NCBI GenBank assembly: GCA_947628225.1
Contig: CANQYY010000005.1
Coordinates: 1 to 64,000, forward strand
DNA: 64,000 bases
Source: an uncultured Lachnospiraceae bacterium
GTDB taxonomy: Bacteria > Bacillota > Clostridia > Lachnospirales > Lachnospiraceae
Direction: 5' to 3'
The notes under the pieces were generated by a model, which did no database searches, was not told where the DNA came from, and saw only the letters and a program-made list of their open reading frames with translations. The translations under genes and the position numbers were made by a program. This document shows, piece after piece, positions 1 to 64,000 of the stretch (the stretch's first letter is position 1; every line of letters starts with the position of its first letter).

Positions 1-122
1 AAGGTTGAGAATCTGCCGGCAGCCTAGCCAGCAGAACCTCTCATTTTATTTTGTACTAAATCTTGACATAAGACCATATCTGCTTTTTGGAATCAATACC
101 GCAAAAGTTCCACAATGCAGCA

Positions 123-1198
123 CTTTTGTAGGATTACAATACATATGTTACAACTGAATATTTAAAAAGCAGAGATACTGCCTTTGTGTTATAGTTTAAT
201 CGCTACAAAAAAACAAAACGTAAAGGAGTTCTCTGCCATGAATACTATAACACAAGATATGAGGTATCGTCTATCATTAATCAAATATGCGGAAAAGTAT
301 GGTGTTACCAAGGCTGCCATCAAATACCAAACCAACAGACAGTACATTTACCGCTGGAAACGCCGTTATGATGGCACTTTGGAATCCCTGCGCAACCGAT
401 CGCGCAGACCACATCATCATCCGAACCAGCACACACCGGAAGAAATCAAACTCATTTCCGATATGCGCAGACGTAATCCGGATGCCGGTCTTGTCATCTT
501 CTGGGTAAAGCTTAAACAGCGGGGCTATTCCCGCTCAATCCCCGGCCTTTACCGCTTCCTCAGAAAAGGCGGGCTTATGGCAGTTAAACCGCCAAATCCC
601 AAATATGTCCCGAAGCCTTATGAGCAGATGCATTATCCCGGCCAGCGCATCCAGATTGATGTTAAATTTGTTCCTTCTGTCTGCTTAGTGGGCGATGCCA
701 AAGGACAGCGTTTCTATCAGTATACCGCAATCGATGAGTATTCCCGCTGGCGCTTTGTGGAAGCCTTTGAAGAACACAGTTCCTACTCCTCCCTGATTTT
801 TCTGGAACATCTGGTCAAAGCATTTCCCTACCCGATTGATTGTGTACAGACCGATAACGGACAGGAATTCACAAAACGTTTCCGTTCTTATGGCGGCAGT
901 GACAAACCAACCATTTTTCAGGCACGGTTACAGCAGTTGGGAATACGGCATAAACTGATTCGGCCATTTACGCCACGTCACAATGAGAAAGTTGAAAGAA
1001 GCCATCTAAAGGATAAGGAACGGTTCTATGCCACCCACGCTTTCTATTCCTTCGATGATTTCAGCAGGCAGTTAAAAATATATAATCGCAGGGACTATAA
1101 TAACTTTCCAATGCGTCCACTTGGCTGGAAAACACCCAGACAGGTACTAATGGATTATTCAGGGTCAGTGTAACAAATGTTTGACAAACCTACAAAAG
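123..1198 (+). mobile_element. IS481-like insertion sequence with imperfect terminal inverted repeats
   Basis: The left end (123-157) and the right end (1165-1198, read in reverse complement) align over about 34 bases. Both begin CTTTTGTAGG and both contain an ACATxTGTTAC stretch and end in CTGA, so they are terminal inverted repeats flanking one transposase gene. The right repeat overlaps the last codons and stop of the transposase. I could not see a convincing target-site duplication just outside the repeats. The element seems intact, so it may still be mobile or be a recent arrival. Assignment to IS481 rests on the single-ORF organisation and protein type. Confidence 0.8.
238..1173 (+). 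CDS. IS481-like DDE transposase
   Basis: A 311-residue transposase that cuts and joins the ends of its own insertion sequence. The N-terminal 50 residues form a helix-turn-helix (YGVTKAAIKYQTNRQYIYRW), followed by an integrase core of RNase H fold. Catalytic acidic residues visible are D141 (QIDVKF), D206 (QTDNGQEF) and a Glu in the HNEKVERSH motif (E250 or E253). The start at 238 is chosen because AAAGGAG lies just upstream; an upstream in-frame start at 184 has no ribosome binding site. It is the only gene of the element. The reading frame is complete, so it is likely functional. Confidence 0.85.
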   Translation: MNTITQDMRYRLSLIKYAEKYGVTKAAIKYQTNRQYIYRWKRRYDGTLESLRNRSRRPHHHPNQHTPEEIKLISDMRRRNPDAGLVIFWVKLKQRGYSRSIPGLYRFLRKGGLMAVKPPNPKYVPKPYEQMHYPGQRIQIDVKFVPSVCLVGDAKGQRFYQYTAIDEYSRWRFVEAFEEHSSYSSLIFLEHLVKAFPYPIDCVQTDNGQEFTKRFRSYGGSDKPTIFQARLQQLGIRHKLIRPFTPRHNEKVERSHLKDKERFYATHAFYSFDDFSRQLKIYNRRDYNNFPMRPLGWKTPRQVLMDYSGSV

Positions 1199-1352
1199 CA
1201 GGACGGGTACATTGGGAAAGAGAAATTAAAGAATTTAGTTGAGCCTGAAAAGATGAAATGTTACAATTTCTATATAAGCGCATTTTAGCGTAGCAGCTTA
1301 CCAATCTGAAAAATATCGCAGAGGAAATAAAGTTTTGACAGGAGGTATCTTT

Positions 1353-1991
1353 ATGATAGAAAATATCGAGGTTTTTACACAGAACAGTATTCGTATTAAG
1401 AAGGGAAACAGGACGATTTACATTGATCCGTTTCAGATGAAGGAAGAACCGCACGATGCGGACTATATTTTGATTACGCATGACCACTATGACCATTTTT
1501 CACTGGAAGATATTGGGAAAGCGGCAAATAATGAAACAGTCCTGATCGTGCCGGAGAAGATGGAGGAAAAAGCGCAGGAGGCTTCTGGGTTAGTAAAATG
1601 TATTGTGACGGTAAAACCCGGTGTTTGCCGGGAAGTGGAGGGATTGGAGTTTGAAACTGTTCCGGCATATAATACGTTGAAGCCATTTCACCCAAAGAGC
1701 GCCGGGTGGGTGGGTTATATTCTTCAGATTGGGGGGAAACGCATCTATATCTCCGGAGATACGGATGCTACGGAAGAAGCAAAGGCGGTTCAGTGCAACA
1801 TTGCGCTGATACCGATTGGCGGCACTTATACAATGGCTGCGAAAGAAGCGGCAGAGCTTGTGAACAGCATACAGCCGGACGTTGTGATTCCGACGCATTA
1901 TGGCAGCATTGTGGGGAAGCCCTCTGACGGGGAGAAGTTTGCAGAGTATGTAAAAGGTCGTACACGGGTAGAATTCAAAATACGATTTTGA
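1353..1991 (+). CDS. MBL-fold metal-dependent hydrolase (UPF0173/UlaG-like)
   Basis: A 212-residue protein of the metallo-beta-lactamase superfamily. The metal-binding signature HDHYDHF is near residue 50, with later ligands in SGDTDAT and IPTHYGS, matching the short single-domain type also seen in UlaG-like lactonases and UPF0173 proteins. No signal peptide is visible, so it is probably cytoplasmic. The start at 1353 follows AGGAGGT by a good spacing; an upstream TTG is less likely. The nucleoside phosphorylase gene starts 15 bases downstream, suggesting co-transcription. The substrate cannot be told from the sequence. Confidence 0.8.
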   Translation: MIENIEVFTQNSIRIKKGNRTIYIDPFQMKEEPHDADYILITHDHYDHFSLEDIGKAANNETVLIVPEKMEEKAQEASGLVKCIVTVKPGVCREVEGLEFETVPAYNTLKPFHPKSAGWVGYILQIGGKRIYISGDTDATEEAKAVQCNIALIPIGGTYTMAAKEAAELVNSIQPDVVIPTHYGSIVGKPSDGEKFAEYVKGRTRVEFKIRF

Positions 1992-2006
1992 TCAGGAGAA
2001 ACGAGT

Positions 2007-2819
2007 ATGAAAGAAAAAATGAAAAAAATAATGGAAAAGGTTCACCAATATAACTCTTGCGACATGGCATTTCAGGCCTTTGGGCTGAAAGAAGAGATTG
2101 AATATGATGCTTTGGTAGTCGCGCCAAGTTATACACCTTATAAGCTGCAAATGGATAAATACTGCAGGGTAACAACGCTTCGGGAGGGCGCCTGCACTGC
2201 CGGTTATCTTGTTGAAAAAGACGGCATGAAAATAGCGTGGATCAAAATCGGAACATCGGAAACCAATTGTATTGACTACATTGCCTTTTGTGCGGAACTG
2301 GACTTCAGGAAAATGATTTTTATTGGAGCAGTTGGCGCATTGAAGGATAGTTTTGATCTCGGCGATATATGTACCCCTGAATATTCCATCTCCGGAGGAT
2401 ATGCAAATACATATCTGAAAGAGTCAATCAAAGATTATGTCCCTTTTGAAAAAGTGACTCCTGACAGGGAATATGTTGACCATGTGGTTTCCCTTGGAAA
2501 GGAAAATGGCTATGTGATCAGAAAGGGCTCTGTTTTTTGCACGGCATCCATTGCTCTGGAATATTATCATTTGGCTGAAATCAAAGAATTTAATACGGAT
2601 CTGATAGAGATGGAAACAAGTTCGTTTTATCTTATGGCCGATTTGTTGGAAATTCCAAGTATTGCTTTGCTTGTCGTATCTGATAATTCGGCAACTGGCG
2701 TTGCGCTTGTAGGAAGGACGGACGAACAGCAAAGGAAATATGAAGAAGGTAGAAAACGCATATTGCCTAATCTGATTTTGACGGTGGCAAAAGACAGTTA
2801 CAATAATATTTGCAAATAA
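2007..2819 (+). CDS. nucleoside phosphorylase family protein
   Basis: A 270-residue protein resembling the purine nucleoside/uridine phosphorylase superfamily, which splits nucleosides with phosphate. Family-like features are the glycine-rich IGAVGALKDSFDLGDI segment near residues 110-125 and the EMETSSFYLMADLLEIPSIALLVVSDNS region near residues 200-227, where the family's Glu-Met-Glu substrate-binding residues lie. Base and sugar preference cannot be assigned. It lies 15 bases after the metallo-hydrolase gene with an AGGAG-like ribosome site between them, so the two probably share a transcript, perhaps for nucleoside or nucleotide salvage. Confidence 0.75.
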   Translation: MKEKMKKIMEKVHQYNSCDMAFQAFGLKEEIEYDALVVAPSYTPYKLQMDKYCRVTTLREGACTAGYLVEKDGMKIAWIKIGTSETNCIDYIAFCAELDFRKMIFIGAVGALKDSFDLGDICTPEYSISGGYANTYLKESIKDYVPFEKVTPDREYVDHVVSLGKENGYVIRKGSVFCTASIALEYYHLAEIKEFNTDLIEMETSSFYLMADLLEIPSIALLVVSDNSATGVALVGRTDEQQRKYEEGRKRILPNLILTVAKDSYNNICK

Positions 2820-2884
2820 AAAGAGAAGGAGTGTCTTTTTTGCCAATTTATACAAGGGGATATCTTATTATAAAATATGACGAA

Positions 2885-2915
2885 AAGGCTATGGCAGAAA
2901 TGCCACAGTCTTTTT
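2885..2915 (+). terminator. rho-independent terminator-like hairpin
   Basis: Twelve-base arms at 2885-2896 and 2901-2912 pair around a GAAA loop with one wobble and one mismatch, followed by a run of five T. It sits 65 bases after the phosphorylase stop codon and before the recombinase gene, so it probably ends the hydrolase-phosphorylase transcript. Confidence 0.6.
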
Positions 2916-3034
2916 CATTTGCTCATAAAAACTCCGGTGTCTGACGGAAAAATAGTGCGGCGGAGCGCAGACTCTGATACGATAGCCATTGTTTACAGTT
3001 TACATGACAAGGATGATTATCAGGGAGGTAAAAT

Positions 3035-3640
3035 ATGGAAAACGCTAAGATTTATGGGTATATGAGAGTATCCACAAGAGATCAGAATGAGGACAGGCAG
3101 AGGCTTGCGCTGTTAGAAATGGGAGTGTCGGAAAAAAACATCTATATGGATAAGCAATCGGGCAAGGACTTCGACCGACCACAGTATAAAAAAATGTTAA
3201 AAAAACTGGATAGTGAGTCAGTGCTGTTTGTGAAGTCCATAGACCGATTAGGGCGAAATTATGCTGATTTGAACGAGCAGTGGCGCATCATAACCAAAGA
3301 AAAAGGAACGGACATCGTTGTGATTGACATGCCACTTTTGGATACCAGACGTGAAAAGAATCTGCTGGGGACGCTTATCAGTGATATTGTGTTGGCGCTG
3401 CTTTCTTATGTATCGGAGAATGAGCGCATGAACATCAGACAGCGGCAGACGGAAGGCATAGCAGCAGCAAGAGCCCGAGGAGTAAAGTTTGGCAGACCTC
3501 CCATACCGCTGCCAGATAACTTTTACAGCGTCCATAAACTGTGGAGAGAAAAGAAAATGACCTTGAGGCAGGCGGCGGAAGCGTGTCATCTTGCGGAAAG
3601 CACATTCTTTGACAAAGCGCAGAATTTTGAGAAGTCTTAA
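3035..3640 (+). CDS. serine recombinase (resolvase/invertase family)
   Basis: A 201-residue site-specific recombinase of the small serine family (Hin/Tn3 resolvase type). The nucleophile is S13 in the GYMRVS motif. The family's downstream catalytic arginines fall in the KSIDRLGRN region near residues 66-74, and a long E helix (ERMNIRQRQTEGIAAARARG) leads into a C-terminal helix-turn-helix with a GRP hook. Catalytic-first order separates it from IS607-type enzymes. AGGGAGG precedes the start. Directly downstream lies a pair of near-palindromic inverted repeats, so its likely role is DNA inversion or resolution at those sites. No other transposon genes accompany it. Confidence 0.88.
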   Translation: MENAKIYGYMRVSTRDQNEDRQRLALLEMGVSEKNIYMDKQSGKDFDRPQYKKMLKKLDSESVLFVKSIDRLGRNYADLNEQWRIITKEKGTDIVVIDMPLLDTRREKNLLGTLISDIVLALLSYVSENERMNIRQRQTEGIAAARARGVKFGRPPIPLPDNFYSVHKLWREKKMTLRQAAEACHLAESTFFDKAQNFEKS

Positions 3641-3660
3641 TTTTTGGGAAAGGTAAAAAA

Positions 3661-3682
3661 ACGAAATAGTATACTTTTTCGG
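3661..3682. repeat. left recombinase-site candidate (inverted repeat, near-palindrome)
   Basis: The segment is a near-palindrome centred on GTATAC. Bases 3669-3682 (GTATACTTTTTCGG) are exactly repeated in inverted orientation at 3787-3800. Serine recombinases use imperfect palindromes of about this size with a two-base centre, so this is a candidate crossover site; an operator for an unknown regulator is the alternative. Confidence 0.55.
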
Positions 3683-3728
3683 GAGGGGTAAAAAAGATTT
3701 TTTGAATGTGCATTTTTCGAGTTTTTAC

Positions 3729-3757
3729 TTGAAAAATTGTTGTTTTTTGATAAAATA
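3729..3757 (+). promoter_or_regulatory. candidate promoter inside the repeat-flanked segment
   Basis: TTGAAA at 3729-3734 and TAAAAT at 3751-3756 are spaced by 16 bases and point toward the acyltransferase gene. An alternative pair is TTGTTG (3737) with TATATT (3761), 18 bases apart. The whole segment between the inverted repeats is very AT rich. I see no comparably good promoter facing the other way. Confidence 0.45.
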
Positions 3758-3786
3758 TATTATATTATGGTTCATAAAAAGAAAAT

Positions 3787-3808
3787 CCGAAAAAGTATAC
3801 CTTTTCGG
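3787..3808. repeat. right recombinase-site candidate (inverted repeat, near-palindrome)
   Basis: A 22-base near-palindrome with CCGAAAA and TTTTCGG arms around GTATAC. It matches the left site at 19 of 22 positions in either orientation. A third half-like copy (ATACTTTTT) follows at 3809-3817, ending just before the acyltransferase ribosome binding site. Confidence 0.55.
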
Positions 3809-3830
3809 ATACTTTTTTGAGGAGGACACT

Positions 3831-4946
3831 ATGAAAAGAGAAGGAAATTATGATTTACTTAGAATTATAAGTGCAGTCGCTGTTGTCATGATACACGTTA
3901 GTTCAATATGGTTTGATGGTGCAATAGAAAGTATTTCAAAAAGTGGTCTATCAGTAACAGATATCCAATCACCCTATTGGATTTGCATATATGGTTCACT
4001 ATCGAGCTTTGCTGTACCCTGCTTTGTTATGCTATCGGGTGCATTTATATTGGAAAATGAAAAAAATATTGAATATAAAAGATTTTATTCAAAATCCTTT
4101 GCGAAAATTGGCATCCCGGCAATTATCTTCAGTGTAGTGTATATTTTTTACTCTATCCCGGGGTGTTTTTTTGGAGTAGAAAGGGGAATTGTTACATTAT
4201 TGAAAAGTATTATAAAAGGTGTGCCGATGTATCACATGTGGTATCTGTATATGCTGGTTGGAGTGTATGCATTAGCGCCTGTTGTGCTTCGTTTTAAGAA
4301 CAGCATTTCAGAAAAAAGTTTTCAAAAAGTAGCATTTATTTTCTGTATATGGGCATGTATAAGTTATTGGACGCAAACAAGAAAATTAAGTTGGGACATG
4401 GGGCAGTCATTTGAATATTTGGGATATTTTATGGTAGGATATTGTATTCGTAAAATGAGTGGACCTAAAAATAATTTAAAGGCATTGCTCATGATACTTT
4501 TTGGACTATTGTTTGAATTATGTGCGGCGGGATTACAATATCAGCAGATGAAAGCTGGTATTTCAGAGTTGAGATATGGGATAGTAGCGCCATACTGCCC
4601 GTTAATTGTTCCTGCTTCGATATTGATTTTCTATGGATTTACTTTATTGGATATTAAAAAAGAATTTACCAAGTTGTCTGGCTTAACATTTTACATATAT
4701 CTTATACATGCAGGTGTATGGGATTTTATTTGCAAATTATTTTGGCTGATAAAGGGAAGAGACTATCCAACAAAATTAGATGGGGCTGTATGGATATTGG
4801 TGTTTACTATTGCTGTGTTTATAGTTTCATGTTTATTAAGCAGGCTGTATTTATATCTTTGGGGAAAACTGGATAAAAACAGGAGAATTACAAATTGCAT
4901 TGTAAAAGTGGTGGGATTGCAGAGAGAAACTGGCAGAGCAGATTGA
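3831..4946 (+). CDS. acyltransferase family 3 membrane protein
   Basis: A 371-residue multi-spanning membrane protein of the acyltransferase-3 family (OafA/WecH type), which O-acetylates surface polysaccharides or other envelope glycans using a cytoplasmic acyl donor. The N-terminal NYDLLRIISAVAVVMIHVS carries the family's conserved Arg and His on the first membrane helix, and about ten hydrophobic segments follow. GAGGAGG supports the start at 3831; a longer in-frame start upstream would run through the inverted repeats and is rejected. The gene is notably more AT rich than the metabolic genes further right, which suggests acquisition. Its promoter probably lies in the repeat-flanked segment next to the recombinase. 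Confidence 0.8.
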   Translation: MKREGNYDLLRIISAVAVVMIHVSSIWFDGAIESISKSGLSVTDIQSPYWICIYGSLSSFAVPCFVMLSGAFILENEKNIEYKRFYSKSFAKIGIPAIIFSVVYIFYSIPGCFFGVERGIVTLLKSIIKGVPMYHMWYLYMLVGVYALAPVVLRFKNSISEKSFQKVAFIFCIWACISYWTQTRKLSWDMGQSFEYLGYFMVGYCIRKMSGPKNNLKALLMILFGLLFELCAAGLQYQQMKAGISELRYGIVAPYCPLIVPASILIFYGFTLLDIKKEFTKLSGLTFYIYLIHAGVWDFICKLFWLIKGRDYPTKLDGAVWILVFTIAVFIVSCLLSRLYLYLWGKLDKNRRITNCIVKVVGLQRETGRAD

Positions 4947-5110
4947 CAGAAAAGTAACCCGTTGATAGAATAAAAATGTCCTTTATAGGACAAAATGGCA
5001 CTGCATAGCGGCAGGCGGTTAGCTAATATCCCTCGAAAGGGGGAAGGCTTATCGAATTACGTTAGATAAGTAATTATTTAACGAATATAAAGTTAAGAGG
5101 TAAAGAGAAT
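4947..5110. other. intergenic stretch with two small dyads
   Basis: No gene is visible here. A short hairpin (CCCTCGAAAGGGGG near 5029-5042) and a dyad with CTTATC and GATAAG arms (near 5049-5071) are the only structures I see. They could be remnants of a mobile element end or an operator in front of the broken GNAT gene. Confidence 0.3.
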
Positions 5111-5327
5111 GTGTTAAGTTATGAAAATTACTGTACGCTCAGGGAAAGTGTCGGCTGGCAGCTTTTTTCAAGGAATCAGATGCAACAGGCGCTTGATAAT
5201 AGTTTATACACGGTAGCAGCGGTCGAAAATAACCAGTGGAAAAGAGCCGTTTTATGAAAAATTAGGATTTAAGATTATCTCACACGATTTCTGCGGAGCC
5301 GGAATGAGAAAAGTTATTCGTAAATAA
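5111..5327 (+). pseudogene. GNAT N-acetyltransferase remnant with internal deletion
   Basis: The first part, from the GTG at 5111, reads LSYENYCTLRESVGW and then ALDNSLYTVAAVEN, a typical start of a small GNAT acetyltransferase. After AVENNQ the frame runs to a stop, while the C-terminal part continues in another frame as PFYEKLGFKII and ends with RKVIRK at 5327. The acetyl-CoA-binding core of roughly 50-60 residues between these parts is missing. The gene is therefore a deletion pseudogene. Confidence 0.75.
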
Positions 5328-5478
5328 ATTCCCGTTGATTTAATTGGTTTACTCTGCTCCCGCCTCTTATAAGGGCAAAAATAGGGAAAACCAAATCTGG
5401 TAACAAACCATAACAGAGTGTTGTGATCGTGAAATTATAAGCAACGCCAAACAATTCATTTGGGGGAGAAAAAAGAAA

Positions 5479-6252
5479 ATGACGGCATTTGAAAAAACGT
5501 TTGACAGCGCAGCTTTGGAGTATGATAAAAGTCGTCCTACATATAGAAAGGAAATCTATGAGGATATCTTGCAGTATGAACCAATCAATTCGGACAGCAA
5601 TGTACTTGAAATCGGGGTAGGGACAGGAAAGGCATCACGGCCTATATTGGATACGCAATGCCATTTTATCGGGCTTGAACCTGGAGAGCAGCTGGCCGGT
5701 TTAGCACGGAATCGGTATCAGGCTTATGAAAATTTCTCTTTGTTTCCTCAGACCTTGCAGGATTTTGTCAGTTCGGAGTTATTTGACCTCATTTATGCGG
5801 CAACGGCATTTCACTGGATTCCGGAGGACTATGGATATAACCGGGTTTTTAATCTGTTAAAACCCGGCGGCGCATTTGCCCGCTTTGCCTATCATGCCGG
5901 GTCAGATCAGGGACGCAGAGCATTGACTGATGAAATACAGGAACTCTATCGCAAATATATGCATCCGGAGAGCCGGCCTGCTGAGTTTAGCAATGCAGAT
6001 GCACAAAAGCTGGCTGAAAGAGCGCTTGCCTATGGTTTTGTTGATGTAAAACATACGTTGTATCATACGGCAAAGGATTTTACGGCGGATGAATATATGG
6101 CATTATTGCGGACATACCCCGATCATATGAAAATTGAAACCTCAGACAGAAAAAAGCTTTTTGAAGGTATTCATTTTGCAATCAATAAGCATGGCGGGAT
6201 TATGACGGTATACTATGCGATGGATCTGGAATTGGCGAGGAAACCCGATTGA
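5479..6252 (+). CDS. class I SAM-dependent methyltransferase
   Basis: A 257-residue cytoplasmic methyltransferase. Motif I (VLEIGVGTGKAS, about residues 42-53), the acidic residue ending strand 2 (GLEP), and the LLKPGGAFARF strand are clear, together with the FHWIPED segment typical of the UbiE/Methyltransf_11 group. The acceptor cannot be inferred. GGGGGAG upstream supports the start at 5479. It stands alone between a GNAT remnant and mobile-element debris, so it may itself be cargo. Confidence 0.8.
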   Translation: MTAFEKTFDSAALEYDKSRPTYRKEIYEDILQYEPINSDSNVLEIGVGTGKASRPILDTQCHFIGLEPGEQLAGLARNRYQAYENFSLFPQTLQDFVSSELFDLIYAATAFHWIPEDYGYNRVFNLLKPGGAFARFAYHAGSDQGRRALTDEIQELYRKYMHPESRPAEFSNADAQKLAERALAYGFVDVKHTLYHTAKDFTADEYMALLRTYPDHMKIETSDRKKLFEGIHFAINKHGGIMTVYYAMDLELARKPD

Positions 6253-6355
6253 GAAGCAGCTTAGGGTTTATGCTTGCTGTCAAACACCGATGGCTTATCA
6301 GCCGCTGAAAAAGCAGTAGTGTAATTTCCTGAAATCACAGGAAGACAAAGAGGGA

Positions 6356-6384
6356 TTGATATTCCACATGGAATTAATTATAAT
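6356..6384 (+). promoter_or_regulatory. promoter with dyad operator in the spacer, copy 1
   Basis: TTGATA (6356-6361) and a perfect TATAAT (6379-6384) are exactly 17 bases apart. The spacer contains the dyad ATTCCA-CA-TGGAAT. The same arrangement recurs at 7950, upstream of the TIM-barrel gene, so a shared regulator is plausible. Downstream of this copy there is only a terminator-like hairpin and degraded sequence. Confidence 0.6.
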
Positions 6385-6448
6385 ATTGCACAGAAACGGT
6401 GTTGCCGATAAACGGTTAGCCCAAGATTATTTATTACTTATAAAAAAA

Positions 6449-6483
6449 GTAACCGAACCTTGGTTGGGGCGGTTGCTTTTTTG
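6449..6483 (+). terminator. terminator-like hairpin downstream of promoter copy 1
   Basis: Arms AGTAACCG and CGGTTGCT pair around a 14-base loop and run into six T. Transcription from the promoter at 6356 would give a transcript of roughly 90 nt ending here. Confidence 0.5.
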
Positions 6484-6620
6484 TGTTTTGCTATTGTGAC
6501 AAATAATCATCATTTACTAACTAAGTGCTTGCATTATAAAGTTTTGAATCGCAAGGCTTTGCCTAGCCTTGTGCGAATAGTGCAAGCAGATTCCCTTATG
6601 CTCTTTAAAGAAAAGCCAAT

Positions 6621-7000
6621 ATGCAGAGGCAAAACGCATGGTTAGATCAATATCTTCTGGATATAGCTGCAGACCACCGCTTATTTCCTGCATTTGGTAA
6701 ATATATGAAAAGAATGTTTTAGTAAATGATACACGCAGTGCCTATAGAAAAGATGAAATGGCAATATGGGCAGAAAATCAAATTAATGAAAATAATATTA
6801 TCGCTGTAAATACAGAAAAAGTTGATAAATTTTTCCGCAACATAGAGGTCTGGTTCCCCCAGTCAGGAAATATTATCAACTTCGATAGTAGTATAGCAAA
6901 AACTATTAAAAGTGTAAAGTATCCCAATAACCCGATTAAGGAAGCTGCACAGGTAATGAGTGAAAGTCAGCCTGTGGTTGGCATAGAAATTGGAGAATAG
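6621..7000 (+). pseudogene. frameshifted gene remnant of unknown function
   Basis: Two reading frames join around 6705-6720: an upstream piece starting MQRQNAWLDQYLL and a downstream piece containing TRSAYRKDEMAIWAENQ and ending at 7000 (the open part from 6758 is 80 residues). The change of frame without any start signal for the second part suggests a decayed gene. I do not recognise the family. It lies in the same stretch as a relaxase stub and a plasmid-type toxin locus, so it may belong to a degraded mobilizable element. Confidence 0.35.
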
Positions 7001-7105
7001 AAAGGAAAGGAGGGAAGGTTAAATGATGTCAAACAAAAATATAAATGTACCTAATGAATTGATATTAATGATTCTAGAAAATGTGCTACTGGTTACACAA
7101 AAAAT

Positions 7106-7170
7106 AACTATCAAAAGGTTACTTTTACCTATCAGAAGATTGTTTTTACCTATTAAAAAACAACGTAATT
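7106..7170. repeat. degenerate 21-bp tandem repeat
   Basis: Three consecutive units beginning CTATCAAAAGGTTAC, CTATCAGAAGATTG and CTATTAAAAAAC follow each other at 21-base spacing, and a further CTATCAAAAGGT copy occurs near 7220. A 72-codon frame across the region (7023-7241) looks like a by-product of the repeat. Iterons of a former replicon are one possibility, but the copies are too degenerate to be sure. Confidence 0.35.
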
Positions 7171-7215
7171 TCGGCACTTTGAAAGATGTTTTTTTCCCTT
7201 ATCTACTAATGAAAA

Positions 7216-7365
7216 TCAAACTATCAAAAGGTGGTTTTTAATGGCTGATACTTTTTTAGCAGATTCCCTATTAATATAATCCAGATATGTAGAAAATCCT
7301 CTCTCATAAGATTTTGGGAAATGATATTCTTGTATGAGAACAACACCCGGTTTAGTTTTACTCAT
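7216..7365 (-). pseudogene. relaxase N-terminal fragment (MobP2-like)
   Basis: The minus strand from 7365 encodes MSKTKPGVVLIQEYHFP, then YLDYINRESAKK, and stops after 49 codons. PGVVL followed by a YIDYI(N/D)R-E-AK motif resembles the beginning of MobP2-type conjugative relaxases, which nick the transfer origin of plasmids and mobilizable elements. A GGAGG site lies just upstream on the minus strand. All catalytic histidine motifs are missing, so this is a truncated leftover. Confidence 0.6.
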
Positions 7366-7377
7366 ATAGCCTCCGCT

Positions 7378-7403
7378 AAAATGTGTAACTTGTTACACAT
7401 TTT
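7378..7403. promoter_or_regulatory. perfect palindrome, 12-base arms, upstream of the relaxase stub
   Basis: AAAATGTGTAAC and GTTACACATTTT are exact reverse complements separated by TT. The palindrome lies 13 bases upstream of the relaxase start codon on the minus strand. It could be an operator controlling the mob gene or part of a transfer origin. Confidence 0.55.
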
Positions 7404-7551
7404 TATCCATTAAACTTTTTGAGGTTATGCGTTGTGTAAATAGAAGATTAGGCACTCAATTAAAATGTATCGCTCACTTGTTGAAATGATATAAAGTGTT
7501 TGAAAATAGTGGAAGATAAAATAAAAAACTGTCGAACTTCTTAAAAAGTTG

Positions 7552-7560
7552 TGGTATAAT
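7552..7560 (+). promoter_or_regulatory. extended -10 promoter of the toxin mRNA
   Basis: TGGTATAAT is a consensus extended -10 element (TGn plus TATAAT); the matching -35 position (TCGAAC, 7532-7537) is weak, as is common for extended -10 promoters. Transcription should begin near 7567, at the base of a 6-bp stem (7567-7572 with 7585-7590) that would form the 5' end of the toxin mRNA. Confidence 0.6.
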
Positions 7561-7606
7561 TTTCGCGTTGTCCTACCGATACCTGGCAACAGGAGGAGGT
7601 GTTTAT

Positions 7607-7705
7607 ATGGAAGTTATCACTGCTTTTTTGATCGCTATTACGGCTGGTGTAGCTTGTCACTACATCATCAAATGGTTAGATGGCGGTCATAAGGACAACA
7701 AATAA
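7607..7705 (+). CDS. small membrane toxin-like peptide (Fst-like, type I TA)
   Basis: A 32-residue peptide: a short start, a hydrophobic span of about 18 residues (ITAFLIAITAGVACHYI) and a charged tail with KWLDGG and KDNK. This layout matches Fst/Ldr-type toxins, which insert in the cytoplasmic membrane and often carry a W-L-D motif after the helix. AGGAGGAGG lies 8 bases before the start. The surrounding elements fit a type I toxin-antitoxin locus: a 5' stem, a convergent antisense promoter, a shared long hairpin terminator, and a repeat covering the start codon. Identity with Fst is inferred from architecture, since the sequence itself is divergent. Confidence 0.7.
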   Translation: MEVITAFLIAITAGVACHYIIKWLDGGHKDNK

Positions 7706-7740
7706 CCTACTGGGTGCTTTGCCAGTATAAAAGAAAAGAA

Positions 7741-7778
7741 GAATCCCCGGACTGTGCGGGAACACGGTTCGGGGATTC
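7741..7778. terminator. long bidirectional terminator shared by toxin and antisense RNAs
   Basis: Arms 7741-7756 and 7763-7778 form a 16-bp stem (GAATCCCCG pairing with CGGGGATTC, extended inward by seven pairs including wobbles) with a six-base loop. T-rich tracts follow on both strands, strongest for the leftward transcript. It lies 35 bases after the toxin stop codon. Confidence 0.75.
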
Positions 7779-7818
7779 GTTTCTTTGTCCATATGGACTT
7801 ATCACTGCTTTTTGTCTT
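7745..7818 (-). ncRNA. antisense antitoxin RNA (RNAII-like)
   Basis: A minus-strand promoter with TTGCAA (7847-7852) and TATAAT (7824-7829), exactly 17 bases apart, starts an RNA near 7817 that runs into the shared terminator. Its 5' part is the reverse complement of ATATGGA-C-TTATCACTGCTTTTT (7791-7813). The toxin gene has the same string with one extra base at 7605-7628, including its ATG. The RNA can therefore pair with the toxin translation start as well as the terminator, the pairing plan known for the pAD1 par system. The exact 3' end is estimated. Confidence 0.65.
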
Positions 7819-7949
7819 TCGACATTATAGCATATGCAATTCCAAATTGCAACATACATTTTTCATCGGATGATCTGTGTACACCAAAATCAGAGAATCA
7901 AAATCCATTGTAACTCTACAAACGGCTTACAATAGTTAAAAAATCAGGA

Positions 7950-7978
7950 TTGACATTCCACATGGAATTAACTAATAT
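7950..7978 (+). promoter_or_regulatory. promoter with dyad operator in the spacer, copy 2
   Basis: TTGACA (starting near 7950) and TAATAT are 17 bases apart, and the spacer carries the same ATTCCA-CA-TGGAAT dyad as copy 1 at 6356. It lies about 60 bases before the TIM-barrel gene and should drive it. The dyad would be covered by a bound repressor. Confidence 0.6.
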
Positions 7979-8035
7979 TATATCGAAACTTCAAAGAAAC
8001 TGGAATGCGCCAAAGCAGGTTTTGAGGGGGAAATT

Positions 8036-8848
8036 ATGTATAAAATATTATGCTCGACAGGAGCATTGTTAGGAAAAACTAAGGATAGAGATTATAAATT
8101 ATTAAAGGATTTATCACAGCAACTGACTTGTGACGGTTTTGAATTTATGATGTATAGCTCCTGGTATGATGAAGTGGAGGCATTGATCGGGAGATTAAAG
8201 GAAATGCAATTGTGTATTCCTGTTATGCATTGTGAAAAGCACCTGGGAGAGGCAATCAGCAAGGGTGAATTTGATGAGGCATATCGGAAATTTGATATAA
8301 ATTGTCATATCGCAAGAGAGGCAGGCGCAGAAAGCATAGTAGTTCATTTGTGGGATGGTATTACGTCGGATGCACATTTTGAGAACAATATTAATGCGTA
8401 TAGTCAACTTAAGGATATAGCAGATCAATATGGGGTAAAGATATGGATTGAAAACGTAGTGTGTAATCAGGAAGACCCGATGAAACATTGGTGTGAATTG
8501 TACAGGCAATTTCCGGATATCCAGTTTGTATTTGATACAAAAATGGCATCATTTCATAGTCAAATGGAGTTATTGTATGAGCAGGAATATCAGTGGTTGT
8601 GGAAAGATAAACACATCGCACATTACCATATAAATGACTATGGCGGTCAATACAAAGAATGGGATAAACTCCGTTCCCTTCCAATTGGACAGGGAAATAT
8701 TGATTTTGATAAATTTTTTGCGTTTATTAACCAAATTGGATACAGAGGTACTTTTACTGTGGAATCAACCGCATTTGACCGTAATGGTGTGATTAATATA
8801 GATATGTTGAATCAACAGTTTACATTTATCCGAAATGCGATAGATTAA
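8036..8848 (+). CDS. sugar phosphate isomerase/epimerase-like TIM-barrel protein
   Basis: A 270-residue cytoplasmic protein of the xylose isomerase-like TIM-barrel/AP endonuclease 2 family. Family-like metal ligands are visible as E in KIWIENV, D in FVFDTKMA, H and D in AHYHINDYGG, and E in TFTVESTA. Members isomerise or epimerise sugars or sugar acids; the substrate is unknown. GAGGGGG lies before the start at 8036. The gene is monocistronic, with its own dyad-containing promoter, and seems inducible. Confidence 0.75.
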   Translation: MYKILCSTGALLGKTKDRDYKLLKDLSQQLTCDGFEFMMYSSWYDEVEALIGRLKEMQLCIPVMHCEKHLGEAISKGEFDEAYRKFDINCHIAREAGAESIVVHLWDGITSDAHFENNINAYSQLKDIADQYGVKIWIENVVCNQEDPMKHWCELYRQFPDIQFVFDTKMASFHSQMELLYEQEYQWLWKDKHIAHYHINDYGGQYKEWDKLRSLPIGQGNIDFDKFFAFINQIGYRGTFTVESTAFDRNGVINIDMLNQQFTFIRNAID

Positions 8849-8952
8849 ATTTTTATGGAGTAACCGCGCGGCAAACGATACATCCTTGCTAAACGGCGGC
8901 TTTGGACATTTTTACCAATATACAAGGCGATAGATTTTGTACAATTCCTCCT

Positions 8953-8981
8953 TTGACAATACCGATTGTTTTGAGTATAAT
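8953..8981 (+). promoter_or_regulatory. consensus promoter upstream of the MATE gene
   Basis: TTGACA (8953-8958) and TATAAT (8976-8981) match the consensus exactly with 17-base spacing. A dyad ACAAT-accg-ATTGT (8956-8969) overlaps the -35 element and could bind a repressor. The expected start of transcription is about 8988, the first base of the hairpin described next. Confidence 0.75.
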
Positions 8982-8987
8982 ATAAAT

Positions 8988-9041
8988 AACGTGTGGCACT
9001 CAATGCGTAAATCCAGTTGAGCGCCGCACGTTTATTTTTTT
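8988..9041 (+). terminator. leader terminator/attenuator in front of the MATE gene
   Basis: Arms 8988-9003 and 9017-9032 form a 16-bp stem with one mismatch and one wobble, followed by TTTATTTTTTT. It begins where the promoter at 8953 should start, so most transcripts would end within about 55 nt unless something prevents termination. The remaining leader to the MATE start is about 130 bases with no other gene. Confidence 0.65.
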
Positions 9042-9174
9042 GGAAAAAGAGAGGAAAATTCTGCAAATCAGGTTTTCTGCATGGAGAGATTTTTAGCGTG
9101 TGGACATTCGGTATAAGATAACGGCTGCCGGAGGCCGCGCACTATTTTATTCTCAGAAAAGAAATGGAGGAAAT

Positions 9175-10584
9175 ATGGAAATGGAAGCAAATCATTATTT
9201 GGGGAATGAGCGTATCGGCAAACTTATGGGTCAGTACGCCATTCCCTGTATCATCTCACTTTTAGTCGGAGCATTATATAATATTGTAGATCAAATCTTT
9301 ATAGCGAATGCCAGTTATCTTGGCTCTTTTGGCAATGCGGCAAATACGGTGGTTTTTCCGCTTACTGTAATCGCTTTAGCCATAGCTGTCATGGTTGGCG
9401 ATGGCTGCTGCGCGTTTGTTAGTCTGAGCCTTGGCAAAAAAGAAATTGCAGACGCAAAAAAGAGTGTCGGCAATTCCGTCGTCGCCGTCATTGCCGGCAG
9501 TGTAATTCTTTCCGCAATTTATCTGATTTTTAATCGTCCGATTATTACGATGTTCGGGGCGACGGTCAATGCAGAAACGTTCCGTTATTCTGAGGAGTAT
9601 TTTTTCTGGATAGCGCTTGGGATTCCCTTCTATATGTTTGGTCAGGCTATGAATCCAATTATCCGGGCAGATGGGTCGCCTAAATTTGCCATGATTTCCA
9701 CCTTGCTTGGCGCTGCTATGAATATTGTCCTTGACCCCATTTTTATTTTCCTGTTCAAATGGGGAATGATGGGGGCCGCGGCGGCAACGGTGATTGGACA
9801 GGTGGCAACGGCATTTTTGGCGCTTTGGTACCTTTGTCATATGAAGCTGGTCAAACCGGCGAAAGGCGATTTTCGCATAGATTGGCACATTGTCGGAAAA
9901 ACGCTGCTGCTTGGTATTACCAGTTTCCTTTCACAGATTTCTTTAGTTGCCGCCATGGCTGCTATTAACAATATGATTCGCAGGTACGGCGCGCTGGATA
10001 CCGTATTCGGTCAGGAGCAGTACGCCCAGATTCCTATGGCAGTGGTGGGAATCGTAATGAAGTTTTTTCAAATTGTAATCTCTATTGTTGTGGGGATGGC
10101 GGCGGGATGTATTCCCATTGCCGGTTACAATATGGGGGCGAATTTAAAAATCCGGGTCCGGAGTCTATTTACCCGCCTCCTCATTGCAGAAGCCGCCGTA
10201 GGAGTTATAGCATTTGTCATGGTAGAACTGTTTCCGAGAGCTCTTATCGGCATATTTGGCGCGTCCAACGAAAGCGCCTATTATACTGCATTTGCTCTTA
10301 AATCTTTTCGTATTTATCTGTGTATGGTAATTTTTGCCTGCGTCAACAAAGGGTGTTTCATCTTTTTGCAGGCCATGGGCAAGGCGGCTGCGTCAACCAT
10401 GCTTTCTATGATCCGCGAGGTTGTCTTTGGCGTGGGATTTGCTCTCTTGCTTCCGCTGTTTTGGGGGTTGGATGGGGTACTGTATTCCATGCCGGTGTCC
10501 GATATCCTGACCTTTGCCGTTGCCATTATCCTGATTGTGCGAACCTATAGGGAGTTGGGGAAAAAGCAAGCTGCCTGGGAGTGA
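9175..10584 (+). CDS. MATE family efflux transporter
   Basis: A 469-residue membrane transporter of the multidrug and toxic compound extrusion family, exporting drugs or metabolites in exchange for Na+ or H+. About twelve membrane segments are visible in two similar halves. The family's N-terminal motif region (GQYAIPCIISLLVGALYNIVDQIF) is intact and length is normal. ATGGAGG before 9175 supports this start; a GTG frame from 9100 lacks a ribosome site. It seems monocistronic, with a promoter-terminator leader that may make expression conditional. Confidence 0.88.
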   Translation: MEMEANHYLGNERIGKLMGQYAIPCIISLLVGALYNIVDQIFIANASYLGSFGNAANTVVFPLTVIALAIAVMVGDGCCAFVSLSLGKKEIADAKKSVGNSVVAVIAGSVILSAIYLIFNRPIITMFGATVNAETFRYSEEYFFWIALGIPFYMFGQAMNPIIRADGSPKFAMISTLLGAAMNIVLDPIFIFLFKWGMMGAAAATVIGQVATAFLALWYLCHMKLVKPAKGDFRIDWHIVGKTLLLGITSFLSQISLVAAMAAINNMIRRYGALDTVFGQEQYAQIPMAVVGIVMKFFQIVISIVVGMAAGCIPIAGYNMGANLKIRVRSLFTRLLIAEAAVGVIAFVMVELFPRALIGIFGASNESAYYTAFALKSFRIYLCMVIFACVNKGCFIFLQAMGKAAASTMLSMIREVVFGVGFALLLPLFWGLDGVLYSMPVSDILTFAVAIILIVRTYRELGKKQAAWE

Positions 10585-10606
10585 AATTTTTGTAAAGGCG
10601 CAAAAA

Positions 10607-10635
10607 TTGACACTAGGTTAGAATAGGGCTATAAT
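10607..10635 (+). promoter_or_regulatory. consensus promoter upstream of the 10,809 gene
   Basis: TTGACA (10607-10612) and TATAAT (10630-10635) with exact 17-base spacing. The leader to the next gene is about 165 bases and has a small GCGTC/GACGC stem followed by a run of A, but no strong terminator. Confidence 0.7.
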
Positions 10636-10808
10636 AATGCTGATATGGAAACTGGATGTAATTTTTCTGGTTGCGTCGATTGAAAAACGGACTATCCTGA
10701 CGCTATAAAAAAAGAGGGCGTATTTTCCGCTGAGGGTTTGAATAAATGAAAGGAAAGGGTTTTGTCCGGATGATGAATGTTTGAAAATCCGAGAGGAGAT
10801 GGATTATA

Positions 10809-11675
10809 ATGGATATTGATGAAGAAAGATTACTATATGATATAAAATTGCAAGATGATATAAAATTGGAGGATGCCCCTTTTTGTCGATTAATGAAGGA
10901 ATTTGCCGGTACCCAACCTACTACAGTTCATTATGAAAATGTTGAATTTGAAAATAGCGGATTTGCAAAAAATGTTTATAAAATTCTTCATTGGAATGAA
11001 CAGAGGTATGATGTGATTAATTCGTTTTGGACTACTTTTTCGTGGGCGATGCATTTTAAATTTAAATATCCTATCAAAGAAGCAGGCAATGTTGGAATTT
11101 ATAAATCCCATAACAAAACATATGATATTCCTTCTTTTCCTGAGAAATATATTGGAGGAGATAAAGTTATTAAAGAGCAGGTGTCGGTTCTAATTAACGA
11201 TATTCCGGATATTGAAGAATTTTCTGCTCTTTGTCACTGTGTTGCCAATTTTATGCCCTGCCCTGAGTCAAACTATTCTTTTAATAAAATTAAATATCGT
11301 TTGTGTAATGTGAAAGATTATTTGCCGTTAATGATAAATAAAATTCAAAAATGTATTGATGATAACGAAGAAATAGAAATAATTGACAATAACGAAGAAA
11401 TAAGAATTGACAATAAAGAGATTAAAGCTTGGCACCAATGGTTTATTGACAATAGAGAAAAATACAGTTTAGAACCATATTATGATGTTATAGAAAAAGG
11501 CAAAACAAGTTGCATTAAAGGTATTCCATTTTTTACAGCACAGTCGCTGAAGCAACCCTTACCAAACTCGTACGAAGAGGTAAAGGAGTGTCTGGCGGAG
11601 ATGTTGGCGCGGATAAAACGTAGGGCAGCTTTAATGCTGGAAAATATAATAAAGGGGCAAAGAACAGTTAATTAG
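10809..11675 (+). CDS. hypothetical protein, AT-rich gene
   Basis: A 288-residue soluble protein that I cannot assign to a named family. The N-terminus is strongly acidic, the middle contains a duplicated acidic stretch (DDNEEIEIIDNNEEIRIDNKE), and the C-terminal part has a WHQWFIDNREKYSLEPYY segment followed by a basic helix. There is no signal peptide or membrane span. The gene is clearly more AT rich than the metabolic genes, suggesting a foreign origin. It has a consensus promoter of its own, and the small cupin gene follows after 38 bases. Confidence 0.7.
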   Translation: MDIDEERLLYDIKLQDDIKLEDAPFCRLMKEFAGTQPTTVHYENVEFENSGFAKNVYKILHWNEQRYDVINSFWTTFSWAMHFKFKYPIKEAGNVGIYKSHNKTYDIPSFPEKYIGGDKVIKEQVSVLINDIPDIEEFSALCHCVANFMPCPESNYSFNKIKYRLCNVKDYLPLMINKIQKCIDDNEEIEIIDNNEEIRIDNKEIKAWHQWFIDNREKYSLEPYYDVIEKGKTSCIKGIPFFTAQSLKQPLPNSYEEVKECLAEMLARIKRRAALMLENIIKGQRTVN

Positions 11676-11713
11676 TGTCGATGCAGCCGGCGGCCGAAAA
11701 ACAGGAGGATATT

Positions 11714-12043
11714 ATGAAGTTAGATTTTAACAAGTTACAAGAGGAAAGAATACCTGAATTTAAGGGAGGAACCGGAGAAACGATTGCCAGAATGCATGTG
11801 GATGAACTGGGGAAAATAATGTATGGCAAACTGCCGGCCGGCTCAACAATCGGTTATCACAGGCACGAAACAAACAGCGAGATTATTTTTATCCTGGATG
11901 GCACGGCAAAGTGTCTGTATGATGATGGAGAGGAACATCTTGTGAAAGGGGACTGCCATTATTGCCCGAAAGGTCACAGCCATAGCCTTATCAATGCGGG
12001 TAAGGATGAACTTGTATTTTTTGCGGTTGTACCGGAACAGTAG
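11714..12043 (+). CDS. small cupin-domain protein
   Basis: A 109-residue single-domain cupin (double-stranded beta-helix). Motif 1 is seen as GYHRHETNSEIIFILDG with metal-binding His and Glu, and motif 2 as HYCPKGHSHSLIN. Such proteins bind a metal and a small ligand; the ligand is unknown. ACAGGAGG lies 7 bases before the ATG at 11714, so the earlier in-frame GTG at 11675 is not used. Its GC content is higher than that of the preceding gene. Confidence 0.85.
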   Translation: MKLDFNKLQEERIPEFKGGTGETIARMHVDELGKIMYGKLPAGSTIGYHRHETNSEIIFILDGTAKCLYDDGEEHLVKGDCHYCPKGHSHSLINAGKDELVFFAVVPEQ

Positions 12044-12103
12044 ATGATTTTTTTATATTAAGGGATAAAAATTCAGTCATCCAAAAGTGCGAGAGGGAGA
12101 AAG

Positions 12104-13129
12104 ATGAGGGATAATATGAGGAGGAAGAAAGGATTATTGTGCTTCCTTGCGGCGCTATGCGCAGCATTTATTATATGCGGCTGCAGCGGGGGCATAGAGA
12201 GCGCGGATTATCACGATCCTGCCGGCGCTGAAACGGAAGAAAGTAAGCGGGGCCCGGCTGATGATGGGAAATTAACCCAGTCAGAATCCGTCAATTCTTT
12301 AGGGGATATACCGGATTATTCGGGGAATCCCTATGTCAGCCTCCATGCCGGACAGCCGGATTTTTCCGCTAAGGACAAAAAGAAAACGAAAGCATTTGAA
12401 ACGTACAGCAAATTAGATTCCTTAGGCAGATGCGGAGCGGCCTATGCCAATATCTGTCCGGAGATTATGCCCACCAAAGAGAGGGGGAGCATAGGGAAGA
12501 TTAAGCCGAGCGGATGGCATACCGTGAAATACAATGATTTGATAGACGGAAATTATCTTTACAACCGCTGCCACCTGATTGGGTATCAGCTTGCGGGAGA
12601 AAATGCCAACGAAAAGAACCTGATTACGGGAACCCGTTATCTGAACGTGGAGGGAATGCTTCCGTTTGAAGATATGGTCACGGAATATGTAAAAAAGACG
12701 GGCAATCATGTTTTGTACCGTGTGACGCCTGTTTTTCAGGGGAAAAATCTTGTGGCTTCCGGCGTGGAAATGGAGGCATGGTCTGTGGAAGACAGCGGAT
12801 CCGGGATTTGCTTCCATGTGTATTGTTATAACGTGCAGCCCGGTATTGAGATTGATTATGCAAGCGGAGAAAACAGAGAGGCAGCACAAAACTCAAAGGA
12901 TAACGCTAATCAAAAAAATCAGGACCATTCTTCCGGTTCGCTCCCAAAGGAGAAAAAAGTGGCAGAATATGTCCTGAATACCAATACAAAGCGGATTCAT
13001 CTGCCAACATGCTCCGGCGTCAGCGACATGAAAGCGCAGAACAGGAAAAAATGCAAGGCAGCCATCAGTGAATTAAAATCAAAAGGCTATACGCCATGCG
13101 GAAACTGCCTTGCAGCTTACAGAAACTGA
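12104..13129 (+). CDS. secreted DNA/RNA non-specific endonuclease lipoprotein
   Basis: A 341-residue exported nuclease. A signal peptide ends at a lipobox-like ICGC, so the mature protein would be lipid-anchored at about C27. The nuclease region (about residues 80-245) contains YNRCHLIGYQLAGENANEKNL, matching the (D/N)R-HL catalytic His and metal-binding Asn of the EndA/NucA family that degrades external DNA. After a low-complexity linker rich in N, Q, K and S, the C-terminal 60 residues carry a cysteine motif (LPTCSGV ... PCGNC) like a small zinc-binding domain. GAGGGAG precedes the start. Confidence 0.83.
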   Translation: MRDNMRRKKGLLCFLAALCAAFIICGCSGGIESADYHDPAGAETEESKRGPADDGKLTQSESVNSLGDIPDYSGNPYVSLHAGQPDFSAKDKKKTKAFETYSKLDSLGRCGAAYANICPEIMPTKERGSIGKIKPSGWHTVKYNDLIDGNYLYNRCHLIGYQLAGENANEKNLITGTRYLNVEGMLPFEDMVTEYVKKTGNHVLYRVTPVFQGKNLVASGVEMEAWSVEDSGSGICFHVYCYNVQPGIEIDYASGENREAAQNSKDNANQKNQDHSSGSLPKEKKVAEYVLNTNTKRIHLPTCSGVSDMKAQNRKKCKAAISELKSKGYTPCGNCLAAYRN

Positions 13130-13164
13130 AAAAGTCATTATTTGTGTAGAAACGGGTGAACAGT

Positions 13165-13569
13165 ATGGAGAAGAAAACAAAGACGGATAAAGACTATGTG
13201 GCCTTTTATAAAAGTATTATTGAACAGGACAGATGTCCGGTCGTGATTTGCAACCTGGCGCATGAGATCATATATATGAATCCTGCCTCCATAAAGAATT
13301 ATGAAAAACGGGGCGGCGCGAAACTGATTGGAAAAAGCCTTTTGGACTGTCACTCTCCGGAGTCAGGGGAAAAGATTGAGCGGGTGCTGGAATGGTTTAT
13401 GGAGTCAGAAGAGCACAACATCGTCTATACTTTTCATAATGAAAAGCTGAATAAAGATGTCTATATGGTGGCATTGCGCGACAATGGCAGACTGATCGGT
13501 TATTATGAGAAGCATGAATGCCGAAATGCGGAAAGCATGGAGATGTATGATTTTGGAAACAAAATGTAA
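13165..13569 (+). CDS. PAS-domain protein
   Basis: A 134-residue cytoplasmic protein consisting mostly of one PAS-like sensory domain (CPVVICNLAHEIIYMNPASIKNYEKRGG ... ALRDNGRLIGYYEK). No output domain is attached, so it may act as a separate sensor partner or be a heme or ligand sensor. The ribosome site is weak; ATG at 13165 is chosen over GTG at 13156. It follows the nuclease gene by 35 bases on the same strand and could be co-transcribed. Confidence 0.7.
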   Translation: MEKKTKTDKDYVAFYKSIIEQDRCPVVICNLAHEIIYMNPASIKNYEKRGGAKLIGKSLLDCHSPESGEKIERVLEWFMESEEHNIVYTFHNEKLNKDVYMVALRDNGRLIGYYEKHECRNAESMEMYDFGNKM

Positions 13570-13713
13570 TGCGATATTGGCAAAAAAACAGGAGAGGCGT
13601 TTTAGGCAACGCCGGATAGGGAAGTTTTTAGGGGTACGGTGCAACTCAGTAAAAGGGGTTATGCTTTAACTACTTTTGACACACAAGTTTGAAATAATGT
13701 CTACATATAGTTG

Positions 13714-13742
13714 TTGCTATTTTCAAAACCGCATAGTATAAT
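13714..13742 (+). promoter_or_regulatory. promoter of the AbiE operon
   Basis: TTGCTA (13714-13719) and TATAAT (13737-13742) are 17 bases apart. Transcription would start near 13749, downstream of an ATG at 13745, which argues that translation begins at the TTG at 13790. Confidence 0.6.
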
Positions 13743-13789
13743 AATTGCATACATTATTTATTTTTTGCGTGTGGAAAGTTGGTGTCTGT

Positions 13790-14395
13790 TTGAGTAAAAA
13801 AGAAATTTTAAAAACGGTAATTGAAAATAACGGCGGCATTGCAAAAACTTCAGATTTTGCCGCTAATGGGATAAATAAATACGAGGTGGCGGCATTTTGT
13901 AAAGAAGGATTCATTGAAAGAATTCGCAGAGGATTTTATCAGCTCCCCCAAAGTAAAAGTATTACAGAAGAACAGCTCATACGGGAGTTTCTTCCGCAAG
14001 GGGTTATTTGTGTGGAGTCTGCTTTGTTTCACTATGGGTATAGTGATTTTTCTCCTCGTGAATGGTCGATTGCTGTGCCGAGAACAGCGTCCCGCACCGT
14101 AAAGAACATTGAAGAATTTCCGATGAAAGCTTACTATATTCAAAAGGAATTTTTAAATCTGGGTAAGTCCACAGGCAATTTTAACGGTGTAATATTGCCT
14201 GTGTATGACCGTGAGCGAACAATATGCGATTGTTTTAAGTACCGCACAAAACTTGACAACGAAGTTTTTAATAAGGCTGTCAATGCCTATGCTGCTGATG
14301 AAAAAAAGAACCTTGCAAATTTGTCTAAATACGCAAAGGAAATGAAGGTTTATACAAAGGTAATGAATGTAATGGAGGTGCTGCTTAATGGCTGA
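13790..14395 (+). CDS. AbiEi-like antitoxin/transcriptional regulator
   Basis: A 201-residue protein of the AbiEi antitoxin type. The N-terminal winged helix (NGGIAKTSDFAANGINKYEVAAFCKEGFIERIRRGFYQLP) is the DNA-binding domain that autoregulates such operons. The C-terminal part contains the family's YDRERTICDCFKYR segment. It neutralises the toxin encoded by the next gene, with which it overlaps by 8 bases. The start is uncertain; TTG at 13790 fits the promoter position better than ATG at 13745. Confidence 0.8.
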   Translation: MSKKEILKTVIENNGGIAKTSDFAANGINKYEVAAFCKEGFIERIRRGFYQLPQSKSITEEQLIREFLPQGVICVESALFHYGYSDFSPREWSIAVPRTASRTVKNIEEFPMKAYYIQKEFLNLGKSTGNFNGVILPVYDRERTICDCFKYRTKLDNEVFNKAVNAYAADEKKNLANLSKYAKEMKVYTKVMNVMEVLLNG

Positions 14396-15284
14396 TATAG
14401 CTGCGTCCGTGCTGGCACGGCTCAAAAACAAAGCTGCTGAAAGCGGCAGAAGTTATCAGCTCTGTTTGCAACTCTTTTGCCAAGAGGAATTTTTGCGCCG
14501 TTTGGAAAAGTCCAAGTATGCTGAAAACCTTGTGCTGAAAGGCGGCTTGTTCCTCTATTCCCTTACTGACTTTGATAGCCGAGTAACGGTTGATGTAGAT
14601 TTTTTGCTTCAGCAAATACCTAATACACCAGAGCAGTTAAGAGGTATCCTTGAAGAAATTATAGCAGTTCATACCGGCAATGATTTTGTTACCTTTGAGA
14701 TAAAGGATGTTGCCCCTATTGCCGTTGTGAAGAAATATGCCGGTATAGGTGTATCAATAGTTGCTCGTATAAAAAACACACGCACACCGTTTGGCATTGA
14801 TTTCGGTGTTGGCGATGTCATTGTACCGAAGCAGGAAAAAAGAAAAATTCCCACTCAGCTTGATGATTTTGATGCTCCCACAGTAAATACATATTCTCTT
14901 GAAACAACCATTGCCGAAAAGATAGATGCAATCCTCAGCCTGATGGAATTTTCCAGTCGGATGAAAGACTACTACGATATTTATTATCTTGCTAATAAGT
15001 TTGATTTTGACGGTAAAGTGCTGACCGAAGCACTCAGAAAAACATTTACGAACCGTGAACACAATTTTACGGCAGAGCAATTTGAACGGGTTATGGGCTT
15101 TGATGATGATGTGGCAATGCAGAAGAAATGGAAAGCCTTTGTCCGTAAAATCGATACGAAAACGGATGATTACAGTACTGTACTGAGAACAATAAAAGCT
15201 TTCTTAACAAAATCGTTTACAGCAGCGGTCGGAGGTAAAGAATTTACTGAAAAATGGTCTGCCGCTAATGGCGAGTGGATGTAA
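14388..15284 (+). CDS. AbiEii-like nucleotidyltransferase toxin
   Basis: A 298-residue nucleotidyltransferase of the AbiEii type, the toxin of type IV-style phage-defence toxin-antitoxin pairs. Motifs in order are LVLKGGLFLYSL (about residues 44-55), VTVDVDFL with the catalytic acidic residues near 67, SLETTIAEKIDAI near 182, and SSRMKDYYDIYYL near 200. All core residues seem present. It overlaps the antitoxin gene and is followed by a strong terminator, so the pair forms a two-gene operon. Members transfer nucleotides to cellular acceptors such as tRNA. Confidence 0.85.
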   Translation: MADIAASVLARLKNKAAESGRSYQLCLQLFCQEEFLRRLEKSKYAENLVLKGGLFLYSLTDFDSRVTVDVDFLLQQIPNTPEQLRGILEEIIAVHTGNDFVTFEIKDVAPIAVVKKYAGIGVSIVARIKNTRTPFGIDFGVGDVIVPKQEKRKIPTQLDDFDAPTVNTYSLETTIAEKIDAILSLMEFSSRMKDYYDIYYLANKFDFDGKVLTEALRKTFTNREHNFTAEQFERVMGFDDDVAMQKKWKAFVRKIDTKTDDYSTVLRTIKAFLTKSFTAAVGGKEFTEKWSAANGEWM

Positions 15285-15330
15285 CAGGAGTTTATCGAGA
15301 TGAAGAAGGTGCGATTTTATTTTTGGCATA

Positions 15331-15376
15331 AAAAAGACAGCGTAAAAAACATTTCTGCTTTTTACACTGTCTTTTT
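15331..15376. terminator. bidirectional terminator between abiEii and the chemoreceptor pseudogene
   Basis: AAAAAGACAG-C-GTAAAAA (15331-15348) pairs with TTTTTAC-A-CTGTCTTTTT (15359-15376) with one mismatch. A/T tracts on both sides fit termination for both converging genes. Confidence 0.8.
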
Positions 15377-15410
15377 ACCTTTTTAGGCTCCTCCCGTTTC
15401 GGCATTACAA

Positions 15411-17445
15411 TCAGGAAAACCGCTCAACAATTTTACGTATCGAAACAGCGTTATCCTGATTGGCATCTGCAATGGCAGACAATTCCTCTGTTGTTTTTTC
15501 TATCTGCTCTGTTTTTTCCATAACCTCTTTTGTGCCGACAACAGACCTTCCGGGGATGTCCTGGACTCCCTCAATCTGAGCCTTAATACTGGACACGGCG
15601 TCTACAAAGGTATTTGCCGACTGTTTAATATCCTTAATGATATTTTGGATTTCTTCAATAGAAACATCATATTCATTTGTTGCCTTGGCAAAATCTTCAA
15701 AGGATGTCTGGATATCTTCCTGTAAAAACGCAACAATATTGTCAAAACATGTTTGTATTTTTGAGATGTTCATTTTGGTATCATTACAAATAGTTTGAAT
15801 CTCCGTTGCAGTAGAAGAAGAACTGTTTGCCAGATTTCCAATCTCGCCTGCCACTACGGCAAAGCCTTTTCCTGCCTCTCCGGCTCTTGCCGCTTCAATG
15901 GATGCATTCAGAGAGAAGATTTGTCTGGCTGGTGATCTCCAAAATCTGTGTTGCCATTTCATCAATGCGGGTCAGGGACTGGAGATTTAACATAGCCTGA
16001 GCAATCGCCTTTTTATTTTCTTCAATGCGTATACCAGTAGTTTGTAAAGAGGAGTTGACAATTTCTCGCATCTGAAATACCTTACCGCTCAATTCGCTGC
16101 TTTGCTCTGCGCCGACTTGGATCTTGTTTTCTACCTGCGATACAATGTCTGCGATTTCGCCAATCTCGCTATCTACCTTTTTCACAGTGTCAGTAATGGA
16201 TTCTGTATGCTGCGCAAACTGCTCCGTTGTGGAGGAGTTCTCCTCTACGCATTGGATGAGTACTTTAGAGGAATCCGACATACCGATTGCCGAGTCCGTT
16301 AAGGAATCGGAACAGCGGTTTAAGGTACGGACAATATCGGAAAGGGAATCATACAGAGAATCCAGAGCGGTTGCGATTTGACCGACCTCGCTTTTTTGGT
16401 TGATATACTTATCCAGCTTATGTTCTTTTTGCAGTTTCAGATCCTTCAGGCGGATAATCGCTTTTTCCACATATTTCAGCGGCGCGGTGCTAAATCGGAT
16501 TAACAGCCAGGATAACAGGCTGATCAGCAAATCGATGATAATACAAATGATTCCCAATATCTTCATGCTGGCGTTAGCATCTGCATAGATATTGTCTTCG
16601 CTGTTGCGGGAAACAACTGCCCATTTATGTTTTGGGATATATTGATAAGCAGCAATCGATTTGCCGTTATCTTTATCCGTATATTCCCTGTAACCGTTTC
16701 CCTCGCTTTCGTTTTTCTGAATTGCTGAAACAAGAGAAAGTAACATTTCATCCTGAATCTCTGTCGCCATCAGAGATTCATCCTCGTCAAAAATGTACAT
16801 CCCCGTTTCAATATTCAGCATGGAATATCTGGTCCCCTTATCCTGTGTGTAGGTCAATAACGATTTTAAGCTGTCGGCAAACGGGCCGCCGCCAACATAT
16901 CCGACTATGGTTTTTCCGTCAGTATCAAAAACAGGACAGTAAAGAGAAAGAATTAATTTCTTAGATGCGGGGGATACAATAATACCGGCATCATAGAGCC
17001 CATTCGCAGAGGTCATGGCATCCTGGAGGGCTTTTAAAGGTTCGCCTTCCCGCGTAGTCATGCCAACTACCTTGGGATTGGAATGGGCGATGACATGGGT
17101 ATTCCATTCGCCGATATAGAGTCCCTCCCAATTATCCAATTCGGAATAATATTTTTCTGTATACGCCTACGCCAGTTTCTTTTTTTGGGCATCCTTCGGA
17201 TTTTTCAGAAAGTCCCGGACAACGGAATTTTCACTGAAAGCAGTTAATAAATCTTCCTGATGCGTTACATACTCGTTAATAATACTCGTTTGTGCAGTCA
17301 GCGAGGTATTTAAATTTTCTATTTGGGATTGCTTCATCATGGATGTCATGCTTCTGCCTGCGATTATGTAAAGCAATGACATGCTGATAGTGGTTACCAA
17401 CAATATAAATATTGTGATAATGGTACTCATCTTTTGATTTTTCAT
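15411..17445 (-). pseudogene. methyl-accepting chemotaxis protein, broken by a stop and a frameshift
   Basis: Read from 17445, the gene encodes an N-terminal membrane helix, a Cache-type extracellular sensor, a second helix near 16,540, a HAMP-like linker and the chemoreceptor signalling domain. Two lesions are visible. First, an in-frame TAG at 17167-17169 interrupts KKLA-stop-AYTEKYY, consistent with a CAG to TAG change. Second, at the signalling hairpin tip the frame shifts within a CT-rich tract (near 15925): SQTNLL is followed in another frame by LNASIEAARAGEAGKGFAVVAGE. Adding one CT unit restores the conserved sequence. GGAG upstream of 17445 fixes the start. The gene is divergent from a hybrid kinase. 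Confidence 0.85.
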
Positions 17446-17689
17446 AATGTTCTCCATTCTGGAGCGCTTATGCGGCGGGGCGGTGGAAAATCCGTGAATG
17501 CAATTTCTCAGCCGCCGTCCCTTACTATTTGCGGCGCTCCGAAACAAATAGTAATGCGGTTAGAGTGAACAGGGGAAATTCTGTCCGTAAATCCACTATA
17601 AATATAATGACTTAATTATAATTTAAATTCATCTTAAAATCAATATGGAAAATGGAAAAAGAAACAAGTGAAAACCGACGGAATGTTTA

Positions 17690-17718
17690 TTGCAACATCC
17701 GGGCGTCTATGCTACAAT
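17690..17718 (+). promoter_or_regulatory. promoter of the hybrid sensor kinase gene
   Basis: TTGCAA (17690-17695) and TACAAT (17713-17718) lie 17 bases apart in the 368-base gap between the divergent chemoreceptor pseudogene and the kinase. I see no further gene in that gap. Confidence 0.55.
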
Positions 17719-17813
17719 ATAAAGACAGTAAATAGGCAGATAAAGAGGCGGCTGTCCATAACGGTTCTCAGCTGGAGTACGCCGCAGATGATGGAGAAAG
17801 GTTACGGAATTTA

Positions 17814-20744
17814 ATGAAAAAAGAAAATAGAAGACTAATTTTAAAAATTATATTTTTCGGAGCGCTTCTGGCGTTTGTGCTTTTTTCCTTTTATGATTTT
17901 ATAAGGGATAACAGACAGCGTATTCTGGAGCAAAACGACAATTTTATCGAGGCGGCGACGGAGCAGTCTGCCGCGCGGCTGAATGATTTGATCAATCTGT
18001 CGAGTAAAGATGTGGAGATGATGGCTTATTTTTACGGCTCCGTAATGACAAAACCCGTAGTAGATACGGATATGCTGAAAGACATGACGAAACAGTCATT
18101 TTTTGACTATGTGGAATTTATCTCATCCGATGGAAAAGATTTGACGGCAGATGGCAGAAGGGCAGATTTGAGGGACCGGGAGTATTTCCAACAGGGGATG
18201 AAAGGGAAAAGCGGGAAATGCGTCATACATAATTCCAAAATCACGAATGAAACATTATTGATCTTTTATACGCCCTTTTATTATAAAGAGAAACGGATTG
18301 GCGTATTAAGCGGCATTATACGGGAGGAAAATGTGCAGTCTATTTTATCCTCCCAGTACTTCGGCGTACAGGGGAGCAGCTATTTACTGGAGCGCAATGG
18401 AGATGTCCTCCTTTACGCAGGGGATGGCTCAAAACCGGAGAATCTGCTGAAAAACCTGAAAGAGAAAGATAAGTTGTATGAACGGGATTTGGCGAAGTTA
18501 GAGCAGGCGCTTCGGGACGGCAGTTCCACCAGCTTTAACTACAGGGGATCTAACGGCGCCGGGAATGCGTATGTTACAGCTTTAGCAGACGGTGAGTGGC
18601 TGTTAGTGCAGAGTTTTCCTTCCGCCCTTACAAAGGGGATGGCAGAGGGGGCGGACAGCGCTGGCATCCGTCTGGAAATCAAATTGATTATTGCCTTTTT
18701 GCTATACATTCTTTACCTCTTATTGAGAAACCGAATGCAGAAAAGGGAGCTGATGAATGAAAATCAGGAAATCTTAAGGATTGTAGACGCCGTTCCCCAA
18801 CTATTCTCCCGGTTTGCTCTGGTAGATTTTGAGTTCGGTACTTATGAATATCTGGAAGGTAAAAAAAGCGGCGCGCCGGAAAAGGGGAAATATCGGGATC
18901 TCATCCATTATCTGGAGCCCAGATATATGGCGGAAGATGATAACAGTGAAAAGATGAGTACGGTAATATCACAGGAACATGTGCAGCAGCATCTGTCAGA
19001 GGATGTCCCATATCTCCAGTATGAGTATCAGATTGATATGGACGGCCGCCAGTGGGAAAATATGTATATTTTATGCCTGAAAAGAAAAGGCGGGATTCCC
19101 GTCCGCGTCCTGTTTGCCATTCAGAAGGTTACCGCTATAAAAGAGAGGGAGTTGGAAATTCGCCTTGCGCTCAAAAGCGCCTCGGAGGATGCAGAAGCTG
19201 CCAATCGCGCCAAATCCGATTTTCTGGCGCGGATGTCCCATGATATCCGCACGCCGATGAATGCCATTATGGGAATGACGGCTGTGGCTGCGATGCACCT
19301 GGACGACAGAGAGCGGTTGACGGATTGCCTCAGCAAGATTACGATTTCCAGCCGCCACCTGCTGGCGCTGATTAATGATGTGCTGGATATGTCCAAGATT
19401 GAAAGCGGAAAAGTTACATTGTCAGAAGAACCCTTTAACATAGCAGATATTGTGGAAAGTGTTGTGACAATAATCCGGCCGCAGATAAATAGCAAAAAAC
19501 AGCAGTTGAAGGTACATATTTCCGATATTAACCATGAAGATGTACTGGGAGATACCCTCCGGCTCCGTCAGATTTTTGTAAATATATTGAGCAATGCCAT
19601 GAAATTTACACCGGAAAACGGAACGATTACGTTTTCCATTCGGGAGTGCGATTCCCGGATTTATGGGATGGGCTGTTATGAATTTATCTGCGAGGATACG
19701 GGCATGGGAATGGATGAAGAATTTGTCAAGACGATTTTTGCTCCTTTTTCCCGCTCACAGGATTCTGTCAGCCGGAATATTGAGGGTACCGGACTGGGGA
19801 TGTCGATTACCCGTAACATTGTGCGCATGATGGATGGAGATATTCAGGTAGAAAGCAAACCGGGGGAAGGCTCAAAATTTACGGTTCAGATTCATCTGAA
19901 ATTACAGGATACGGAAATGGATGATGTACGGGAACTGGAAGACCTGAAGGTTCTGGTAGCGGATGATGATGAGGATTGCTGTGTCAGCACCTGCGATATT
20001 TTAGAGAACATTGGCATGCGGGCGGAATGGGTGCTGAGCGGCGAAGAAGCGATACAGCGGACCGTGGATGCCTGCGAAGCCGGCGAGGATTTTGCCGCGG
20101 TAATTCTGGATTGGAAAATGCCGGGCAAGGATGGCGTTGAAACGGCGAGGGAGATTCGCAGCCGGATAGGCAACAAGGTGCCGATTATTATTCTGTCTGC
20201 GTACGATTGGACAGAAGTGGAGGGACAGGCGAGAGAGGCAGGCATTCAGGCATTTATTGAAAAACCGCTGTTCCGTTCCCGGCTGGTCTATGCGCTTAAA
20301 TCCGTGCTGGTACAGGATATGGAAGATAAGAATCTGGAAACCAATGAGCTGCAGCAGGCAAGCTATGAGGGGAAGCGGATTCTTTTGGTAGAAGATAACG
20401 AGATTAACCGGGAAATTGCAGTGGAATTACTGTCCTTTACTAACGTTCTTGTAGAAGAGGCAGAGGATGGTCAGTGTGCGGTAGATATGGTGGAAAAGAA
20501 TCCGCCGGGGTATTATGATCTGGTTTTCATGGATATTCAAATGCCCGTTATGGACGGATATGAAGCGGCCCGCCGCATTCGTAGCATGAATCGGGAGGAT
20601 ACGGCGGAAATCCCGATTATTGCCATGACGGCCAATGCCTTTGCCGATGATATAAGGGAGGCGCTGGAATCGGGAATGAACGACCATATGGCAAAGCCAG
20701 TGGAAGTTGCCAAGTTGTTGGAAATGCTGGGAAAATGGCTGTGA
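17814..20744 (+). CDS. hybrid sensor histidine kinase with two receiver domains
   Basis: A 976-residue membrane-bound signalling protein. Order: membrane helix (about 8-26), extracellular Cache-like sensor (30-285), second helix (about 290-306), a divergent PAS-like linker, HisKA with phospho-accepting His476 (FLARMSHDIRTPMNAIMG), HATPase with N, G1 and G2 boxes (CEDTGMGMD; GTGLGMSI), receiver 1 (from about 710, phospho-Asp766 in LDWKMPG) and receiver 2 (from about 854, Asp907 in MDIQMPVMDG). Lack of a DNA-binding output implies phosphorelay or control of a partner. The Cache sensor resembles that of the neighbouring broken chemoreceptor in architecture. A kinase-like gene follows after 36 bases. 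Confidence 0.92.
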   Translation: MKKENRRLILKIIFFGALLAFVLFSFYDFIRDNRQRILEQNDNFIEAATEQSAARLNDLINLSSKDVEMMAYFYGSVMTKPVVDTDMLKDMTKQSFFDYVEFISSDGKDLTADGRRADLRDREYFQQGMKGKSGKCVIHNSKITNETLLIFYTPFYYKEKRIGVLSGIIREENVQSILSSQYFGVQGSSYLLERNGDVLLYAGDGSKPENLLKNLKEKDKLYERDLAKLEQALRDGSSTSFNYRGSNGAGNAYVTALADGEWLLVQSFPSALTKGMAEGADSAGIRLEIKLIIAFLLYILYLLLRNRMQKRELMNENQEILRIVDAVPQLFSRFALVDFEFGTYEYLEGKKSGAPEKGKYRDLIHYLEPRYMAEDDNSEKMSTVISQEHVQQHLSEDVPYLQYEYQIDMDGRQWENMYILCLKRKGGIPVRVLFAIQKVTAIKERELEIRLALKSASEDAEAANRAKSDFLARMSHDIRTPMNAIMGMTAVAAMHLDDRERLTDCLSKITISSRHLLALINDVLDMSKIESGKVTLSEEPFNIADIVESVVTIIRPQINSKKQQLKVHISDINHEDVLGDTLRLRQIFVNILSNAMKFTPENGTITFSIRECDSRIYGMGCYEFICEDTGMGMDEEFVKTIFAPFSRSQDSVSRNIEGTGLGMSITRNIVRMMDGDIQVESKPGEGSKFTVQIHLKLQDTEMDDVRELEDLKVLVADDDEDCCVSTCDILENIGMRAEWVLSGEEAIQRTVDACEAGEDFAAVILDWKMPGKDGVETAREIRSRIGNKVPIIILSAYDWTEVEGQAREAGIQAFIEKPLFRSRLVYALKSVLVQDMEDKNLETNELQQASYEGKRILLVEDNEINREIAVELLSFTNVLVEEAEDGQCAVDMVEKNPPGYYDLVFMDIQMPVMDGYEAARRIRSMNREDTAEIPIIAMTANAFADDIREALESGMNDHMAKPVEVAKLLEMLGKWL

Positions 20745-20780
20745 TAAAAAATTATCGACAGGAGATTCGGGGGAAAGAGA

Positions 20781-21686
20781 ATGGGGATATTACAGGCAGG
20801 CTCTTTAAAAGAAGCAGTTACCGCTCTTTTCGGAGAAAATCTGCGCATTGTCGGCAGACGTCCGGTGTATGGCGGCGATATAAACCAATCGTACCGCCTG
20901 TCCTTTTCAGACGGGACCTCGGTATTTATGAAATGCAATGGCATGAATAACCTTTCCTTTTTTGAGGCAGAGGCAGAGGGGCTGGCAGCGCTGGGCGGAA
21001 CCGGCGCCATAGGGGTGCCGCGGGCATTGGCGCTGGGGACGGACCGGGACGGGAGAATGTCGTTTTTACTTATGGAATATTTGGAGGCCGCGCCAAAAAC
21101 AGACGGATACTGGGAAGTGTTTGGCAGAGAGCTTGCGGCGCTCCACCGTGCAGACTGCCGCAGTTATGTCCCGGCAGATGACAATATGCCGTATGGATTT
21201 AAAAAAGATAATTATATTGGCGCATCTGTTCAGATCAATACTCCAAAGGAGAACTGGGCTGCTTTCTTTCGGGAGTGCCGGCTGCTTCCGCAGATTTACC
21301 GGGCGGAGAAATATTTTGACTCCCGGATGCGTAAGCAGTGCAGAAAGCTGCTTGATAATCTGGATTCTTATCTGCCGGAGCCGGAATTTCCTTCCCTTCT
21401 CCATGGGGATTTGTGGAGCGGGAATGCAATCTGTGGCCCTGACGGAAAAGCATGGATTCTTGATCCGGCAGTATACGTTGGGCATTTTGAGGCGGAGCTG
21501 GCAATGACAGAATTGTTTGGAAAGTATCCGGCTTCCTTCTACGAGGCATACAGCGAGATAAACCGGATTGACAGCGGATATCAGGACAGGAGGGATTTGT
21601 ACAATCTCTATCATCTATTGAATCATCTGAATCTGTTTGGAGGCTCTTATTACAATTCCGTGCAGAGTATTGTAAACAGGTTTTAA
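20781..21686 (+). CDS. fructosamine kinase family protein
   Basis: A 301-residue cytoplasmic kinase of the fructosamine-3-kinase/aminoglycoside phosphotransferase fold. Visible are the nucleotide-loop region with K51 (SVFMKCNG), the catalytic loop LLHGDLWSGN, and DPAVYVGHFEAELAMTELFG carrying the metal-binding Asp. Family members phosphorylate ketosamines on glycated proteins or small molecules so that they decompose, repairing glycation. Length is typical. GGGGGAAAGAG lies before the start. It follows the sensor kinase closely and precedes feoB by 30 bases. Confidence 0.87.
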   Translation: MGILQAGSLKEAVTALFGENLRIVGRRPVYGGDINQSYRLSFSDGTSVFMKCNGMNNLSFFEAEAEGLAALGGTGAIGVPRALALGTDRDGRMSFLLMEYLEAAPKTDGYWEVFGRELAALHRADCRSYVPADDNMPYGFKKDNYIGASVQINTPKENWAAFFRECRLLPQIYRAEKYFDSRMRKQCRKLLDNLDSYLPEPEFPSLLHGDLWSGNAICGPDGKAWILDPAVYVGHFEAELAMTELFGKYPASFYEAYSEINRIDSGYQDRRDLYNLYHLLNHLNLFGGSYYNSVQSIVNRF

Positions 21687-21716
21687 CATAACAACGGGAT
21701 AAAAGGAAGATAAGCG

Positions 21717-24074
21717 ATGACACTAAAAGAATTACCAATGGGAAAAATGGCGACTATTGCAACGGTGGGCGGCGACGGGGCGCTGCGGCAGCACTTTTTG
21801 GACATGGGGGTTATCCCCAATACAGATATTGTGCTGGTAAAATATGCTCCGCTCGGCGATCCCATGGAATTTATGATACACGGTTATGAGCTGACTCTGC
21901 GCGTGGCGGATGCGGATAAAATAGAAATAAAAGACATAAGAGAAGCCGTGCAGGAGGAGGGAAGGCCCGAAAGGGAAAAGCCTAAAAAGAGTATGGAACA
22001 TCCGGGCTTAGGAGAAGGGGGAAAATATCATGCGAAGGCGACGGAAAATCCGCTCCCGGAGGATGAGCCTCTGACATTTGCCCTTGCCGGAAACCAGAAT
22101 AGCGGCAAGACGACCCTTTTTAACCAGTTGACAGGGGCGAACCAGCACGTTGGCAATTTTCCCGGCGTTACGGTAGACAGGAAAGATGGCGTGATAAAAG
22201 GGCATGCCAACACCCGGATTACGGATTTGCCGGGTATTTATTCCATGTCGCCGTATTCCAGTGAGGAAATGGTAACGCGGGCGTTTGTGCTGCAGGAAAA
22301 TCCGAAAGGGATTATCAATGTTGTGGATGCGTCCAATCTGGAGCGGAATCTTTATCTGACAATGCAGCTGATGGAGTTGGATATTCCCATGGTGCTGGCG
22401 CTTAATATGATGGATGAAATCCGGGGAAATGGCGGCTCCATTCAAATAAATGAAATGGAAGAAATGCTGGGAATCCCGGTGATACCAATTTCTGCGGCAA
22501 AAAATGAGGGGATTCAGGAACTGGCAGATCATGCGCTCCATGTGGCGAAATATCAGGAGCGGCCGGGAAGGATTGATTTTTGCGGCGCAGACAAAAACGG
22601 CGGCGCCGTACACAGATGCCTCCATGCTATTATGCACCTGATTGAAGATCATGCAAAACGGGCGGGCATTCCGATTCGCTTTGCCGCCGGCAAACTGGCA
22701 GAGGGGGACAAAAGCATTCTGGACAGTCTGGATCTGGATCAGAATGAGAAAGAGATGTTAGAGCATATCATCTGCCAGATGGAAAAAGAAAGCGGAATGG
22801 ATCGGGCGGCGGCCATTGCGGATATGAGATTTTCCTTTATTCAGGATGTATGCGAAGCAACCGTTGTAAAACCCAGAGAGAGTAAGGAGCACGCCAGAAG
22901 CGCTGGGATTGACAAAATCCTGACAGGAAAATATACAGCCATTCCTGCCTTTATTGGGATTATGGGAATTGTTTTCTGGCTGACCTTTCATGTTGTCGGG
23001 GCGGGACTCCAGCAACTGTTGGAAATGGGGATTGCCGGGCTGTCTGATTTGACGGACGCCGGGCTTACCGCGATTCATGTTAATGAGGCGCTTCATTCCC
23101 TCATTATCGACGGCATTTTTAACGGCGTCGGCAGTGTTTTGAGTTTTTTACCTATTATTGTGACCCTGTTTTTCTTTCTGTCCTTATTGGAAGACAGCGG
23201 CTATATTGCCAGAGTTGCCTTTGTCATGGACAGGCTCCTGAGGAAAATAGGATTATCGGGAAGAAGCATCGTACCGATGTTAATCGGCTTTGGCTGTACG
23301 GTTCCGGGAGTTATGGCAACCAGGACTCTGCCTTCCGAGCGTGACAGAAAAATGACGATTCTTCTGACGCCGTTTATGAGCTGCTCTGCCAAAGTACCAA
23401 TTTATGCTTTTTTTACGGCAGTGTTTTTTCCCAAATACGGAGCCCTTATTATGATAGCCCTATACCTGCTGGGAATTGTTTTTGGCATTGTGATGGCTTT
23501 GATCATGAAGGGAACGGCGTTTAAAGGAGAAGCCGTGCCGTTTATCATGGAGCTTCCGAACTACCGGCTGCCGGGGATAAAAAATGTGGGACACCTGCTC
23601 TGGGACAAGGCAAAGGATTTTTTGCAGCGCGCCTTTACGATTATTTTTATTGCCACGATTATCATTTGGTTTTTGCAGACTTTTGATTTCCGGCTGAATG
23701 TTGTGACGGATTCAAAGGACAGCATACTGGCAATGGCGGCAAGCCTGATTGCGCCGGTTCTTGCTCCGCTGGGGCTGGGGGACTGGAGGATTTCTACCGC
23801 CCTTATTACCGGCTTTATGGCAAAAGAAAGCGTGGTATCTACGTTACTGGTGCTGTTGGGGACAAAGGATGTGCTGTATCACGCCATCACTCCCCTTGCC
23901 ACGGCGAGCCTGTTAGTATTCTGCCTTTTGTATACCCCTTGTGTAGCCGCTATTGCATCGGTAAAACGGGAACTTGGCAGAAAATGGGCTGTCGGCGTTG
24001 TCATTGGACAATGTATCATTGCCTGGATAGCAGCGTTTATCGTAAGACTTATCGGGCTGCTTTTCGGACTGTAA
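21717..24074 (+). CDS. feoB: ferrous iron transporter FeoB with fused FeoA domain
   Basis: A 785-residue inner-membrane Fe2+ importer. Residues 1-75 form an SH3-like FeoA domain (LKELPMGKMATIATVGG ... YELTLR), joined by a charged linker to the FeoB GTPase. The GTPase has G1 GNQNSGKT (about 124-131), G2 in PGVTVDRK, G3 DLPGIYS, G4 NMMD and G5 SAAKNEG. The membrane part contains the two Gate regions, including GFGCTVPGVMATRTL and SCSAKVPIYAFF with conserved Cys residues. FeoA and FeoB are usually separate genes. AAAGGAAG supports the start. It supplies iron for the many iron-sulfur enzymes nearby. Confidence 0.95.
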   Translation: MTLKELPMGKMATIATVGGDGALRQHFLDMGVIPNTDIVLVKYAPLGDPMEFMIHGYELTLRVADADKIEIKDIREAVQEEGRPEREKPKKSMEHPGLGEGGKYHAKATENPLPEDEPLTFALAGNQNSGKTTLFNQLTGANQHVGNFPGVTVDRKDGVIKGHANTRITDLPGIYSMSPYSSEEMVTRAFVLQENPKGIINVVDASNLERNLYLTMQLMELDIPMVLALNMMDEIRGNGGSIQINEMEEMLGIPVIPISAAKNEGIQELADHALHVAKYQERPGRIDFCGADKNGGAVHRCLHAIMHLIEDHAKRAGIPIRFAAGKLAEGDKSILDSLDLDQNEKEMLEHIICQMEKESGMDRAAAIADMRFSFIQDVCEATVVKPRESKEHARSAGIDKILTGKYTAIPAFIGIMGIVFWLTFHVVGAGLQQLLEMGIAGLSDLTDAGLTAIHVNEALHSLIIDGIFNGVGSVLSFLPIIVTLFFFLSLLEDSGYIARVAFVMDRLLRKIGLSGRSIVPMLIGFGCTVPGVMATRTLPSERDRKMTILLTPFMSCSAKVPIYAFFTAVFFPKYGALIMIALYLLGIVFGIVMALIMKGTAFKGEAVPFIMELPNYRLPGIKNVGHLLWDKAKDFLQRAFTIIFIATIIIWFLQTFDFRLNVVTDSKDSILAMAASLIAPVLAPLGLGDWRISTALITGFMAKESVVSTLLVLLGTKDVLYHAITPLATASLLVFCLLYTPCVAAIASVKRELGRKWAVGVVIGQCIIAWIAAFIVRLIGLLFGL

Positions 24075-24146
24075 AGGAAAGAATATTAGAAAGAGCATAA
24101 AATCTGTATTTCTGTATAGACTAACGACAGAAATGGAGATGGTGCA

Positions 24147-25331
24147 ATGCTTATAAAAAACGGGAAAATCCTGACAATGTCAGGACAGGATTATGAAAAC
24201 GGTTATGTCCATGTAACGGGCAGTAAAATTACATCGGTGGGGGATATGGCGGCGCTTCCGCCGGAGTTATCAGAAAAAAAGGGAACGGAAGAAGAACCGG
24301 TGCTGGATGTGCAGGGGGCATGGGTTATGCCCGGTTTAATTGACGCCCACTGTCATGTCGGCATTACAGAAGAAAAATGGGGAATGGTGGGAGATGACTG
24401 TAACGAAATGACTAACCCCGTGACCCCGCAGCTGCGGGCGCTGGATGCCGTAAATCCAATGGATCCTGCCTTCCATGATGCCATTATCGCCGGAATTACT
24501 TCCCTGCTGACAGGGCCCGGCAGTTCCAATGTGGTAGGGGGACAGTCCCTGTTTATGAAAGTGCAGGGACGGTGTCTGGATAAAATGGTAATCAAAGCGC
24601 CGGCGGCAATGAAGGCAGCTTTTGGCGAAAATCCGAAAATGAATTACGGGGATAACGATAAGATGCCGGGCAGCAGGATGGCTATCGGAGCTATGCTGCG
24701 GGAGGAATTGTATAAGGCATGCCGCTACCTTGAAAAGAAAAAACAGGGGGAGCTTGCTCCGGGGGAGGAGGACTTCCGGATGGAGTGCTGGATTCCTGTT
24801 CTTGAGAAAAAAATTCCGTTAAAGGCTCATGCTCATCGGGCAGACGATATACTGACGGCGATTCGGATTGCGAAGGAATTTGATTTGGATATGACGCTGG
24901 ATCACTGTACGGAAGGGCACCTTATCGCAGATGAAATTGCAGAATCGGGATTTCCGGTTATTGTGGGGCCGGATTTGACCTCCCGCTCTAAAATAGAAGT
25001 AAAGAATCTGAGTTTTAAGACAGCCGGGGTACTGGAGCGAGCGGGAATAAAAACGGCGATTATGACAGATCATCCTGTTTCCCTGATACGCTATCTGCCG
25101 CTTTGCGCGGGCCTCAGCGTTAAACAGGGGCTTTCCATGGAGGGCGGCCTGCGGGCGATAACGATACATGCGGCTGAGATTTGCGGCGTTTCGGATTGCG
25201 TCGGTTCCCTGGAAGCAGGAAAGGATGCCGATATTGCAGTCTTTACGGGGAATCCGATGGAAGTATTTAGCGAAACATTGTTTACCATTATCAATGGCAG
25301 TATAATATACCAAAAAGGAAAGGAGTGCTGA
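24147..25331 (+). CDS. amidohydrolase family protein
   Basis: A 394-residue metal-dependent hydrolase of the imidazolonepropionase/dihydroorotase-like amidohydrolase superfamily. Metal ligands are visible as HCH in LIDAHCHVG, HAHRADD near residue 230, H in DHCTEGH near 252, and D in MTDHPVSL near 313. The C-terminal beta domain ends with SLEAGKDADIAVFTG and a TIINGSIIY strand typical of the family. The substrate is unknown. Its stop is 2 bases before the next gene, so it is probably co-transcribed with the flavin reductase-rubredoxin gene. Confidence 0.85.
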   Translation: MLIKNGKILTMSGQDYENGYVHVTGSKITSVGDMAALPPELSEKKGTEEEPVLDVQGAWVMPGLIDAHCHVGITEEKWGMVGDDCNEMTNPVTPQLRALDAVNPMDPAFHDAIIAGITSLLTGPGSSNVVGGQSLFMKVQGRCLDKMVIKAPAAMKAAFGENPKMNYGDNDKMPGSRMAIGAMLREELYKACRYLEKKKQGELAPGEEDFRMECWIPVLEKKIPLKAHAHRADDILTAIRIAKEFDLDMTLDHCTEGHLIADEIAESGFPVIVGPDLTSRSKIEVKNLSFKTAGVLERAGIKTAIMTDHPVSLIRYLPLCAGLSVKQGLSMEGGLRAITIHAAEICGVSDCVGSLEAGKDADIAVFTGNPMEVFSETLFTIINGSIIYQKGKEC

Positions 25332-25333
25332 AC

Positions 25334-25933
25334 ATGAATAAGAGCGCAATGTATAAGATGGGTTATGGCCTTTATGTCCTGACGGCAAAGGGAGGAAAGG
25401 ACAATGGCTGTATTATCAATACAGCCATGCAGATAACGACCAATCCAAACCGGATACTTATTGGAGTGAACAAAGAAAATCTTACCCATGATATCATCCA
25501 ATACAATAAGGAATTTAATGTGTCCGTATTGACCGAGTCCGCTCCCTTTGAGTTATATTCCCATTTTGGTTATCAAAGCGGAAAAAATGTGGAAAAATTT
25601 GACGGCAGCATAGACTGCCGCCGGGCAGAGAACGGCATTTTTTACATTACGAAGGGAACCAATGCCTATATATCGGGAAAGGTGGCAGAAAGCATTGACA
25701 GCGGAACCCACACCCTGTTCATTGCGGATGTGACGGGAGCAGAGGTTCTGGGTGAAGACCCCTCTGTAACCTATGATTATTATCAGAAATACATAAAACC
25801 TAAACCGGATCAGTCGGTAAAGAGAGGATACCGTTGTAAAATATGCGGATATGTTTATGAAGGGGAGGAGCTGCCTCCGGATTTTACCTGCCCTATCTGC
25901 AAACACGGCGCCGCTGATTTTGAGAAGATCTAA
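25334..25933 (+). CDS. flavin reductase-rubredoxin fusion (high molecular weight rubredoxin)
   Basis: A 199-residue redox protein. Residues 1-150 are a flavoredoxin-like FMN-binding domain (NTAMQITTNPNRILIGVNKENLTHDII). The last 45 residues are a rubredoxin with YRCKICGYVYEG and FTCPICKHG, giving the four Cys that bind one iron. Such fusions pass electrons from NAD(P)H to flavodiiron proteins and serve in oxygen or nitric oxide detoxification in anaerobes. AAGGAAAGGAG precedes the ATG at 25334. No flavodiiron gene is in the window. Confidence 0.88.
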   Translation: MNKSAMYKMGYGLYVLTAKGGKDNGCIINTAMQITTNPNRILIGVNKENLTHDIIQYNKEFNVSVLTESAPFELYSHFGYQSGKNVEKFDGSIDCRRAENGIFYITKGTNAYISGKVAESIDSGTHTLFIADVTGAEVLGEDPSVTYDYYQKYIKPKPDQSVKRGYRCKICGYVYEGEELPPDFTCPICKHGAADFEKI

Positions 25934-26081
25934 AAGATGTATCAACTGTTAATGGCAACTTTTACAAAAGAATGGAGAAATACGCCGGAGAAGAAATTTG
26001 ATACAATAAAGACAAACGGGAACCGCAAAAAAAGGATGGCATATAATAGTATGAAAACAATTTTGCCGGAGATTATGGTCA

Positions 26082-26402
26082 ATGGAAGAATGTAAATACT
26101 TATATGATGTCAGTATGTCCTATGTAAATCCCGGTTGGCAGGGACGGTACTGTGAGCTGGTAAGAGATATTGACAAGCACCTGAAAAAGCATCATGCCGG
26201 ATATTTTGAGGGACTGCAGCTATATCAGACCGGACCGATGAATTATGTGGTGGTAGCGGTTTACTATGATGTGCCGGGCGTGCAGGAAGAATTATCGTCA
26301 ATTCTTCACTATGTGAATGAGGCGTATCGGAATACGGTGGGACATAATGTCCGTAGAAAACAGATACTTAAATTTGACCGGGCGAAGAAACTGTATTGTT
26401 AA
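26082..26402 (+). CDS. hypothetical protein upstream of hydE
   Basis: A 106-residue soluble protein of unknown family (MEECKYLYDVSMSYVNPGW at the start, basic C-terminus RRKQILKFDRAKKLYC). No signal peptide, membrane span or cofactor motif other than scattered Cys. It ends immediately before hydE with no gap, so the two are almost certainly co-transcribed and perhaps translationally coupled; a role linked to hydrogenase maturation is only a guess. GGAG lies about 11 bases before the start. Confidence 0.65.
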   Translation: MEECKYLYDVSMSYVNPGWQGRYCELVRDIDKHLKKHHAGYFEGLQLYQTGPMNYVVVAVYYDVPGVQEELSSILHYVNEAYRNTVGHNVRRKQILKFDRAKKLYC

Positions 26403-26426
26403 TTGGAAAAAGATATGGAGCGGCAG

Positions 26427-27488
26427 ATGAAGAATACAGAATTAATAAAAAAACTGGAGAGAGAAAAAAATCTGGCGGACGATGAGTTTGTCCGGGTAAT
26501 AGAGGGATTAAACGAAGAAGAAAAAGAAGAGCTTTTTGCGCGGGCGAGGACTGTCAGGGAAAGAGAATATGGAACGGCTGTCTATACAAGAGGATTGATT
26601 GAATTTAGTAACTATTGCCGGAATGACTGTTATTACTGCGGCATCCGCAGGAGTAACGACAGGGTTGACAGATACCGGCTTACCCCGGAGGAAATCCTTC
26701 TTTGCGCCAGAGAGGGGTATGAGCTGGGCTTTCGCACCTTTGTCCTGCAGGGCGGGGAGGATATGTGGTTTACCGGGGAACGCATGGAAATGATAATACG
26801 GCAGATAAAAAAAGAATTTCCGGATTGCGCCATTACTTTGTCCATCGGGGAGCGGAGCAAAGAGGACTATGAGCGCTGGCATGAGGCGGGGGCAGACCGG
26901 TATCTTCTGCGGCATGAAACGGCAGATGAGAGCCACTACCGTAAACTGCATCCCGGAAACATGAGTCTTGCCCACCGTAAGGAATGCCTGTTTACCCTGA
27001 AAGAAATCGGCTATCAGGTAGGCGCCGGTTTTATGGTAGGTTCGCCTTTTCAGACAGTGGACAACCTGGTATCGGATCTGCGTTTTTTACAGGAGCTGGA
27101 GCCCCATATGATTGGAATCGGTCCGTATCTTTCCCATCAGGATACTCCCTTTGCCAATGAGAAAAACGGATCCTATGAAAAGACTTTGACTTTACTGGGA
27201 ATCTTGCGTCTTATGTTTCCGGGAGTCCTTCTTCCCGCCACTACGGCGCTTGGGACGATTGCGCCGGATGGCAGGGAAAAGGGGCTGTTAGCAGGCGCTA
27301 ATGTTGTCATGCCGAATTTATCCCCGGTCAGGGTAAGGAAACAATATGAGCTCTATGATAATAAAATATGTACCGGAGAAGAATCGGCGCAGTGCCGAAA
27401 CTGTCTGGGGCTGCGGGTAGAGTCCGTAGGATACGAGCTTACGGTAGACCGGGGCGACAGCCATATAGAAAAGGCGAAAAGGAGATAG
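26427..27488 (+). CDS. hydE: [FeFe] hydrogenase maturase HydE (radical SAM)
   Basis: A 353-residue radical S-adenosylmethionine enzyme that helps build the two-iron part of the hydrogenase H-cluster. The CX3CX2C cluster motif is C64, C68 and C71 (FSNYCRNDCYYCGIRR). Further family features are LQGGED, LRHETAD, HPGNMS and GAGFMVGSPFQT. ATG at 26427 has GGAG six bases upstream; TTG at 26403 is the alternative. A C-terminal Cys pair (QCRNC) may bind a second cluster. HydF and HydG are not in the window. The gene lies 24 kb from the hydrogenase-like gene at 51,195. Confidence 0.9.
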   Translation: MKNTELIKKLEREKNLADDEFVRVIEGLNEEEKEELFARARTVREREYGTAVYTRGLIEFSNYCRNDCYYCGIRRSNDRVDRYRLTPEEILLCAREGYELGFRTFVLQGGEDMWFTGERMEMIIRQIKKEFPDCAITLSIGERSKEDYERWHEAGADRYLLRHETADESHYRKLHPGNMSLAHRKECLFTLKEIGYQVGAGFMVGSPFQTVDNLVSDLRFLQELEPHMIGIGPYLSHQDTPFANEKNGSYEKTLTLLGILRLMFPGVLLPATTALGTIAPDGREKGLLAGANVVMPNLSPVRVRKQYELYDNKICTGEESAQCRNCLGLRVESVGYELTVDRGDSHIEKAKRR

Positions 27489-27489
27489 C

Positions 27490-27954
27490 ATGATAGCAAT
27501 AATAGCCGCCATGGCAAAGAACCGTGTGATTGGCCGCCATGGGAAAATCCCATGGGACATACGGGAGGACAGGGAGCGTTTTAAAAAGCTCACCATGGGC
27601 AATATACTTGTAATGGGGAGAAAAACCTATGAAGAGATTGGACATCCATTGCCCGGGCGAATGACGTATGTGGTTTCAACTACCAGGCAGATAGAAGAAA
27701 AAAACTGCCATACGGTAAAAGCTCTGTCTGAGGCTTTGGAAAGGGAGGACGGCCGCAATATTTTTATCTGCGGGGGAGCCCGGTTATATGAGGAGGCTAT
27801 GGAAATTGCAGACTACATATATTTGACAGAGCTGGATATGGCGGTGGAGGGAGATACTTTTTTTCCTGTCATCCGGCCATCGGTATTTCAATGCGTCCTC
27901 AGGGAAAGGGGAAAAGGGGATTATTGCTTTCAACTTTATAAAAGAAAGACGTAA
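27490..27954 (+). CDS. folA: dihydrofolate reductase
   Basis: A 154-residue enzyme reducing dihydrofolate to tetrahydrofolate with NADPH. Recognisable features are the N-terminal IIAAMAKNRVIGRHGKIPWDIREDRERFK with the active-site acidic residue, MGRKTYEEIG (NADPH site), and IFICGGARLYEEAM. Length is normal. It begins one base after the hydE stop codon, so both are on one transcript. Thymidylate synthase is not in the window. Confidence 0.93.
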   Translation: MIAIIAAMAKNRVIGRHGKIPWDIREDRERFKKLTMGNILVMGRKTYEEIGHPLPGRMTYVVSTTRQIEEKNCHTVKALSEALEREDGRNIFICGGARLYEEAMEIADYIYLTELDMAVEGDTFFPVIRPSVFQCVLRERGKGDYCFQLYKRKT

Positions 27955-28005
27955 GGTGTTTTTTATATTACGTTTCTTATAGAAAGAGAAAACGGAGGGA
28001 TAACT

Positions 28006-28929
28006 GTGAACGACAAACGATTTGCGGTATTGATTGATTCAGATAATATTTCGGCGCGTTATATCGATTGCATTTTAGATGAAATGACCCGTCATGGCGT
28101 GGCTACATACCGCCGTATCTATGGGGACTTTACCAGCAATCAGATGCACCGCTGGAAAAGTGAGCTGGCAGAAAGGTCGATTACTCCGATCCAGCAGTTT
28201 CAGAATACGACGGGGAAAAATGCGACCGACTCGGCGTTAATTATTGACGCCATGGACATTTTATACACGGGAAATGTTGAGGGATTCTGCATTGTTTCTT
28301 CAGATGGAGATTTTACCAGGCTGGCGAGCCGGCTGAGGGAGTCCGGCATGGAGGTAATTGGGATGGGCGAGGGGAAAACGCCCAAATCTTTTAAGGCAGC
28401 CTGTTCGGTCTTTACGAATATAGAGCTTTTGCTCGAGGGGGAGAATGAGAAAGACAGCGAGCGGCAGGAAAAAAAGAATGTAGTGACCAAAAAGAAAATT
28501 TCGGACGCCATAGTGGAGATTATCACAACAAATGAAAACAATGGAAAGGATACCGGTTTGGGAGAGATTGGAAGCGCGCTGGTAAAAAAATATTCTGACT
28601 TTGATGTGAGAAATTACGGTTATAGTTCACTTTCCCGCTTTATTGAAGAAATTGACAATTTTGAACTGAGAAGAAATAAGACAAGTATCAGCGTCGTTTT
28701 GAAAAGCGACGCCAGGGAAATTGAGGATTTTGCAGTGGAAACGGTTAAAAAATCCGGTATAACAGGCATTGACATCGGACAGCTGGCGCAGAAGATATAT
28801 GACCGCTATCCGGACTTTAAAGTAAAGAAGCTTGGCTATTCCACTTTCCAGAAGTTTATCCAAAGCATTCGGGAGCTTCAGGTGGAAAATATCGGGAATA
28901 ATCAGAAAAATGTTTATACGAAGAGATGA
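28006..28929 (+). CDS. NYN (LabA/DUF88) domain protein with two LOTUS/OST-HTH domains
   Basis: A 307-residue protein. Residues 1-145 form a PIN-like NYN nuclease domain with conserved acids: D12 in LIDSDN, ATDSALIIDAMD, and SSDGDFTRLASRLRE. The rest holds two similar OST-HTH/LOTUS repeats (about 165-230 and 240-300; compare YSDFDVRNYGYSSLSRFIEEI with YPDFKVKKLGYSTFQKFIQSI), which bind RNA. The combination suggests RNA cleavage or RNA quality control. GTG at 28006 follows CGGAGGG. It is on the same strand as the lipoprotein gene 13 bases downstream. Confidence 0.88.
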   Translation: MNDKRFAVLIDSDNISARYIDCILDEMTRHGVATYRRIYGDFTSNQMHRWKSELAERSITPIQQFQNTTGKNATDSALIIDAMDILYTGNVEGFCIVSSDGDFTRLASRLRESGMEVIGMGEGKTPKSFKAACSVFTNIELLLEGENEKDSERQEKKNVVTKKKISDAIVEIITTNENNGKDTGLGEIGSALVKKYSDFDVRNYGYSSLSRFIEEIDNFELRRNKTSISVVLKSDAREIEDFAVETVKKSGITGIDIGQLAQKIYDRYPDFKVKKLGYSTFQKFIQSIRELQVENIGNNQKNVYTKR

Positions 28930-28942
28930 AGGGAGATGGGGT

Positions 28943-30385
28943 ATGATGAAAAATTTATGCGTATTTGGCCTATTAGCCGGAATGGGAATGCTTTTATGCG
29001 TGGGCTGCGTCAAAATACAAAATACAGCGGGAGATGCCGCGGGCACATCCGGCGGCGCCGTGACCGGGAAGGCGGTAATCGGAGAAACAGTATCCGGGCA
29101 GACGAAAAGAAAGAGCCCCGGTATAGAGGATGGGGATTTATATGCCAACAGTACCCATGTGTATCGGGAATATAAAGACGAAGAATACGAATCCAATCCG
29201 GCAAAAGGAATTATCCAGTATACGAAATCGGGCGAGAAGCAGAGAACCTATAAAATGAAAGACTTTGAAGGATTGCTGGCGGTTACGGAGAAAGAGATAT
29301 ACTTTGCCGGAGGTAAAGACGATGACACACCATCCAGGCTCTGTCGGATTCCCATATCGAAAGGAAAAGACGGCACAGAACTCCAGACGGATAAGACGGA
29401 GGTGATTTTTACCGATAAGGGAGGGATCCAATATGATGACGATAAATTTTATATAGATGAGGACTATATCGTCTATATTTCTTATGGGGATTACATAGTA
29501 AAATATAACCGAAAGACAGAGAAAAAGGTTCAGATACCTGTAGACAATAATTCAAATCATATAGAAACTGCCTGTCAGAGGGGCCTTATTATAACAAACG
29601 ATAATACCGATGAAGTTTACCTGTTGGATTTGCATAAGGATAAGCTGGTATCGATTATTCCGTCCTCAGAGTATACAAGGTGGGATTTCATGACTGCGGG
29701 GGAGGGAAATTTATTTCACTGCAATCTGGATTTGTCCGGGAAGGACGGCAATGGCATATGGGTATATCAGGGAGATTCCGGTAAAAACCGGCTCCTTGTG
29801 TCTGAGAGGCGTATAAAAGAGGCTGTCGATGGACTGGCAGTTCCGGACAATCCGTGTCACATAGGAAAACCCGTAGCGAAAACAGTATGGGATTGGGTGG
29901 GCGCCGCTTTTTATCAGGATGATAAGCTGTATATTACGTTTCAGATAGATTGGGCGGCGGACAAAAAATGCTGGGGACAGAATATAATATTTAGTGTGGA
30001 TATGTTGAAATGGGATGGAAAAGAAACATCGCTCCACTACGAGAAAGAACTAACGGATGTACTGAGCAGGGAAAGCGACAGCCGGGCATATCATCTGATG
30101 GAAGGCGATGTGCCGGTGAATGACGAAGAGATATATGAGTGGAATCCATCTCAAATACTTGGGATTGAAGGGAAAAAAGCTATTCTGAACCTGTATCGGA
30201 AAAAGGAAAAATGCGGGGAATTTATCTACTATGATCTGGATACCGGAAAATATTACCGGATTGAGAAGGATAAGAGCAGGGAATATCTTTACCTGTTCTA
30301 TAATCATAAGCCGTCTTTGGGGGAAGAGGACTATTTGATGGATGGATTTCTGACTTTAGTACCGGACTATCTGGAATATGAATAA
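28943..30385 (+). CDS. hypothetical lipoprotein
   Basis: A 480-residue exported protein. The N-terminal signal peptide ends at a lipobox (LLCVGC), so the mature protein would be anchored to the outer face of the membrane. The body contains repeated strand patterns (IYFAGGKDDDTPSRLCRIP, GLIITNDNTDEVYLLDL) that look like a beta-propeller of the kind with DUF5050-like repeats, but I cannot name the family. The start at 28943 fits a GGGAGATGGGG site. A tandem repeat array lies downstream. Confidence 0.7.
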   Translation: MMKNLCVFGLLAGMGMLLCVGCVKIQNTAGDAAGTSGGAVTGKAVIGETVSGQTKRKSPGIEDGDLYANSTHVYREYKDEEYESNPAKGIIQYTKSGEKQRTYKMKDFEGLLAVTEKEIYFAGGKDDDTPSRLCRIPISKGKDGTELQTDKTEVIFTDKGGIQYDDDKFYIDEDYIVYISYGDYIVKYNRKTEKKVQIPVDNNSNHIETACQRGLIITNDNTDEVYLLDLHKDKLVSIIPSSEYTRWDFMTAGEGNLFHCNLDLSGKDGNGIWVYQGDSGKNRLLVSERRIKEAVDGLAVPDNPCHIGKPVAKTVWDWVGAAFYQDDKLYITFQIDWAADKKCWGQNIIFSVDMLKWDGKETSLHYEKELTDVLSRESDSRAYHLMEGDVPVNDEEIYEWNPSQILGIEGKKAILNLYRKKEKCGEFIYYDLDTGKYYRIEKDKSREYLYLFYNHKPSLGEEDYLMDGFLTLVPDYLEYE

Positions 30386-30392
30386 AGGTTCC

Positions 30393-30419
30393 ATTTTACA
30401 TGAACTTATGGTAAAATGA
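30393..30419. terminator. dyad downstream of the lipoprotein gene
   Basis: CATTTTAC and GTAAAATG arms are exact reverse complements around an 11-base loop. It may terminate the lipoprotein transcript. TGGTAAAAT in the same place also looks like an extended -10 element, so a promoter for the following repeat leader is the alternative. Confidence 0.4.
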
Positions 30420-30427
30420 ACGTATAA

Positions 30428-30964
30428 GCACGAATGCAATTTTCGAAGCAGAGCGGAGCCTGGCTACAGGCGGAAGCGCTGCAAGAAAATTATGTGAGTG
30501 CAACGAACACCGAGAAACCGAAGGTTTTGAGGTGCATTCGTGCGGAAAAAAGAGTAATTTTCGAAGCAGAGCGGAGCCTGGCTACAGGCGGAAGCGCTGC
30601 AAGAAAATTATGTGAGTGTAACGAACACCGAGAAACCGAAGGTTTAGAGGTGCATTCGTGCGGAAAAAGAACAATTTTCGAAGCAGAGCGGAGCCTGATT
30701 ACAGGCGGAAGCGCTGCAAGAAAATTATGTGAGTGTAACGAACACCGAGAAACCGAAGGTTTTGAGGTGCATTCGTGCGGAAAAAAGAGTAATTTTCGAA
30801 GCAGAGCGGAGCCTGATTACAGGCGGAAGCGCTGCAAGAAAATTATGTGAGTGCAACGAACACCGAGAAACCGAAGGTTTTGAGGTGCATTCGTGCGGAA
30901 AAAAAGAGCAATTTTCGAAGCAGAGCGGAGCCTGATTACAGGCGGAAGCGCTGCAACAAAATTT
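30428..30964. repeat. five-copy tandem repeat, 117-119 bp period, in front of iorA
   Basis: Copies begin AATTTTCGAAGC at 30438, 30556, 30673, 30791 and 30910; the last is truncated at about 30964. Each full unit contains two small hairpins (GCCTG/CAGGC and AACC/GGTT), an outer GC-rich pairing and TGCATTCGTGC near its end. The exact reverse complement GCACGAATGCA stands once at 30428-30438, so the first unit is bounded by 11-base inverted repeats like a small palindromic element. Unit lengths of 117, 118 and 119 break any common reading frame, so the short ORFs here are not considered genes. Confidence 0.85.
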
Positions 30965-30980
30965 AGGGGGAATCAACAAC

Positions 30981-32720
30981 ATGTCAGAACGAAAGATCAT
31001 GCTGGGCAATGAAGCGATTGCCAGAGGCGCCTATGAGGCAGGAGTAAAAGTATCAGCGGCATATCCCGGGACGCCCAGTACAGAAATAAGCGAAAATATA
31101 GTAAAATACAAGGAAATATACGCCGAGTGGTCGCCCAATGAAAAGGTAGCCACGGAGGTAGCCATCGGCGCTTCTATGAGCGGCGTCCGCGCGATGGCGT
31201 CTATGAAACATGTGGGGCTGAATGTGGCAAGCGATCCGCTTTATACAGCTTCCTATATTGGAGCCAACGGGGGGCTGGTGATAGTGGTAGCAGATGACCC
31301 GGGGCTCTACAGCTCCCAGAACGAGCAGGACACCCGCTGCGTGGCAAGGGCGGCGCTGGTGCCGGTTTTAGAGCCTTCCGACAGTCAGGAGGCAAAGGAT
31401 TTTGTCAAAGAGGCATTCCGTATCAGCGAGGAATATGACACGCCGGTAATTTTGCGCACGACAACAAGGCTGGCGCATTCTCAGGGACCGGTTACCTTAG
31501 AAGAGCGGGTAGTCCCGGAGGATAAGCCCTATGAAAGAAATCCGGGGAAAAATGTTATGATGCCGGGCAATGCCATCCGGCGGCATCTGTTTGTAGAGGA
31601 GAGGATGAACCGACTGGAGGAGGAAAGCTGCGGATTTTCGATTAATCAAGCAGAATATAAGGATACCTCGATTGGATTTATTACCAGCGGTATTCCGTAT
31701 CAGTATGTAAAAGAGGTTTGCCCCGAGGCATCGGTATTAAAATTAGGTATGGTTCACCCACTGCCCAGAAAACTCATTGAAGAATTTGCTTCCCGGGTAG
31801 ACAAACTATATATTTTCGAGGAATTGGAGCCGGTTATAGAAGAACAGGTAAAGGCGTGGGGAATCCGCTGTGAAGGAAAAGAAATCTTTACCAGACAGGG
31901 GGAATACAGCGCCAATATGCTGAGAGAAAAGATATTGGGACAAAAGGTGGAAACCGTCGCCTATGAAAATCTTCCGGCGCGTCCGCCGATACTGTGTCCC
32001 GGATGTCCCCACCGCAGTACATTTACGGTACTCAATCAATTAAAAATCCATGCGGCAGGCGATATAGGCTGCTATACTCTGGGCGCTGTGCCGCCGTTAA
32101 ATGTTATCGATACTACTGTGTGCATGGGCTCCAGTATTTCCACTCTCCACGGGATGGAAATGGCAAAGGGAAAAGAGTATATTAAAAACTGGGTGGCGGT
32201 TATCGGAGATTCCACCTTTATGCACACGGGCGTTAATTCCCTGATGAACATGGTTTACAATCAGGGTACCGGGACGGTCATTATCATGGATAATTCCACT
32301 ACCGGGATGACCGGGCATCAGGATCATGCGGCAACCGGAAAGACGCTGCAGGGAAACGAGGTACCGGCAATCAGTATTTACCATTTATGCAAATCTATGG
32401 GAATAAAAAATGTAAAAGAAGTAGATGCTTTTGATATTGAAGCAATGAAAAAAACAATAAAAGAAGAAGTGGCAAAGGATGAGGTGTCAGTTATTATTGC
32501 CTGTGCCCCATGCGCCCTGTTAAAGGGATTGAAATTCCCCTATAAGTGTGAAGCGGATAAAGCGGCATGTAAAAAATGCGGCATGTGCCTGAAACCGGGC
32601 TGTCCGGCATTGACAAAAAATGAGGATGGAACGATTTCCATCGACGATACCATGTGTAATGGCTGTGGACTTTGCCGGCAGCTATGTAAGTTTGGCGCGA
32701 TCAAAAAAACGGAAGTTTAG
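30981..32720 (+). CDS. iorA: indolepyruvate ferredoxin oxidoreductase, alpha subunit
   Basis: A 579-residue subunit of the oxygen-sensitive enzyme that decarboxylates aryl pyruvates (from Trp, Phe, Tyr) to aryl-acetyl-CoA, reducing ferredoxin. The N-terminal pyruvate:ferredoxin-oxidoreductase-like domain has AAYPGTPSTEIS. The thiamine diphosphate domain has CPGCPHRSTF, GDIGCYTLG and GDSTFMHTG with the metal-binding residues. The C-terminus holds two 4Fe-4S motifs (CKKCGMCLKPGCP and CNGCGLCRQLC). AGGGGGAA precedes the start, directly after the tandem repeats. iorB follows after 10 bases. Confidence 0.95.
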   Translation: MSERKIMLGNEAIARGAYEAGVKVSAAYPGTPSTEISENIVKYKEIYAEWSPNEKVATEVAIGASMSGVRAMASMKHVGLNVASDPLYTASYIGANGGLVIVVADDPGLYSSQNEQDTRCVARAALVPVLEPSDSQEAKDFVKEAFRISEEYDTPVILRTTTRLAHSQGPVTLEERVVPEDKPYERNPGKNVMMPGNAIRRHLFVEERMNRLEEESCGFSINQAEYKDTSIGFITSGIPYQYVKEVCPEASVLKLGMVHPLPRKLIEEFASRVDKLYIFEELEPVIEEQVKAWGIRCEGKEIFTRQGEYSANMLREKILGQKVETVAYENLPARPPILCPGCPHRSTFTVLNQLKIHAAGDIGCYTLGAVPPLNVIDTTVCMGSSISTLHGMEMAKGKEYIKNWVAVIGDSTFMHTGVNSLMNMVYNQGTGTVIIMDNSTTGMTGHQDHAATGKTLQGNEVPAISIYHLCKSMGIKNVKEVDAFDIEAMKKTIKEEVAKDEVSVIIACAPCALLKGLKFPYKCEADKAACKKCGMCLKPGCPALTKNEDGTISIDDTMCNGCGLCRQLCKFGAIKKTEV

Positions 32721-32730
32721 GAGGCAGGCT

Positions 32731-33300
32731 ATGGAAACCAAAAATATTATGATAGTTGGCGTAGGAGGTCAGGGAACTCTGCTGACCAGCCGCATTTTAG
32801 GCAGCATTATTCAGGAGGCGGGGTATGACGTAAAGCTCAGTGAGGTTCACGGTATGGCGCAGAGAGGGGGAAGCGTTGTTACCTTTGTGCGTTATGGGGA
32901 AAAAGTATATGAGCCGATTGTAGAAGAGGGACAGGCAGATGTGCTGATTGCCTTTGAAAAGCTGGAAGCAATGCGCTATGCCCATTTTTTGAAAAAAGAC
33001 GGCGTATTAATCGTCAATGACCAGAGAATGGATCCTATGACCGTAGTGACCGGAGTGGCAGAATATCCGCCGCATATTTTGGATACATTAAAGAAATCCT
33101 ATCATGTTGTATCCGTAGATGCCATGGGGGAAGCAAAAAAACTCGGAAATGCCCGCGTGTTCAACACCATCATTATCGGGGTGGCGGCGCGAAATATGGA
33201 TTTTCGGGAAGAACAATGGATGGAGGTTATTGAAAAAACCGTACCGCCAAAGACAATAGAGATTAATAAAAAAGCATTTAAGGCAGGGTTTGAAAAATGA
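32731..33300 (+). CDS. iorB: indolepyruvate ferredoxin oxidoreductase, beta subunit
   Basis: A 189-residue partner of IorA, of the gamma/pyruvate oxidoreductase-like fold. The glycine-rich start (NIMIVGVGGQGTLLTSRILG) and VHGMAQRGGSVVTFVRYG are typical. Together they form the aryl-pyruvate oxidoreductase used in amino acid fermentation. TAGGAGG overlaps the iorA stop codon and fixes the start at 32731; a longer frame from 32620 is not used. The next gene overlaps it by four bases, indicating translational coupling. Confidence 0.93.
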   Translation: METKNIMIVGVGGQGTLLTSRILGSIIQEAGYDVKLSEVHGMAQRGGSVVTFVRYGEKVYEPIVEEGQADVLIAFEKLEAMRYAHFLKKDGVLIVNDQRMDPMTVVTGVAEYPPHILDTLKKSYHVVSVDAMGEAKKLGNARVFNTIIIGVAARNMDFREEQWMEVIEKTVPPKTIEINKKAFKAGFEK

Positions 33301-34124
33301 TAATAGACGCCCATACGCATGTATATCCGGAAAAGATCGTGAAAAAGGCGATTGCAAAGCTGGAGGCAAATTCGGGAATCCGGGCAAAAACCGATGGAAC
33401 CAGGGAGGGGCTCATAGAATCCATGAAAAACAGCGGCGTGGATTATTCCGTTCTTTTACCGGTAGCAACCTCCGTCAGGCAGGTAGAAACGATAAATGAA
33501 GAGGCAGGGGACACGAATGCTTCTGCAAAGGAAAACGGTTTATTTTCCTTTGGCGGCATTCATCCCGACACGCCGGATTACAAAGAGGTTCTGCGAAAAA
33601 TAAAAGCGCTGGGGTTAAAGGGCATAAAGATACACCCGGATTATCAGGGAACCTTTTTCCACGATTTGAAATACAAAAGGATAGTGGAGGAGGCAACAGC
33701 GCAGGGGCTATACATTATGGTACATGCGGGAGAAGATATCGGACTGCCGCGGCCGATCCACTGCCGTCCTCAGCATGTTAAAGAGGTATTGCGGGATACC
33801 GGCAGTGATAAACTGATATTAGCCCATATGGGAGGCTGGCGTTTGTGGCCGGAGGTTAAGGAATTGCTGGCGGAAGAGGAGGTCTATTGGGACACCTCGT
33901 TTTCGCTTGACTGTATCGAAGGGGTAGAGGGGATGCTTTCCCGGGAAGAATTTACGGAAATGGTACGGCTTCACGGAGCCGACCGGATTGTCTTTGGCAC
34001 CGACAGCCCATGGAGCGGGCAGAGGGTGTGCATTGACTGGATAAATGGGACAACCCTTACCGACGAGGAAAAAGAGAAGATTTTCAGCGGAAATATGAAA
34101 AGAATACTGGGGATTGATAACTAA
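33297..34124 (+). CDS. amidohydrolase 2 family protein
   Basis: A 275-residue TIM-barrel metal hydrolase or decarboxylase of the ACMSD-like amidohydrolase group. Metal-binding residues are seen in IDAHTH at the N-terminus, in YIMVHAGED, LILAHMGGW and FGTDSPWSG. Its four-base overlap with iorB suggests a role on the same pathway, perhaps on an aromatic intermediate or product, but the substrate is not determinable. Length and motifs look complete. Confidence 0.83.
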   Translation: MIIDAHTHVYPEKIVKKAIAKLEANSGIRAKTDGTREGLIESMKNSGVDYSVLLPVATSVRQVETINEEAGDTNASAKENGLFSFGGIHPDTPDYKEVLRKIKALGLKGIKIHPDYQGTFFHDLKYKRIVEEATAQGLYIMVHAGEDIGLPRPIHCRPQHVKEVLRDTGSDKLILAHMGGWRLWPEVKELLAEEEVYWDTSFSLDCIEGVEGMLSREEFTEMVRLHGADRIVFGTDSPWSGQRVCIDWINGTTLTDEEKEKIFSGNMKRILGIDN

Positions 34125-34168
34125 ATTACAAACATAGATAACCGGCGCATGAAAGGAGGAAAACTCGG

Positions 34169-35878
34169 ATGAACAAAAGAAAGAATGTAGTGCTCACTGC
34201 CGCCATACTGGCCGGCGTGCTGGTGCTTATCCTGATCGGCGCAGCAGTTTATAAGTATCTGGCGCCCAGCAGCGCCAAAAAGGATTTACGGTCGGTATAC
34301 AATCTGAAAGAAAACGAAATTGCCTTGATTTCGGATAATCAGGTATTGAAGGAAAAAGGGAAGAAGATAGGCGGACAATTTTATGTGCCGGCAGCGGTAG
34401 CGACACAGTATATGGATGAACGGATTTTTGTGGACGACAAAGAAAAAACTCTTTCTTATGTTACCGGGGAGGGTGTGATCACAGCGACACCGGATACGCA
34501 GGATTATCTTCTTGGAAAAGAAAAAAAGAAAGCAGAGGTACCGATTCTTAGCGGGCAGAAAGACGGTTTATATGTATCTATGGATTTCATCCAAAGCGTT
34601 ACCTCCTGTTATCATAAGGAATATAACGAACCGGAGCGTATTGTCATTTTTTCCGACAGGGAAAAGAAGTACCTTTTTGCCTCAACAACGGAAGATGTCC
34701 GGGTGCGGACGGGGCCAAACAAAAAATATGATTATCTCATCGAGCTTCCGGAGGGCACACAGGTTATTGTGAATGAAGAAGTAAAGCAGGAAAACGAATA
34801 CCAGTCGATTTGCACACTGGATGGCATAACCGGGTATGTTCCGGCGGAGAGCATCCAGAATTCTGGGAAGCAGACGTGGAAATTTGAAAAAACGCCATCC
34901 TCACTGGAGCAGGAGAAACTGGGGAAGACGGTCTGCCTTGGCTGGCACCAGATGACAAATTCCACCGGCAGCGCGGCGCTCCCGGCAAGCGTCGGCTGGA
35001 GTTCAAAAATGAACGTGATTTCTCCGACATGGTTTGCTTTAAGCGACAACAAGGGGAATTTCTCCTCTCTCGCCAATACCGCATATGTATCGGCGGCGCA
35101 TGCGAAGGGACTTCAGGTCTGGGGGCTGATAAATGATTTTGGAAAAAAAATAAAGCTGGATAAAGTACTGGGACGGACCTCTGTCCGGACGAAGTTAGTC
35201 AATGCGCTGGTGGCGGCGGCGATTCAGTATGATCTGGATGGAATTAATATTGATTTTGAAAATGTGAAAAAGAATGTGGCGCCGGCGTATTTAGAGTTTT
35301 TGCGTGAGCTTACCGTAAAATGCCATGCAAATGACCTGATCGTGTCGGTGGACAATTATACCCCGGCAAGCTACAATGCTTACTACAATCTGGAAGAACA
35401 GGGACGTATTGTGGACTATGTGATATTGATGGCATATGATGAGCATCATCAGGGCGATGATGAGAGCGGGCCTGTTTCCTCCCTGGTTTTTGTGGAAAAC
35501 GGGGTGGAGAGCATGATGAGAAAAGTGCCAAAAGAGCGTGTTATCGTAGCTCTGCCGTTTTATACAAGATTGTGGAAGGAAACGAAGAAAAAGACCGGCG
35601 CGGTAAAGGCGGCTTCTCAGGGAGCTTACGGCATGAGCGGGGCAGAGAGTTTGGTGCATTCCCATGATGCCGTTCCGAAATGGGACGATGCCACAGGGTT
35701 ATATTTTGCCCAATGGCGCTCAGGAGGCGCAATCTATAAGATATGGCTGGAGGAGGAAACCTCGCTTCAGAAAAAACTGGAAATAGTGACGAAACGGAAG
35801 GCGGCCGGCGCGGCGTTTTGGAAGCTGGGCTTTGAGCGCGCCGTCACATGGAATACAGTGGATGAGGCGATTCAGTAA
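34169..35878 (+). CDS. membrane-anchored GH18 family glycosidase with SH3 domain
   Basis: A 569-residue cell-envelope enzyme. A membrane anchor spans about residues 8-30. Residues 45-160 look like a copper-amine-oxidase-type N-terminal domain, then an SH3b domain (about 170-230; VRVRTGPNKKYDYLIELPEGTQV). A glycoside hydrolase 18 barrel follows, with the DGINIDFE motif and catalytic Glu near residue 364. Such proteins resemble spore cortex or cell-wall hydrolases of the YdhD/SleL type. AAAGGAGG precedes the start. A CwlD-like amidase gene lies next on the same strand. Confidence 0.88.
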   Translation: MNKRKNVVLTAAILAGVLVLILIGAAVYKYLAPSSAKKDLRSVYNLKENEIALISDNQVLKEKGKKIGGQFYVPAAVATQYMDERIFVDDKEKTLSYVTGEGVITATPDTQDYLLGKEKKKAEVPILSGQKDGLYVSMDFIQSVTSCYHKEYNEPERIVIFSDREKKYLFASTTEDVRVRTGPNKKYDYLIELPEGTQVIVNEEVKQENEYQSICTLDGITGYVPAESIQNSGKQTWKFEKTPSSLEQEKLGKTVCLGWHQMTNSTGSAALPASVGWSSKMNVISPTWFALSDNKGNFSSLANTAYVSAAHAKGLQVWGLINDFGKKIKLDKVLGRTSVRTKLVNALVAAAIQYDLDGINIDFENVKKNVAPAYLEFLRELTVKCHANDLIVSVDNYTPASYNAYYNLEEQGRIVDYVILMAYDEHHQGDDESGPVSSLVFVENGVESMMRKVPKERVIVALPFYTRLWKETKKKTGAVKAASQGAYGMSGAESLVHSHDAVPKWDDATGLYFAQWRSGGAIYKIWLEEETSLQKKLEIVTKRKAAGAAFWKLGFERAVTWNTVDEAIQ

Positions 35879-35945
35879 TCCGGCGGCAGACAAATCGGAT
35901 ATCCGGAATAAAGGACAACATTTCCGGCATATGTTGTTGTGAGAG

Positions 35946-36662
35946 ATGAGCGCCGGAAGTGATGCTGTGAGAAAATATAAGAAAGAAATAGCGGCCGGCG
36001 GCCTGGTAGTAGCCGCCGCTGCTATTTTTCTATTTGCCAAAGGAAGAACGGGAGAATTGCCTGCTTTAAATATAACAGCCCCGGGAACAAAAGCGGTTGT
36101 AGTAGTAGACGCCGGGCACGGCGGTTTTGATCCCGGGAAAGTAGGGACAAGGAATACTCTGGAAAAGGATATTAATCTTGCCATTGCGAAAAAGGTAGAA
36201 AAAAAGCTGAAGGACAGCGGTTATCAGGTTTATATGACCAGGACGGAGGACAAAGCGCTGTGTCTGGAGAGTGATACCTCTAAAAAAAGGACGGATTTAA
36301 AAAACCGGGTGGAGATGATTAACCGGACAAAGCCGGCGTTGGCAGTGAGTATTCATCAAAACAGTTATTCCGCCGGAACCAGCGGAGCTCAGGTATTCTA
36401 TTGCAAAAATTCGGAGGAAGGGAAAAAACTGGGAAACGTGTTACAAAATACAATACGGGATGTGATAGGGGATGGCAATCACCGGGTAGAGAAAGGAAAC
36501 GACAGTTATTATATGCTGCGGAAGGTATCCTGTCCTTTTGCCATTGTAGAATGCGGCTTTTTGTCCAATCCCAATGAAGAGGCTTTACTGTGCGAGGAAA
36601 AATATCAGCAAAAAATGGCGTCAGGAATTTGCGAAGGAATTGAAAATTTCTTGTATAAATAA
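35946..36662 (+). CDS. cwlD: N-acetylmuramoyl-L-alanine amidase, CwlD-like
   Basis: A 238-residue amidase 3 family enzyme that removes peptide side chains from muramic acid. One N-terminal membrane segment acts as signal or anchor. Zinc-binding features are DAGHGGFDPG, E in TLEKDINLAI, and SIHQNSY; the catalytic Glu is in FAIVECGFLSN. CwlD is the form needed to make muramic-delta-lactam in spore cortex, so this supports a spore-forming host. ATG at 35946 or GTG at 35967 could be the start; both ribosome sites are weak. Confidence 0.85.
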   Translation: MSAGSDAVRKYKKEIAAGGLVVAAAAIFLFAKGRTGELPALNITAPGTKAVVVVDAGHGGFDPGKVGTRNTLEKDINLAIAKKVEKKLKDSGYQVYMTRTEDKALCLESDTSKKRTDLKNRVEMINRTKPALAVSIHQNSYSAGTSGAQVFYCKNSEEGKKLGNVLQNTIRDVIGDGNHRVEKGNDSYYMLRKVSCPFAIVECGFLSNPNEEALLCEEKYQQKMASGICEGIENFLYK

Positions 36663-36725
36663 CCATAATATGGTATGATAATCCTGTATGGAAACGGTTG
36701 GTATTTTGTATAGAAGGAATTGGCG

Positions 36726-37778
36726 ATGAAGACGGAATATATTAGCTGGAGCAGGGAAACAGGCTATAGGGAAAAGGAACTTTCACGGGCGGCTGACATA
36801 CTGCGCTCAGGCGGTCTGGTAGCCTTTCCCACCGAAACGGTATATGGTCTGGGAGGGAATGGACTGTTACCGGAAGCCTCTCTGAAAATATACGAGGCGA
36901 AAGGCCGTCCCAGCGACAATCCTCTTATACTCCATATCAGCAGGGAAGAAGAATTGTACCGTATCGCAAAATGCGTTTCCGAAAAGGCGAAAATGCTGAT
37001 GAGGGCATTCTGGCCGGGGCCTATGACCCTGATCTTTGAAAAAGAGGAAGCGGTTCCCTATGAAACGACAGGGGGACTGGATACCGTAGCTGTCCGCATG
37101 CCTGCCCATGAGGGGGCAAGGCAGTTGATTTTCAGCGCCGGCGTGCCGATTGCGGCGCCAAGCGCAAACACCTCGGGAAGGCCAAGCCCTACTACGGCGG
37201 AACATGTGAGAGAGGATTTGGATGGCAGGATAGATATGGTGATTGACGGCGGCGCTGTGGGAATCGGTCTGGAGTCTACCATAATAGATTTGACCGCTGA
37301 GGTTCCGGTTATTCTGCGCCCGGGTTATATTACGCGGGATATGGCAGAACAGGTCGTTGGCGAAGTAATGACGGATCCGGGACTGGCGGGGAGTGATTCC
37401 GCTTTTCCTCCCAAGGCGCCCGGCATGAAGTACCGTCACTATGCACCGAAAGCACAGATGACAGTGTTTGAGGGGAATCTGGAAAAGGCAGTCCGGGAGA
37501 TTAAAAAGAGAGCGTTTCAATATCCGCAGGCGCAGGTGGGAATCTTAGCGTCAGAGGAAACGAAATCATATTATCCATATGGACAGGTTGTATCGGCAGG
37601 TTCCCGAAAAGACCATACGATAGGCAGGGGGCTGTATGATGCCCTGAGAAAATTTGACCGGCTGGGGGTAACCGTTATATTTTCCGAAAGTTTTTCTGGG
37701 GAGGAGAAAAGTGAAGCCATTATGAACCGGCTGTTGAAAGCAGCGGGTCAGAGGGTAGTTTCTCTGGAAGAAAAATGA
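36726..37778 (+). CDS. ywlC: threonylcarbamoyl-AMP synthase (Sua5/YwlC)
   Basis: A 350-residue enzyme making threonylcarbamoyl-AMP for the t6A modification of tRNAs reading ANN codons. Residues 20-205 form the YrdC domain (GGLVAFPTETVYGLGGNG; KGRPSDNPLILHI; SANTSGRPSPTTAEHV), and the C-terminal part is the Sua5 domain (PGMKYRHYAPKAQM). AAGGAA precedes ATG at 36726; a TTG two codons earlier is less likely. Its order before a phosphatase-like gene and rpiB matches the ywlC-ywlE-ywlF neighbourhood known from Bacillus. Confidence 0.93.
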   Translation: MKTEYISWSRETGYREKELSRAADILRSGGLVAFPTETVYGLGGNGLLPEASLKIYEAKGRPSDNPLILHISREEELYRIAKCVSEKAKMLMRAFWPGPMTLIFEKEEAVPYETTGGLDTVAVRMPAHEGARQLIFSAGVPIAAPSANTSGRPSPTTAEHVREDLDGRIDMVIDGGAVGIGLESTIIDLTAEVPVILRPGYITRDMAEQVVGEVMTDPGLAGSDSAFPPKAPGMKYRHYAPKAQMTVFEGNLEKAVREIKKRAFQYPQAQVGILASEETKSYYPYGQVVSAGSRKDHTIGRGLYDALRKFDRLGVTVIFSESFSGEEKSEAIMNRLLKAAGQRVVSLEEK

Positions 37779-37793
37779 TTTGGAGGAGTATGT

Positions 37794-38243
37794 GTGTCGG
37801 ATTGGAATAAGGTTATTTTTGTAAGCAAAGAAAATGCAATATTAAGTCCCATGGCAGAATGGATTTTTAAAAGCATCCTGATGGATAAATCCAAGGAGAT
37901 CATATCCCGGGGACTGGTGGTGTTATTTCCGGAACCGAGGAATATGAAGGTGACGGATATTTTGATGAATCACGCAATACCATGCGAAGAGCAGACCTCG
38001 CAGGAATTTACAAAAGAGGATGTAGATGGGCAGACGCTGATTATTGCCCTCAATTTTCCCGAGAAGGTTAAGCTGGTGGAAGACTTTGGGCTGACGGAAA
38101 ACGTATATACCTTAAAGGAGTTTGTAGAGGAAGAGGGAGATGTGGCAGATCCCTACGGCGGGGAAGAACAGGACTATGAGGAGAGCTATATTGAGTTAAA
38201 GGATCTGCTTTACAAGATGAAAAAGAAATTGGGGTGGAATTAA
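37794..38243 (+). CDS. low-molecular-weight phosphatase homologue lacking catalytic Cys and Arg
   Basis: A 149-residue protein of the LMW tyrosine/arginine phosphatase fold, in the place where Bacillus has ywlE. The P-loop reads VIFVSKENAILSPMAE, while active members have VCxGNxCRSPMAE. The nucleophile Cys is therefore Ser11 and the phosphate-binding Arg is Leu17. The general-acid Asp119 survives in DPYGG, and the rest of the fold is intact, including the C-terminal helix. It should not catalyse the normal phosphatase reaction but may bind phosphoproteins or regulate. GGAGGAG supports GTG at 37794. The reading frame shows no sign of decay. Confidence 0.8.
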   Translation: MSDWNKVIFVSKENAILSPMAEWIFKSILMDKSKEIISRGLVVLFPEPRNMKVTDILMNHAIPCEEQTSQEFTKEDVDGQTLIIALNFPEKVKLVEDFGLTENVYTLKEFVEEEGDVADPYGGEEQDYEESYIELKDLLYKMKKKLGWN

Positions 38244-38277
38244 AAAAATACAGCAATCAATAGCAGGAGGAAAGACA

Positions 38278-38712
38278 ATGATAGCATTGGGCAGCGACCA
38301 GGCCGGTTATGAATTAAAACAAGTGATCAAGAAGCATTTAGAAGAGAGGGGTCTGGAATATAAGGATTATGGCAGTTACAGCCCGGATCCGGTGGATTAC
38401 CCGATATATGGGAAAAAAGTAGCGCATGCCATTGTGAACGGGGAGTGCGACAGGGGAATTTTGATTTGCGGAACCGGAATCGGGATCTCGATCGCGGCGA
38501 ATAAGGTTCCCGGAATCCGGGCGGCGCTGTGCAGCGACTGTTTTAGCGCAGAAGCGACAAGACTGCATAACGATGCCAATATTCTGGCGTTTGGCGCCAG
38601 AGTCGTAGGACCGGGGCTGGCAGAAAAAATTGTCGATACCTTTCTGGATACAGAATTTTCGGGGGCAGAACGGCATGCCCGCCGGGTAGCAATGCTGGAA
38701 GAAGAGGAGTAG
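38278..38712 (+). CDS. rpiB: ribose 5-phosphate isomerase B
   Basis: A 144-residue enzyme interconverting ribose 5-phosphate and ribulose 5-phosphate, also able to act on allose phosphate in some members. The start MIALGSDQAGYELK, the YGKKVAHAI segment and the ICGTGIGISIAANKVPGIRAAL loop with catalytic Cys/Thr are characteristic. AGGAGG precedes the start. It follows the phosphatase-like gene by 34 bases and precedes proC by six. Confidence 0.93.
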   Translation: MIALGSDQAGYELKQVIKKHLEERGLEYKDYGSYSPDPVDYPIYGKKVAHAIVNGECDRGILICGTGIGISIAANKVPGIRAALCSDCFSAEATRLHNDANILAFGARVVGPGLAEKIVDTFLDTEFSGAERHARRVAMLEEEE

Positions 38713-38718
38713 CAGAAA

Positions 38719-39510
38719 ATGTTGGGTGTTATTGGATGCGGCAACATGGCGCAGGCGATGTTGAAGGGGATAATAGAAAAGGGAATTTACCGCCGGGATG
38801 AAATCATTGTGTCCCGTCGGAGTAAAAAGGCTCTGGAGGAGATACAGAGCCGGTTAGGCGTGCAGATAACAACGGAAAATGAAGAAGCAGCCAAAAAGGC
38901 GGATGTATTGATATTAGCGGTAAAACCGTATCAGTTCCGTGAGGTGATCCCCGCTATCAGCGATGCAGTGACGGAGGATACCCTGGTTATTTCTATTGCC
39001 GCCGGGCAGACGATTGAGAATATCGAAAACTTATTTGGAAAAGCTGTCAAGATAGTGAGAACGATGCCGAACACGCCTGCTTTTGTGTCAGCAGGCGCAA
39101 CCGGTATGTGTTTTAATAAAAATGTTACGCAAAATGAGCAGGAAAAAGCAGTCGCGCTTTTTGAAAGTTTCGGCATCGCCACCGTAGTTTCAGAAGGCAT
39201 GATGGACACGGTAATTGGTGTCAGCGGCAGCTCTCCTGCTTATGTTTTTATGATGATTGAGGCAATGGCAGATGCAGCGGTGGCGGATGGGATGCCCAGA
39301 GAGCAGGCATATCGTCTGGCGGCTCAGAGTGTATACGGCAGCGCCAAAATGGTATTGGAAACAGGAAAACATCCGGGAGAATTAAAAGATATGGTATGTT
39401 CCCCGGGCGGAACAACCATTGAGGCAGTGCGGGTATTGGAAGAAAAAGGCCTGCGCAGCGCGGTAATAGAAGGACAGATGGCGTGTGTCAGGAAAGCGAG
39501 AGAACTGTGA
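38719..39510 (+). CDS. proC: pyrroline-5-carboxylate reductase
   Basis: A 263-residue enzyme for the last step of proline synthesis. The nucleotide-binding start MLGVIGCGNMAQAMLKGI, VLILAVKPYQF, RTMPNTPAFV, GVSGSSPAYVFMMIEAM and CSPGGTTIEAVRVLE are all family signatures. Length is normal. It is packed between rpiB and the ATP synthase operon; its stop overlaps the next start. Confidence 0.94.
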   Translation: MLGVIGCGNMAQAMLKGIIEKGIYRRDEIIVSRRSKKALEEIQSRLGVQITTENEEAAKKADVLILAVKPYQFREVIPAISDAVTEDTLVISIAAGQTIENIENLFGKAVKIVRTMPNTPAFVSAGATGMCFNKNVTQNEQEKAVALFESFGIATVVSEGMMDTVIGVSGSSPAYVFMMIEAMADAAVADGMPREQAYRLAAQSVYGSAKMVLETGKHPGELKDMVCSPGGTTIEAVRVLEEKGLRSAVIEGQMACVRKAREL

Positions 39511-39794
39511 AAAAAAGGGATGAGAAAAAGAATCGGCGGGAGATTATGCGCTCTCTTGCCATGTTGCTGCAAATTGGACTGTCCATGCTTATCTGTATGG
39601 GGATGAGCATGGCGATCGGCTATTATATTGACCGGTTATTTAAGACCAGATTTTGGATTATTGTTATGATGATAATCGGTATTTTGGCGGCTATGCGAAG
39701 TCTTCTTGTTCTGACAGGCAGATACAGGCCGGGAGAGTCAGAAAGGGAAACAGGGGAGAGCACACATGGAAACGGCGAAAAAAACTCTGATTGA
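39507..39794 (+). CDS. AtpZ/AtpI-like small membrane protein
   Basis: A 95-residue protein with two membrane helices (LAMLLQIGLSMLICMGMSMAIGYYIDRLF and FWIIVMMIIGILAAMRSLLVL), the layout of AtpZ/putative F0F1 ATP synthase assembly subunits. GTG at 39507 overlaps the proC stop. Such proteins are thought to help magnesium uptake or assembly of the c ring. It overlaps the next gene by 29 bases. Confidence 0.72.
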   Translation: MKKRDEKKNRREIMRSLAMLLQIGLSMLICMGMSMAIGYYIDRLFKTRFWIIVMMIIGILAAMRSLLVLTGRYRPGESERETGESTHGNGEKNSD

Positions 39795-40260
39795 GGTAAT
39801 AACCGGCATTTGGATTCTGGCAGGGATTGTCATTATCGCAGGAGTGTTCTGGGTATCGAATCCCGTTGCCTATGTACTCGGCGAGCTGGTGGGAAGCCTG
39901 ACTGCCTCTCTGATGATGCTTCATCTGTACCGCAGTCTGGACATCGAGATGGATTTGAAAAGAAAGAGCGCGGTCGCTCATTCCCGGATTATGTCGGTTG
40001 TCCGCAGCGTACTGGAAATTGCGGTGTTGGCGGGAAGCTTGTTTTTTTCTCATTGGATTTCGCCGGTCACGGTATTCGCCGGTTTGTTTTCCAGAAAAAT
40101 ATCTGCCGTCTGCGTACCGTTCATAAAACGCCGGAGAGAAAAACGGAAAAAAGATAATAACGCAGAAACTGAACCAGACCCTGGCATTTTAGATTCTAAG
40201 GACATGGGCATGGGAAATTCAAGGTCTGCATGTTATAAAAGTAAAGAGGAAAGGAGATGA
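39766..40260 (+). CDS. atpI: ATP synthase I-like membrane protein
   Basis: A 164-residue protein with about four membrane helices, at the position of AtpI ahead of subunit a. AtpI homologues assist c-ring assembly of Na+- and H+-type synthases. Its sequence is divergent and has a long polar C-terminal tail (KRRREKRKKDNNAETEPDP). It overlaps the preceding gene and ends four bases before atpB. Confidence 0.72.
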   Translation: METAKKTLIEVITGIWILAGIVIIAGVFWVSNPVAYVLGELVGSLTASLMMLHLYRSLDIEMDLKRKSAVAHSRIMSVVRSVLEIAVLAGSLFFSHWISPVTVFAGLFSRKISAVCVPFIKRRREKRKKDNNAETEPDPGILDSKDMGMGNSRSACYKSKEERR

Positions 40261-40264
40261 AAGC

Positions 40265-40969
40265 GTGGAAGGAGTTGATTTTTATATACATGGCTACCAG
40301 GAACTCGATTTTTTCGGAGCGACGGTGCGTATTACCACAAGCCATGTATGTCTTGCCATCGTTATGGCGGCGCTGATAATTTTTGCCGTCATAGCAAACC
40401 GGAGAATAAAAAAGGCAGATTATAAAAAGGCGCCAAGCGGTTTTTTAAATGTGCTGGAGTTACTGATTGAAACTCTTGACAAGCTGGTATATGACAATAT
40501 GGGCAGAGTGCTGGCGCCGAAATTCTGCAATTATATTGGCGCGGTATTTATGCTGATACTGACCTGTAATCTGTCCGGCCTGTTTGGACTCAGACCTCCG
40601 ACGGCAGATTACGGTGTGACGCTTCCACTGGCATTGATTACCTTTGTCATGATTCAGTATCAGGGCATCAAGTGGCAGAAGATGGGCAAGCTGAAGGGAT
40701 TGTTTGAGCCTATTTTTCTGTTTTTCCCGGTCAATGTCATCAGTGAGTTTGCGACGCCGGTTTCCTTATCACTCCGTTTGTTTGCCAATATTTTGTCAGG
40801 AACCATGATGATGGCGCTCATCTATGGCTTATTGCCGCCGGTAGCAGTATTGATCTGGCCGGCTGCGCTGCACGCTTATCTGGATGTATTTGCCGGTGCG
40901 TTGCAGGCATATGTATTTACCATGCTGACGATGGTATTTATTGCCAATGCGGCAGAGGTGGAAAATTAA
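40265..40969 (+). CDS. atpB: F0F1 ATP synthase subunit a
   Basis: A 234-residue membrane subunit that forms the ion half-channels with the c ring. Typical segments are LTCNLSGLFGLRPPT, the helix with the essential Arg (EFATPVSLSLRLFANILSG) and the C-terminal AYVFTMLTMVFIANA. GTG at 40265 follows AAAGGAGATG. First structural gene of the operon. Confidence 0.95.
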   Translation: MEGVDFYIHGYQELDFFGATVRITTSHVCLAIVMAALIIFAVIANRRIKKADYKKAPSGFLNVLELLIETLDKLVYDNMGRVLAPKFCNYIGAVFMLILTCNLSGLFGLRPPTADYGVTLPLALITFVMIQYQGIKWQKMGKLKGLFEPIFLFFPVNVISEFATPVSLSLRLFANILSGTMMMALIYGLLPPVAVLIWPAALHAYLDVFAGALQAYVFTMLTMVFIANAAEVEN

Positions 40970-40976
40970 AAAATAA

Positions 40977-41267
<291 letters not shown>

Positions 41268-41305
41268 GTCTATCCGTAAAAATTGTGAGAAAGGAGGGTT
41301 TGTAA

Positions 41306-41830
41306 GTGGCTGAATGGCTGAGAATTTTTGGGTTGGATGCCCAGACACTATTTGATACAGGCATTACATTGATTGCGATGCTGGTTCTCTTTATCCTGTT
41401 ATCCTATCTTTTATTTAATCCGGCAAGAAAGCTGATTCAGAAGAGAAAGGATTATATTCAGGGACAGTTGGATGAGGCCGCAGATGCAAAAAAAACGGCC
41501 CTTGATATGAAGGAAGAGTACAGCGGCAAACTGGCAAAGGTGGAAGATGAGTCGGCGGTACTTTTGGCAGCAGCCCGTAAAAAGGCGCAGTCCCGCGAAA
41601 ATGAAATTGTAGCGGAGGCGAAGGAGGAAGCAAACAGAATTGTTGCCCGCGCTGAAAAAGAAGTTGCGCTGGAAAAGGATAAAGTTCGTGATGAAATGAA
41701 ACAGGAGATGGTTCAGGTGGCTTCTCTTATGGCGGGTAAATTTGTAGCAGAATCCATGAGCGAAGAAACCCAGGAAAAACTCATTAACGATACTTTGAAA
41801 GAGATGGGTGATGAAACATGGCAAAATTAG
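41306..41830 (+). CDS. atpF: F0F1 ATP synthase subunit b
   Basis: A 174-residue peripheral stalk subunit with one N-terminal membrane helix (about residues 13-31) followed by a long charged coiled coil. AAGGAGGG precedes GTG at 41306. It overlaps atpH by 13 bases. Confidence 0.94.
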   Translation: MAEWLRIFGLDAQTLFDTGITLIAMLVLFILLSYLLFNPARKLIQKRKDYIQGQLDEAADAKKTALDMKEEYSGKLAKVEDESAVLLAAARKKAQSRENEIVAEAKEEANRIVARAEKEVALEKDKVRDEMKQEMVQVASLMAGKFVAESMSEETQEKLINDTLKEMGDETWQN

Positions 41831-42369
41831 TTTCAAAGGTGTATGGAGATGCTTTATTTTCTCTGGCGCTGGAGGAAAATAAGCTGGAATCCCTGTGGAA
41901 GGAAACTGCTCAGATGCAGCAGATTTTAAAGGAAAATCCGGAGTTTTTATCTGTGTTGCGCCATCCTGAGGTGCCTCAGAAGAAGAAAATTTCTGCTTTT
42001 GCTGAAGTCTTTGGGCAGGATGTGTCAAAGGAAATAATGGGGCTTTTAAATGTTATGGTTAAAAAAGGGCGAGTCAGGGAAATTCATTCCGTCTTGGAAT
42101 ATTTTGATACACAGGTAAAGGAATACTTAAAGATTGGCGTAGTAGAGGTCGCTACTCCGATGCCCTTATCGGAGGAGCAGAAAAAGCAGATAGAGAATAA
42201 ACTTCTTGAGGTTTCTGAATACGAAACAGTATCCGTGGATTACCGGATAGAGAAAAGCCTGTTAGGGGGTATTGTGATTCGTATCGGTAACCGTGTTCTT
42301 GACAACAGTATCCGCTCAAAGCTGGATCGGATGACAAGAGAATTGAGTAAAGTAAAACTGTCCTCGTAA
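41818..42369 (+). CDS. atpH: F0F1 ATP synthase subunit delta
   Basis: A 183-residue subunit linking the b stalk to the alpha3beta3 head. N-terminal helical domain KVYGDALFSLALEENKLE and C-terminal KSLLGGIVIRIGNRVLDNSIRSKLDRM are characteristic. Translationally coupled to atpF by a 13-base overlap. Confidence 0.94.
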   Translation: MAKLVSKVYGDALFSLALEENKLESLWKETAQMQQILKENPEFLSVLRHPEVPQKKKISAFAEVFGQDVSKEIMGLLNVMVKKGRVREIHSVLEYFDTQVKEYLKIGVVEVATPMPLSEEQKKQIENKLLEVSEYETVSVDYRIEKSLLGGIVIRIGNRVLDNSIRSKLDRMTRELSKVKLSS

Positions 42370-42408
42370 AGGAAAGGATGGTTTTAGGAAAGAAGGTGTG
42401 TTGGAAAC

Positions 42409-43923
42409 ATGAATTTGAAACCTGAAGAAATCAGTTCAGTGATTAAAGAAGAAATAAAGAAATATAGTTCAGAATTTGAAGTGGCAAATGTGGGAACCGT
42501 CATTCAGGTTGCAGACGGCATTGCCAGAATCCATGGACTGGAAAAGGCGATGCAGGGAGAACTGCTGGAATTTCCAAATGAAATATACGGCATGGTATTG
42601 AATCTGGAGGAAGATAATGTCGGCGCCGTTTTACTGGGAGATGCGACAAATATCAATGAAGGCGACATCGTAAAAACCACCGGGCGGGTAGCCACGGTTC
42701 CGGTAGGAGATGCTTTGTCCGGCAGAGTTGTGAATGCGCTGGGTCAGCCAATTGACGGCAAGGGGCCGATTAAGACAGAGAAACTCCGCCCCATTGAGAG
42801 AGTGGCATCCGGCGTTATTTCCCGTAAATCTGTAGATACTCCGCTTCAGACCGGTATTAAGGCGATTGACTCCATGGTGCCAATCGGAAGGGGCCAGCGT
42901 GAGTTGATTATTGGCGACCGCCAGACAGGTAAAACGGCGATTGCCATTGATACCATTATCAACCAGAAAGATCAGGATGTATTATGTATTTATGTGGCAA
43001 TCGGGCAGAAAGCATCTACCGTTGCCAATATTGTAAAAACTCTCGAAGAAAACGGAGCCATGGATTATACCACGGTAGTTGCAGCTACCGCCAGTGAGCT
43101 GGCGCCATTGCAGTATATTGCTCCGTATGCCGGATGTGCCATCGGAGAGGAATGGATGGAGCAGGGCAGGGATGTTTTGATTGTCTATGATGATTTGTCC
43201 AAACATGCGGCGGCTTACCGTACCCTTTCCCTTTTGCTCCGCAGACCGCCGGGACGGGAAGCGTATCCGGGCGATGTATTTTATCTGCACTCCAGATTGT
43301 TAGAGCGGGCTGCCCGTCTGGCGGATAACCTGGGAGGGGGTTCGCTGACAGCGCTGCCGATTATTGAAACTCAGGCAGGAGATGTATCGGCGTACATTCC
43401 CACCAATGTTATTTCCATTACAGACGGTCAGATCTATCTGGAAACCGAGATGTTTAATTCCGGGTTCCGTCCGGCGGTAAATCCGGGTCTGAGCGTGTCC
43501 CGCGTCGGCGGTTCCGCCCAGATCAAGGCGATGAAAAAAATAGCCGGGCCGATCCGTATCGGGCTTGCCCAGTATCGTGAATTGGCAGCATTTTCCCAGT
43601 TTGGCTCGGATCTGGATGCCGACACGAAACGCCAGTTAGACCAGGGCGAGAGAATCCGTGAGATACTGAAGCAGGGACAATATGCCCCGCTGCCGGTATG
43701 GTATCAGGTCGTTATTATTTATGCGGCAACAAAACAGTATCTGCTGGATATTCCGGTGGAGGATATTCTGAACTTCGAGAAAGGCCTGTTTGAATTCATG
43801 GAAACAAAGTATCCGGATATTCTTGCGGCTATCCGGGATGAAAAGGAGATCAGTGAGGCTACGGAAGCAAAACTGGTTAAGGCAATCGAAGAATACAAAA
43901 ACGTGTTTTTAAATGAAGAGTAG
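42409..43923 (+). CDS. atpA: F0F1 ATP synthase subunit alpha
   Basis: A 504-residue regulatory nucleotide-binding subunit. Walker [12 protein letters not shown], the alpha signature [14 protein letters not shown] and the arginine-finger neighbourhood are intact. Normal length; atpG starts 14 bases after its stop. Confidence 0.97.
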
Positions 43924-43937
43924 AGAGGTGTGATAAT

Positions 43938-46266
<2,329 letters not shown>

Positions 46267-46286
46267 AGAAAGGAAGTGGTTGCAGC

Positions 46287-46700
46287 ATGGCTGAATTGAA
46301 AAAATTCCAGCTCGAAGTGATTTCCCCGGAGCGGGTGTTTTACACCGGCGATGTGGAAATGGTGGAGTTAACGACCACAGAGGGAGATATTGGTATTTAT
46401 GCCGGGCATATTCCTCTGACGACGATCGTGGCGCCGGGAGTTTTAACCATTACGGAAAGCAGCAGCCAGTTGAAAGAGGCTGCGGTACTGGAAGGCTTTA
46501 TGGAAATAACACCGGAAAAGGTGACGATTTTAGCCCAGTCCTGCGAATGGCCGGAGGAGATTGACATCAACCGCGCCAGGGAGGCAAAGGCAAGGGCGGA
46601 GCGCCGCTTAAAGAGTACGGACGAAGCGGTTAATATGACAAGGGCGGAGCTGGCTCTTAGGAAATCTCTGGTACGGATTGAACTGGCAGAAAGAAAGTAA
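46287..46700 (+). CDS. atpC: F0F1 ATP synthase subunit epsilon
   Basis: A 137-residue subunit with N-terminal beta sandwich (FQLEVISPERVFYTGDVEMVELTTTEGDIGIYAGHIPL) and C-terminal helical hairpin of the inhibitory type. It closes the operon and is followed by a hairpin. Confidence 0.95.
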   Translation: MAELKKFQLEVISPERVFYTGDVEMVELTTTEGDIGIYAGHIPLTTIVAPGVLTITESSSQLKEAAVLEGFMEITPEKVTILAQSCEWPEEIDINRAREAKARAERRLKSTDEAVNMTRAELALRKSLVRIELAERK

Positions 46701-46733
46701 CGTCCCTGTAAAACGTTTATATTTGTTATGTTG

Positions 46734-46774
46734 AAAAGCTGTCTTACGATCTTTTGAGAGGGGACAGCTTTTCC
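46734..46774 (+). terminator. terminator-like hairpin after the ATP synthase operon
   Basis: AAAAGCTGTC and GACAGCTTTT arms pair perfectly around a loop of about 20 bases and lie about 35 bases after atpC. The following T tract is short (TTTTCCTATA). Confidence 0.6.
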
Positions 46775-46850
46775 TATAGGGACCCATTGCCTGCGGCGTG
46801 AAAAAAGGCTGATATAATTGCCTTAGGAAAAGAGAACAGGAGGTTTGGGA

Positions 46851-47357
46851 ATGAAAAAGGCAAGTTTGACAACCCTGTGCTACATAGAAAAGGACGATTT
46901 ATATCTGATGCTGCATCGGGTAAAAAAAGAAAAGGATATCAATCAGGATAAATGGATTGGAGTAGGCGGGCATTTTGAACAGGATGAAACTCCGGAGGAA
47001 TGCCTTTTACGTGAGGTTAAGGAAGAAACGGGGCTGATCCTGACAAGTTATCGTTTCCGGGGGCTGGTCACGTTTCTCACCGATAAGGGGCAGACAGAAT
47101 ATATGTGCCTGTACACGGCGGACGGATATGAGGGGGAGCTTCTTATGGATTGTGCGGAGGGGGATTTGGAATGGGTGGAGAAAAGCCGGCTGTCCGAATT
47201 GAACCTCTGGGAGGGGGATCGGATCTTTTTCCGGTTATTAGAGGAAGACAGGGGGTTCTTTTCCCTCAAACTGCGATATGAAGGAAACCGGCTGGCGGAG
47301 GCAGTATTGGATGGAAAGAGCATACGCCCCTTTACAGAAAAGCCGGATTCGTGTTAA
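46851..47357 (+). CDS. Nudix hydrolase, MutT-like
   Basis: A 168-residue hydrolase of nucleoside diphosphates linked to another moiety. The complete Nudix box is GHFEQDETPEECLLREVKEETGL (GX5EX7REUXEEXGU), near residues 44-66. The family includes 8-oxo-dGTP cleaners, but the substrate here is open. TGATATAAT about 40 bases upstream is an extended -10 promoter, and AGGAGG precedes the ATG at 46851. Confidence 0.88.
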   Translation: MKKASLTTLCYIEKDDLYLMLHRVKKEKDINQDKWIGVGGHFEQDETPEECLLREVKEETGLILTSYRFRGLVTFLTDKGQTEYMCLYTADGYEGELLMDCAEGDLEWVEKSRLSELNLWEGDRIFFRLLEEDRGFFSLKLRYEGNRLAEAVLDGKSIRPFTEKPDSC

Positions 47358-47410
47358 AATAGAAATGTTAATATGTCTAAAGAAAGAAAAGCAGGAGGAA
47401 TACGAAGATT

Positions 47411-48925
47411 ATGGTAGTTAAAGTTATTCTTTTAATTGTATTTTTTGCGATTATGCTGGGAATTGGTTTTTATTCCAGAAAGCATGCAACGAATGTAAAC
47501 GGATTTGTCCTGGGAGGACGTTCTGTGGGACCGTGGCTGACGGCGTTTGCCTATGGTACTTCTTACTTTTCCGCCGTAGTATTTGTAGGATATGCGGGGC
47601 AGTTTGGATATAAGTACGGAATTGCCTCCACCTGGATTGGAATCGGGAATGCCCTGTTAGGTTCTTTGATCGCATGGGTCGTATTGGGAAGGCGGACCCG
47701 GATTATGACGAAGCATTTAAAATCCATGACGATGCCGGATTTCTTTGGCAAGCGGTATGACAGTAACAGCCTTCGCGTCGCTGCTTCCATGATTGCGTTT
47801 ATCTTTCTGATTCCGTATACGGCATCCGTATATAACGGCCTTTCCAATTTATTTGGCATGGCGTTTGATATTGATTACCGCATCTGTGTTCTTGTGATGG
47901 CGCTGCTGACAGGAGTCTATGTTATTGTGGGCGGTTATATGGCGACAGCCCTGAATGATTTGGTACAGGGAATCATTATGCTCTTTGGAATTGTCGCGGT
48001 AATCGCAGCCGTTCTCAGCGGGCACGGCGGTTTTATAGCGGCAATCAAAGAACTGGCGGGGGTACCGAGCGAGGTAATGCCGGGCGCCTATGCTTCCTTT
48101 TTTGGTCCTGACCCTTTGAACCTGTTGGGAGTTGTTATCCTCACTTCGCTGGGAACCTGGGGGCTGCCTCAGATGATTCAGAAGTTTTATGCCATTAAAG
48201 ACGAAAAGTCAGTACATACGGGTACGATTATTTCCACGTTGTTTGCAGTGGTTGTGGCAGGAGGCTGCTATTTCCTCGGAGGCTTTAGCCGGATATCCGG
48301 CGTACAGGCGGCTGCGGACGGAACGATTGCTTATGATACCATCATTCCGATGATGCTCTCTTCCCTGCCGGATATTTTAATAGGGGTTGTCATTGTGCTT
48401 GTGCTTTCTGCTTCGATGTCTACCTTGTCCAGTCTGGTCCTGACCTCCAGCTCCACTTTAACACTGGATTTTATTAAACCGCTTTTTATAAAGCAGATGG
48501 ATGATAAGAAGCAGCTAATCTGGATGCGGGTGCTGCTGGCATTTTTCATTATTATATCTGTTGTGATTGCCCTTGATCCACCGGCATTTATCGCCCAGCT
48601 GATGGGAATCTCCTGGGGAGCGCTGGCGGGCGCGTTTTTGGCTCCGTTCTTATACGGATTGTACTGGAAGGGAGTTACGAAGGCGGCAGTCTGGGCAAGC
48701 TTTGCCTGTGGCATCGGGATTACCGTGTCCAATATGTTTTTAAACTACATTGCTTCTCCGATTAATGCCGGAGCCATTGCTATGATAGCCGGGCTTGTCG
48801 TTGTACCGGTGGTCAGCCTTTTGACTCCGAAAATGAAAAAGAGCGATGTGGATGAGATTTTTGCATGTCTGAATGAAAAAGTAGTAGTAGAACAGAGGAT
48901 GGCTTTACCGGAGGAAGAGGAATAA
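47411..48925 (+). CDS. sodium:solute symporter
   Basis: A 504-residue membrane transporter of the SSS family (LeuT fold) with about thirteen helices. Motifs include FVLGGRSVGPWLTAFAYGTSYFSAVVFVGYAG and VLVLSASMSTLSSLVLTSSSTL in the Na+ site region. The solute is unknown. It fits with the predicted sodium bioenergetics of the neighbouring ATP synthase. The diguanylate cyclase start codon follows the stop immediately. Confidence 0.88.
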   Translation: MVVKVILLIVFFAIMLGIGFYSRKHATNVNGFVLGGRSVGPWLTAFAYGTSYFSAVVFVGYAGQFGYKYGIASTWIGIGNALLGSLIAWVVLGRRTRIMTKHLKSMTMPDFFGKRYDSNSLRVAASMIAFIFLIPYTASVYNGLSNLFGMAFDIDYRICVLVMALLTGVYVIVGGYMATALNDLVQGIIMLFGIVAVIAAVLSGHGGFIAAIKELAGVPSEVMPGAYASFFGPDPLNLLGVVILTSLGTWGLPQMIQKFYAIKDEKSVHTGTIISTLFAVVVAGGCYFLGGFSRISGVQAAADGTIAYDTIIPMMLSSLPDILIGVVIVLVLSASMSTLSSLVLTSSSTLTLDFIKPLFIKQMDDKKQLIWMRVLLAFFIIISVVIALDPPAFIAQLMGISWGALAGAFLAPFLYGLYWKGVTKAAVWASFACGIGITVSNMFLNYIASPINAGAIAMIAGLVVVPVVSLLTPKMKKSDVDEIFACLNEKVVVEQRMALPEEEE

Positions 48926-50188
48926 ATGGCTCAAGAGAAAAAACGACGCAGTCTAATATTTTCTATTATGCGGATGTCGGTTATTCCGATATTGCTGCTG
49001 GGAATTATACTGACAATTTACAGTCAAAATTCAGTCCGGGAAGGAATGAGTTATGAGGTAGAAAAAAAGTTATCAGGAATTGCCCACAATCTGATCAGTG
49101 TATACAATATGCTGGATGGCGGAGAATTCCATGAGGAAGAGGGAAAACTGTTTAAGGGAGAAACAGAACTCACATCGGATTACCGGATCCTGGATGATAT
49201 AAAAACAGATACGGGCGCTGACGTAACTATTTTTTTCGGTAAGGAACGCCGTCTGACTACTCTGATAGACAAAGAGGGAAATCGAATGATCGGTACCATG
49301 GTATCCGATGCGGTGGCGGAAAGAGTGCTGCAAAGCGGCGAGGAATATTTTTCCAGCAATGTTGATGTCAACGGGATGGAGTATTTTGGCTATTATGTAC
49401 CCATCCGAAACGATGCCGGCGAGATTGTGGGAATCAGCTTTGCCGGCGAATCGGCAAAAACCGTCAATGGCTCCATGAAATACATGACGCAGGGAAATGT
49501 TATCATCTGTATTTTTGCTGTTTTGTTAGCCGGTGTTATCTGCTATATTTTGTCGCAGAGGATGGTAGAGGAAATTTCCCATATAAAAAAATTTCTTGGC
49601 AGGCTGGCGCAGGGGAATTTTTCCCAGAAGATATCAAGAAGCGTATTAAGGCGGCGGGATGAACTGGCGGATATAGGGGAGTATGCGGAAATTGTCAGCT
49701 ATTCTCTGGCGGATTTGGTTTCCAAGGATCCGCTGACCGGACTTCTGAACCGCCGGGCATTCCTTATGAAGATAGAAGAACGATGGGGTCAGCAGAATTT
49801 TTCGCTGGCAATGTGCGATATTGACTATTTTAAAAGTGTCAATGATTCTTACGGGCATGAAAAGGGTGATGAGGTTTTAAAATATGTGGCGGATGTGCTG
49901 AAAAATGTTATGGAAGAAACTGGCTTCGTATCCCGTTGGGGCGGGGAGGAATTTCTCATTGGATATGAAGGAAGCATGCCTGAGATTGAGAAACGGTTGG
50001 AGCAGATAAAGGAAGTGATTTTGGAAAAAGAATTTGAAGGCGGGGGAAATTCCTTCCATATTTCCATGACCTTTGGCGTTACCGCTGCTCATCCGGAAGA
50101 ATCCTTTGATGAAACGATCCGCCGTGCGGACGACCTCTTATACGAGGGAAAACAAAACGGAAGAAACCGGATTATATCTGCGAAGTAA
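48926..50188 (+). CDS. membrane diguanylate cyclase with Cache sensor and HAMP
   Basis: A 420-residue signalling enzyme that makes cyclic di-GMP from two GTP. Order: membrane helix (about 15-33), extracellular single Cache-like domain (35-185), second helix (about 190-210), HAMP-like linker, GGDEF domain. The active site is the variant GGEEF (SRWGGEEFLIGYEG), which is catalytically competent in known enzymes; DPLTGLLNRRAF starts the domain. I do not see the RXXD inhibitory site clearly. Coupled to the symporter gene without a gap, so the symporter solute may be its signal. Confidence 0.9.
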   Translation: MAQEKKRRSLIFSIMRMSVIPILLLGIILTIYSQNSVREGMSYEVEKKLSGIAHNLISVYNMLDGGEFHEEEGKLFKGETELTSDYRILDDIKTDTGADVTIFFGKERRLTTLIDKEGNRMIGTMVSDAVAERVLQSGEEYFSSNVDVNGMEYFGYYVPIRNDAGEIVGISFAGESAKTVNGSMKYMTQGNVIICIFAVLLAGVICYILSQRMVEEISHIKKFLGRLAQGNFSQKISRSVLRRRDELADIGEYAEIVSYSLADLVSKDPLTGLLNRRAFLMKIEERWGQQNFSLAMCDIDYFKSVNDSYGHEKGDEVLKYVADVLKNVMEETGFVSRWGGEEFLIGYEGSMPEIEKRLEQIKEVILEKEFEGGGNSFHISMTFGVTAAHPEESFDETIRRADDLLYEGKQNGRNRIISAK

Positions 50189-50205
50189 TAAAGGGGGAAA
50201 GGTAC

Positions 50206-51195
50206 TTGGCGAAAACGGCGAATCAAAAGCGGAAGCTGTTTTATCTTCTATTTTTGCTGCAGGAGGAGAGCGACGCCAGCCACCCTGTTTCCATGAAGAG
50301 AATCCTTTCCTCACTGGAGAGCCATGGGATATTGGCAGAGCGGAAAAGCATTTATTCCGATATGGAAACATTGCGTACACTGGGTTATGATGTGGAGTAT
50401 CAGGCGGGGAAACCGGCGGGATATTATTTGGGAAGCCGCGAATTTGAATTGCCGGAGTTGAAGCTGCTAGTAGATGCTGTGCAGGCGTCCAAATTTGTAA
50501 CAGAGAAGCAGAGCGATATTCTGATAAAAAAACTGGAGCGGTTTGTCAGCCGCTATGAGGCAAATGCCCTGCAGCGTCAGGTTCGGGTTCAGAATCGGAT
50601 AAAGTCGGCGAATATGTCCACGCTTTATCTCATTGACGGCATTCATCAGGCGATTCACGGGGACCATGAAATTTCTTTTTCCTATTGTGAATGGAATTTG
50701 CAAAAAAAGCTGGTTCTGCGTCATGGGGGCAAACCGTACCGGGTGTCGCCCTGGGCCCTGTTATGGGAGGACGAGAATTACTATCTGGTGGCATATGAAC
50801 AGGAATCCAAAATGATAAAATATTTCCGGGTGGACAAGATGAAGCAGATTCAAATCGAAAAAGAAAAACGCCATGGGAAAAAAGAATTTGAATCTTTGGA
50901 TTGGGAGAGGCTGTCCAGAAAAAATTTTGGCATGTTTGCCGGAGAGGAAAAAGACCTGCTTTTGGAATTTCCTGAAAAACTGGTGGGAGTGGCGATTGAC
51001 CGGTTCGGCAGCAGCGTGCCGCTGATACCGATGGAGGGCGGAGTTTTTTGCATTCGGGTACCGGTAAATATCAGCCGCCAATTTTACGGCTGGCTTGCGG
51101 GGCTGGGAAATGAAGTCCGGATAGTGGAGCCGGCAGAGGAAGCAGAAAAATATTATCATTATTTAGAGGAAATTATAGAGAACAGGAGGATATGA
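50206..51195 (+). CDS. WYL-domain transcriptional regulator
   Basis: A 329-residue DNA-binding protein. An N-terminal winged helix (MKRILSSLESHGILAERKSIYSDMETLRTLGYDVEY) is followed by a WYL ligand-sensing domain (about 145-220; RVSPWALLWEDENYYLVAYEQ) and a WCX extension. Such proteins sense nucleic-acid-related or other ligands. AAGGGGGAAAGG precedes TTG at 50206. Its stop overlaps the hydrogenase start, implying control of, or coupling with, that gene. Confidence 0.88.
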   Translation: MAKTANQKRKLFYLLFLLQEESDASHPVSMKRILSSLESHGILAERKSIYSDMETLRTLGYDVEYQAGKPAGYYLGSREFELPELKLLVDAVQASKFVTEKQSDILIKKLERFVSRYEANALQRQVRVQNRIKSANMSTLYLIDGIHQAIHGDHEISFSYCEWNLQKKLVLRHGGKPYRVSPWALLWEDENYYLVAYEQESKMIKYFRVDKMKQIQIEKEKRHGKKEFESLDWERLSRKNFGMFAGEEKDLLLEFPEKLVGVAIDRFGSSVPLIPMEGGVFCIRVPVNISRQFYGWLAGLGNEVRIVEPAEEAEKYYHYLEEIIENRRI

Positions 51196-52694
51196 TGAGA
51201 GGAATCCAGACACCGATAAAAAAGTTACGGAAAAAAGTATTTACCGAGGTTGCAAAGGTCGCCTTTGACTCGAAAAATATCAATGATGATATTGAGGCGA
51301 TTCCCTACAAGATAACGCCAAGCGAGGTGCCCCTGTACCGCGAGAGTATTTACCGCGAACGCGCCATCTGCTCCGAGCGGGTACGCCTTGCCATGGGACT
51401 TTCCCTTCGCCCGGATGACGAGCCGGTTCACGTTACCAGTGGCCTCGACGCCAGTAATGTGGCGGAAAAGTATTATGAACCGCCGCTAATGCAGGTAATT
51501 CCGTCTGCCTGTGATATGTGCGAGGACAATGTTTATGAGGTGTCGGACCAGTGCCGTGGCTGTATGGCTCATCCCTGTATAGAGGTATGTCCTAAAAATG
51601 CGATTTCCATGGTAAACGGAAGATCCTATATTGATAAGGAGTCCTGTATCAAATGTGGTAAATGCAAAGCGATCTGCCCCTACGATGCGATCGCAAAAAA
51701 AATACGGCCCTGTGCCGCCGCCTGTGGGATTAAAGCGATCAGCAGTGATGAGTACGGACGGGCGAAAATTGATAACGAGAAGTGTGTTTCCTGCGGACAG
51801 TGTATGGTGAGTTGTCCTTTTAGCGCCATTGCTGATAAATCACAGATATTTCAGTTGATTCAGGCAATGAAACAGGGGCCGGTTATTGCAGAGCTGGCGC
51901 CGGCGGTAATCGGCCAGTTCGGGGATGACGTCCGTCTTTGGAAGATAAAAGCCGCCTTAAAGGAAATTGGATTTGCGGATGTCTATGAGGTTGCCCTCGG
52001 CGCGGATATTGGCGCCATAACTGAAGCGCGCCACTATGTCCATGAGGTAAAGACCGGTAAACTGCCGTTTCTTTTAACCTCCTGCTGCCCGGCATGGTCC
52101 ATGCTGGCAAAGAGGGTTCTGCCGGATATGGTGGAAACTGTTTCCAGCGCCCTGACCCCGATGGTTGCCACTGCCCGGACGATTAAACAGCGACATCCCG
52201 ATTCCAAAATTGTATTTGTCGGGCCATGCGCCGCCAAAAAGCTGGAGGCATCCCGGCGTACGGTCCGGAGTGATGTGGATTTTGTCATTACCTTTGAGGA
52301 ACTGGAGGCAATTTTTGCGGCAAAGGGAATTGATATGGAAACTTATGAATGCGAGGAGCCTATCCATGATGCTACGGGAACCGGACGCGGCTATGCTGTC
52401 GCCGGAGGTGTTGCCAATGCTATTGAAAATTGTATTAATGAATACTACCCCGATACAGAAGTTTACATCGAGCATGCAGAGGGCTTAACGGATTGCCAGA
52501 AAATGCTGATGCTGGCAAAGGCGGGGAAAAAGGATGGCTGCCTGATAGAAGGCATGGGCTGTCCCGGCGGATGTGTTGCCGGAGTGGGAACGAATATTGC
52601 CGTTTCCAAGGGAGCGCAGGCAGTGCGGAAATTTGTGAAAGATTCCACTACGCCGCTTCCGCCGAAGGAATATTCTAAAATTGAACTGCCATAA
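51195..52694 (+). CDS. [FeFe] hydrogenase-like protein, group B type
   Basis: A 499-residue iron-sulfur enzyme. The N-terminal half has several 4Fe-4S motifs: CDMC with CRGC-CIEVCPK (about 106-133), CIKCGKCKAICP (151-162), extra Cys in RPCAAACG, and CVSCGQCMVSCP (197-208). The H-cluster domain has TSCCPAW (295-301), GPCAAKKLE (343-351) and EGMGCPGGC (452-460). The second motif has GPC where group A enzymes have MPC, as in the less studied group B. ATG at 51195 has AGGAGG six bases upstream and overlaps the WYL stop. HydE is 24 kb upstream. The electron partner is unknown. Confidence 0.88.
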   Translation: MRGIQTPIKKLRKKVFTEVAKVAFDSKNINDDIEAIPYKITPSEVPLYRESIYRERAICSERVRLAMGLSLRPDDEPVHVTSGLDASNVAEKYYEPPLMQVIPSACDMCEDNVYEVSDQCRGCMAHPCIEVCPKNAISMVNGRSYIDKESCIKCGKCKAICPYDAIAKKIRPCAAACGIKAISSDEYGRAKIDNEKCVSCGQCMVSCPFSAIADKSQIFQLIQAMKQGPVIAELAPAVIGQFGDDVRLWKIKAALKEIGFADVYEVALGADIGAITEARHYVHEVKTGKLPFLLTSCCPAWSMLAKRVLPDMVETVSSALTPMVATARTIKQRHPDSKIVFVGPCAAKKLEASRRTVRSDVDFVITFEELEAIFAAKGIDMETYECEEPIHDATGTGRGYAVAGGVANAIENCINEYYPDTEVYIEHAEGLTDCQKMLMLAKAGKKDGCLIEGMGCPGGCVAGVGTNIAVSKGAQAVRKFVKDSTTPLPPKEYSKIELP

Positions 52695-52750
52695 TGCCGG
52701 GTGAAAGGCAAACTTTTGAATCATAAGGCCGGATGCGGAAGGATAAGAGA

Positions 52751-53938
52751 ATGATACGCAAGATTGTTTTATTTACAAAGGGAATTGAAACCCTTTGGTA
52801 TTTCAGTGAACAGTTGGGTAAAACCTTTGAACGTCTGGGATATGAGGTATTTTACTTTGACCAGTGCCATGAATACGACAGTCTGTCAAAGCTTCTCTGG
52901 TTTTGCGAGCCAAAGGTAACGGCCGCCGTCAGCTTTAATTTTGATGGCTGCAGCGGAGAAGAATATATGATAGATGCCGGGGGAATTAACTTTTTTGAGG
53001 CAAGGGAGATTCCTTTTATTAATATTGTCGTGGATCATCCCTTTTATTATCATAAGTTTCTCCCCTATCTGCCGAAGGATTATACCCAGATATCGATAGA
53101 CAGGGAGCATGAAGCATATTTAAAGAGATTTTTCCCGGATATGAAAAGAGGGCCTTTTTTACCGTTGGCAGGCACTTCCCTCTGGGAAGAAGATACTCTG
53201 CCCGGCTGGGAAAAAAGGCCGGTGGATGTCGTATTTACAGGAAATTATACGCCGCCGTCCGTATTTGAAGAAGCTATCACACGGATAAATGATGAGTATA
53301 CGGAATTTTATTATGGCATCATACGGGATTTTATTGAGCACCCGCATATGGGAATGACGGCGGGGATTACCCGGCATCTGAAAGAATCGGTAGAGGGAAT
53401 TGATGAAAAGGGCATAAAAGAATGTATGCCTAATATGATATTTATTGATTTATATGTAAGGCATTATTTCCGGGGAGAGGTAGTAAAATCTTTAGTGGAT
53501 GCCGGAATTACCGTGCGCTGTTTTGGAGCCGGCTGGGATAAGCTCGACTGCCGCCATCCGGAAAATCTTGTGAAGGGCGATGTACTGGATTCCCTTGGGT
53601 GCCTCCAGCAAATCAGCCGGGCTAAGATTTCGTTAAACGTGATGCCGTGGTTTAAGGAGGGCGCCCATGACCGGGTCTTTAACTCTATGCTCAACGGAGC
53701 GGTCTGTTTTACCGACTGGAGCCGTTACCTCCGGGAAGAATTAAGGGATAACGAAGATGTTGTATTTTACGAGCTTTCCGAGCTTGAATCCCTGCCGGAA
53801 AAGATAAGAGGCCTGCTCCGGGACAGAGAAAAATGGGAGAGGATGCAAAAACAGGCTTATAAGACGGCAAAAGAGCGGCATACCTGGGAACACCGCGCCA
53901 GGCGCATTCACGAAGAAATACTTTGCAAGATACCATAA
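52751..53938 (+). CDS. glycosyltransferase, CgeB-like
   Basis: A 395-residue cytoplasmic protein with two Rossmann-like halves. The C-terminal half (ISLNVMPWFKEGAHDRVFNSMLNGAVCFTD) matches the glycosyl transferase group 1/CgeB-like domain, whose Glu/Asn residues bind the sugar nucleotide. The acceptor is unknown. CgeB relatives act in spore surface maturation. An ATG at 52733 is possible, but AAGGA lies better for 52751. It stands between the hydrogenase and a penicillin-binding protein. Confidence 0.75.
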   Translation: MIRKIVLFTKGIETLWYFSEQLGKTFERLGYEVFYFDQCHEYDSLSKLLWFCEPKVTAAVSFNFDGCSGEEYMIDAGGINFFEAREIPFINIVVDHPFYYHKFLPYLPKDYTQISIDREHEAYLKRFFPDMKRGPFLPLAGTSLWEEDTLPGWEKRPVDVVFTGNYTPPSVFEEAITRINDEYTEFYYGIIRDFIEHPHMGMTAGITRHLKESVEGIDEKGIKECMPNMIFIDLYVRHYFRGEVVKSLVDAGITVRCFGAGWDKLDCRHPENLVKGDVLDSLGCLQQISRAKISLNVMPWFKEGAHDRVFNSMLNGAVCFTDWSRYLREELRDNEDVVFYELSELESLPEKIRGLLRDREKWERMQKQAYKTAKERHTWEHRARRIHEEILCKIP

Positions 53939-54021
53939 TATGAGATATAATATAAGATGTATGCACATTGCTGAAATTACCAAAGGGGAGAGATAGATCC
54001 GAGTATAAAAGGGAGGCTTAT

Positions 54022-56325
54022 ATGGCAAAAAATAAAACCAAAAAGCATAAAAAGCATAGAAAATTCTGGCTTGGCTTTAAAATTTTTCTCTTGCTTTTTC
54101 TCCTGTCCATTCTTGTAGGAGGAATCATTTTCTATTTTAAATACGGAAAGCAGATATTCGCCATGCAGGATGAGGCAAAGGCGCTTGTACAGGCATCCTC
54201 TGCGGAAACCTTCCGCACTTCGGAAACCTCGATTGCCTATAACAGCAAGGGCAAGCAGATTGCTGTGCTGAAGGGGGAAAAGGATGCGTATTATCTTGGA
54301 ATCGAATCCATTCCCGAGTATGCCAAAAATGCCTTTATCGCAACGGAGGACAGAAAATTTTATACACATGACGGCATTGACGGCGAGGGCATTATCCGCG
54401 CGGCGCTGGCATTGATTAAAAATAATGGAGAGAAGACACAGGGGGCATCGACGATCACTCAGCAGTTGGCGAGAGGGGTTTTTCTTACCACGGAAAAAAC
54501 CTATGAGAGAAAAATCAAGGAGATCTTTCTTGCCAAGGAGTTGGAAAATAAGTACACAAAGGATCAGATATTGGAATTTTATCTGAATACCATTTTCTTT
54601 GCCAATGGTTATTATGGCCTGGAGGCGGCTGCCAGAGGATATTTCAGTAAGAGCTGCCAGGATTTATCGCTGGCTCAGCTTTGCTTTCTCTGCGCGATAC
54701 CGAATAACCCGAGCCTGTATGACCCGGAGAAAAAATTTGAAAATACACTGAAAAGAAAAAATCGTATTCTTGACCAGATGCTCAGCGAGGGTAAAATTAA
54801 TCAGGTAGAATATGATGATGCTTATAATGAGAAGATTAAGCTGAAGATCCAGGAAGTGAAAAAAAGGGATTATATCCAGACCTTCGTTTCCTATAGCGCG
54901 ATCCGGGCATTGATGAAGGTAAACGGATTTGAGTTTAAAAATGAGTTTGACGATGATAAGGAGAGAAAAGAATACGAGGAGGACTATGAAGAAGAGTACG
55001 CGGCGGCGCAGCAGATGTTATTAAATAACGGCTATCGTATTTATACCTCTCTTGATTTGAGCATGCAGAAAAAATTGCAAAAAGCGATTGACAATAATTT
55101 ATCCGGTTTTAAAGAAAAGGCATCTAACGGTACTTACAAAATGCAGGGGGCGGCCGTCTGCATTGACAATGAAACCGGACGGGTGGTAGCCGTTGTCGGG
55201 GGGAGAACGCAGAAGACCAGCGGCTATTCCCTTAACCGCGCCTATCAGTCCTATCGTCAGCCGGGAAGCTCCGTGAAGCCGCTGATTGTGTATACACCGT
55301 CGCTGGAGAGGGGCTCTACGGCATATACAACAATAAACGACCATAAGTTTAAAGACGGCCCCTCCAATTCCAACGGGCGCTATTACGGTTATGTTTCTCT
55401 GCGCTTCGCCGTGGAACAGTCGCTGAATACCGTAGCCTGGCAGTTGTTTGAGAAACTGACGCCGGAGGTGGGGCTGGATTATCTCCTGCAAATGAACTTT
55501 AACCGCATTGTCCCGTCCGATTACTATCTGCCCGCCTCGCTGGGAGGCCTGACTTATGGCGCCAGTCCTTTGGAAATGGCGTCTGCCTACGCTACTTTGG
55601 AGAACGATGGTAAATACAGGGAGCCTACCTGTATTGTGAAAATTCTTGATGCGGATGGGAACACGGTCGTAGAAGATGATGTCAATGAGAAATATGTTTA
55701 TAATGCCGATGCCGCTAACTCTATGGTGGATATTCTAACCGGAGTATTTTCCCGCGGTACGGCTTCCGGATTGGGACTGGATAACGGGATGCCCTGCGCC
55801 GGTAAGACCGGGACGACCAATGACAAAAAGGACGGATGGTTCTGCGGCTTTACTCCGTATTATACAACCGCCGTCTGGATTGGTTATGATTCTCCGAGAA
55901 CGGTATCGGATTTGTACGGCTCTACCTATCCGGGGCGCACATGGCATGAGTTTATGAATGATATTCATACCGATTTAAAAGTCAAGAGTTTTAAATTTCA
56001 AAAGAAGTCCTCCGGTTCTTCTAAAGGAAATTACTCCTCCGGCGGCAGCGGCGGTAGCGGAGGCAGCGGATATTCCGGTGGAGGCAGTAAGAATGTAGAC
56101 AAGGATCCTTCCGATAAAGATACGGATGTGGATAAAGATGCGGACGACGATAAGGAGCCCGCTGCCACACCATTAAAAAAGGAGCCGAAAAGGACGAAGC
56201 CTCCGGCTCAGAAGACAAAGGAACCGGTTCAGACAAAGGCGCCGGTTACGCAACCGCCGGCAGAGGAGGAAGATGACGGCGGCGATGTTGATGACAGTGA
56301 CCCTGCTGAAGAGGGGGAAGAATAA
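54022..56325 (+). CDS. class A penicillin-binding protein (PBP1A-like)
   Basis: A 767-residue bifunctional cell-wall synthase. An N-terminal membrane helix (about 17-43) is followed by the GT51 glycosyltransferase (E109 in ATEDRKFYTHDG; TQQLARG) and the transpeptidase domain with S416-x-x-K419 (PGSSVKP), SLN and KTGTT motifs. The last 110 residues are disordered: a Gly/Ser tract, then Asp/Lys-rich and Pro/Lys-rich parts, ending in a highly acidic tail. GGGAGG precedes ATG at 54022. Confidence 0.93.
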   Translation: MAKNKTKKHKKHRKFWLGFKIFLLLFLLSILVGGIIFYFKYGKQIFAMQDEAKALVQASSAETFRTSETSIAYNSKGKQIAVLKGEKDAYYLGIESIPEYAKNAFIATEDRKFYTHDGIDGEGIIRAALALIKNNGEKTQGASTITQQLARGVFLTTEKTYERKIKEIFLAKELENKYTKDQILEFYLNTIFFANGYYGLEAAARGYFSKSCQDLSLAQLCFLCAIPNNPSLYDPEKKFENTLKRKNRILDQMLSEGKINQVEYDDAYNEKIKLKIQEVKKRDYIQTFVSYSAIRALMKVNGFEFKNEFDDDKERKEYEEDYEEEYAAAQQMLLNNGYRIYTSLDLSMQKKLQKAIDNNLSGFKEKASNGTYKMQGAAVCIDNETGRVVAVVGGRTQKTSGYSLNRAYQSYRQPGSSVKPLIVYTPSLERGSTAYTTINDHKFKDGPSNSNGRYYGYVSLRFAVEQSLNTVAWQLFEKLTPEVGLDYLLQMNFNRIVPSDYYLPASLGGLTYGASPLEMASAYATLENDGKYREPTCIVKILDADGNTVVEDDVNEKYVYNADAANSMVDILTGVFSRGTASGLGLDNGMPCAGKTGTTNDKKDGWFCGFTPYYTTAVWIGYDSPRTVSDLYGSTYPGRTWHEFMNDIHTDLKVKSFKFQKKSSGSSKGNYSSGGSGGSGGSGYSGGGSKNVDKDPSDKDTDVDKDADDDKEPAATPLKKEPKRTKPPAQKTKEPVQTKAPVTQPPAEEEDDGGDVDDSDPAEEGEE

Positions 56326-56340
56326 AAAAAGACAGAATGA

Positions 56341-56378
56341 AAAAAACCAGCCCGTTCCGATAGGAAAGGCTGGTTTTT
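56341..56378. terminator. bidirectional terminator between the PBP gene and prs
   Basis: AAAAAACCAGCC (56341-56352) pairs with GGCTGGTTTTT (from 56368) around a 15-base loop, with A and T tracts suited to both converging genes. Confidence 0.85.
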
Positions 56379-56407
56379 CATGTCAGGCAAACAATAAATA
56401 AAACAAA

Positions 56408-57571
56408 TTACTCCTGATGATATTTTTTCAAAATCCGTTCAATCCGCTCTGTCGGATTCAAATATTCAGCAATCGAGGCGTCGTGATTCAGGGTATCAAT
56501 CAAAAGGGCGATATATTTGCTCATATCCACGTCAATATAATAGCTGCGCTCTAAGAGCTCCCTGGGCTGATAAACAAGATTTGTAGTCATCAGGCGGTAA
56601 ATCAGTCCGCTGTCAAACGCCTCGTCAAATTTTTTCAATCCGTTAGTGAAAAGGCCGAAGGTAGAAGCGACGATAATCCGGTTTGCCTTTCGGCGTTTTA
56701 ACTCGGTGGCAACATCAATCATGCTTTCACCGGAAGAAATCATATCGTCAATAATAATAATATCCTTTCCCTCTACATCAGAGCCTAAAAATTCATGGGC
56801 GATAATCGGATTGCGCCCCTCCACGATTTTTGTATAATCTCTCCGCTTATAGAAAGTACCTACGTCAATACCTGCCACATTGCCAAAGTATATGGCGCGT
56901 CCCATGGCGCCCTCATCCGGACTGATAATCATCATATTCCGGGCATTCATATGAATGTCCGGTACGTGCTGCAAAATCGCCTTAATAAACTGATAGGTGG
57001 GCTGTACGGTTTCAAAGCCTTTCAGGGGAATCGCATTCTGGACCCGCGGGTCATGGGCGTCAAAAGTAATAATATTCTCCACTCCCATATTCGTCAGTTC
57101 CTGAAGCGCCAGCGCGCAGTCAAGAGATTCTCTGGAGCTGCGTTTGTGCTGCCTGCTTTCATATAAAAACGGCATAATAACAGTAATTCGCCTTGCTTTT
57201 CCGCTGATAGCGGCAATAACACGTTTCAGATCCTGATAATGGTCGTCCGGCGACATATGGTTGATCTGGCCGCAGACCTTGTAGGATAAACTATGATTGC
57301 AAACATCCACGAGCAGATAGATATCTTTTCCTCTCACAGATTCATTCAGGATCCCCTTAGCTTCGCCGGAGCCAAAACGGGGGCAGACGGCGTCGATAAT
57401 GTAAGAATCCTTTTTGTAATTCGTAAAATGAATGGATGTTCCCGGATTGGTTTCATTCCTCCATCCGACGATATAGTCGTCTACCTTTTTCCCGATTGTC
57501 CTGCTGCTTTCCAGGGGAATGATTCCCAGGTCCCCGTAAGGGATAGTCTGTGATAAGTCTTTCTGGCTCAT
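56408..57571 (-). CDS. prs: ribose-phosphate pyrophosphokinase, long form
   Basis: A 387-residue PRPP synthetase homologue, making the activated ribose needed for nucleotides, His and Trp. Features: FDAHDPRVQN (catalytic region), ISPDEGAMGRA, and the PRPP-binding loop IIIIDDMISSGESMID. It is about 70 residues longer than the usual 310-320, with an N-terminal extension and altered flexible loop (YESRQHKRSSRESLD). ATG at 57571 follows GGAGGAAA; a start 15 bases earlier is less likely. Confidence 0.9.
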   Translation of the reverse strand: MSQKDLSQTIPYGDLGIIPLESSRTIGKKVDDYIVGWRNETNPGTSIHFTNYKKDSYIIDAVCPRFGSGEAKGILNESVRGKDIYLLVDVCNHSLSYKVCGQINHMSPDDHYQDLKRVIAAISGKARRITVIMPFLYESRQHKRSSRESLDCALALQELTNMGVENIITFDAHDPRVQNAIPLKGFETVQPTYQFIKAILQHVPDIHMNARNMMIISPDEGAMGRAIYFGNVAGIDVGTFYKRRDYTKIVEGRNPIIAHEFLGSDVEGKDIIIIDDMISSGESMIDVATELKRRKANRIIVASTFGLFTNGLKKFDEAFDSGLIYRLMTTNLVYQPRELLERSYYIDVDMSKYIALLIDTLNHDASIAEYLNPTERIERILKKYHQE

Positions 57572-57604
57572 TAGGGTTTCCTCCATTTTTTATGTATTTA
57601 TTAA

Positions 57605-58597
57605 TTAATGCTGCATAATTGCCTTTTTCAGCCGGATGTCATCTCCGGTTACTTTTATCAGGGTATAGCTGCTGGTAATGCGGGAAAAAATTCTCTCGCT
57701 GTAACGTTCCCGCAAATCGTCAAAAGAAAGATTGGTGGAAATAATAGTCGATTTGCCGCTGTTCTTCCGCGTATCAATGCAATAGTACAACTGGGAGGAG
57801 GTAAAGCTGTTATTTAACTCGGTCCCCAAATCATCAAGAATAAGCAAATCGCTGTTTAAAATATAAGAAACAGTGGCATCCTTTTCGTCCTGCGCCCTTC
57901 CCTTTTCAAACTTGTACGTTTCTAAAATATCAAATAGCTTTAATGAAGTCAAGTAGACTACCGTATGGGATTTGTCCAATAATTCCTTTGCTATGCAGTT
58001 TGTCAAAAAGGTCTTTCCCACTCCGGTATTCCCATATAAAAGCAAATTATCGTGTCTGGTATCGAAATCCCGGATAAAATTATTTACGGTATCGAGAATA
58101 TTCCTCATATTATCCCGCGGCGTCTGACCGGTAGTTTCTTCTATATAATCGTCCGGGTAAAAATCCAGATGGAAAAAGGAAAAGTTTTCCCGTTCCAGTA
58201 CTTCCTGCAAATTAGACTGCGAATAGAGAAAGTTTACAATTTCTTTTTCAAAGCAGTGGCATTTTACACCGTCAATATAGCCCGTATCCTCGCAGTCCGG
58301 GCATTCATAAACGGGTTTCAGATAATCGGCGGGAAAGCCGTGACGGGTCAGGAGAGATTCCTTTTCCTTTGTAATGGCGTCAATTTTTTCCTGCAGATTT
58401 CCCTCCTTTAAGCCCTTTGTCAGGGATTGTCTGGCATAGGAAACAGAAAGGCTTCGGATGTCGTCATCCAGCCTGCCAATGTCGGGAATGGCGGATAAAA
58501 CTTCCTGATACCGCTTTTGTAAAAGGTGCTTAGTGCGGACCTGCTTATCATAATATCCCAGCATTAATTGTTCGTATTGACTGTTAGTAAGTAACAT
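57605..58597 (-). CDS. DnaC/DnaI-like replicative helicase loader
   Basis: A 330-residue AAA+ ATPase that loads the DnaB/DnaC-type helicase. A coiled N-terminus is followed by a zinc-type cluster (CPDCEDTGYIDGVKCHC) and the ATPase with Walker A GNTGVGKT, Walker B LLILDDLG and arginine finger region RYSERIFSRI. AGAAAGGAAAG lies upstream of the start. It follows the dnaD-like gene on the same strand, matching primosome gene pairs in Firmicutes. Confidence 0.9.
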   Translation of the reverse strand: MLLTNSQYEQLMLGYYDKQVRTKHLLQKRYQEVLSAIPDIGRLDDDIRSLSVSYARQSLTKGLKEGNLQEKIDAITKEKESLLTRHGFPADYLKPVYECPDCEDTGYIDGVKCHCFEKEIVNFLYSQSNLQEVLERENFSFFHLDFYPDDYIEETTGQTPRDNMRNILDTVNNFIRDFDTRHDNLLLYGNTGVGKTFLTNCIAKELLDKSHTVVYLTSLKLFDILETYKFEKGRAQDEKDATVSYILNSDLLILDDLGTELNNSFTSSQLYYCIDTRKNSGKSTIISTNLSFDDLRERYSERIFSRITSSYTLIKVTGDDIRLKKAIMQH

Positions 58598-58623
58598 AGG
58601 CTTTCCTTTCTCTTATTTATAGA

Positions 58624-59730
58624 CTACGATTCCCTGGTGCGGAGGAGCTGTTTTTCCAAATTGCTGTACTCGCTTTTGGAATAATTCCGCTGCGGAAAAT
58701 TCTGAAATTGATTCCGGGCGGCAATGACCTTCTTCCGGTCGGAGGAGTTCCGTTTTTTCCGCTGGAAGGATTCGTCGCATTTTTCAACATCTTCGAGGGA
58801 AACGACCTGTTTTTCATGCCAGTCCTTCAAAATCTTTGATACATAGTGGAGATTGGTATCCCCGGTCTGTAAAACCGTACGTTTACAGGCTTCCTTTATA
58901 ATGCTGTCGGAAAAATGGTAGGCGTTCCAGCTGTCAATAATTTCCCTCTCGGCAGGCGCCAGACCCCGTTTGATGCCGAGGGCTCCGGCTACCAGAGAAT
59001 AGGCGCCGCTGAATCTCTCGGATTCCTCTCTGGCCTCCTCCGGCGTATGGATTCCCTGCTTCGCCCAGCTAATGCCGATAGCCTCAATATACCGGGGCTG
59101 CTTCTTTCCTTTTTTTATTGCCGTTTCATATAAGGTAACTAAAAGTCCGGAAGAAAAACCGATATCGCACATGAAATATAAGATAAGCTGTAAATGTGCC
59201 GGGGAGACCGGCGTTCCCAATAACGCCTCCACCCGGGTAATGGTTTCTTCTATTTCAACATCCTTTGTCAATGCCTCTGCCTGCAGAGGAGTATAGGTAT
59301 GCTTGTCCGGCAGATTGATTTCGGCGGGTTCCTCCGCAGCATGATTCATGGAGCCCGGCTTTTGCGTCCCGTAGGCGCTATCGTCAGCCAAATCGGCGAC
59401 GGACTCCGGCGCCGGCCCTTCTTCTGCCGTGGAGGGCGACGCATCGCAGAGGAGAATCCGGGAAATTTCGCCGTTTTCTTCCTGCAGCTGCAAAAGCCCT
59501 TCCCGATTCCAGTAACGCAGCGCGCGCAAAATATCATTTTCCGTGCATTCCATCAAATCGGCCAGCCTGGTAACAGACCACTCTCTCTCTCCCGGATGTT
59601 CACAGACCATTTTAAGATACAGATAAACCTTGACAAAGTTGCCGTTTGCCGACGGCATATAAGTACGGATAAAAGAATTCGGTATCTGTGTATATCCGCT
59701 CCCCCGCGCTCCTGTTATAGTAAACCCCAT
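58624..59730 (-). CDS. DnaD/DnaB-domain primosome protein
   Basis: A 368-residue replication initiation protein. The N-terminal winged helix (YTQIPNSFIRTYM ... FVKVYLYLKMVCEHPG ... TRLADLMECTENDILRALRYWNREGLL) is the DnaD type, and a DnaB_2/DnaD-like C-terminal domain follows (about 220-300; REIIDSWNAYHFSDSIIKEACKRTV). It remodels DNA to admit helicase and loader at origins or stalled forks. The start is uncertain: ATG at 59730 or 59754; the frame is open further upstream to 59847. DnaA-like boxes lie upstream. Confidence 0.85.
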   Translation of the reverse strand: MGFTITGARGSGYTQIPNSFIRTYMPSANGNFVKVYLYLKMVCEHPGEREWSVTRLADLMECTENDILRALRYWNREGLLQLQEENGEISRILLCDASPSTAEEGPAPESVADLADDSAYGTQKPGSMNHAAEEPAEINLPDKHTYTPLQAEALTKDVEIEETITRVEALLGTPVSPAHLQLILYFMCDIGFSSGLLVTLYETAIKKGKKQPRYIEAIGISWAKQGIHTPEEAREESERFSGAYSLVAGALGIKRGLAPAEREIIDSWNAYHFSDSIIKEACKRTVLQTGDTNLHYVSKILKDWHEKQVVSLEDVEKCDESFQRKKRNSSDRKKVIAARNQFQNFPQRNYSKSEYSNLEKQLLRTRES

Positions 59731-59873
59731 TCCTGCGATCCATTCCTTTCTCATACAGCAGCCAATTCTGTTTTGCTGCAACCTGTTCTTGCACACCGAG
59801 TATATCATAAAGAAAATGGAGTTGCAAATGGGGCAGAAGGTGTACATTTGCTGTAGAAAAGAGGTGTTGACAA

Positions 59874-60065
59874 TGTGGATAATGTGGATAGTATATATAC
59901 GTCCGTACTATTTTGGTAGAAAAAGAAAAGAAAAGTAACGATTTTACATGGGTTTGCAGATTTAAAAAATTAAAATAAATTATTCACAAATTTTTCTTGA
60001 CAAAAAACTATCCACAGCTGGTTCATTCGACAGAATGTTGATAAGGCTGTGGATAATGTGCATAA
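59874..60065. promoter_or_regulatory. cluster of six DnaA-box-like sequences between dnaD-like gene and murC
   Basis: Boxes read on the plus strand: TGTGGATAA (59874-59882) abutting TGTGGATAG (59883-59891), TTATTCACA (59980-59988), CTATCCACA (60008-60016), and TGTGGATAA (60048-60056) abutting TGTGCATAA (60057-60065). Two are perfect TTATCCACA boxes on the minus strand and one fits TTATNCACA. The DNA between 59930 and 60010 is very AT rich. The layout suggests control by DnaA of the divergent or adjacent genes, or a DnaA-titrating or unwinding site. Confidence 0.7.
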
Positions 60066-60066
60066 A

Positions 60067-61449
60067 TTAGCTGTTTAAAAGGCTCTCGCCAATCTCTACA
60101 ATGTTTCCGGCGCCCATAGTTATCAACAGGTCGCCGTCGACTAAATTTTTTAAAATAAATTTTTTAATTTCTTCAAAATCCGGAAAATAATACACTTCCT
60201 TACCCAGGTTTTCCAGTTCCTCTTTCAGGTTCCGGGAAGAAATATCCCCGGGATCTTTTTCCCTGGCGGCATAAATATCGGCAAGGATAACCTTATCGGA
60301 AAGAGAAAGAGCTTTGGCAAAGTCCTTTAAAAAGGCTCTCGTTCTCGTATAGGTGTGGGGCTGGAAAAGACACCAGAGCGTATTGTGGGGATATCGTTCG
60401 GCGCAGGCCAGGGCCGCTTTGATTTCCGTGGGGTGATGGGCGTAGTCATCAATAATAGTAAAGCCGTTTTTCTTTCCTTTATATTCAAATCGACGGTCGG
60501 CGCCGTGAAAAGCACTCAGGGCATTTTGAATGACCGTTTTTTCTATTCCGTATAGAGAAGCAAGGGCGAGGCACGCCAATGTGTTGGAAATATTATGGGC
60601 GCCCGCCACATTCAGAGAAAAATGTGCCGCTTTTTCCTGATTTACCAAAACATCAAAGCTGCCGCAGCCGAGTTCATCATAGGAAATATTCCCTGCCGTA
60701 AAATCCGCTTCCTTATTTTCAACCCCATACGTCAGTATCCGGCAGGAAAGATCTTTTATGATCTCTTTATAATTTTCAATATCGGCATTGATGATAAGAG
60801 TGCCGCGCGCCGGTATCCGTTTGGCAAATTCCCGGAAAGAATGGCGGATATCGGCAAGATCCTTAAAGAAGTCCATATGGTCTTCTTCTATATTAAGAAT
60901 AATTCCGACTGTAGGGAAAAATTGTAAAAAGCTGTTTGTATATTCGCATGCCTCGGTAATAAAGTGCTCCGAGTGGCCGATGCGGATGTTTCCGTTAATG
61001 GCGGGTAAAATGCCGCCTACGGAAATCGTGGGGTCAAGGCCTGCTTCCAAAAAAATATGGGAGGCGATAGAGGTAGTGGTGGTTTTTCCGTGCGTGCCGG
61101 AAATAGCGATAGCGGAAGAATAATTTTTCATAATCTGTCCTACCATCCTTGCCCGCTCCATGATCGGAATGCCCAGAGCCCTTGCCTGCTGCAACTCGGG
61201 ATTGGTAGATTTTACCGCCGCCGTGTAGACTACCAGGGCAATGTCATCTGTAATATTTTTTTCTGCTTGTTCATATACTACTGGTATGCCAAGGGATTCT
61301 AAATGCTGGGTAATTTTGCTTTCCTGCCGGTCGGAGCCGGTAATGGTAAAGCCCATACTGTGCAGCAATTCGGCAAAGCCGCTCATGCTGATGCCGCCAA
61401 TGCCGGTAAAATGAATTTTGCAGGGCCGTTTAAAATCAATGTTATACAT
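60067..61449 (-). CDS. murC: UDP-N-acetylmuramate--L-alanine ligase
   Basis: A 460-residue cytoplasmic ligase adding L-Ala to UDP-MurNAc in peptidoglycan synthesis. N-terminal HFTGIGGISMSGFAELLHSMGF binds the UDP substrate, ISGTHGKTTTTSIASH is the ATP site, and EACEYTNSFLQF, DDYAHHPTEI and FQPHTYTRTRAFLKDFA are Mur-ligase signatures. AGAAAGGTG lies before the start. It ends two bases from the last DnaA-like box. Confidence 0.96.
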   Translation of the reverse strand: MYNIDFKRPCKIHFTGIGGISMSGFAELLHSMGFTITGSDRQESKITQHLESLGIPVVYEQAEKNITDDIALVVYTAAVKSTNPELQQARALGIPIMERARMVGQIMKNYSSAIAISGTHGKTTTTSIASHIFLEAGLDPTISVGGILPAINGNIRIGHSEHFITEACEYTNSFLQFFPTVGIILNIEEDHMDFFKDLADIRHSFREFAKRIPARGTLIINADIENYKEIIKDLSCRILTYGVENKEADFTAGNISYDELGCGSFDVLVNQEKAAHFSLNVAGAHNISNTLACLALASLYGIEKTVIQNALSAFHGADRRFEYKGKKNGFTIIDDYAHHPTEIKAALACAERYPHNTLWCLFQPHTYTRTRAFLKDFAKALSLSDKVILADIYAAREKDPGDISSRNLKEELENLGKEVYYFPDFEEIKKFILKNLVDGDLLITMGAGNIVEIGESLLNS

Positions 61450-61558
61450 AAGTAAAGCACCTTTCTTCTTATTTCTATTTATAATTATATTGTTCTATTG
61501 GAAAAAATACAAGGCAAAAGGTGAATATGCTTAATAGCGGACAAAATTTTTGTGCAAA

Positions 61559-61598
61559 TTGACGAAAAAAGGAAAAAAGAGTTAAAAAATTTCGTCAA
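61559..61598. promoter_or_regulatory. inverted repeat upstream of the glgC promoter
   Basis: TTGACGAAA (61559-61567) and TTTCGTCAA (61590-61598) are exact reverse complements 22 bases apart, ending six bases before the glgC -35 element. It could be an operator for glycogen genes or for divergent murC. Confidence 0.5.
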
Positions 61599-61603
61599 AA
61601 TGA

Positions 61604-61632
61604 TTCACATTTAGCAAAGGATATGATATACT
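61604..61632 (+). promoter_or_regulatory. glgC promoter
   Basis: TTCACA (61604-61609) and TATACT (61627-61632) are 17 bases apart, giving a leader of about 27 bases to the glgC start, which has AGAGGTG upstream. Confidence 0.65.
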
Positions 61633-61665
61633 CTATTACATAATCTAAACAACAGAGGTGATAAC

Positions 61666-62943
61666 ATGATTAAAAAAGAAATGATAGCCATGTTACTTGC
61701 TGGGGGGCAAGGGTCAAGATTGGGTGTCTTGACTGCAAATGTAGCAAAACCTGCTGTTGCTTTTGGGGGAAAATATCGTATAATTGATTTTCCGTTGAGT
61801 AACTGTATCAACTCCGGTGTTGATACAGTGGGTGTGCTGACGCAGTATCAGCCGCTGAAGCTGAATACCCACATCGGAATCGGTATTCCGTGGGATTTGG
61901 ATCGTAATGTTGGAGGAGTATCCGTGTTACCGCCGTATGAAAAAAGTACAAGCAGTGAGTGGTATACCGGAACAGCAAATGCCATTTACCAGAATTTGAA
62001 TTATATGGAATATTATAATCCGGACTATGTGTTAATTCTCGGTGGCGACCACATTTACAAAATGGATTATCAGGTCATGCTGGATTTTCACAAGGCAAAC
62101 AATGCAGATATTACGATGGCGACAATTCCTGTGCCGTTAGAGGAGGCAAGCCGTTTCGGCGTCTGTATTACAGATGACACTCATCGCATTCTGGAGTTTG
62201 AGGAGAAGCCGGAGCATCCGAGAAGCAATCTGGCATCCATGGGAATCTATATTTTCTCATGGCCGGTATTAAAAGAAGCGCTCATTACGTTGAAGGATCA
62301 AAAAGGGTGTGACTTTGGCAAACATATTCTGCCGTATTGTCACGAGAGAGGGGACCGTATTTTTGCCTATGAGTACAATGCCTACTGGAAAGATGTAGGG
62401 ACTCTCGGCTCCTATTGGGAGTCCAATATGGAGCTGATTGATTTGATTCCGATATTCAATCTGTATGAGGAATTCTGGAAAATCTATACCAGAAATGAAT
62501 GGCTTCGTCCACAGTATATTGCCGGAAATGCTATTGTGGATAAAGCGATTATGGGAGATGGTTGTGAAATTTATGGAGAGGTACACAATTCCGTTATTGG
62601 TTCCGATGTCATTATTGAAGAAGGCGCCGTGGTGCGGGACTCCATTATTATGAATTCCGTCCGCATCGGTAAAAATACGATATTGGACAAAACGATTGTA
62701 TCCGAGGACACGGTGATTGGAGATAATTGTGTCCTGGGAGCCGGCGAAGAAAATATTGTAAACAAATTAAAGCCGGACGTATATGCCTTTAATCTTGTTA
62801 CCGTGGGTGACAGAACGGTAATCCCGGATGGTGTGACGATAGGTAAAAATACTGCCATATCAGGTAAGACCACAAAGGAAGATTACCCGGACAACACCCT
62901 GGCAGGGGGAGAAACTTTGATAAAGGCAGGTGACGTATTATGA
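61666..62943 (+). CDS. glgC: glucose-1-phosphate adenylyltransferase, catalytic subunit
   Basis: A 425-residue enzyme forming ADP-glucose from ATP and glucose 1-phosphate, the committed step of glycogen synthesis. The N-terminal [38 protein letters not shown] and [10 protein letters not shown] are nucleotidyltransferase signatures, FEEKPEHP binds the sugar phosphate, and the C-terminal part is a left-handed beta helix. glgD overlaps it by four bases. Confidence 0.96.
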
Positions 62944-64000
62944 GAGCAATAGGAATCATTCTGGCCGGTGGGAACAGCAGCCGGATGAAGGAACTGACAA
63001 GGAAACGCGCCACAGCAGCGTTGCCTGTAGCGGGAGGATACAGAGGAATTGATTTTGCGCTGAGCAGCATGTCAAATTCACATATTAATAAGGTTGGCGT
63101 TTTTACCCAGTATAATTCAAAGTCGCTGACCCAGCATCTGAATTCTTCCAAATGGTGGGACTTCGGCCGTAAGCAGGGCGGATTGTTTGTTTTTACGCCG
63201 ACCCAGACGCATGATAATAATTATTGGTATAGAGGCACGGCAGATGCGATAGCGCAGAATATCGACTTTTTGAAAACAAGCCATGAGCCGTATGTTATTA
63301 TTGCCTCCGGCGACTGCGTATATAAGATGGACATGAATACGCTGTTGGAATATCATATCGAGAAAAATGCGGATATTACCATTGTAACTAAGGATTTGGG
63401 AAAATGTGATGACCCGAGCCGTTTCGGCGTTGTATCCGTGGATGAAAACGGGCTGGTAACAGAATTTGAGGAAAAGCCGATCGTTACATCCAAAACTCTT
63501 GTATCCACGGGAATTTATGTCATCCGCCGCAGACAGCTGATTGAAATGATCGAACGCGCCGGAGATGAGGACAGATTTGATTTGGTAAAGGATATTTTTC
63601 TCCGTTACAAGGGACTGAAGAAAATATATGCTTACCAGATGGATTCTTACTGGAGCAATATTACAACAGTGGAGTCCTATTATAAGACAAATATGGACTT
63701 TCTGGAGAGGAAGACAAGACAGTATTTCTTCAATGAGTACCCACAGGTGGCATCTAAGATTGAGGATTTACCGCCGGCGAAATATAATGTCGGTTCCAAG
63801 GTAAACAACAGTCTGATCGCCAGCGGATGTATCATTAATGGGGAAGTGACGGATTCTATCTTGTTTAAAGAGGTATATGTTGGTAATAATTGTACAATAC
63901 GAAATTCCATTATACTGAATGATGTGTATATTGGAGATAATACTTATATAGAAAATTGCATCGTAGAGAGCCATGATACCATCCGGGCAAACTCCAACTA
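62940..64000 (+). CDS. glgD: GlgD regulatory subunit of ADP-glucose pyrophosphorylase (partial, cut by window edge)
   Basis: The first 353 residues of the GlgC-like regulatory subunit typical of Firmicutes. [42 protein letters not shown] resembles GlgC but departs from it at catalytic positions, notably [11 protein letters not shown] in place of GGDHIYKMD. GlgD pairs with GlgC to raise activity. ATGA overlap with the glgC stop shows translational coupling. The C-terminus lies beyond position 64000. Confidence 0.93.

Follow-up and report, generated by a model that had tools for sequence, protein, structure and literature searches.

The 219-bp gap between murC and dnaD in the analysed window, a 64,000-nucleotide stretch of DNA from an uncultured Lachnospiraceae bacterium, carries a dense array of DnaA boxes and is likely to be a DnaA-controlled regulatory region, including the promoter, of the dnaD-dnaI primosome operon. 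This reading is based on linkage of the array to dnaD across the order, on a conserved promoter at a fixed distance from the boxes, and on the array having stayed with dnaD where a gene has been inserted upstream. A first-pass annotation had suggested three functions for the site, of which a DnaA-regulated promoter is best supported on these grounds; DnaA titration may be an added or side effect of the array, and an unwinding region is contradicted.

Boxes and promoter between murC and dnaD

The genes around the array lie on the minus strand in the order murC (60067-61449), dnaD (58624-59847 as the longest open reading frame, encoding a DnaB_2/DnaD-domain protein), a dnaI/dnaC-like gene for an AAA+ helicase loader (57605-58597) and prs, in agreement with the setting originally proposed, namely a dnaD-dnaC(I)-like operon beside murC. 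DnaA boxes were called as sequences with no more than one mismatch to TTATCCACA, and seven such boxes, two of them perfect, are present in the gap. The six boxes claimed in the first-pass annotation are therefore real but too few, the seven being joined by a box with two mismatches (59865-59873) and by one inside the murC coding sequence (60120-60128), both of which are members of the predicted array.

The proximal group, on the minus strand, comprises TTATGCACA at 60057-60065, immediately 3' of the murC stop codon, the perfect box TTATCCACA at 60048-60056, which abuts it, and TTATCAACA at 60036-60044. Two inverted boxes on the plus strand follow, CTATCCACA at 60008-60016 and TTATTCACA at 59980-59988. 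The distal group, again on the minus strand, consists of CTATCCACA at 59883-59891 abutting the second perfect box, TTATCCACA at 59874-59882, and this pair is extended to an abutting triplet by the two-mismatch box TTGTCAACA at 59865-59873, which has a counterpart at the same position in most members of the genus. Both perfect matches had been recognised previously, as had the very AT-rich stretch, which has a GC content of 20% between 59917 and 60000. The murC-internal box at 60120-60128 (TTATCAACA) is on the plus strand.

The density of boxes is, as claimed beforehand, far above chance: when the 219-bp gap was shuffled 5000 times with dinucleotides preserved, it yielded 0.12 boxes on average and never more than three, against the seven observed, and elsewhere in the window no 212-bp stretch contains more than two. 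Abutting pairs (no more than one mismatch in 18 positions) occur twice in the 2.28-Mb genome, both times in the murC-dnaD gap. The DnaA protein of the source genome has the Bac_DnaA_C DNA-binding domain.

Downstream of the distal triplet is a predicted dnaD promoter, made up of a -35 element, TTGCAA (59822-59827, minus strand), a 17-bp spacer and a -10 element, TATACT (59799-59804, minus strand), with the upstream TG of an extended -10, both elements being conserved in the genus alignment. The last box with no more than one mismatch ends 46 bp upstream of the -35 element in the source genome, and the distance to the start of the -35 element is 44-47 bp in several other genera, but not in all. 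No box with one mismatch or fewer overlaps either promoter element. Since the dnaD start given by the ORF caller (59847) is upstream of this promoter, the true start is probably 59754 or 59730, ∼100 bp downstream.

Two further features of the locus were observed. A TAC-N7-GTA motif occurs twice, at 59843-59855 and 59906-59918, 63 bp apart and on either side of the distal triplet; the repeat is partially conserved in the genus and is perhaps the site of another regulator. In addition, the murC-dnaD-dnaI-prs run (56408-61449) is on the minus strand with positive local GC skew on both sides, so that this essential operon is probably transcribed head-on to replication.

Conservation of the array and its linkage to dnaD

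Spacing of the boxes is near-identical across ∼27 species of the genus, which answers favourably the check on conservation in close relatives that had been proposed. Read from murC towards dnaD, the boxes are found at offsets 0 (inverted, within murC), +63, +72, +84, +112 (inverted) and +140 (inverted; at this offset in most genus members), followed by one to three distal boxes at +237, +246 and +255. With occasional single boxes missing, these offsets recur in all 11 relatives of a named collection and in almost every locus of the same genus whose upstream region could be read, two sets that overlap in that some loci are the same contigs; the genomes compared are related, and the counts are accordingly not independent. 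The distal boxes are shifted by 1 base in one subclade, and at a single locus (L039) the proximal boxes are kept while the distal part is rearranged.

Conservation of the murC-internal box can be separated from that of the protein. The isoleucine codon beneath it, in the motif LLITMGAG, reads ATA at 53 of 57 loci, which are related and hence not independent events, yet span many families, whereas ATA accounts for 22% of the other isoleucine codons in the same pieces of murC. Protein-coding constraint is on this codon use an unlikely cause, and the comparison shows selection on the putative box at synonymous sites, that is, at the level of DNA.

Outside the genus, the gap contains an abutting pair of 9-bp boxes at 28 of the 38 dnaD loci compared in other genera and families of the order. 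When the search was extended to the class, dnaD turned up in most Clostridia. Nevertheless, the array was rejected as a class-wide feature of dnaD and is order-specific in this sample, the 24 dnaD-dnaI loci from other orders having at most one box each and never murC directly upstream. Two genomes within the order in which murC is not upstream of dnaD likewise have no boxes, and none was found between the two genes at four loci where little or no sequence separates them (L055, L062, L069 and L073), an absence that is partly trivial, since such short gaps leave no space for a promoter. At locus L068, a gene for a regulator-like protein of 236 amino acids has been inserted, on the opposite strand, between murC and dnaD; the boxes are still found ∼270 bp upstream of dnaD, and murC no longer has its internal box. 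Judged from the boxes remaining with dnaD at this locus, and from the lack of boxes where murC abuts dnaD, the array tracks dnaD.

These observations bear on the idea that the array lies before dnaD by chance, and serves as a titrating or remodelling locus that limits free or active DnaA as opposed to controlling dnaD. The high density of boxes away from oriC that is expected of a titrating or datA-like locus is indeed present, near-consensus boxes being more numerous per 220 bp than in the oriC region of the source genome, which surrounds dnaA (G000 C20:14500-17300, L044) and has few of them; furthermore, six clusters outside the B. subtilis oriC are described in PMC5295017 as jointly delaying initiation. 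However, what the array follows is the dnaD promoter and not a position on the chromosome, the distance between dnaD and dnaA in relatives ranging from 45 kb to 1.26 Mb, a fixed distance from a promoter would be needless for a pure sink, and the boxes remained with dnaD at the locus with the inserted gene. Titration as the sole function is therefore considered improbable.

The AT-rich stretch adjoining the box cluster is a feature that would suit an origin of replication, or else an additional unwinding region. The GC-skew analysis that had been proposed as a check for replication start at the array was conducted, and found the sign switch at dnaA, on another contig (C20) of the source genome; the 140-kb contig that carries the array has positive skew throughout, with a local dip over the minus-strand operon and no switch at the array. 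Similarly, in relative G096 the switch is at the dnaA region only, and in single-contig or near-complete relatives the distance between dnaD and dnaA varies widely, being ∼45 kb, 138 kb, 250 kb and 1.26 Mb. A simple scan for DnaA-trios beside the boxes found none, a result of little weight given that the dnaA locus itself yielded none in the same scan. The skew and the variable distance from dnaA rule out an origin or unwinding region, a reading that is left with next to no probability.

A predicted murC terminator that shares two of the boxes

Part of the proximal group and one inverted box coincide with a predicted intrinsic terminator of murC (60001-60057, minus strand), in which a hairpin extending from 60057 to 60007 is followed by a T run. 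The first-pass annotation had missed this overlap, as it had the -35 and -10 elements of dnaD. The boxes at offsets +72 and +112 form the arms of this hairpin, 60048-60056 being within the 5' arm and 60008-60016 within the 3' arm, and the box at 60036-60044 is within the loop. The predicted fold has a free energy of -19.8 kcal/mol (z -5.1). Among 24 genus sequences, 98.5% of the cells at hairpin pairs are paired, compared with 29-44% in slid controls, and 18 two-sided changes were counted, a number inflated by the kinship of the sequences; they include A-U to C-G at the final box position in 7 of the 24. The terminator did not appear in a standard terminator scan because its loop is longer than the scan permits, and an Rfam search of the window at the gathering threshold returned no known RNA element.

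A single segment of DNA thus apparently serves as both DnaA box and terminator stem. The hairpin is predicted at most loci of the family and is absent from several other families (L075, L077, L081 and L082) in which the tandem boxes are still in place, which suggests that the boxes may have come first and the terminator have formed over them. The same loci bear on the idea that the proximal boxes are nothing other than terminator arms and the remainder AT-rich noise, devoid of DnaA function. While 60048-60056 does pair with 60008-60016 in a terminator hairpin, and compensatory changes occur within the box, this idea leaves the distal triplet, the other boxes and the murC-internal box unexplained, and tandem boxes are retained in other families without such a hairpin. 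Terminator arms as the whole explanation were rejected on this last ground, and are regarded as very unlikely.

Proposed control of dnaD and comparison with known systems

If the gap is a DnaA-controlled promoter region, DnaA would be nucleated by the abutting head-to-tail boxes and would assemble on the proximal group and the distal triplet, ∼-215 to -273 and ∼-73 to -99, respectively, from the transcription start inferred near 59792 (minus strand), with the assembled protein determining how strongly the extended -10 promoter (59799-59827) fires. Since DnaD and the loader protein work with DnaA at oriC, DnaA control of dnaD would feed initiator activity back onto the amount of helicase loader, closing a loop.

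Activation of the dnaD promoter is slightly preferred over repression, given that the distal triplet is upstream of the promoter, at a fixed distance and without overlap. The DnaA of B. subtilis is an activator of sda, acting from boxes upstream of it, and a repressor of several other promoters (PMC4447404). DnaA could conceivably act mainly as a repressor here too, the dnaD promoter being shut either by a filament that spreads from the array or by looping between the proximal and distal groups; this version falls within the probability given to DnaA control of the promoter as a whole, and is itself possible but doubtful. Filament growth should be favoured by abutting boxes. Conversely, the -35 and -10 elements are free of called boxes, and the distance between proximal and distal groups differs between genera with no constant helical phase seen across them, which speaks against a fixed loop.

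A more elaborate version of DnaA control, in which DnaA on the terminator-arm boxes gates readthrough from murC into dnaD as well as firing of the dnaD promoter, would make a feedback circuit throughout this order of gut bacteria, with initiator activity setting loader supply and DnaD in turn restraining DnaA assembly. B. subtilis DnaD is known to inhibit cooperative DnaA binding (PMC5295017). As a whole this circuit is speculative and, at present, rather unlikely.

Other DnaA-box sites were noticed. One, again stereotyped, is upstream of hpf, encoding a ribosome hibernation factor, and secA (L144:1449-1518, corresponding to C7:10805-10874 of the source genome), with boxes at 0, +40, +52 and +61 in the source genome; the site is present also in relatives L114, L117, L119-L125, L127 and L129, and a GTAG repeat resembling the TAC-N7-GTA motif follows the hpf boxes. 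In another order of the class (L155 and L163-L168), abutting DnaA boxes are located between a dnaB-like replicative helicase gene and a gene for an FAD-dependent oxidoreductase. Together, the dnaD-dnaI array and the hpf-secA site lead to the prediction that common gut Clostridia have a DnaA regulon. Beyond B. subtilis and E. coli, little is known of how helicase-loader supply is coupled to initiation.

DnaA-controlled promoters are already known; in open-licence papers nothing was found on DnaA boxes at murC or dnaD in Clostridia, and the dnaD-dnaI target, the stereotyped, order-wide geometry of abutting boxes and the double use of box sequence in a terminator stem are seemingly undescribed in that literature. 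The array resembles datA and DARS1/2 of E. coli in being a box-rich locus outside the origin. Those loci alter which nucleotide DnaA carries, with IHF taking part at datA, whereas the array is defined by its linkage to the dnaD promoter. The B. subtilis sda promoter (PMC4447404) likewise has several boxes upstream of a promoter outside oriC. However, binding of DnaA has been shown for sda and is predicted for the dnaD array; the latter also differs in having a helicase-loader operon as its target, boxes that abut head to tail, and one pair that forms a terminator stem. The B. subtilis clusters outside oriC (PMC5295017, citing Okumura 2012) are similarly dense, in a Firmicute and away from oriC, but have other neighbouring genes, whereas throughout an order the dnaD array accompanies the same promoter. 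Finally, dnaB and dnaQ belong to the DnaA regulon of C. crescentus (PMC8203912), a parallel in that boxes lie upstream of replication genes, although the targets there are a helicase and a polymerase subunit, as opposed to the helicase loaders of Firmicutes here, and both phylum and box layout differ.
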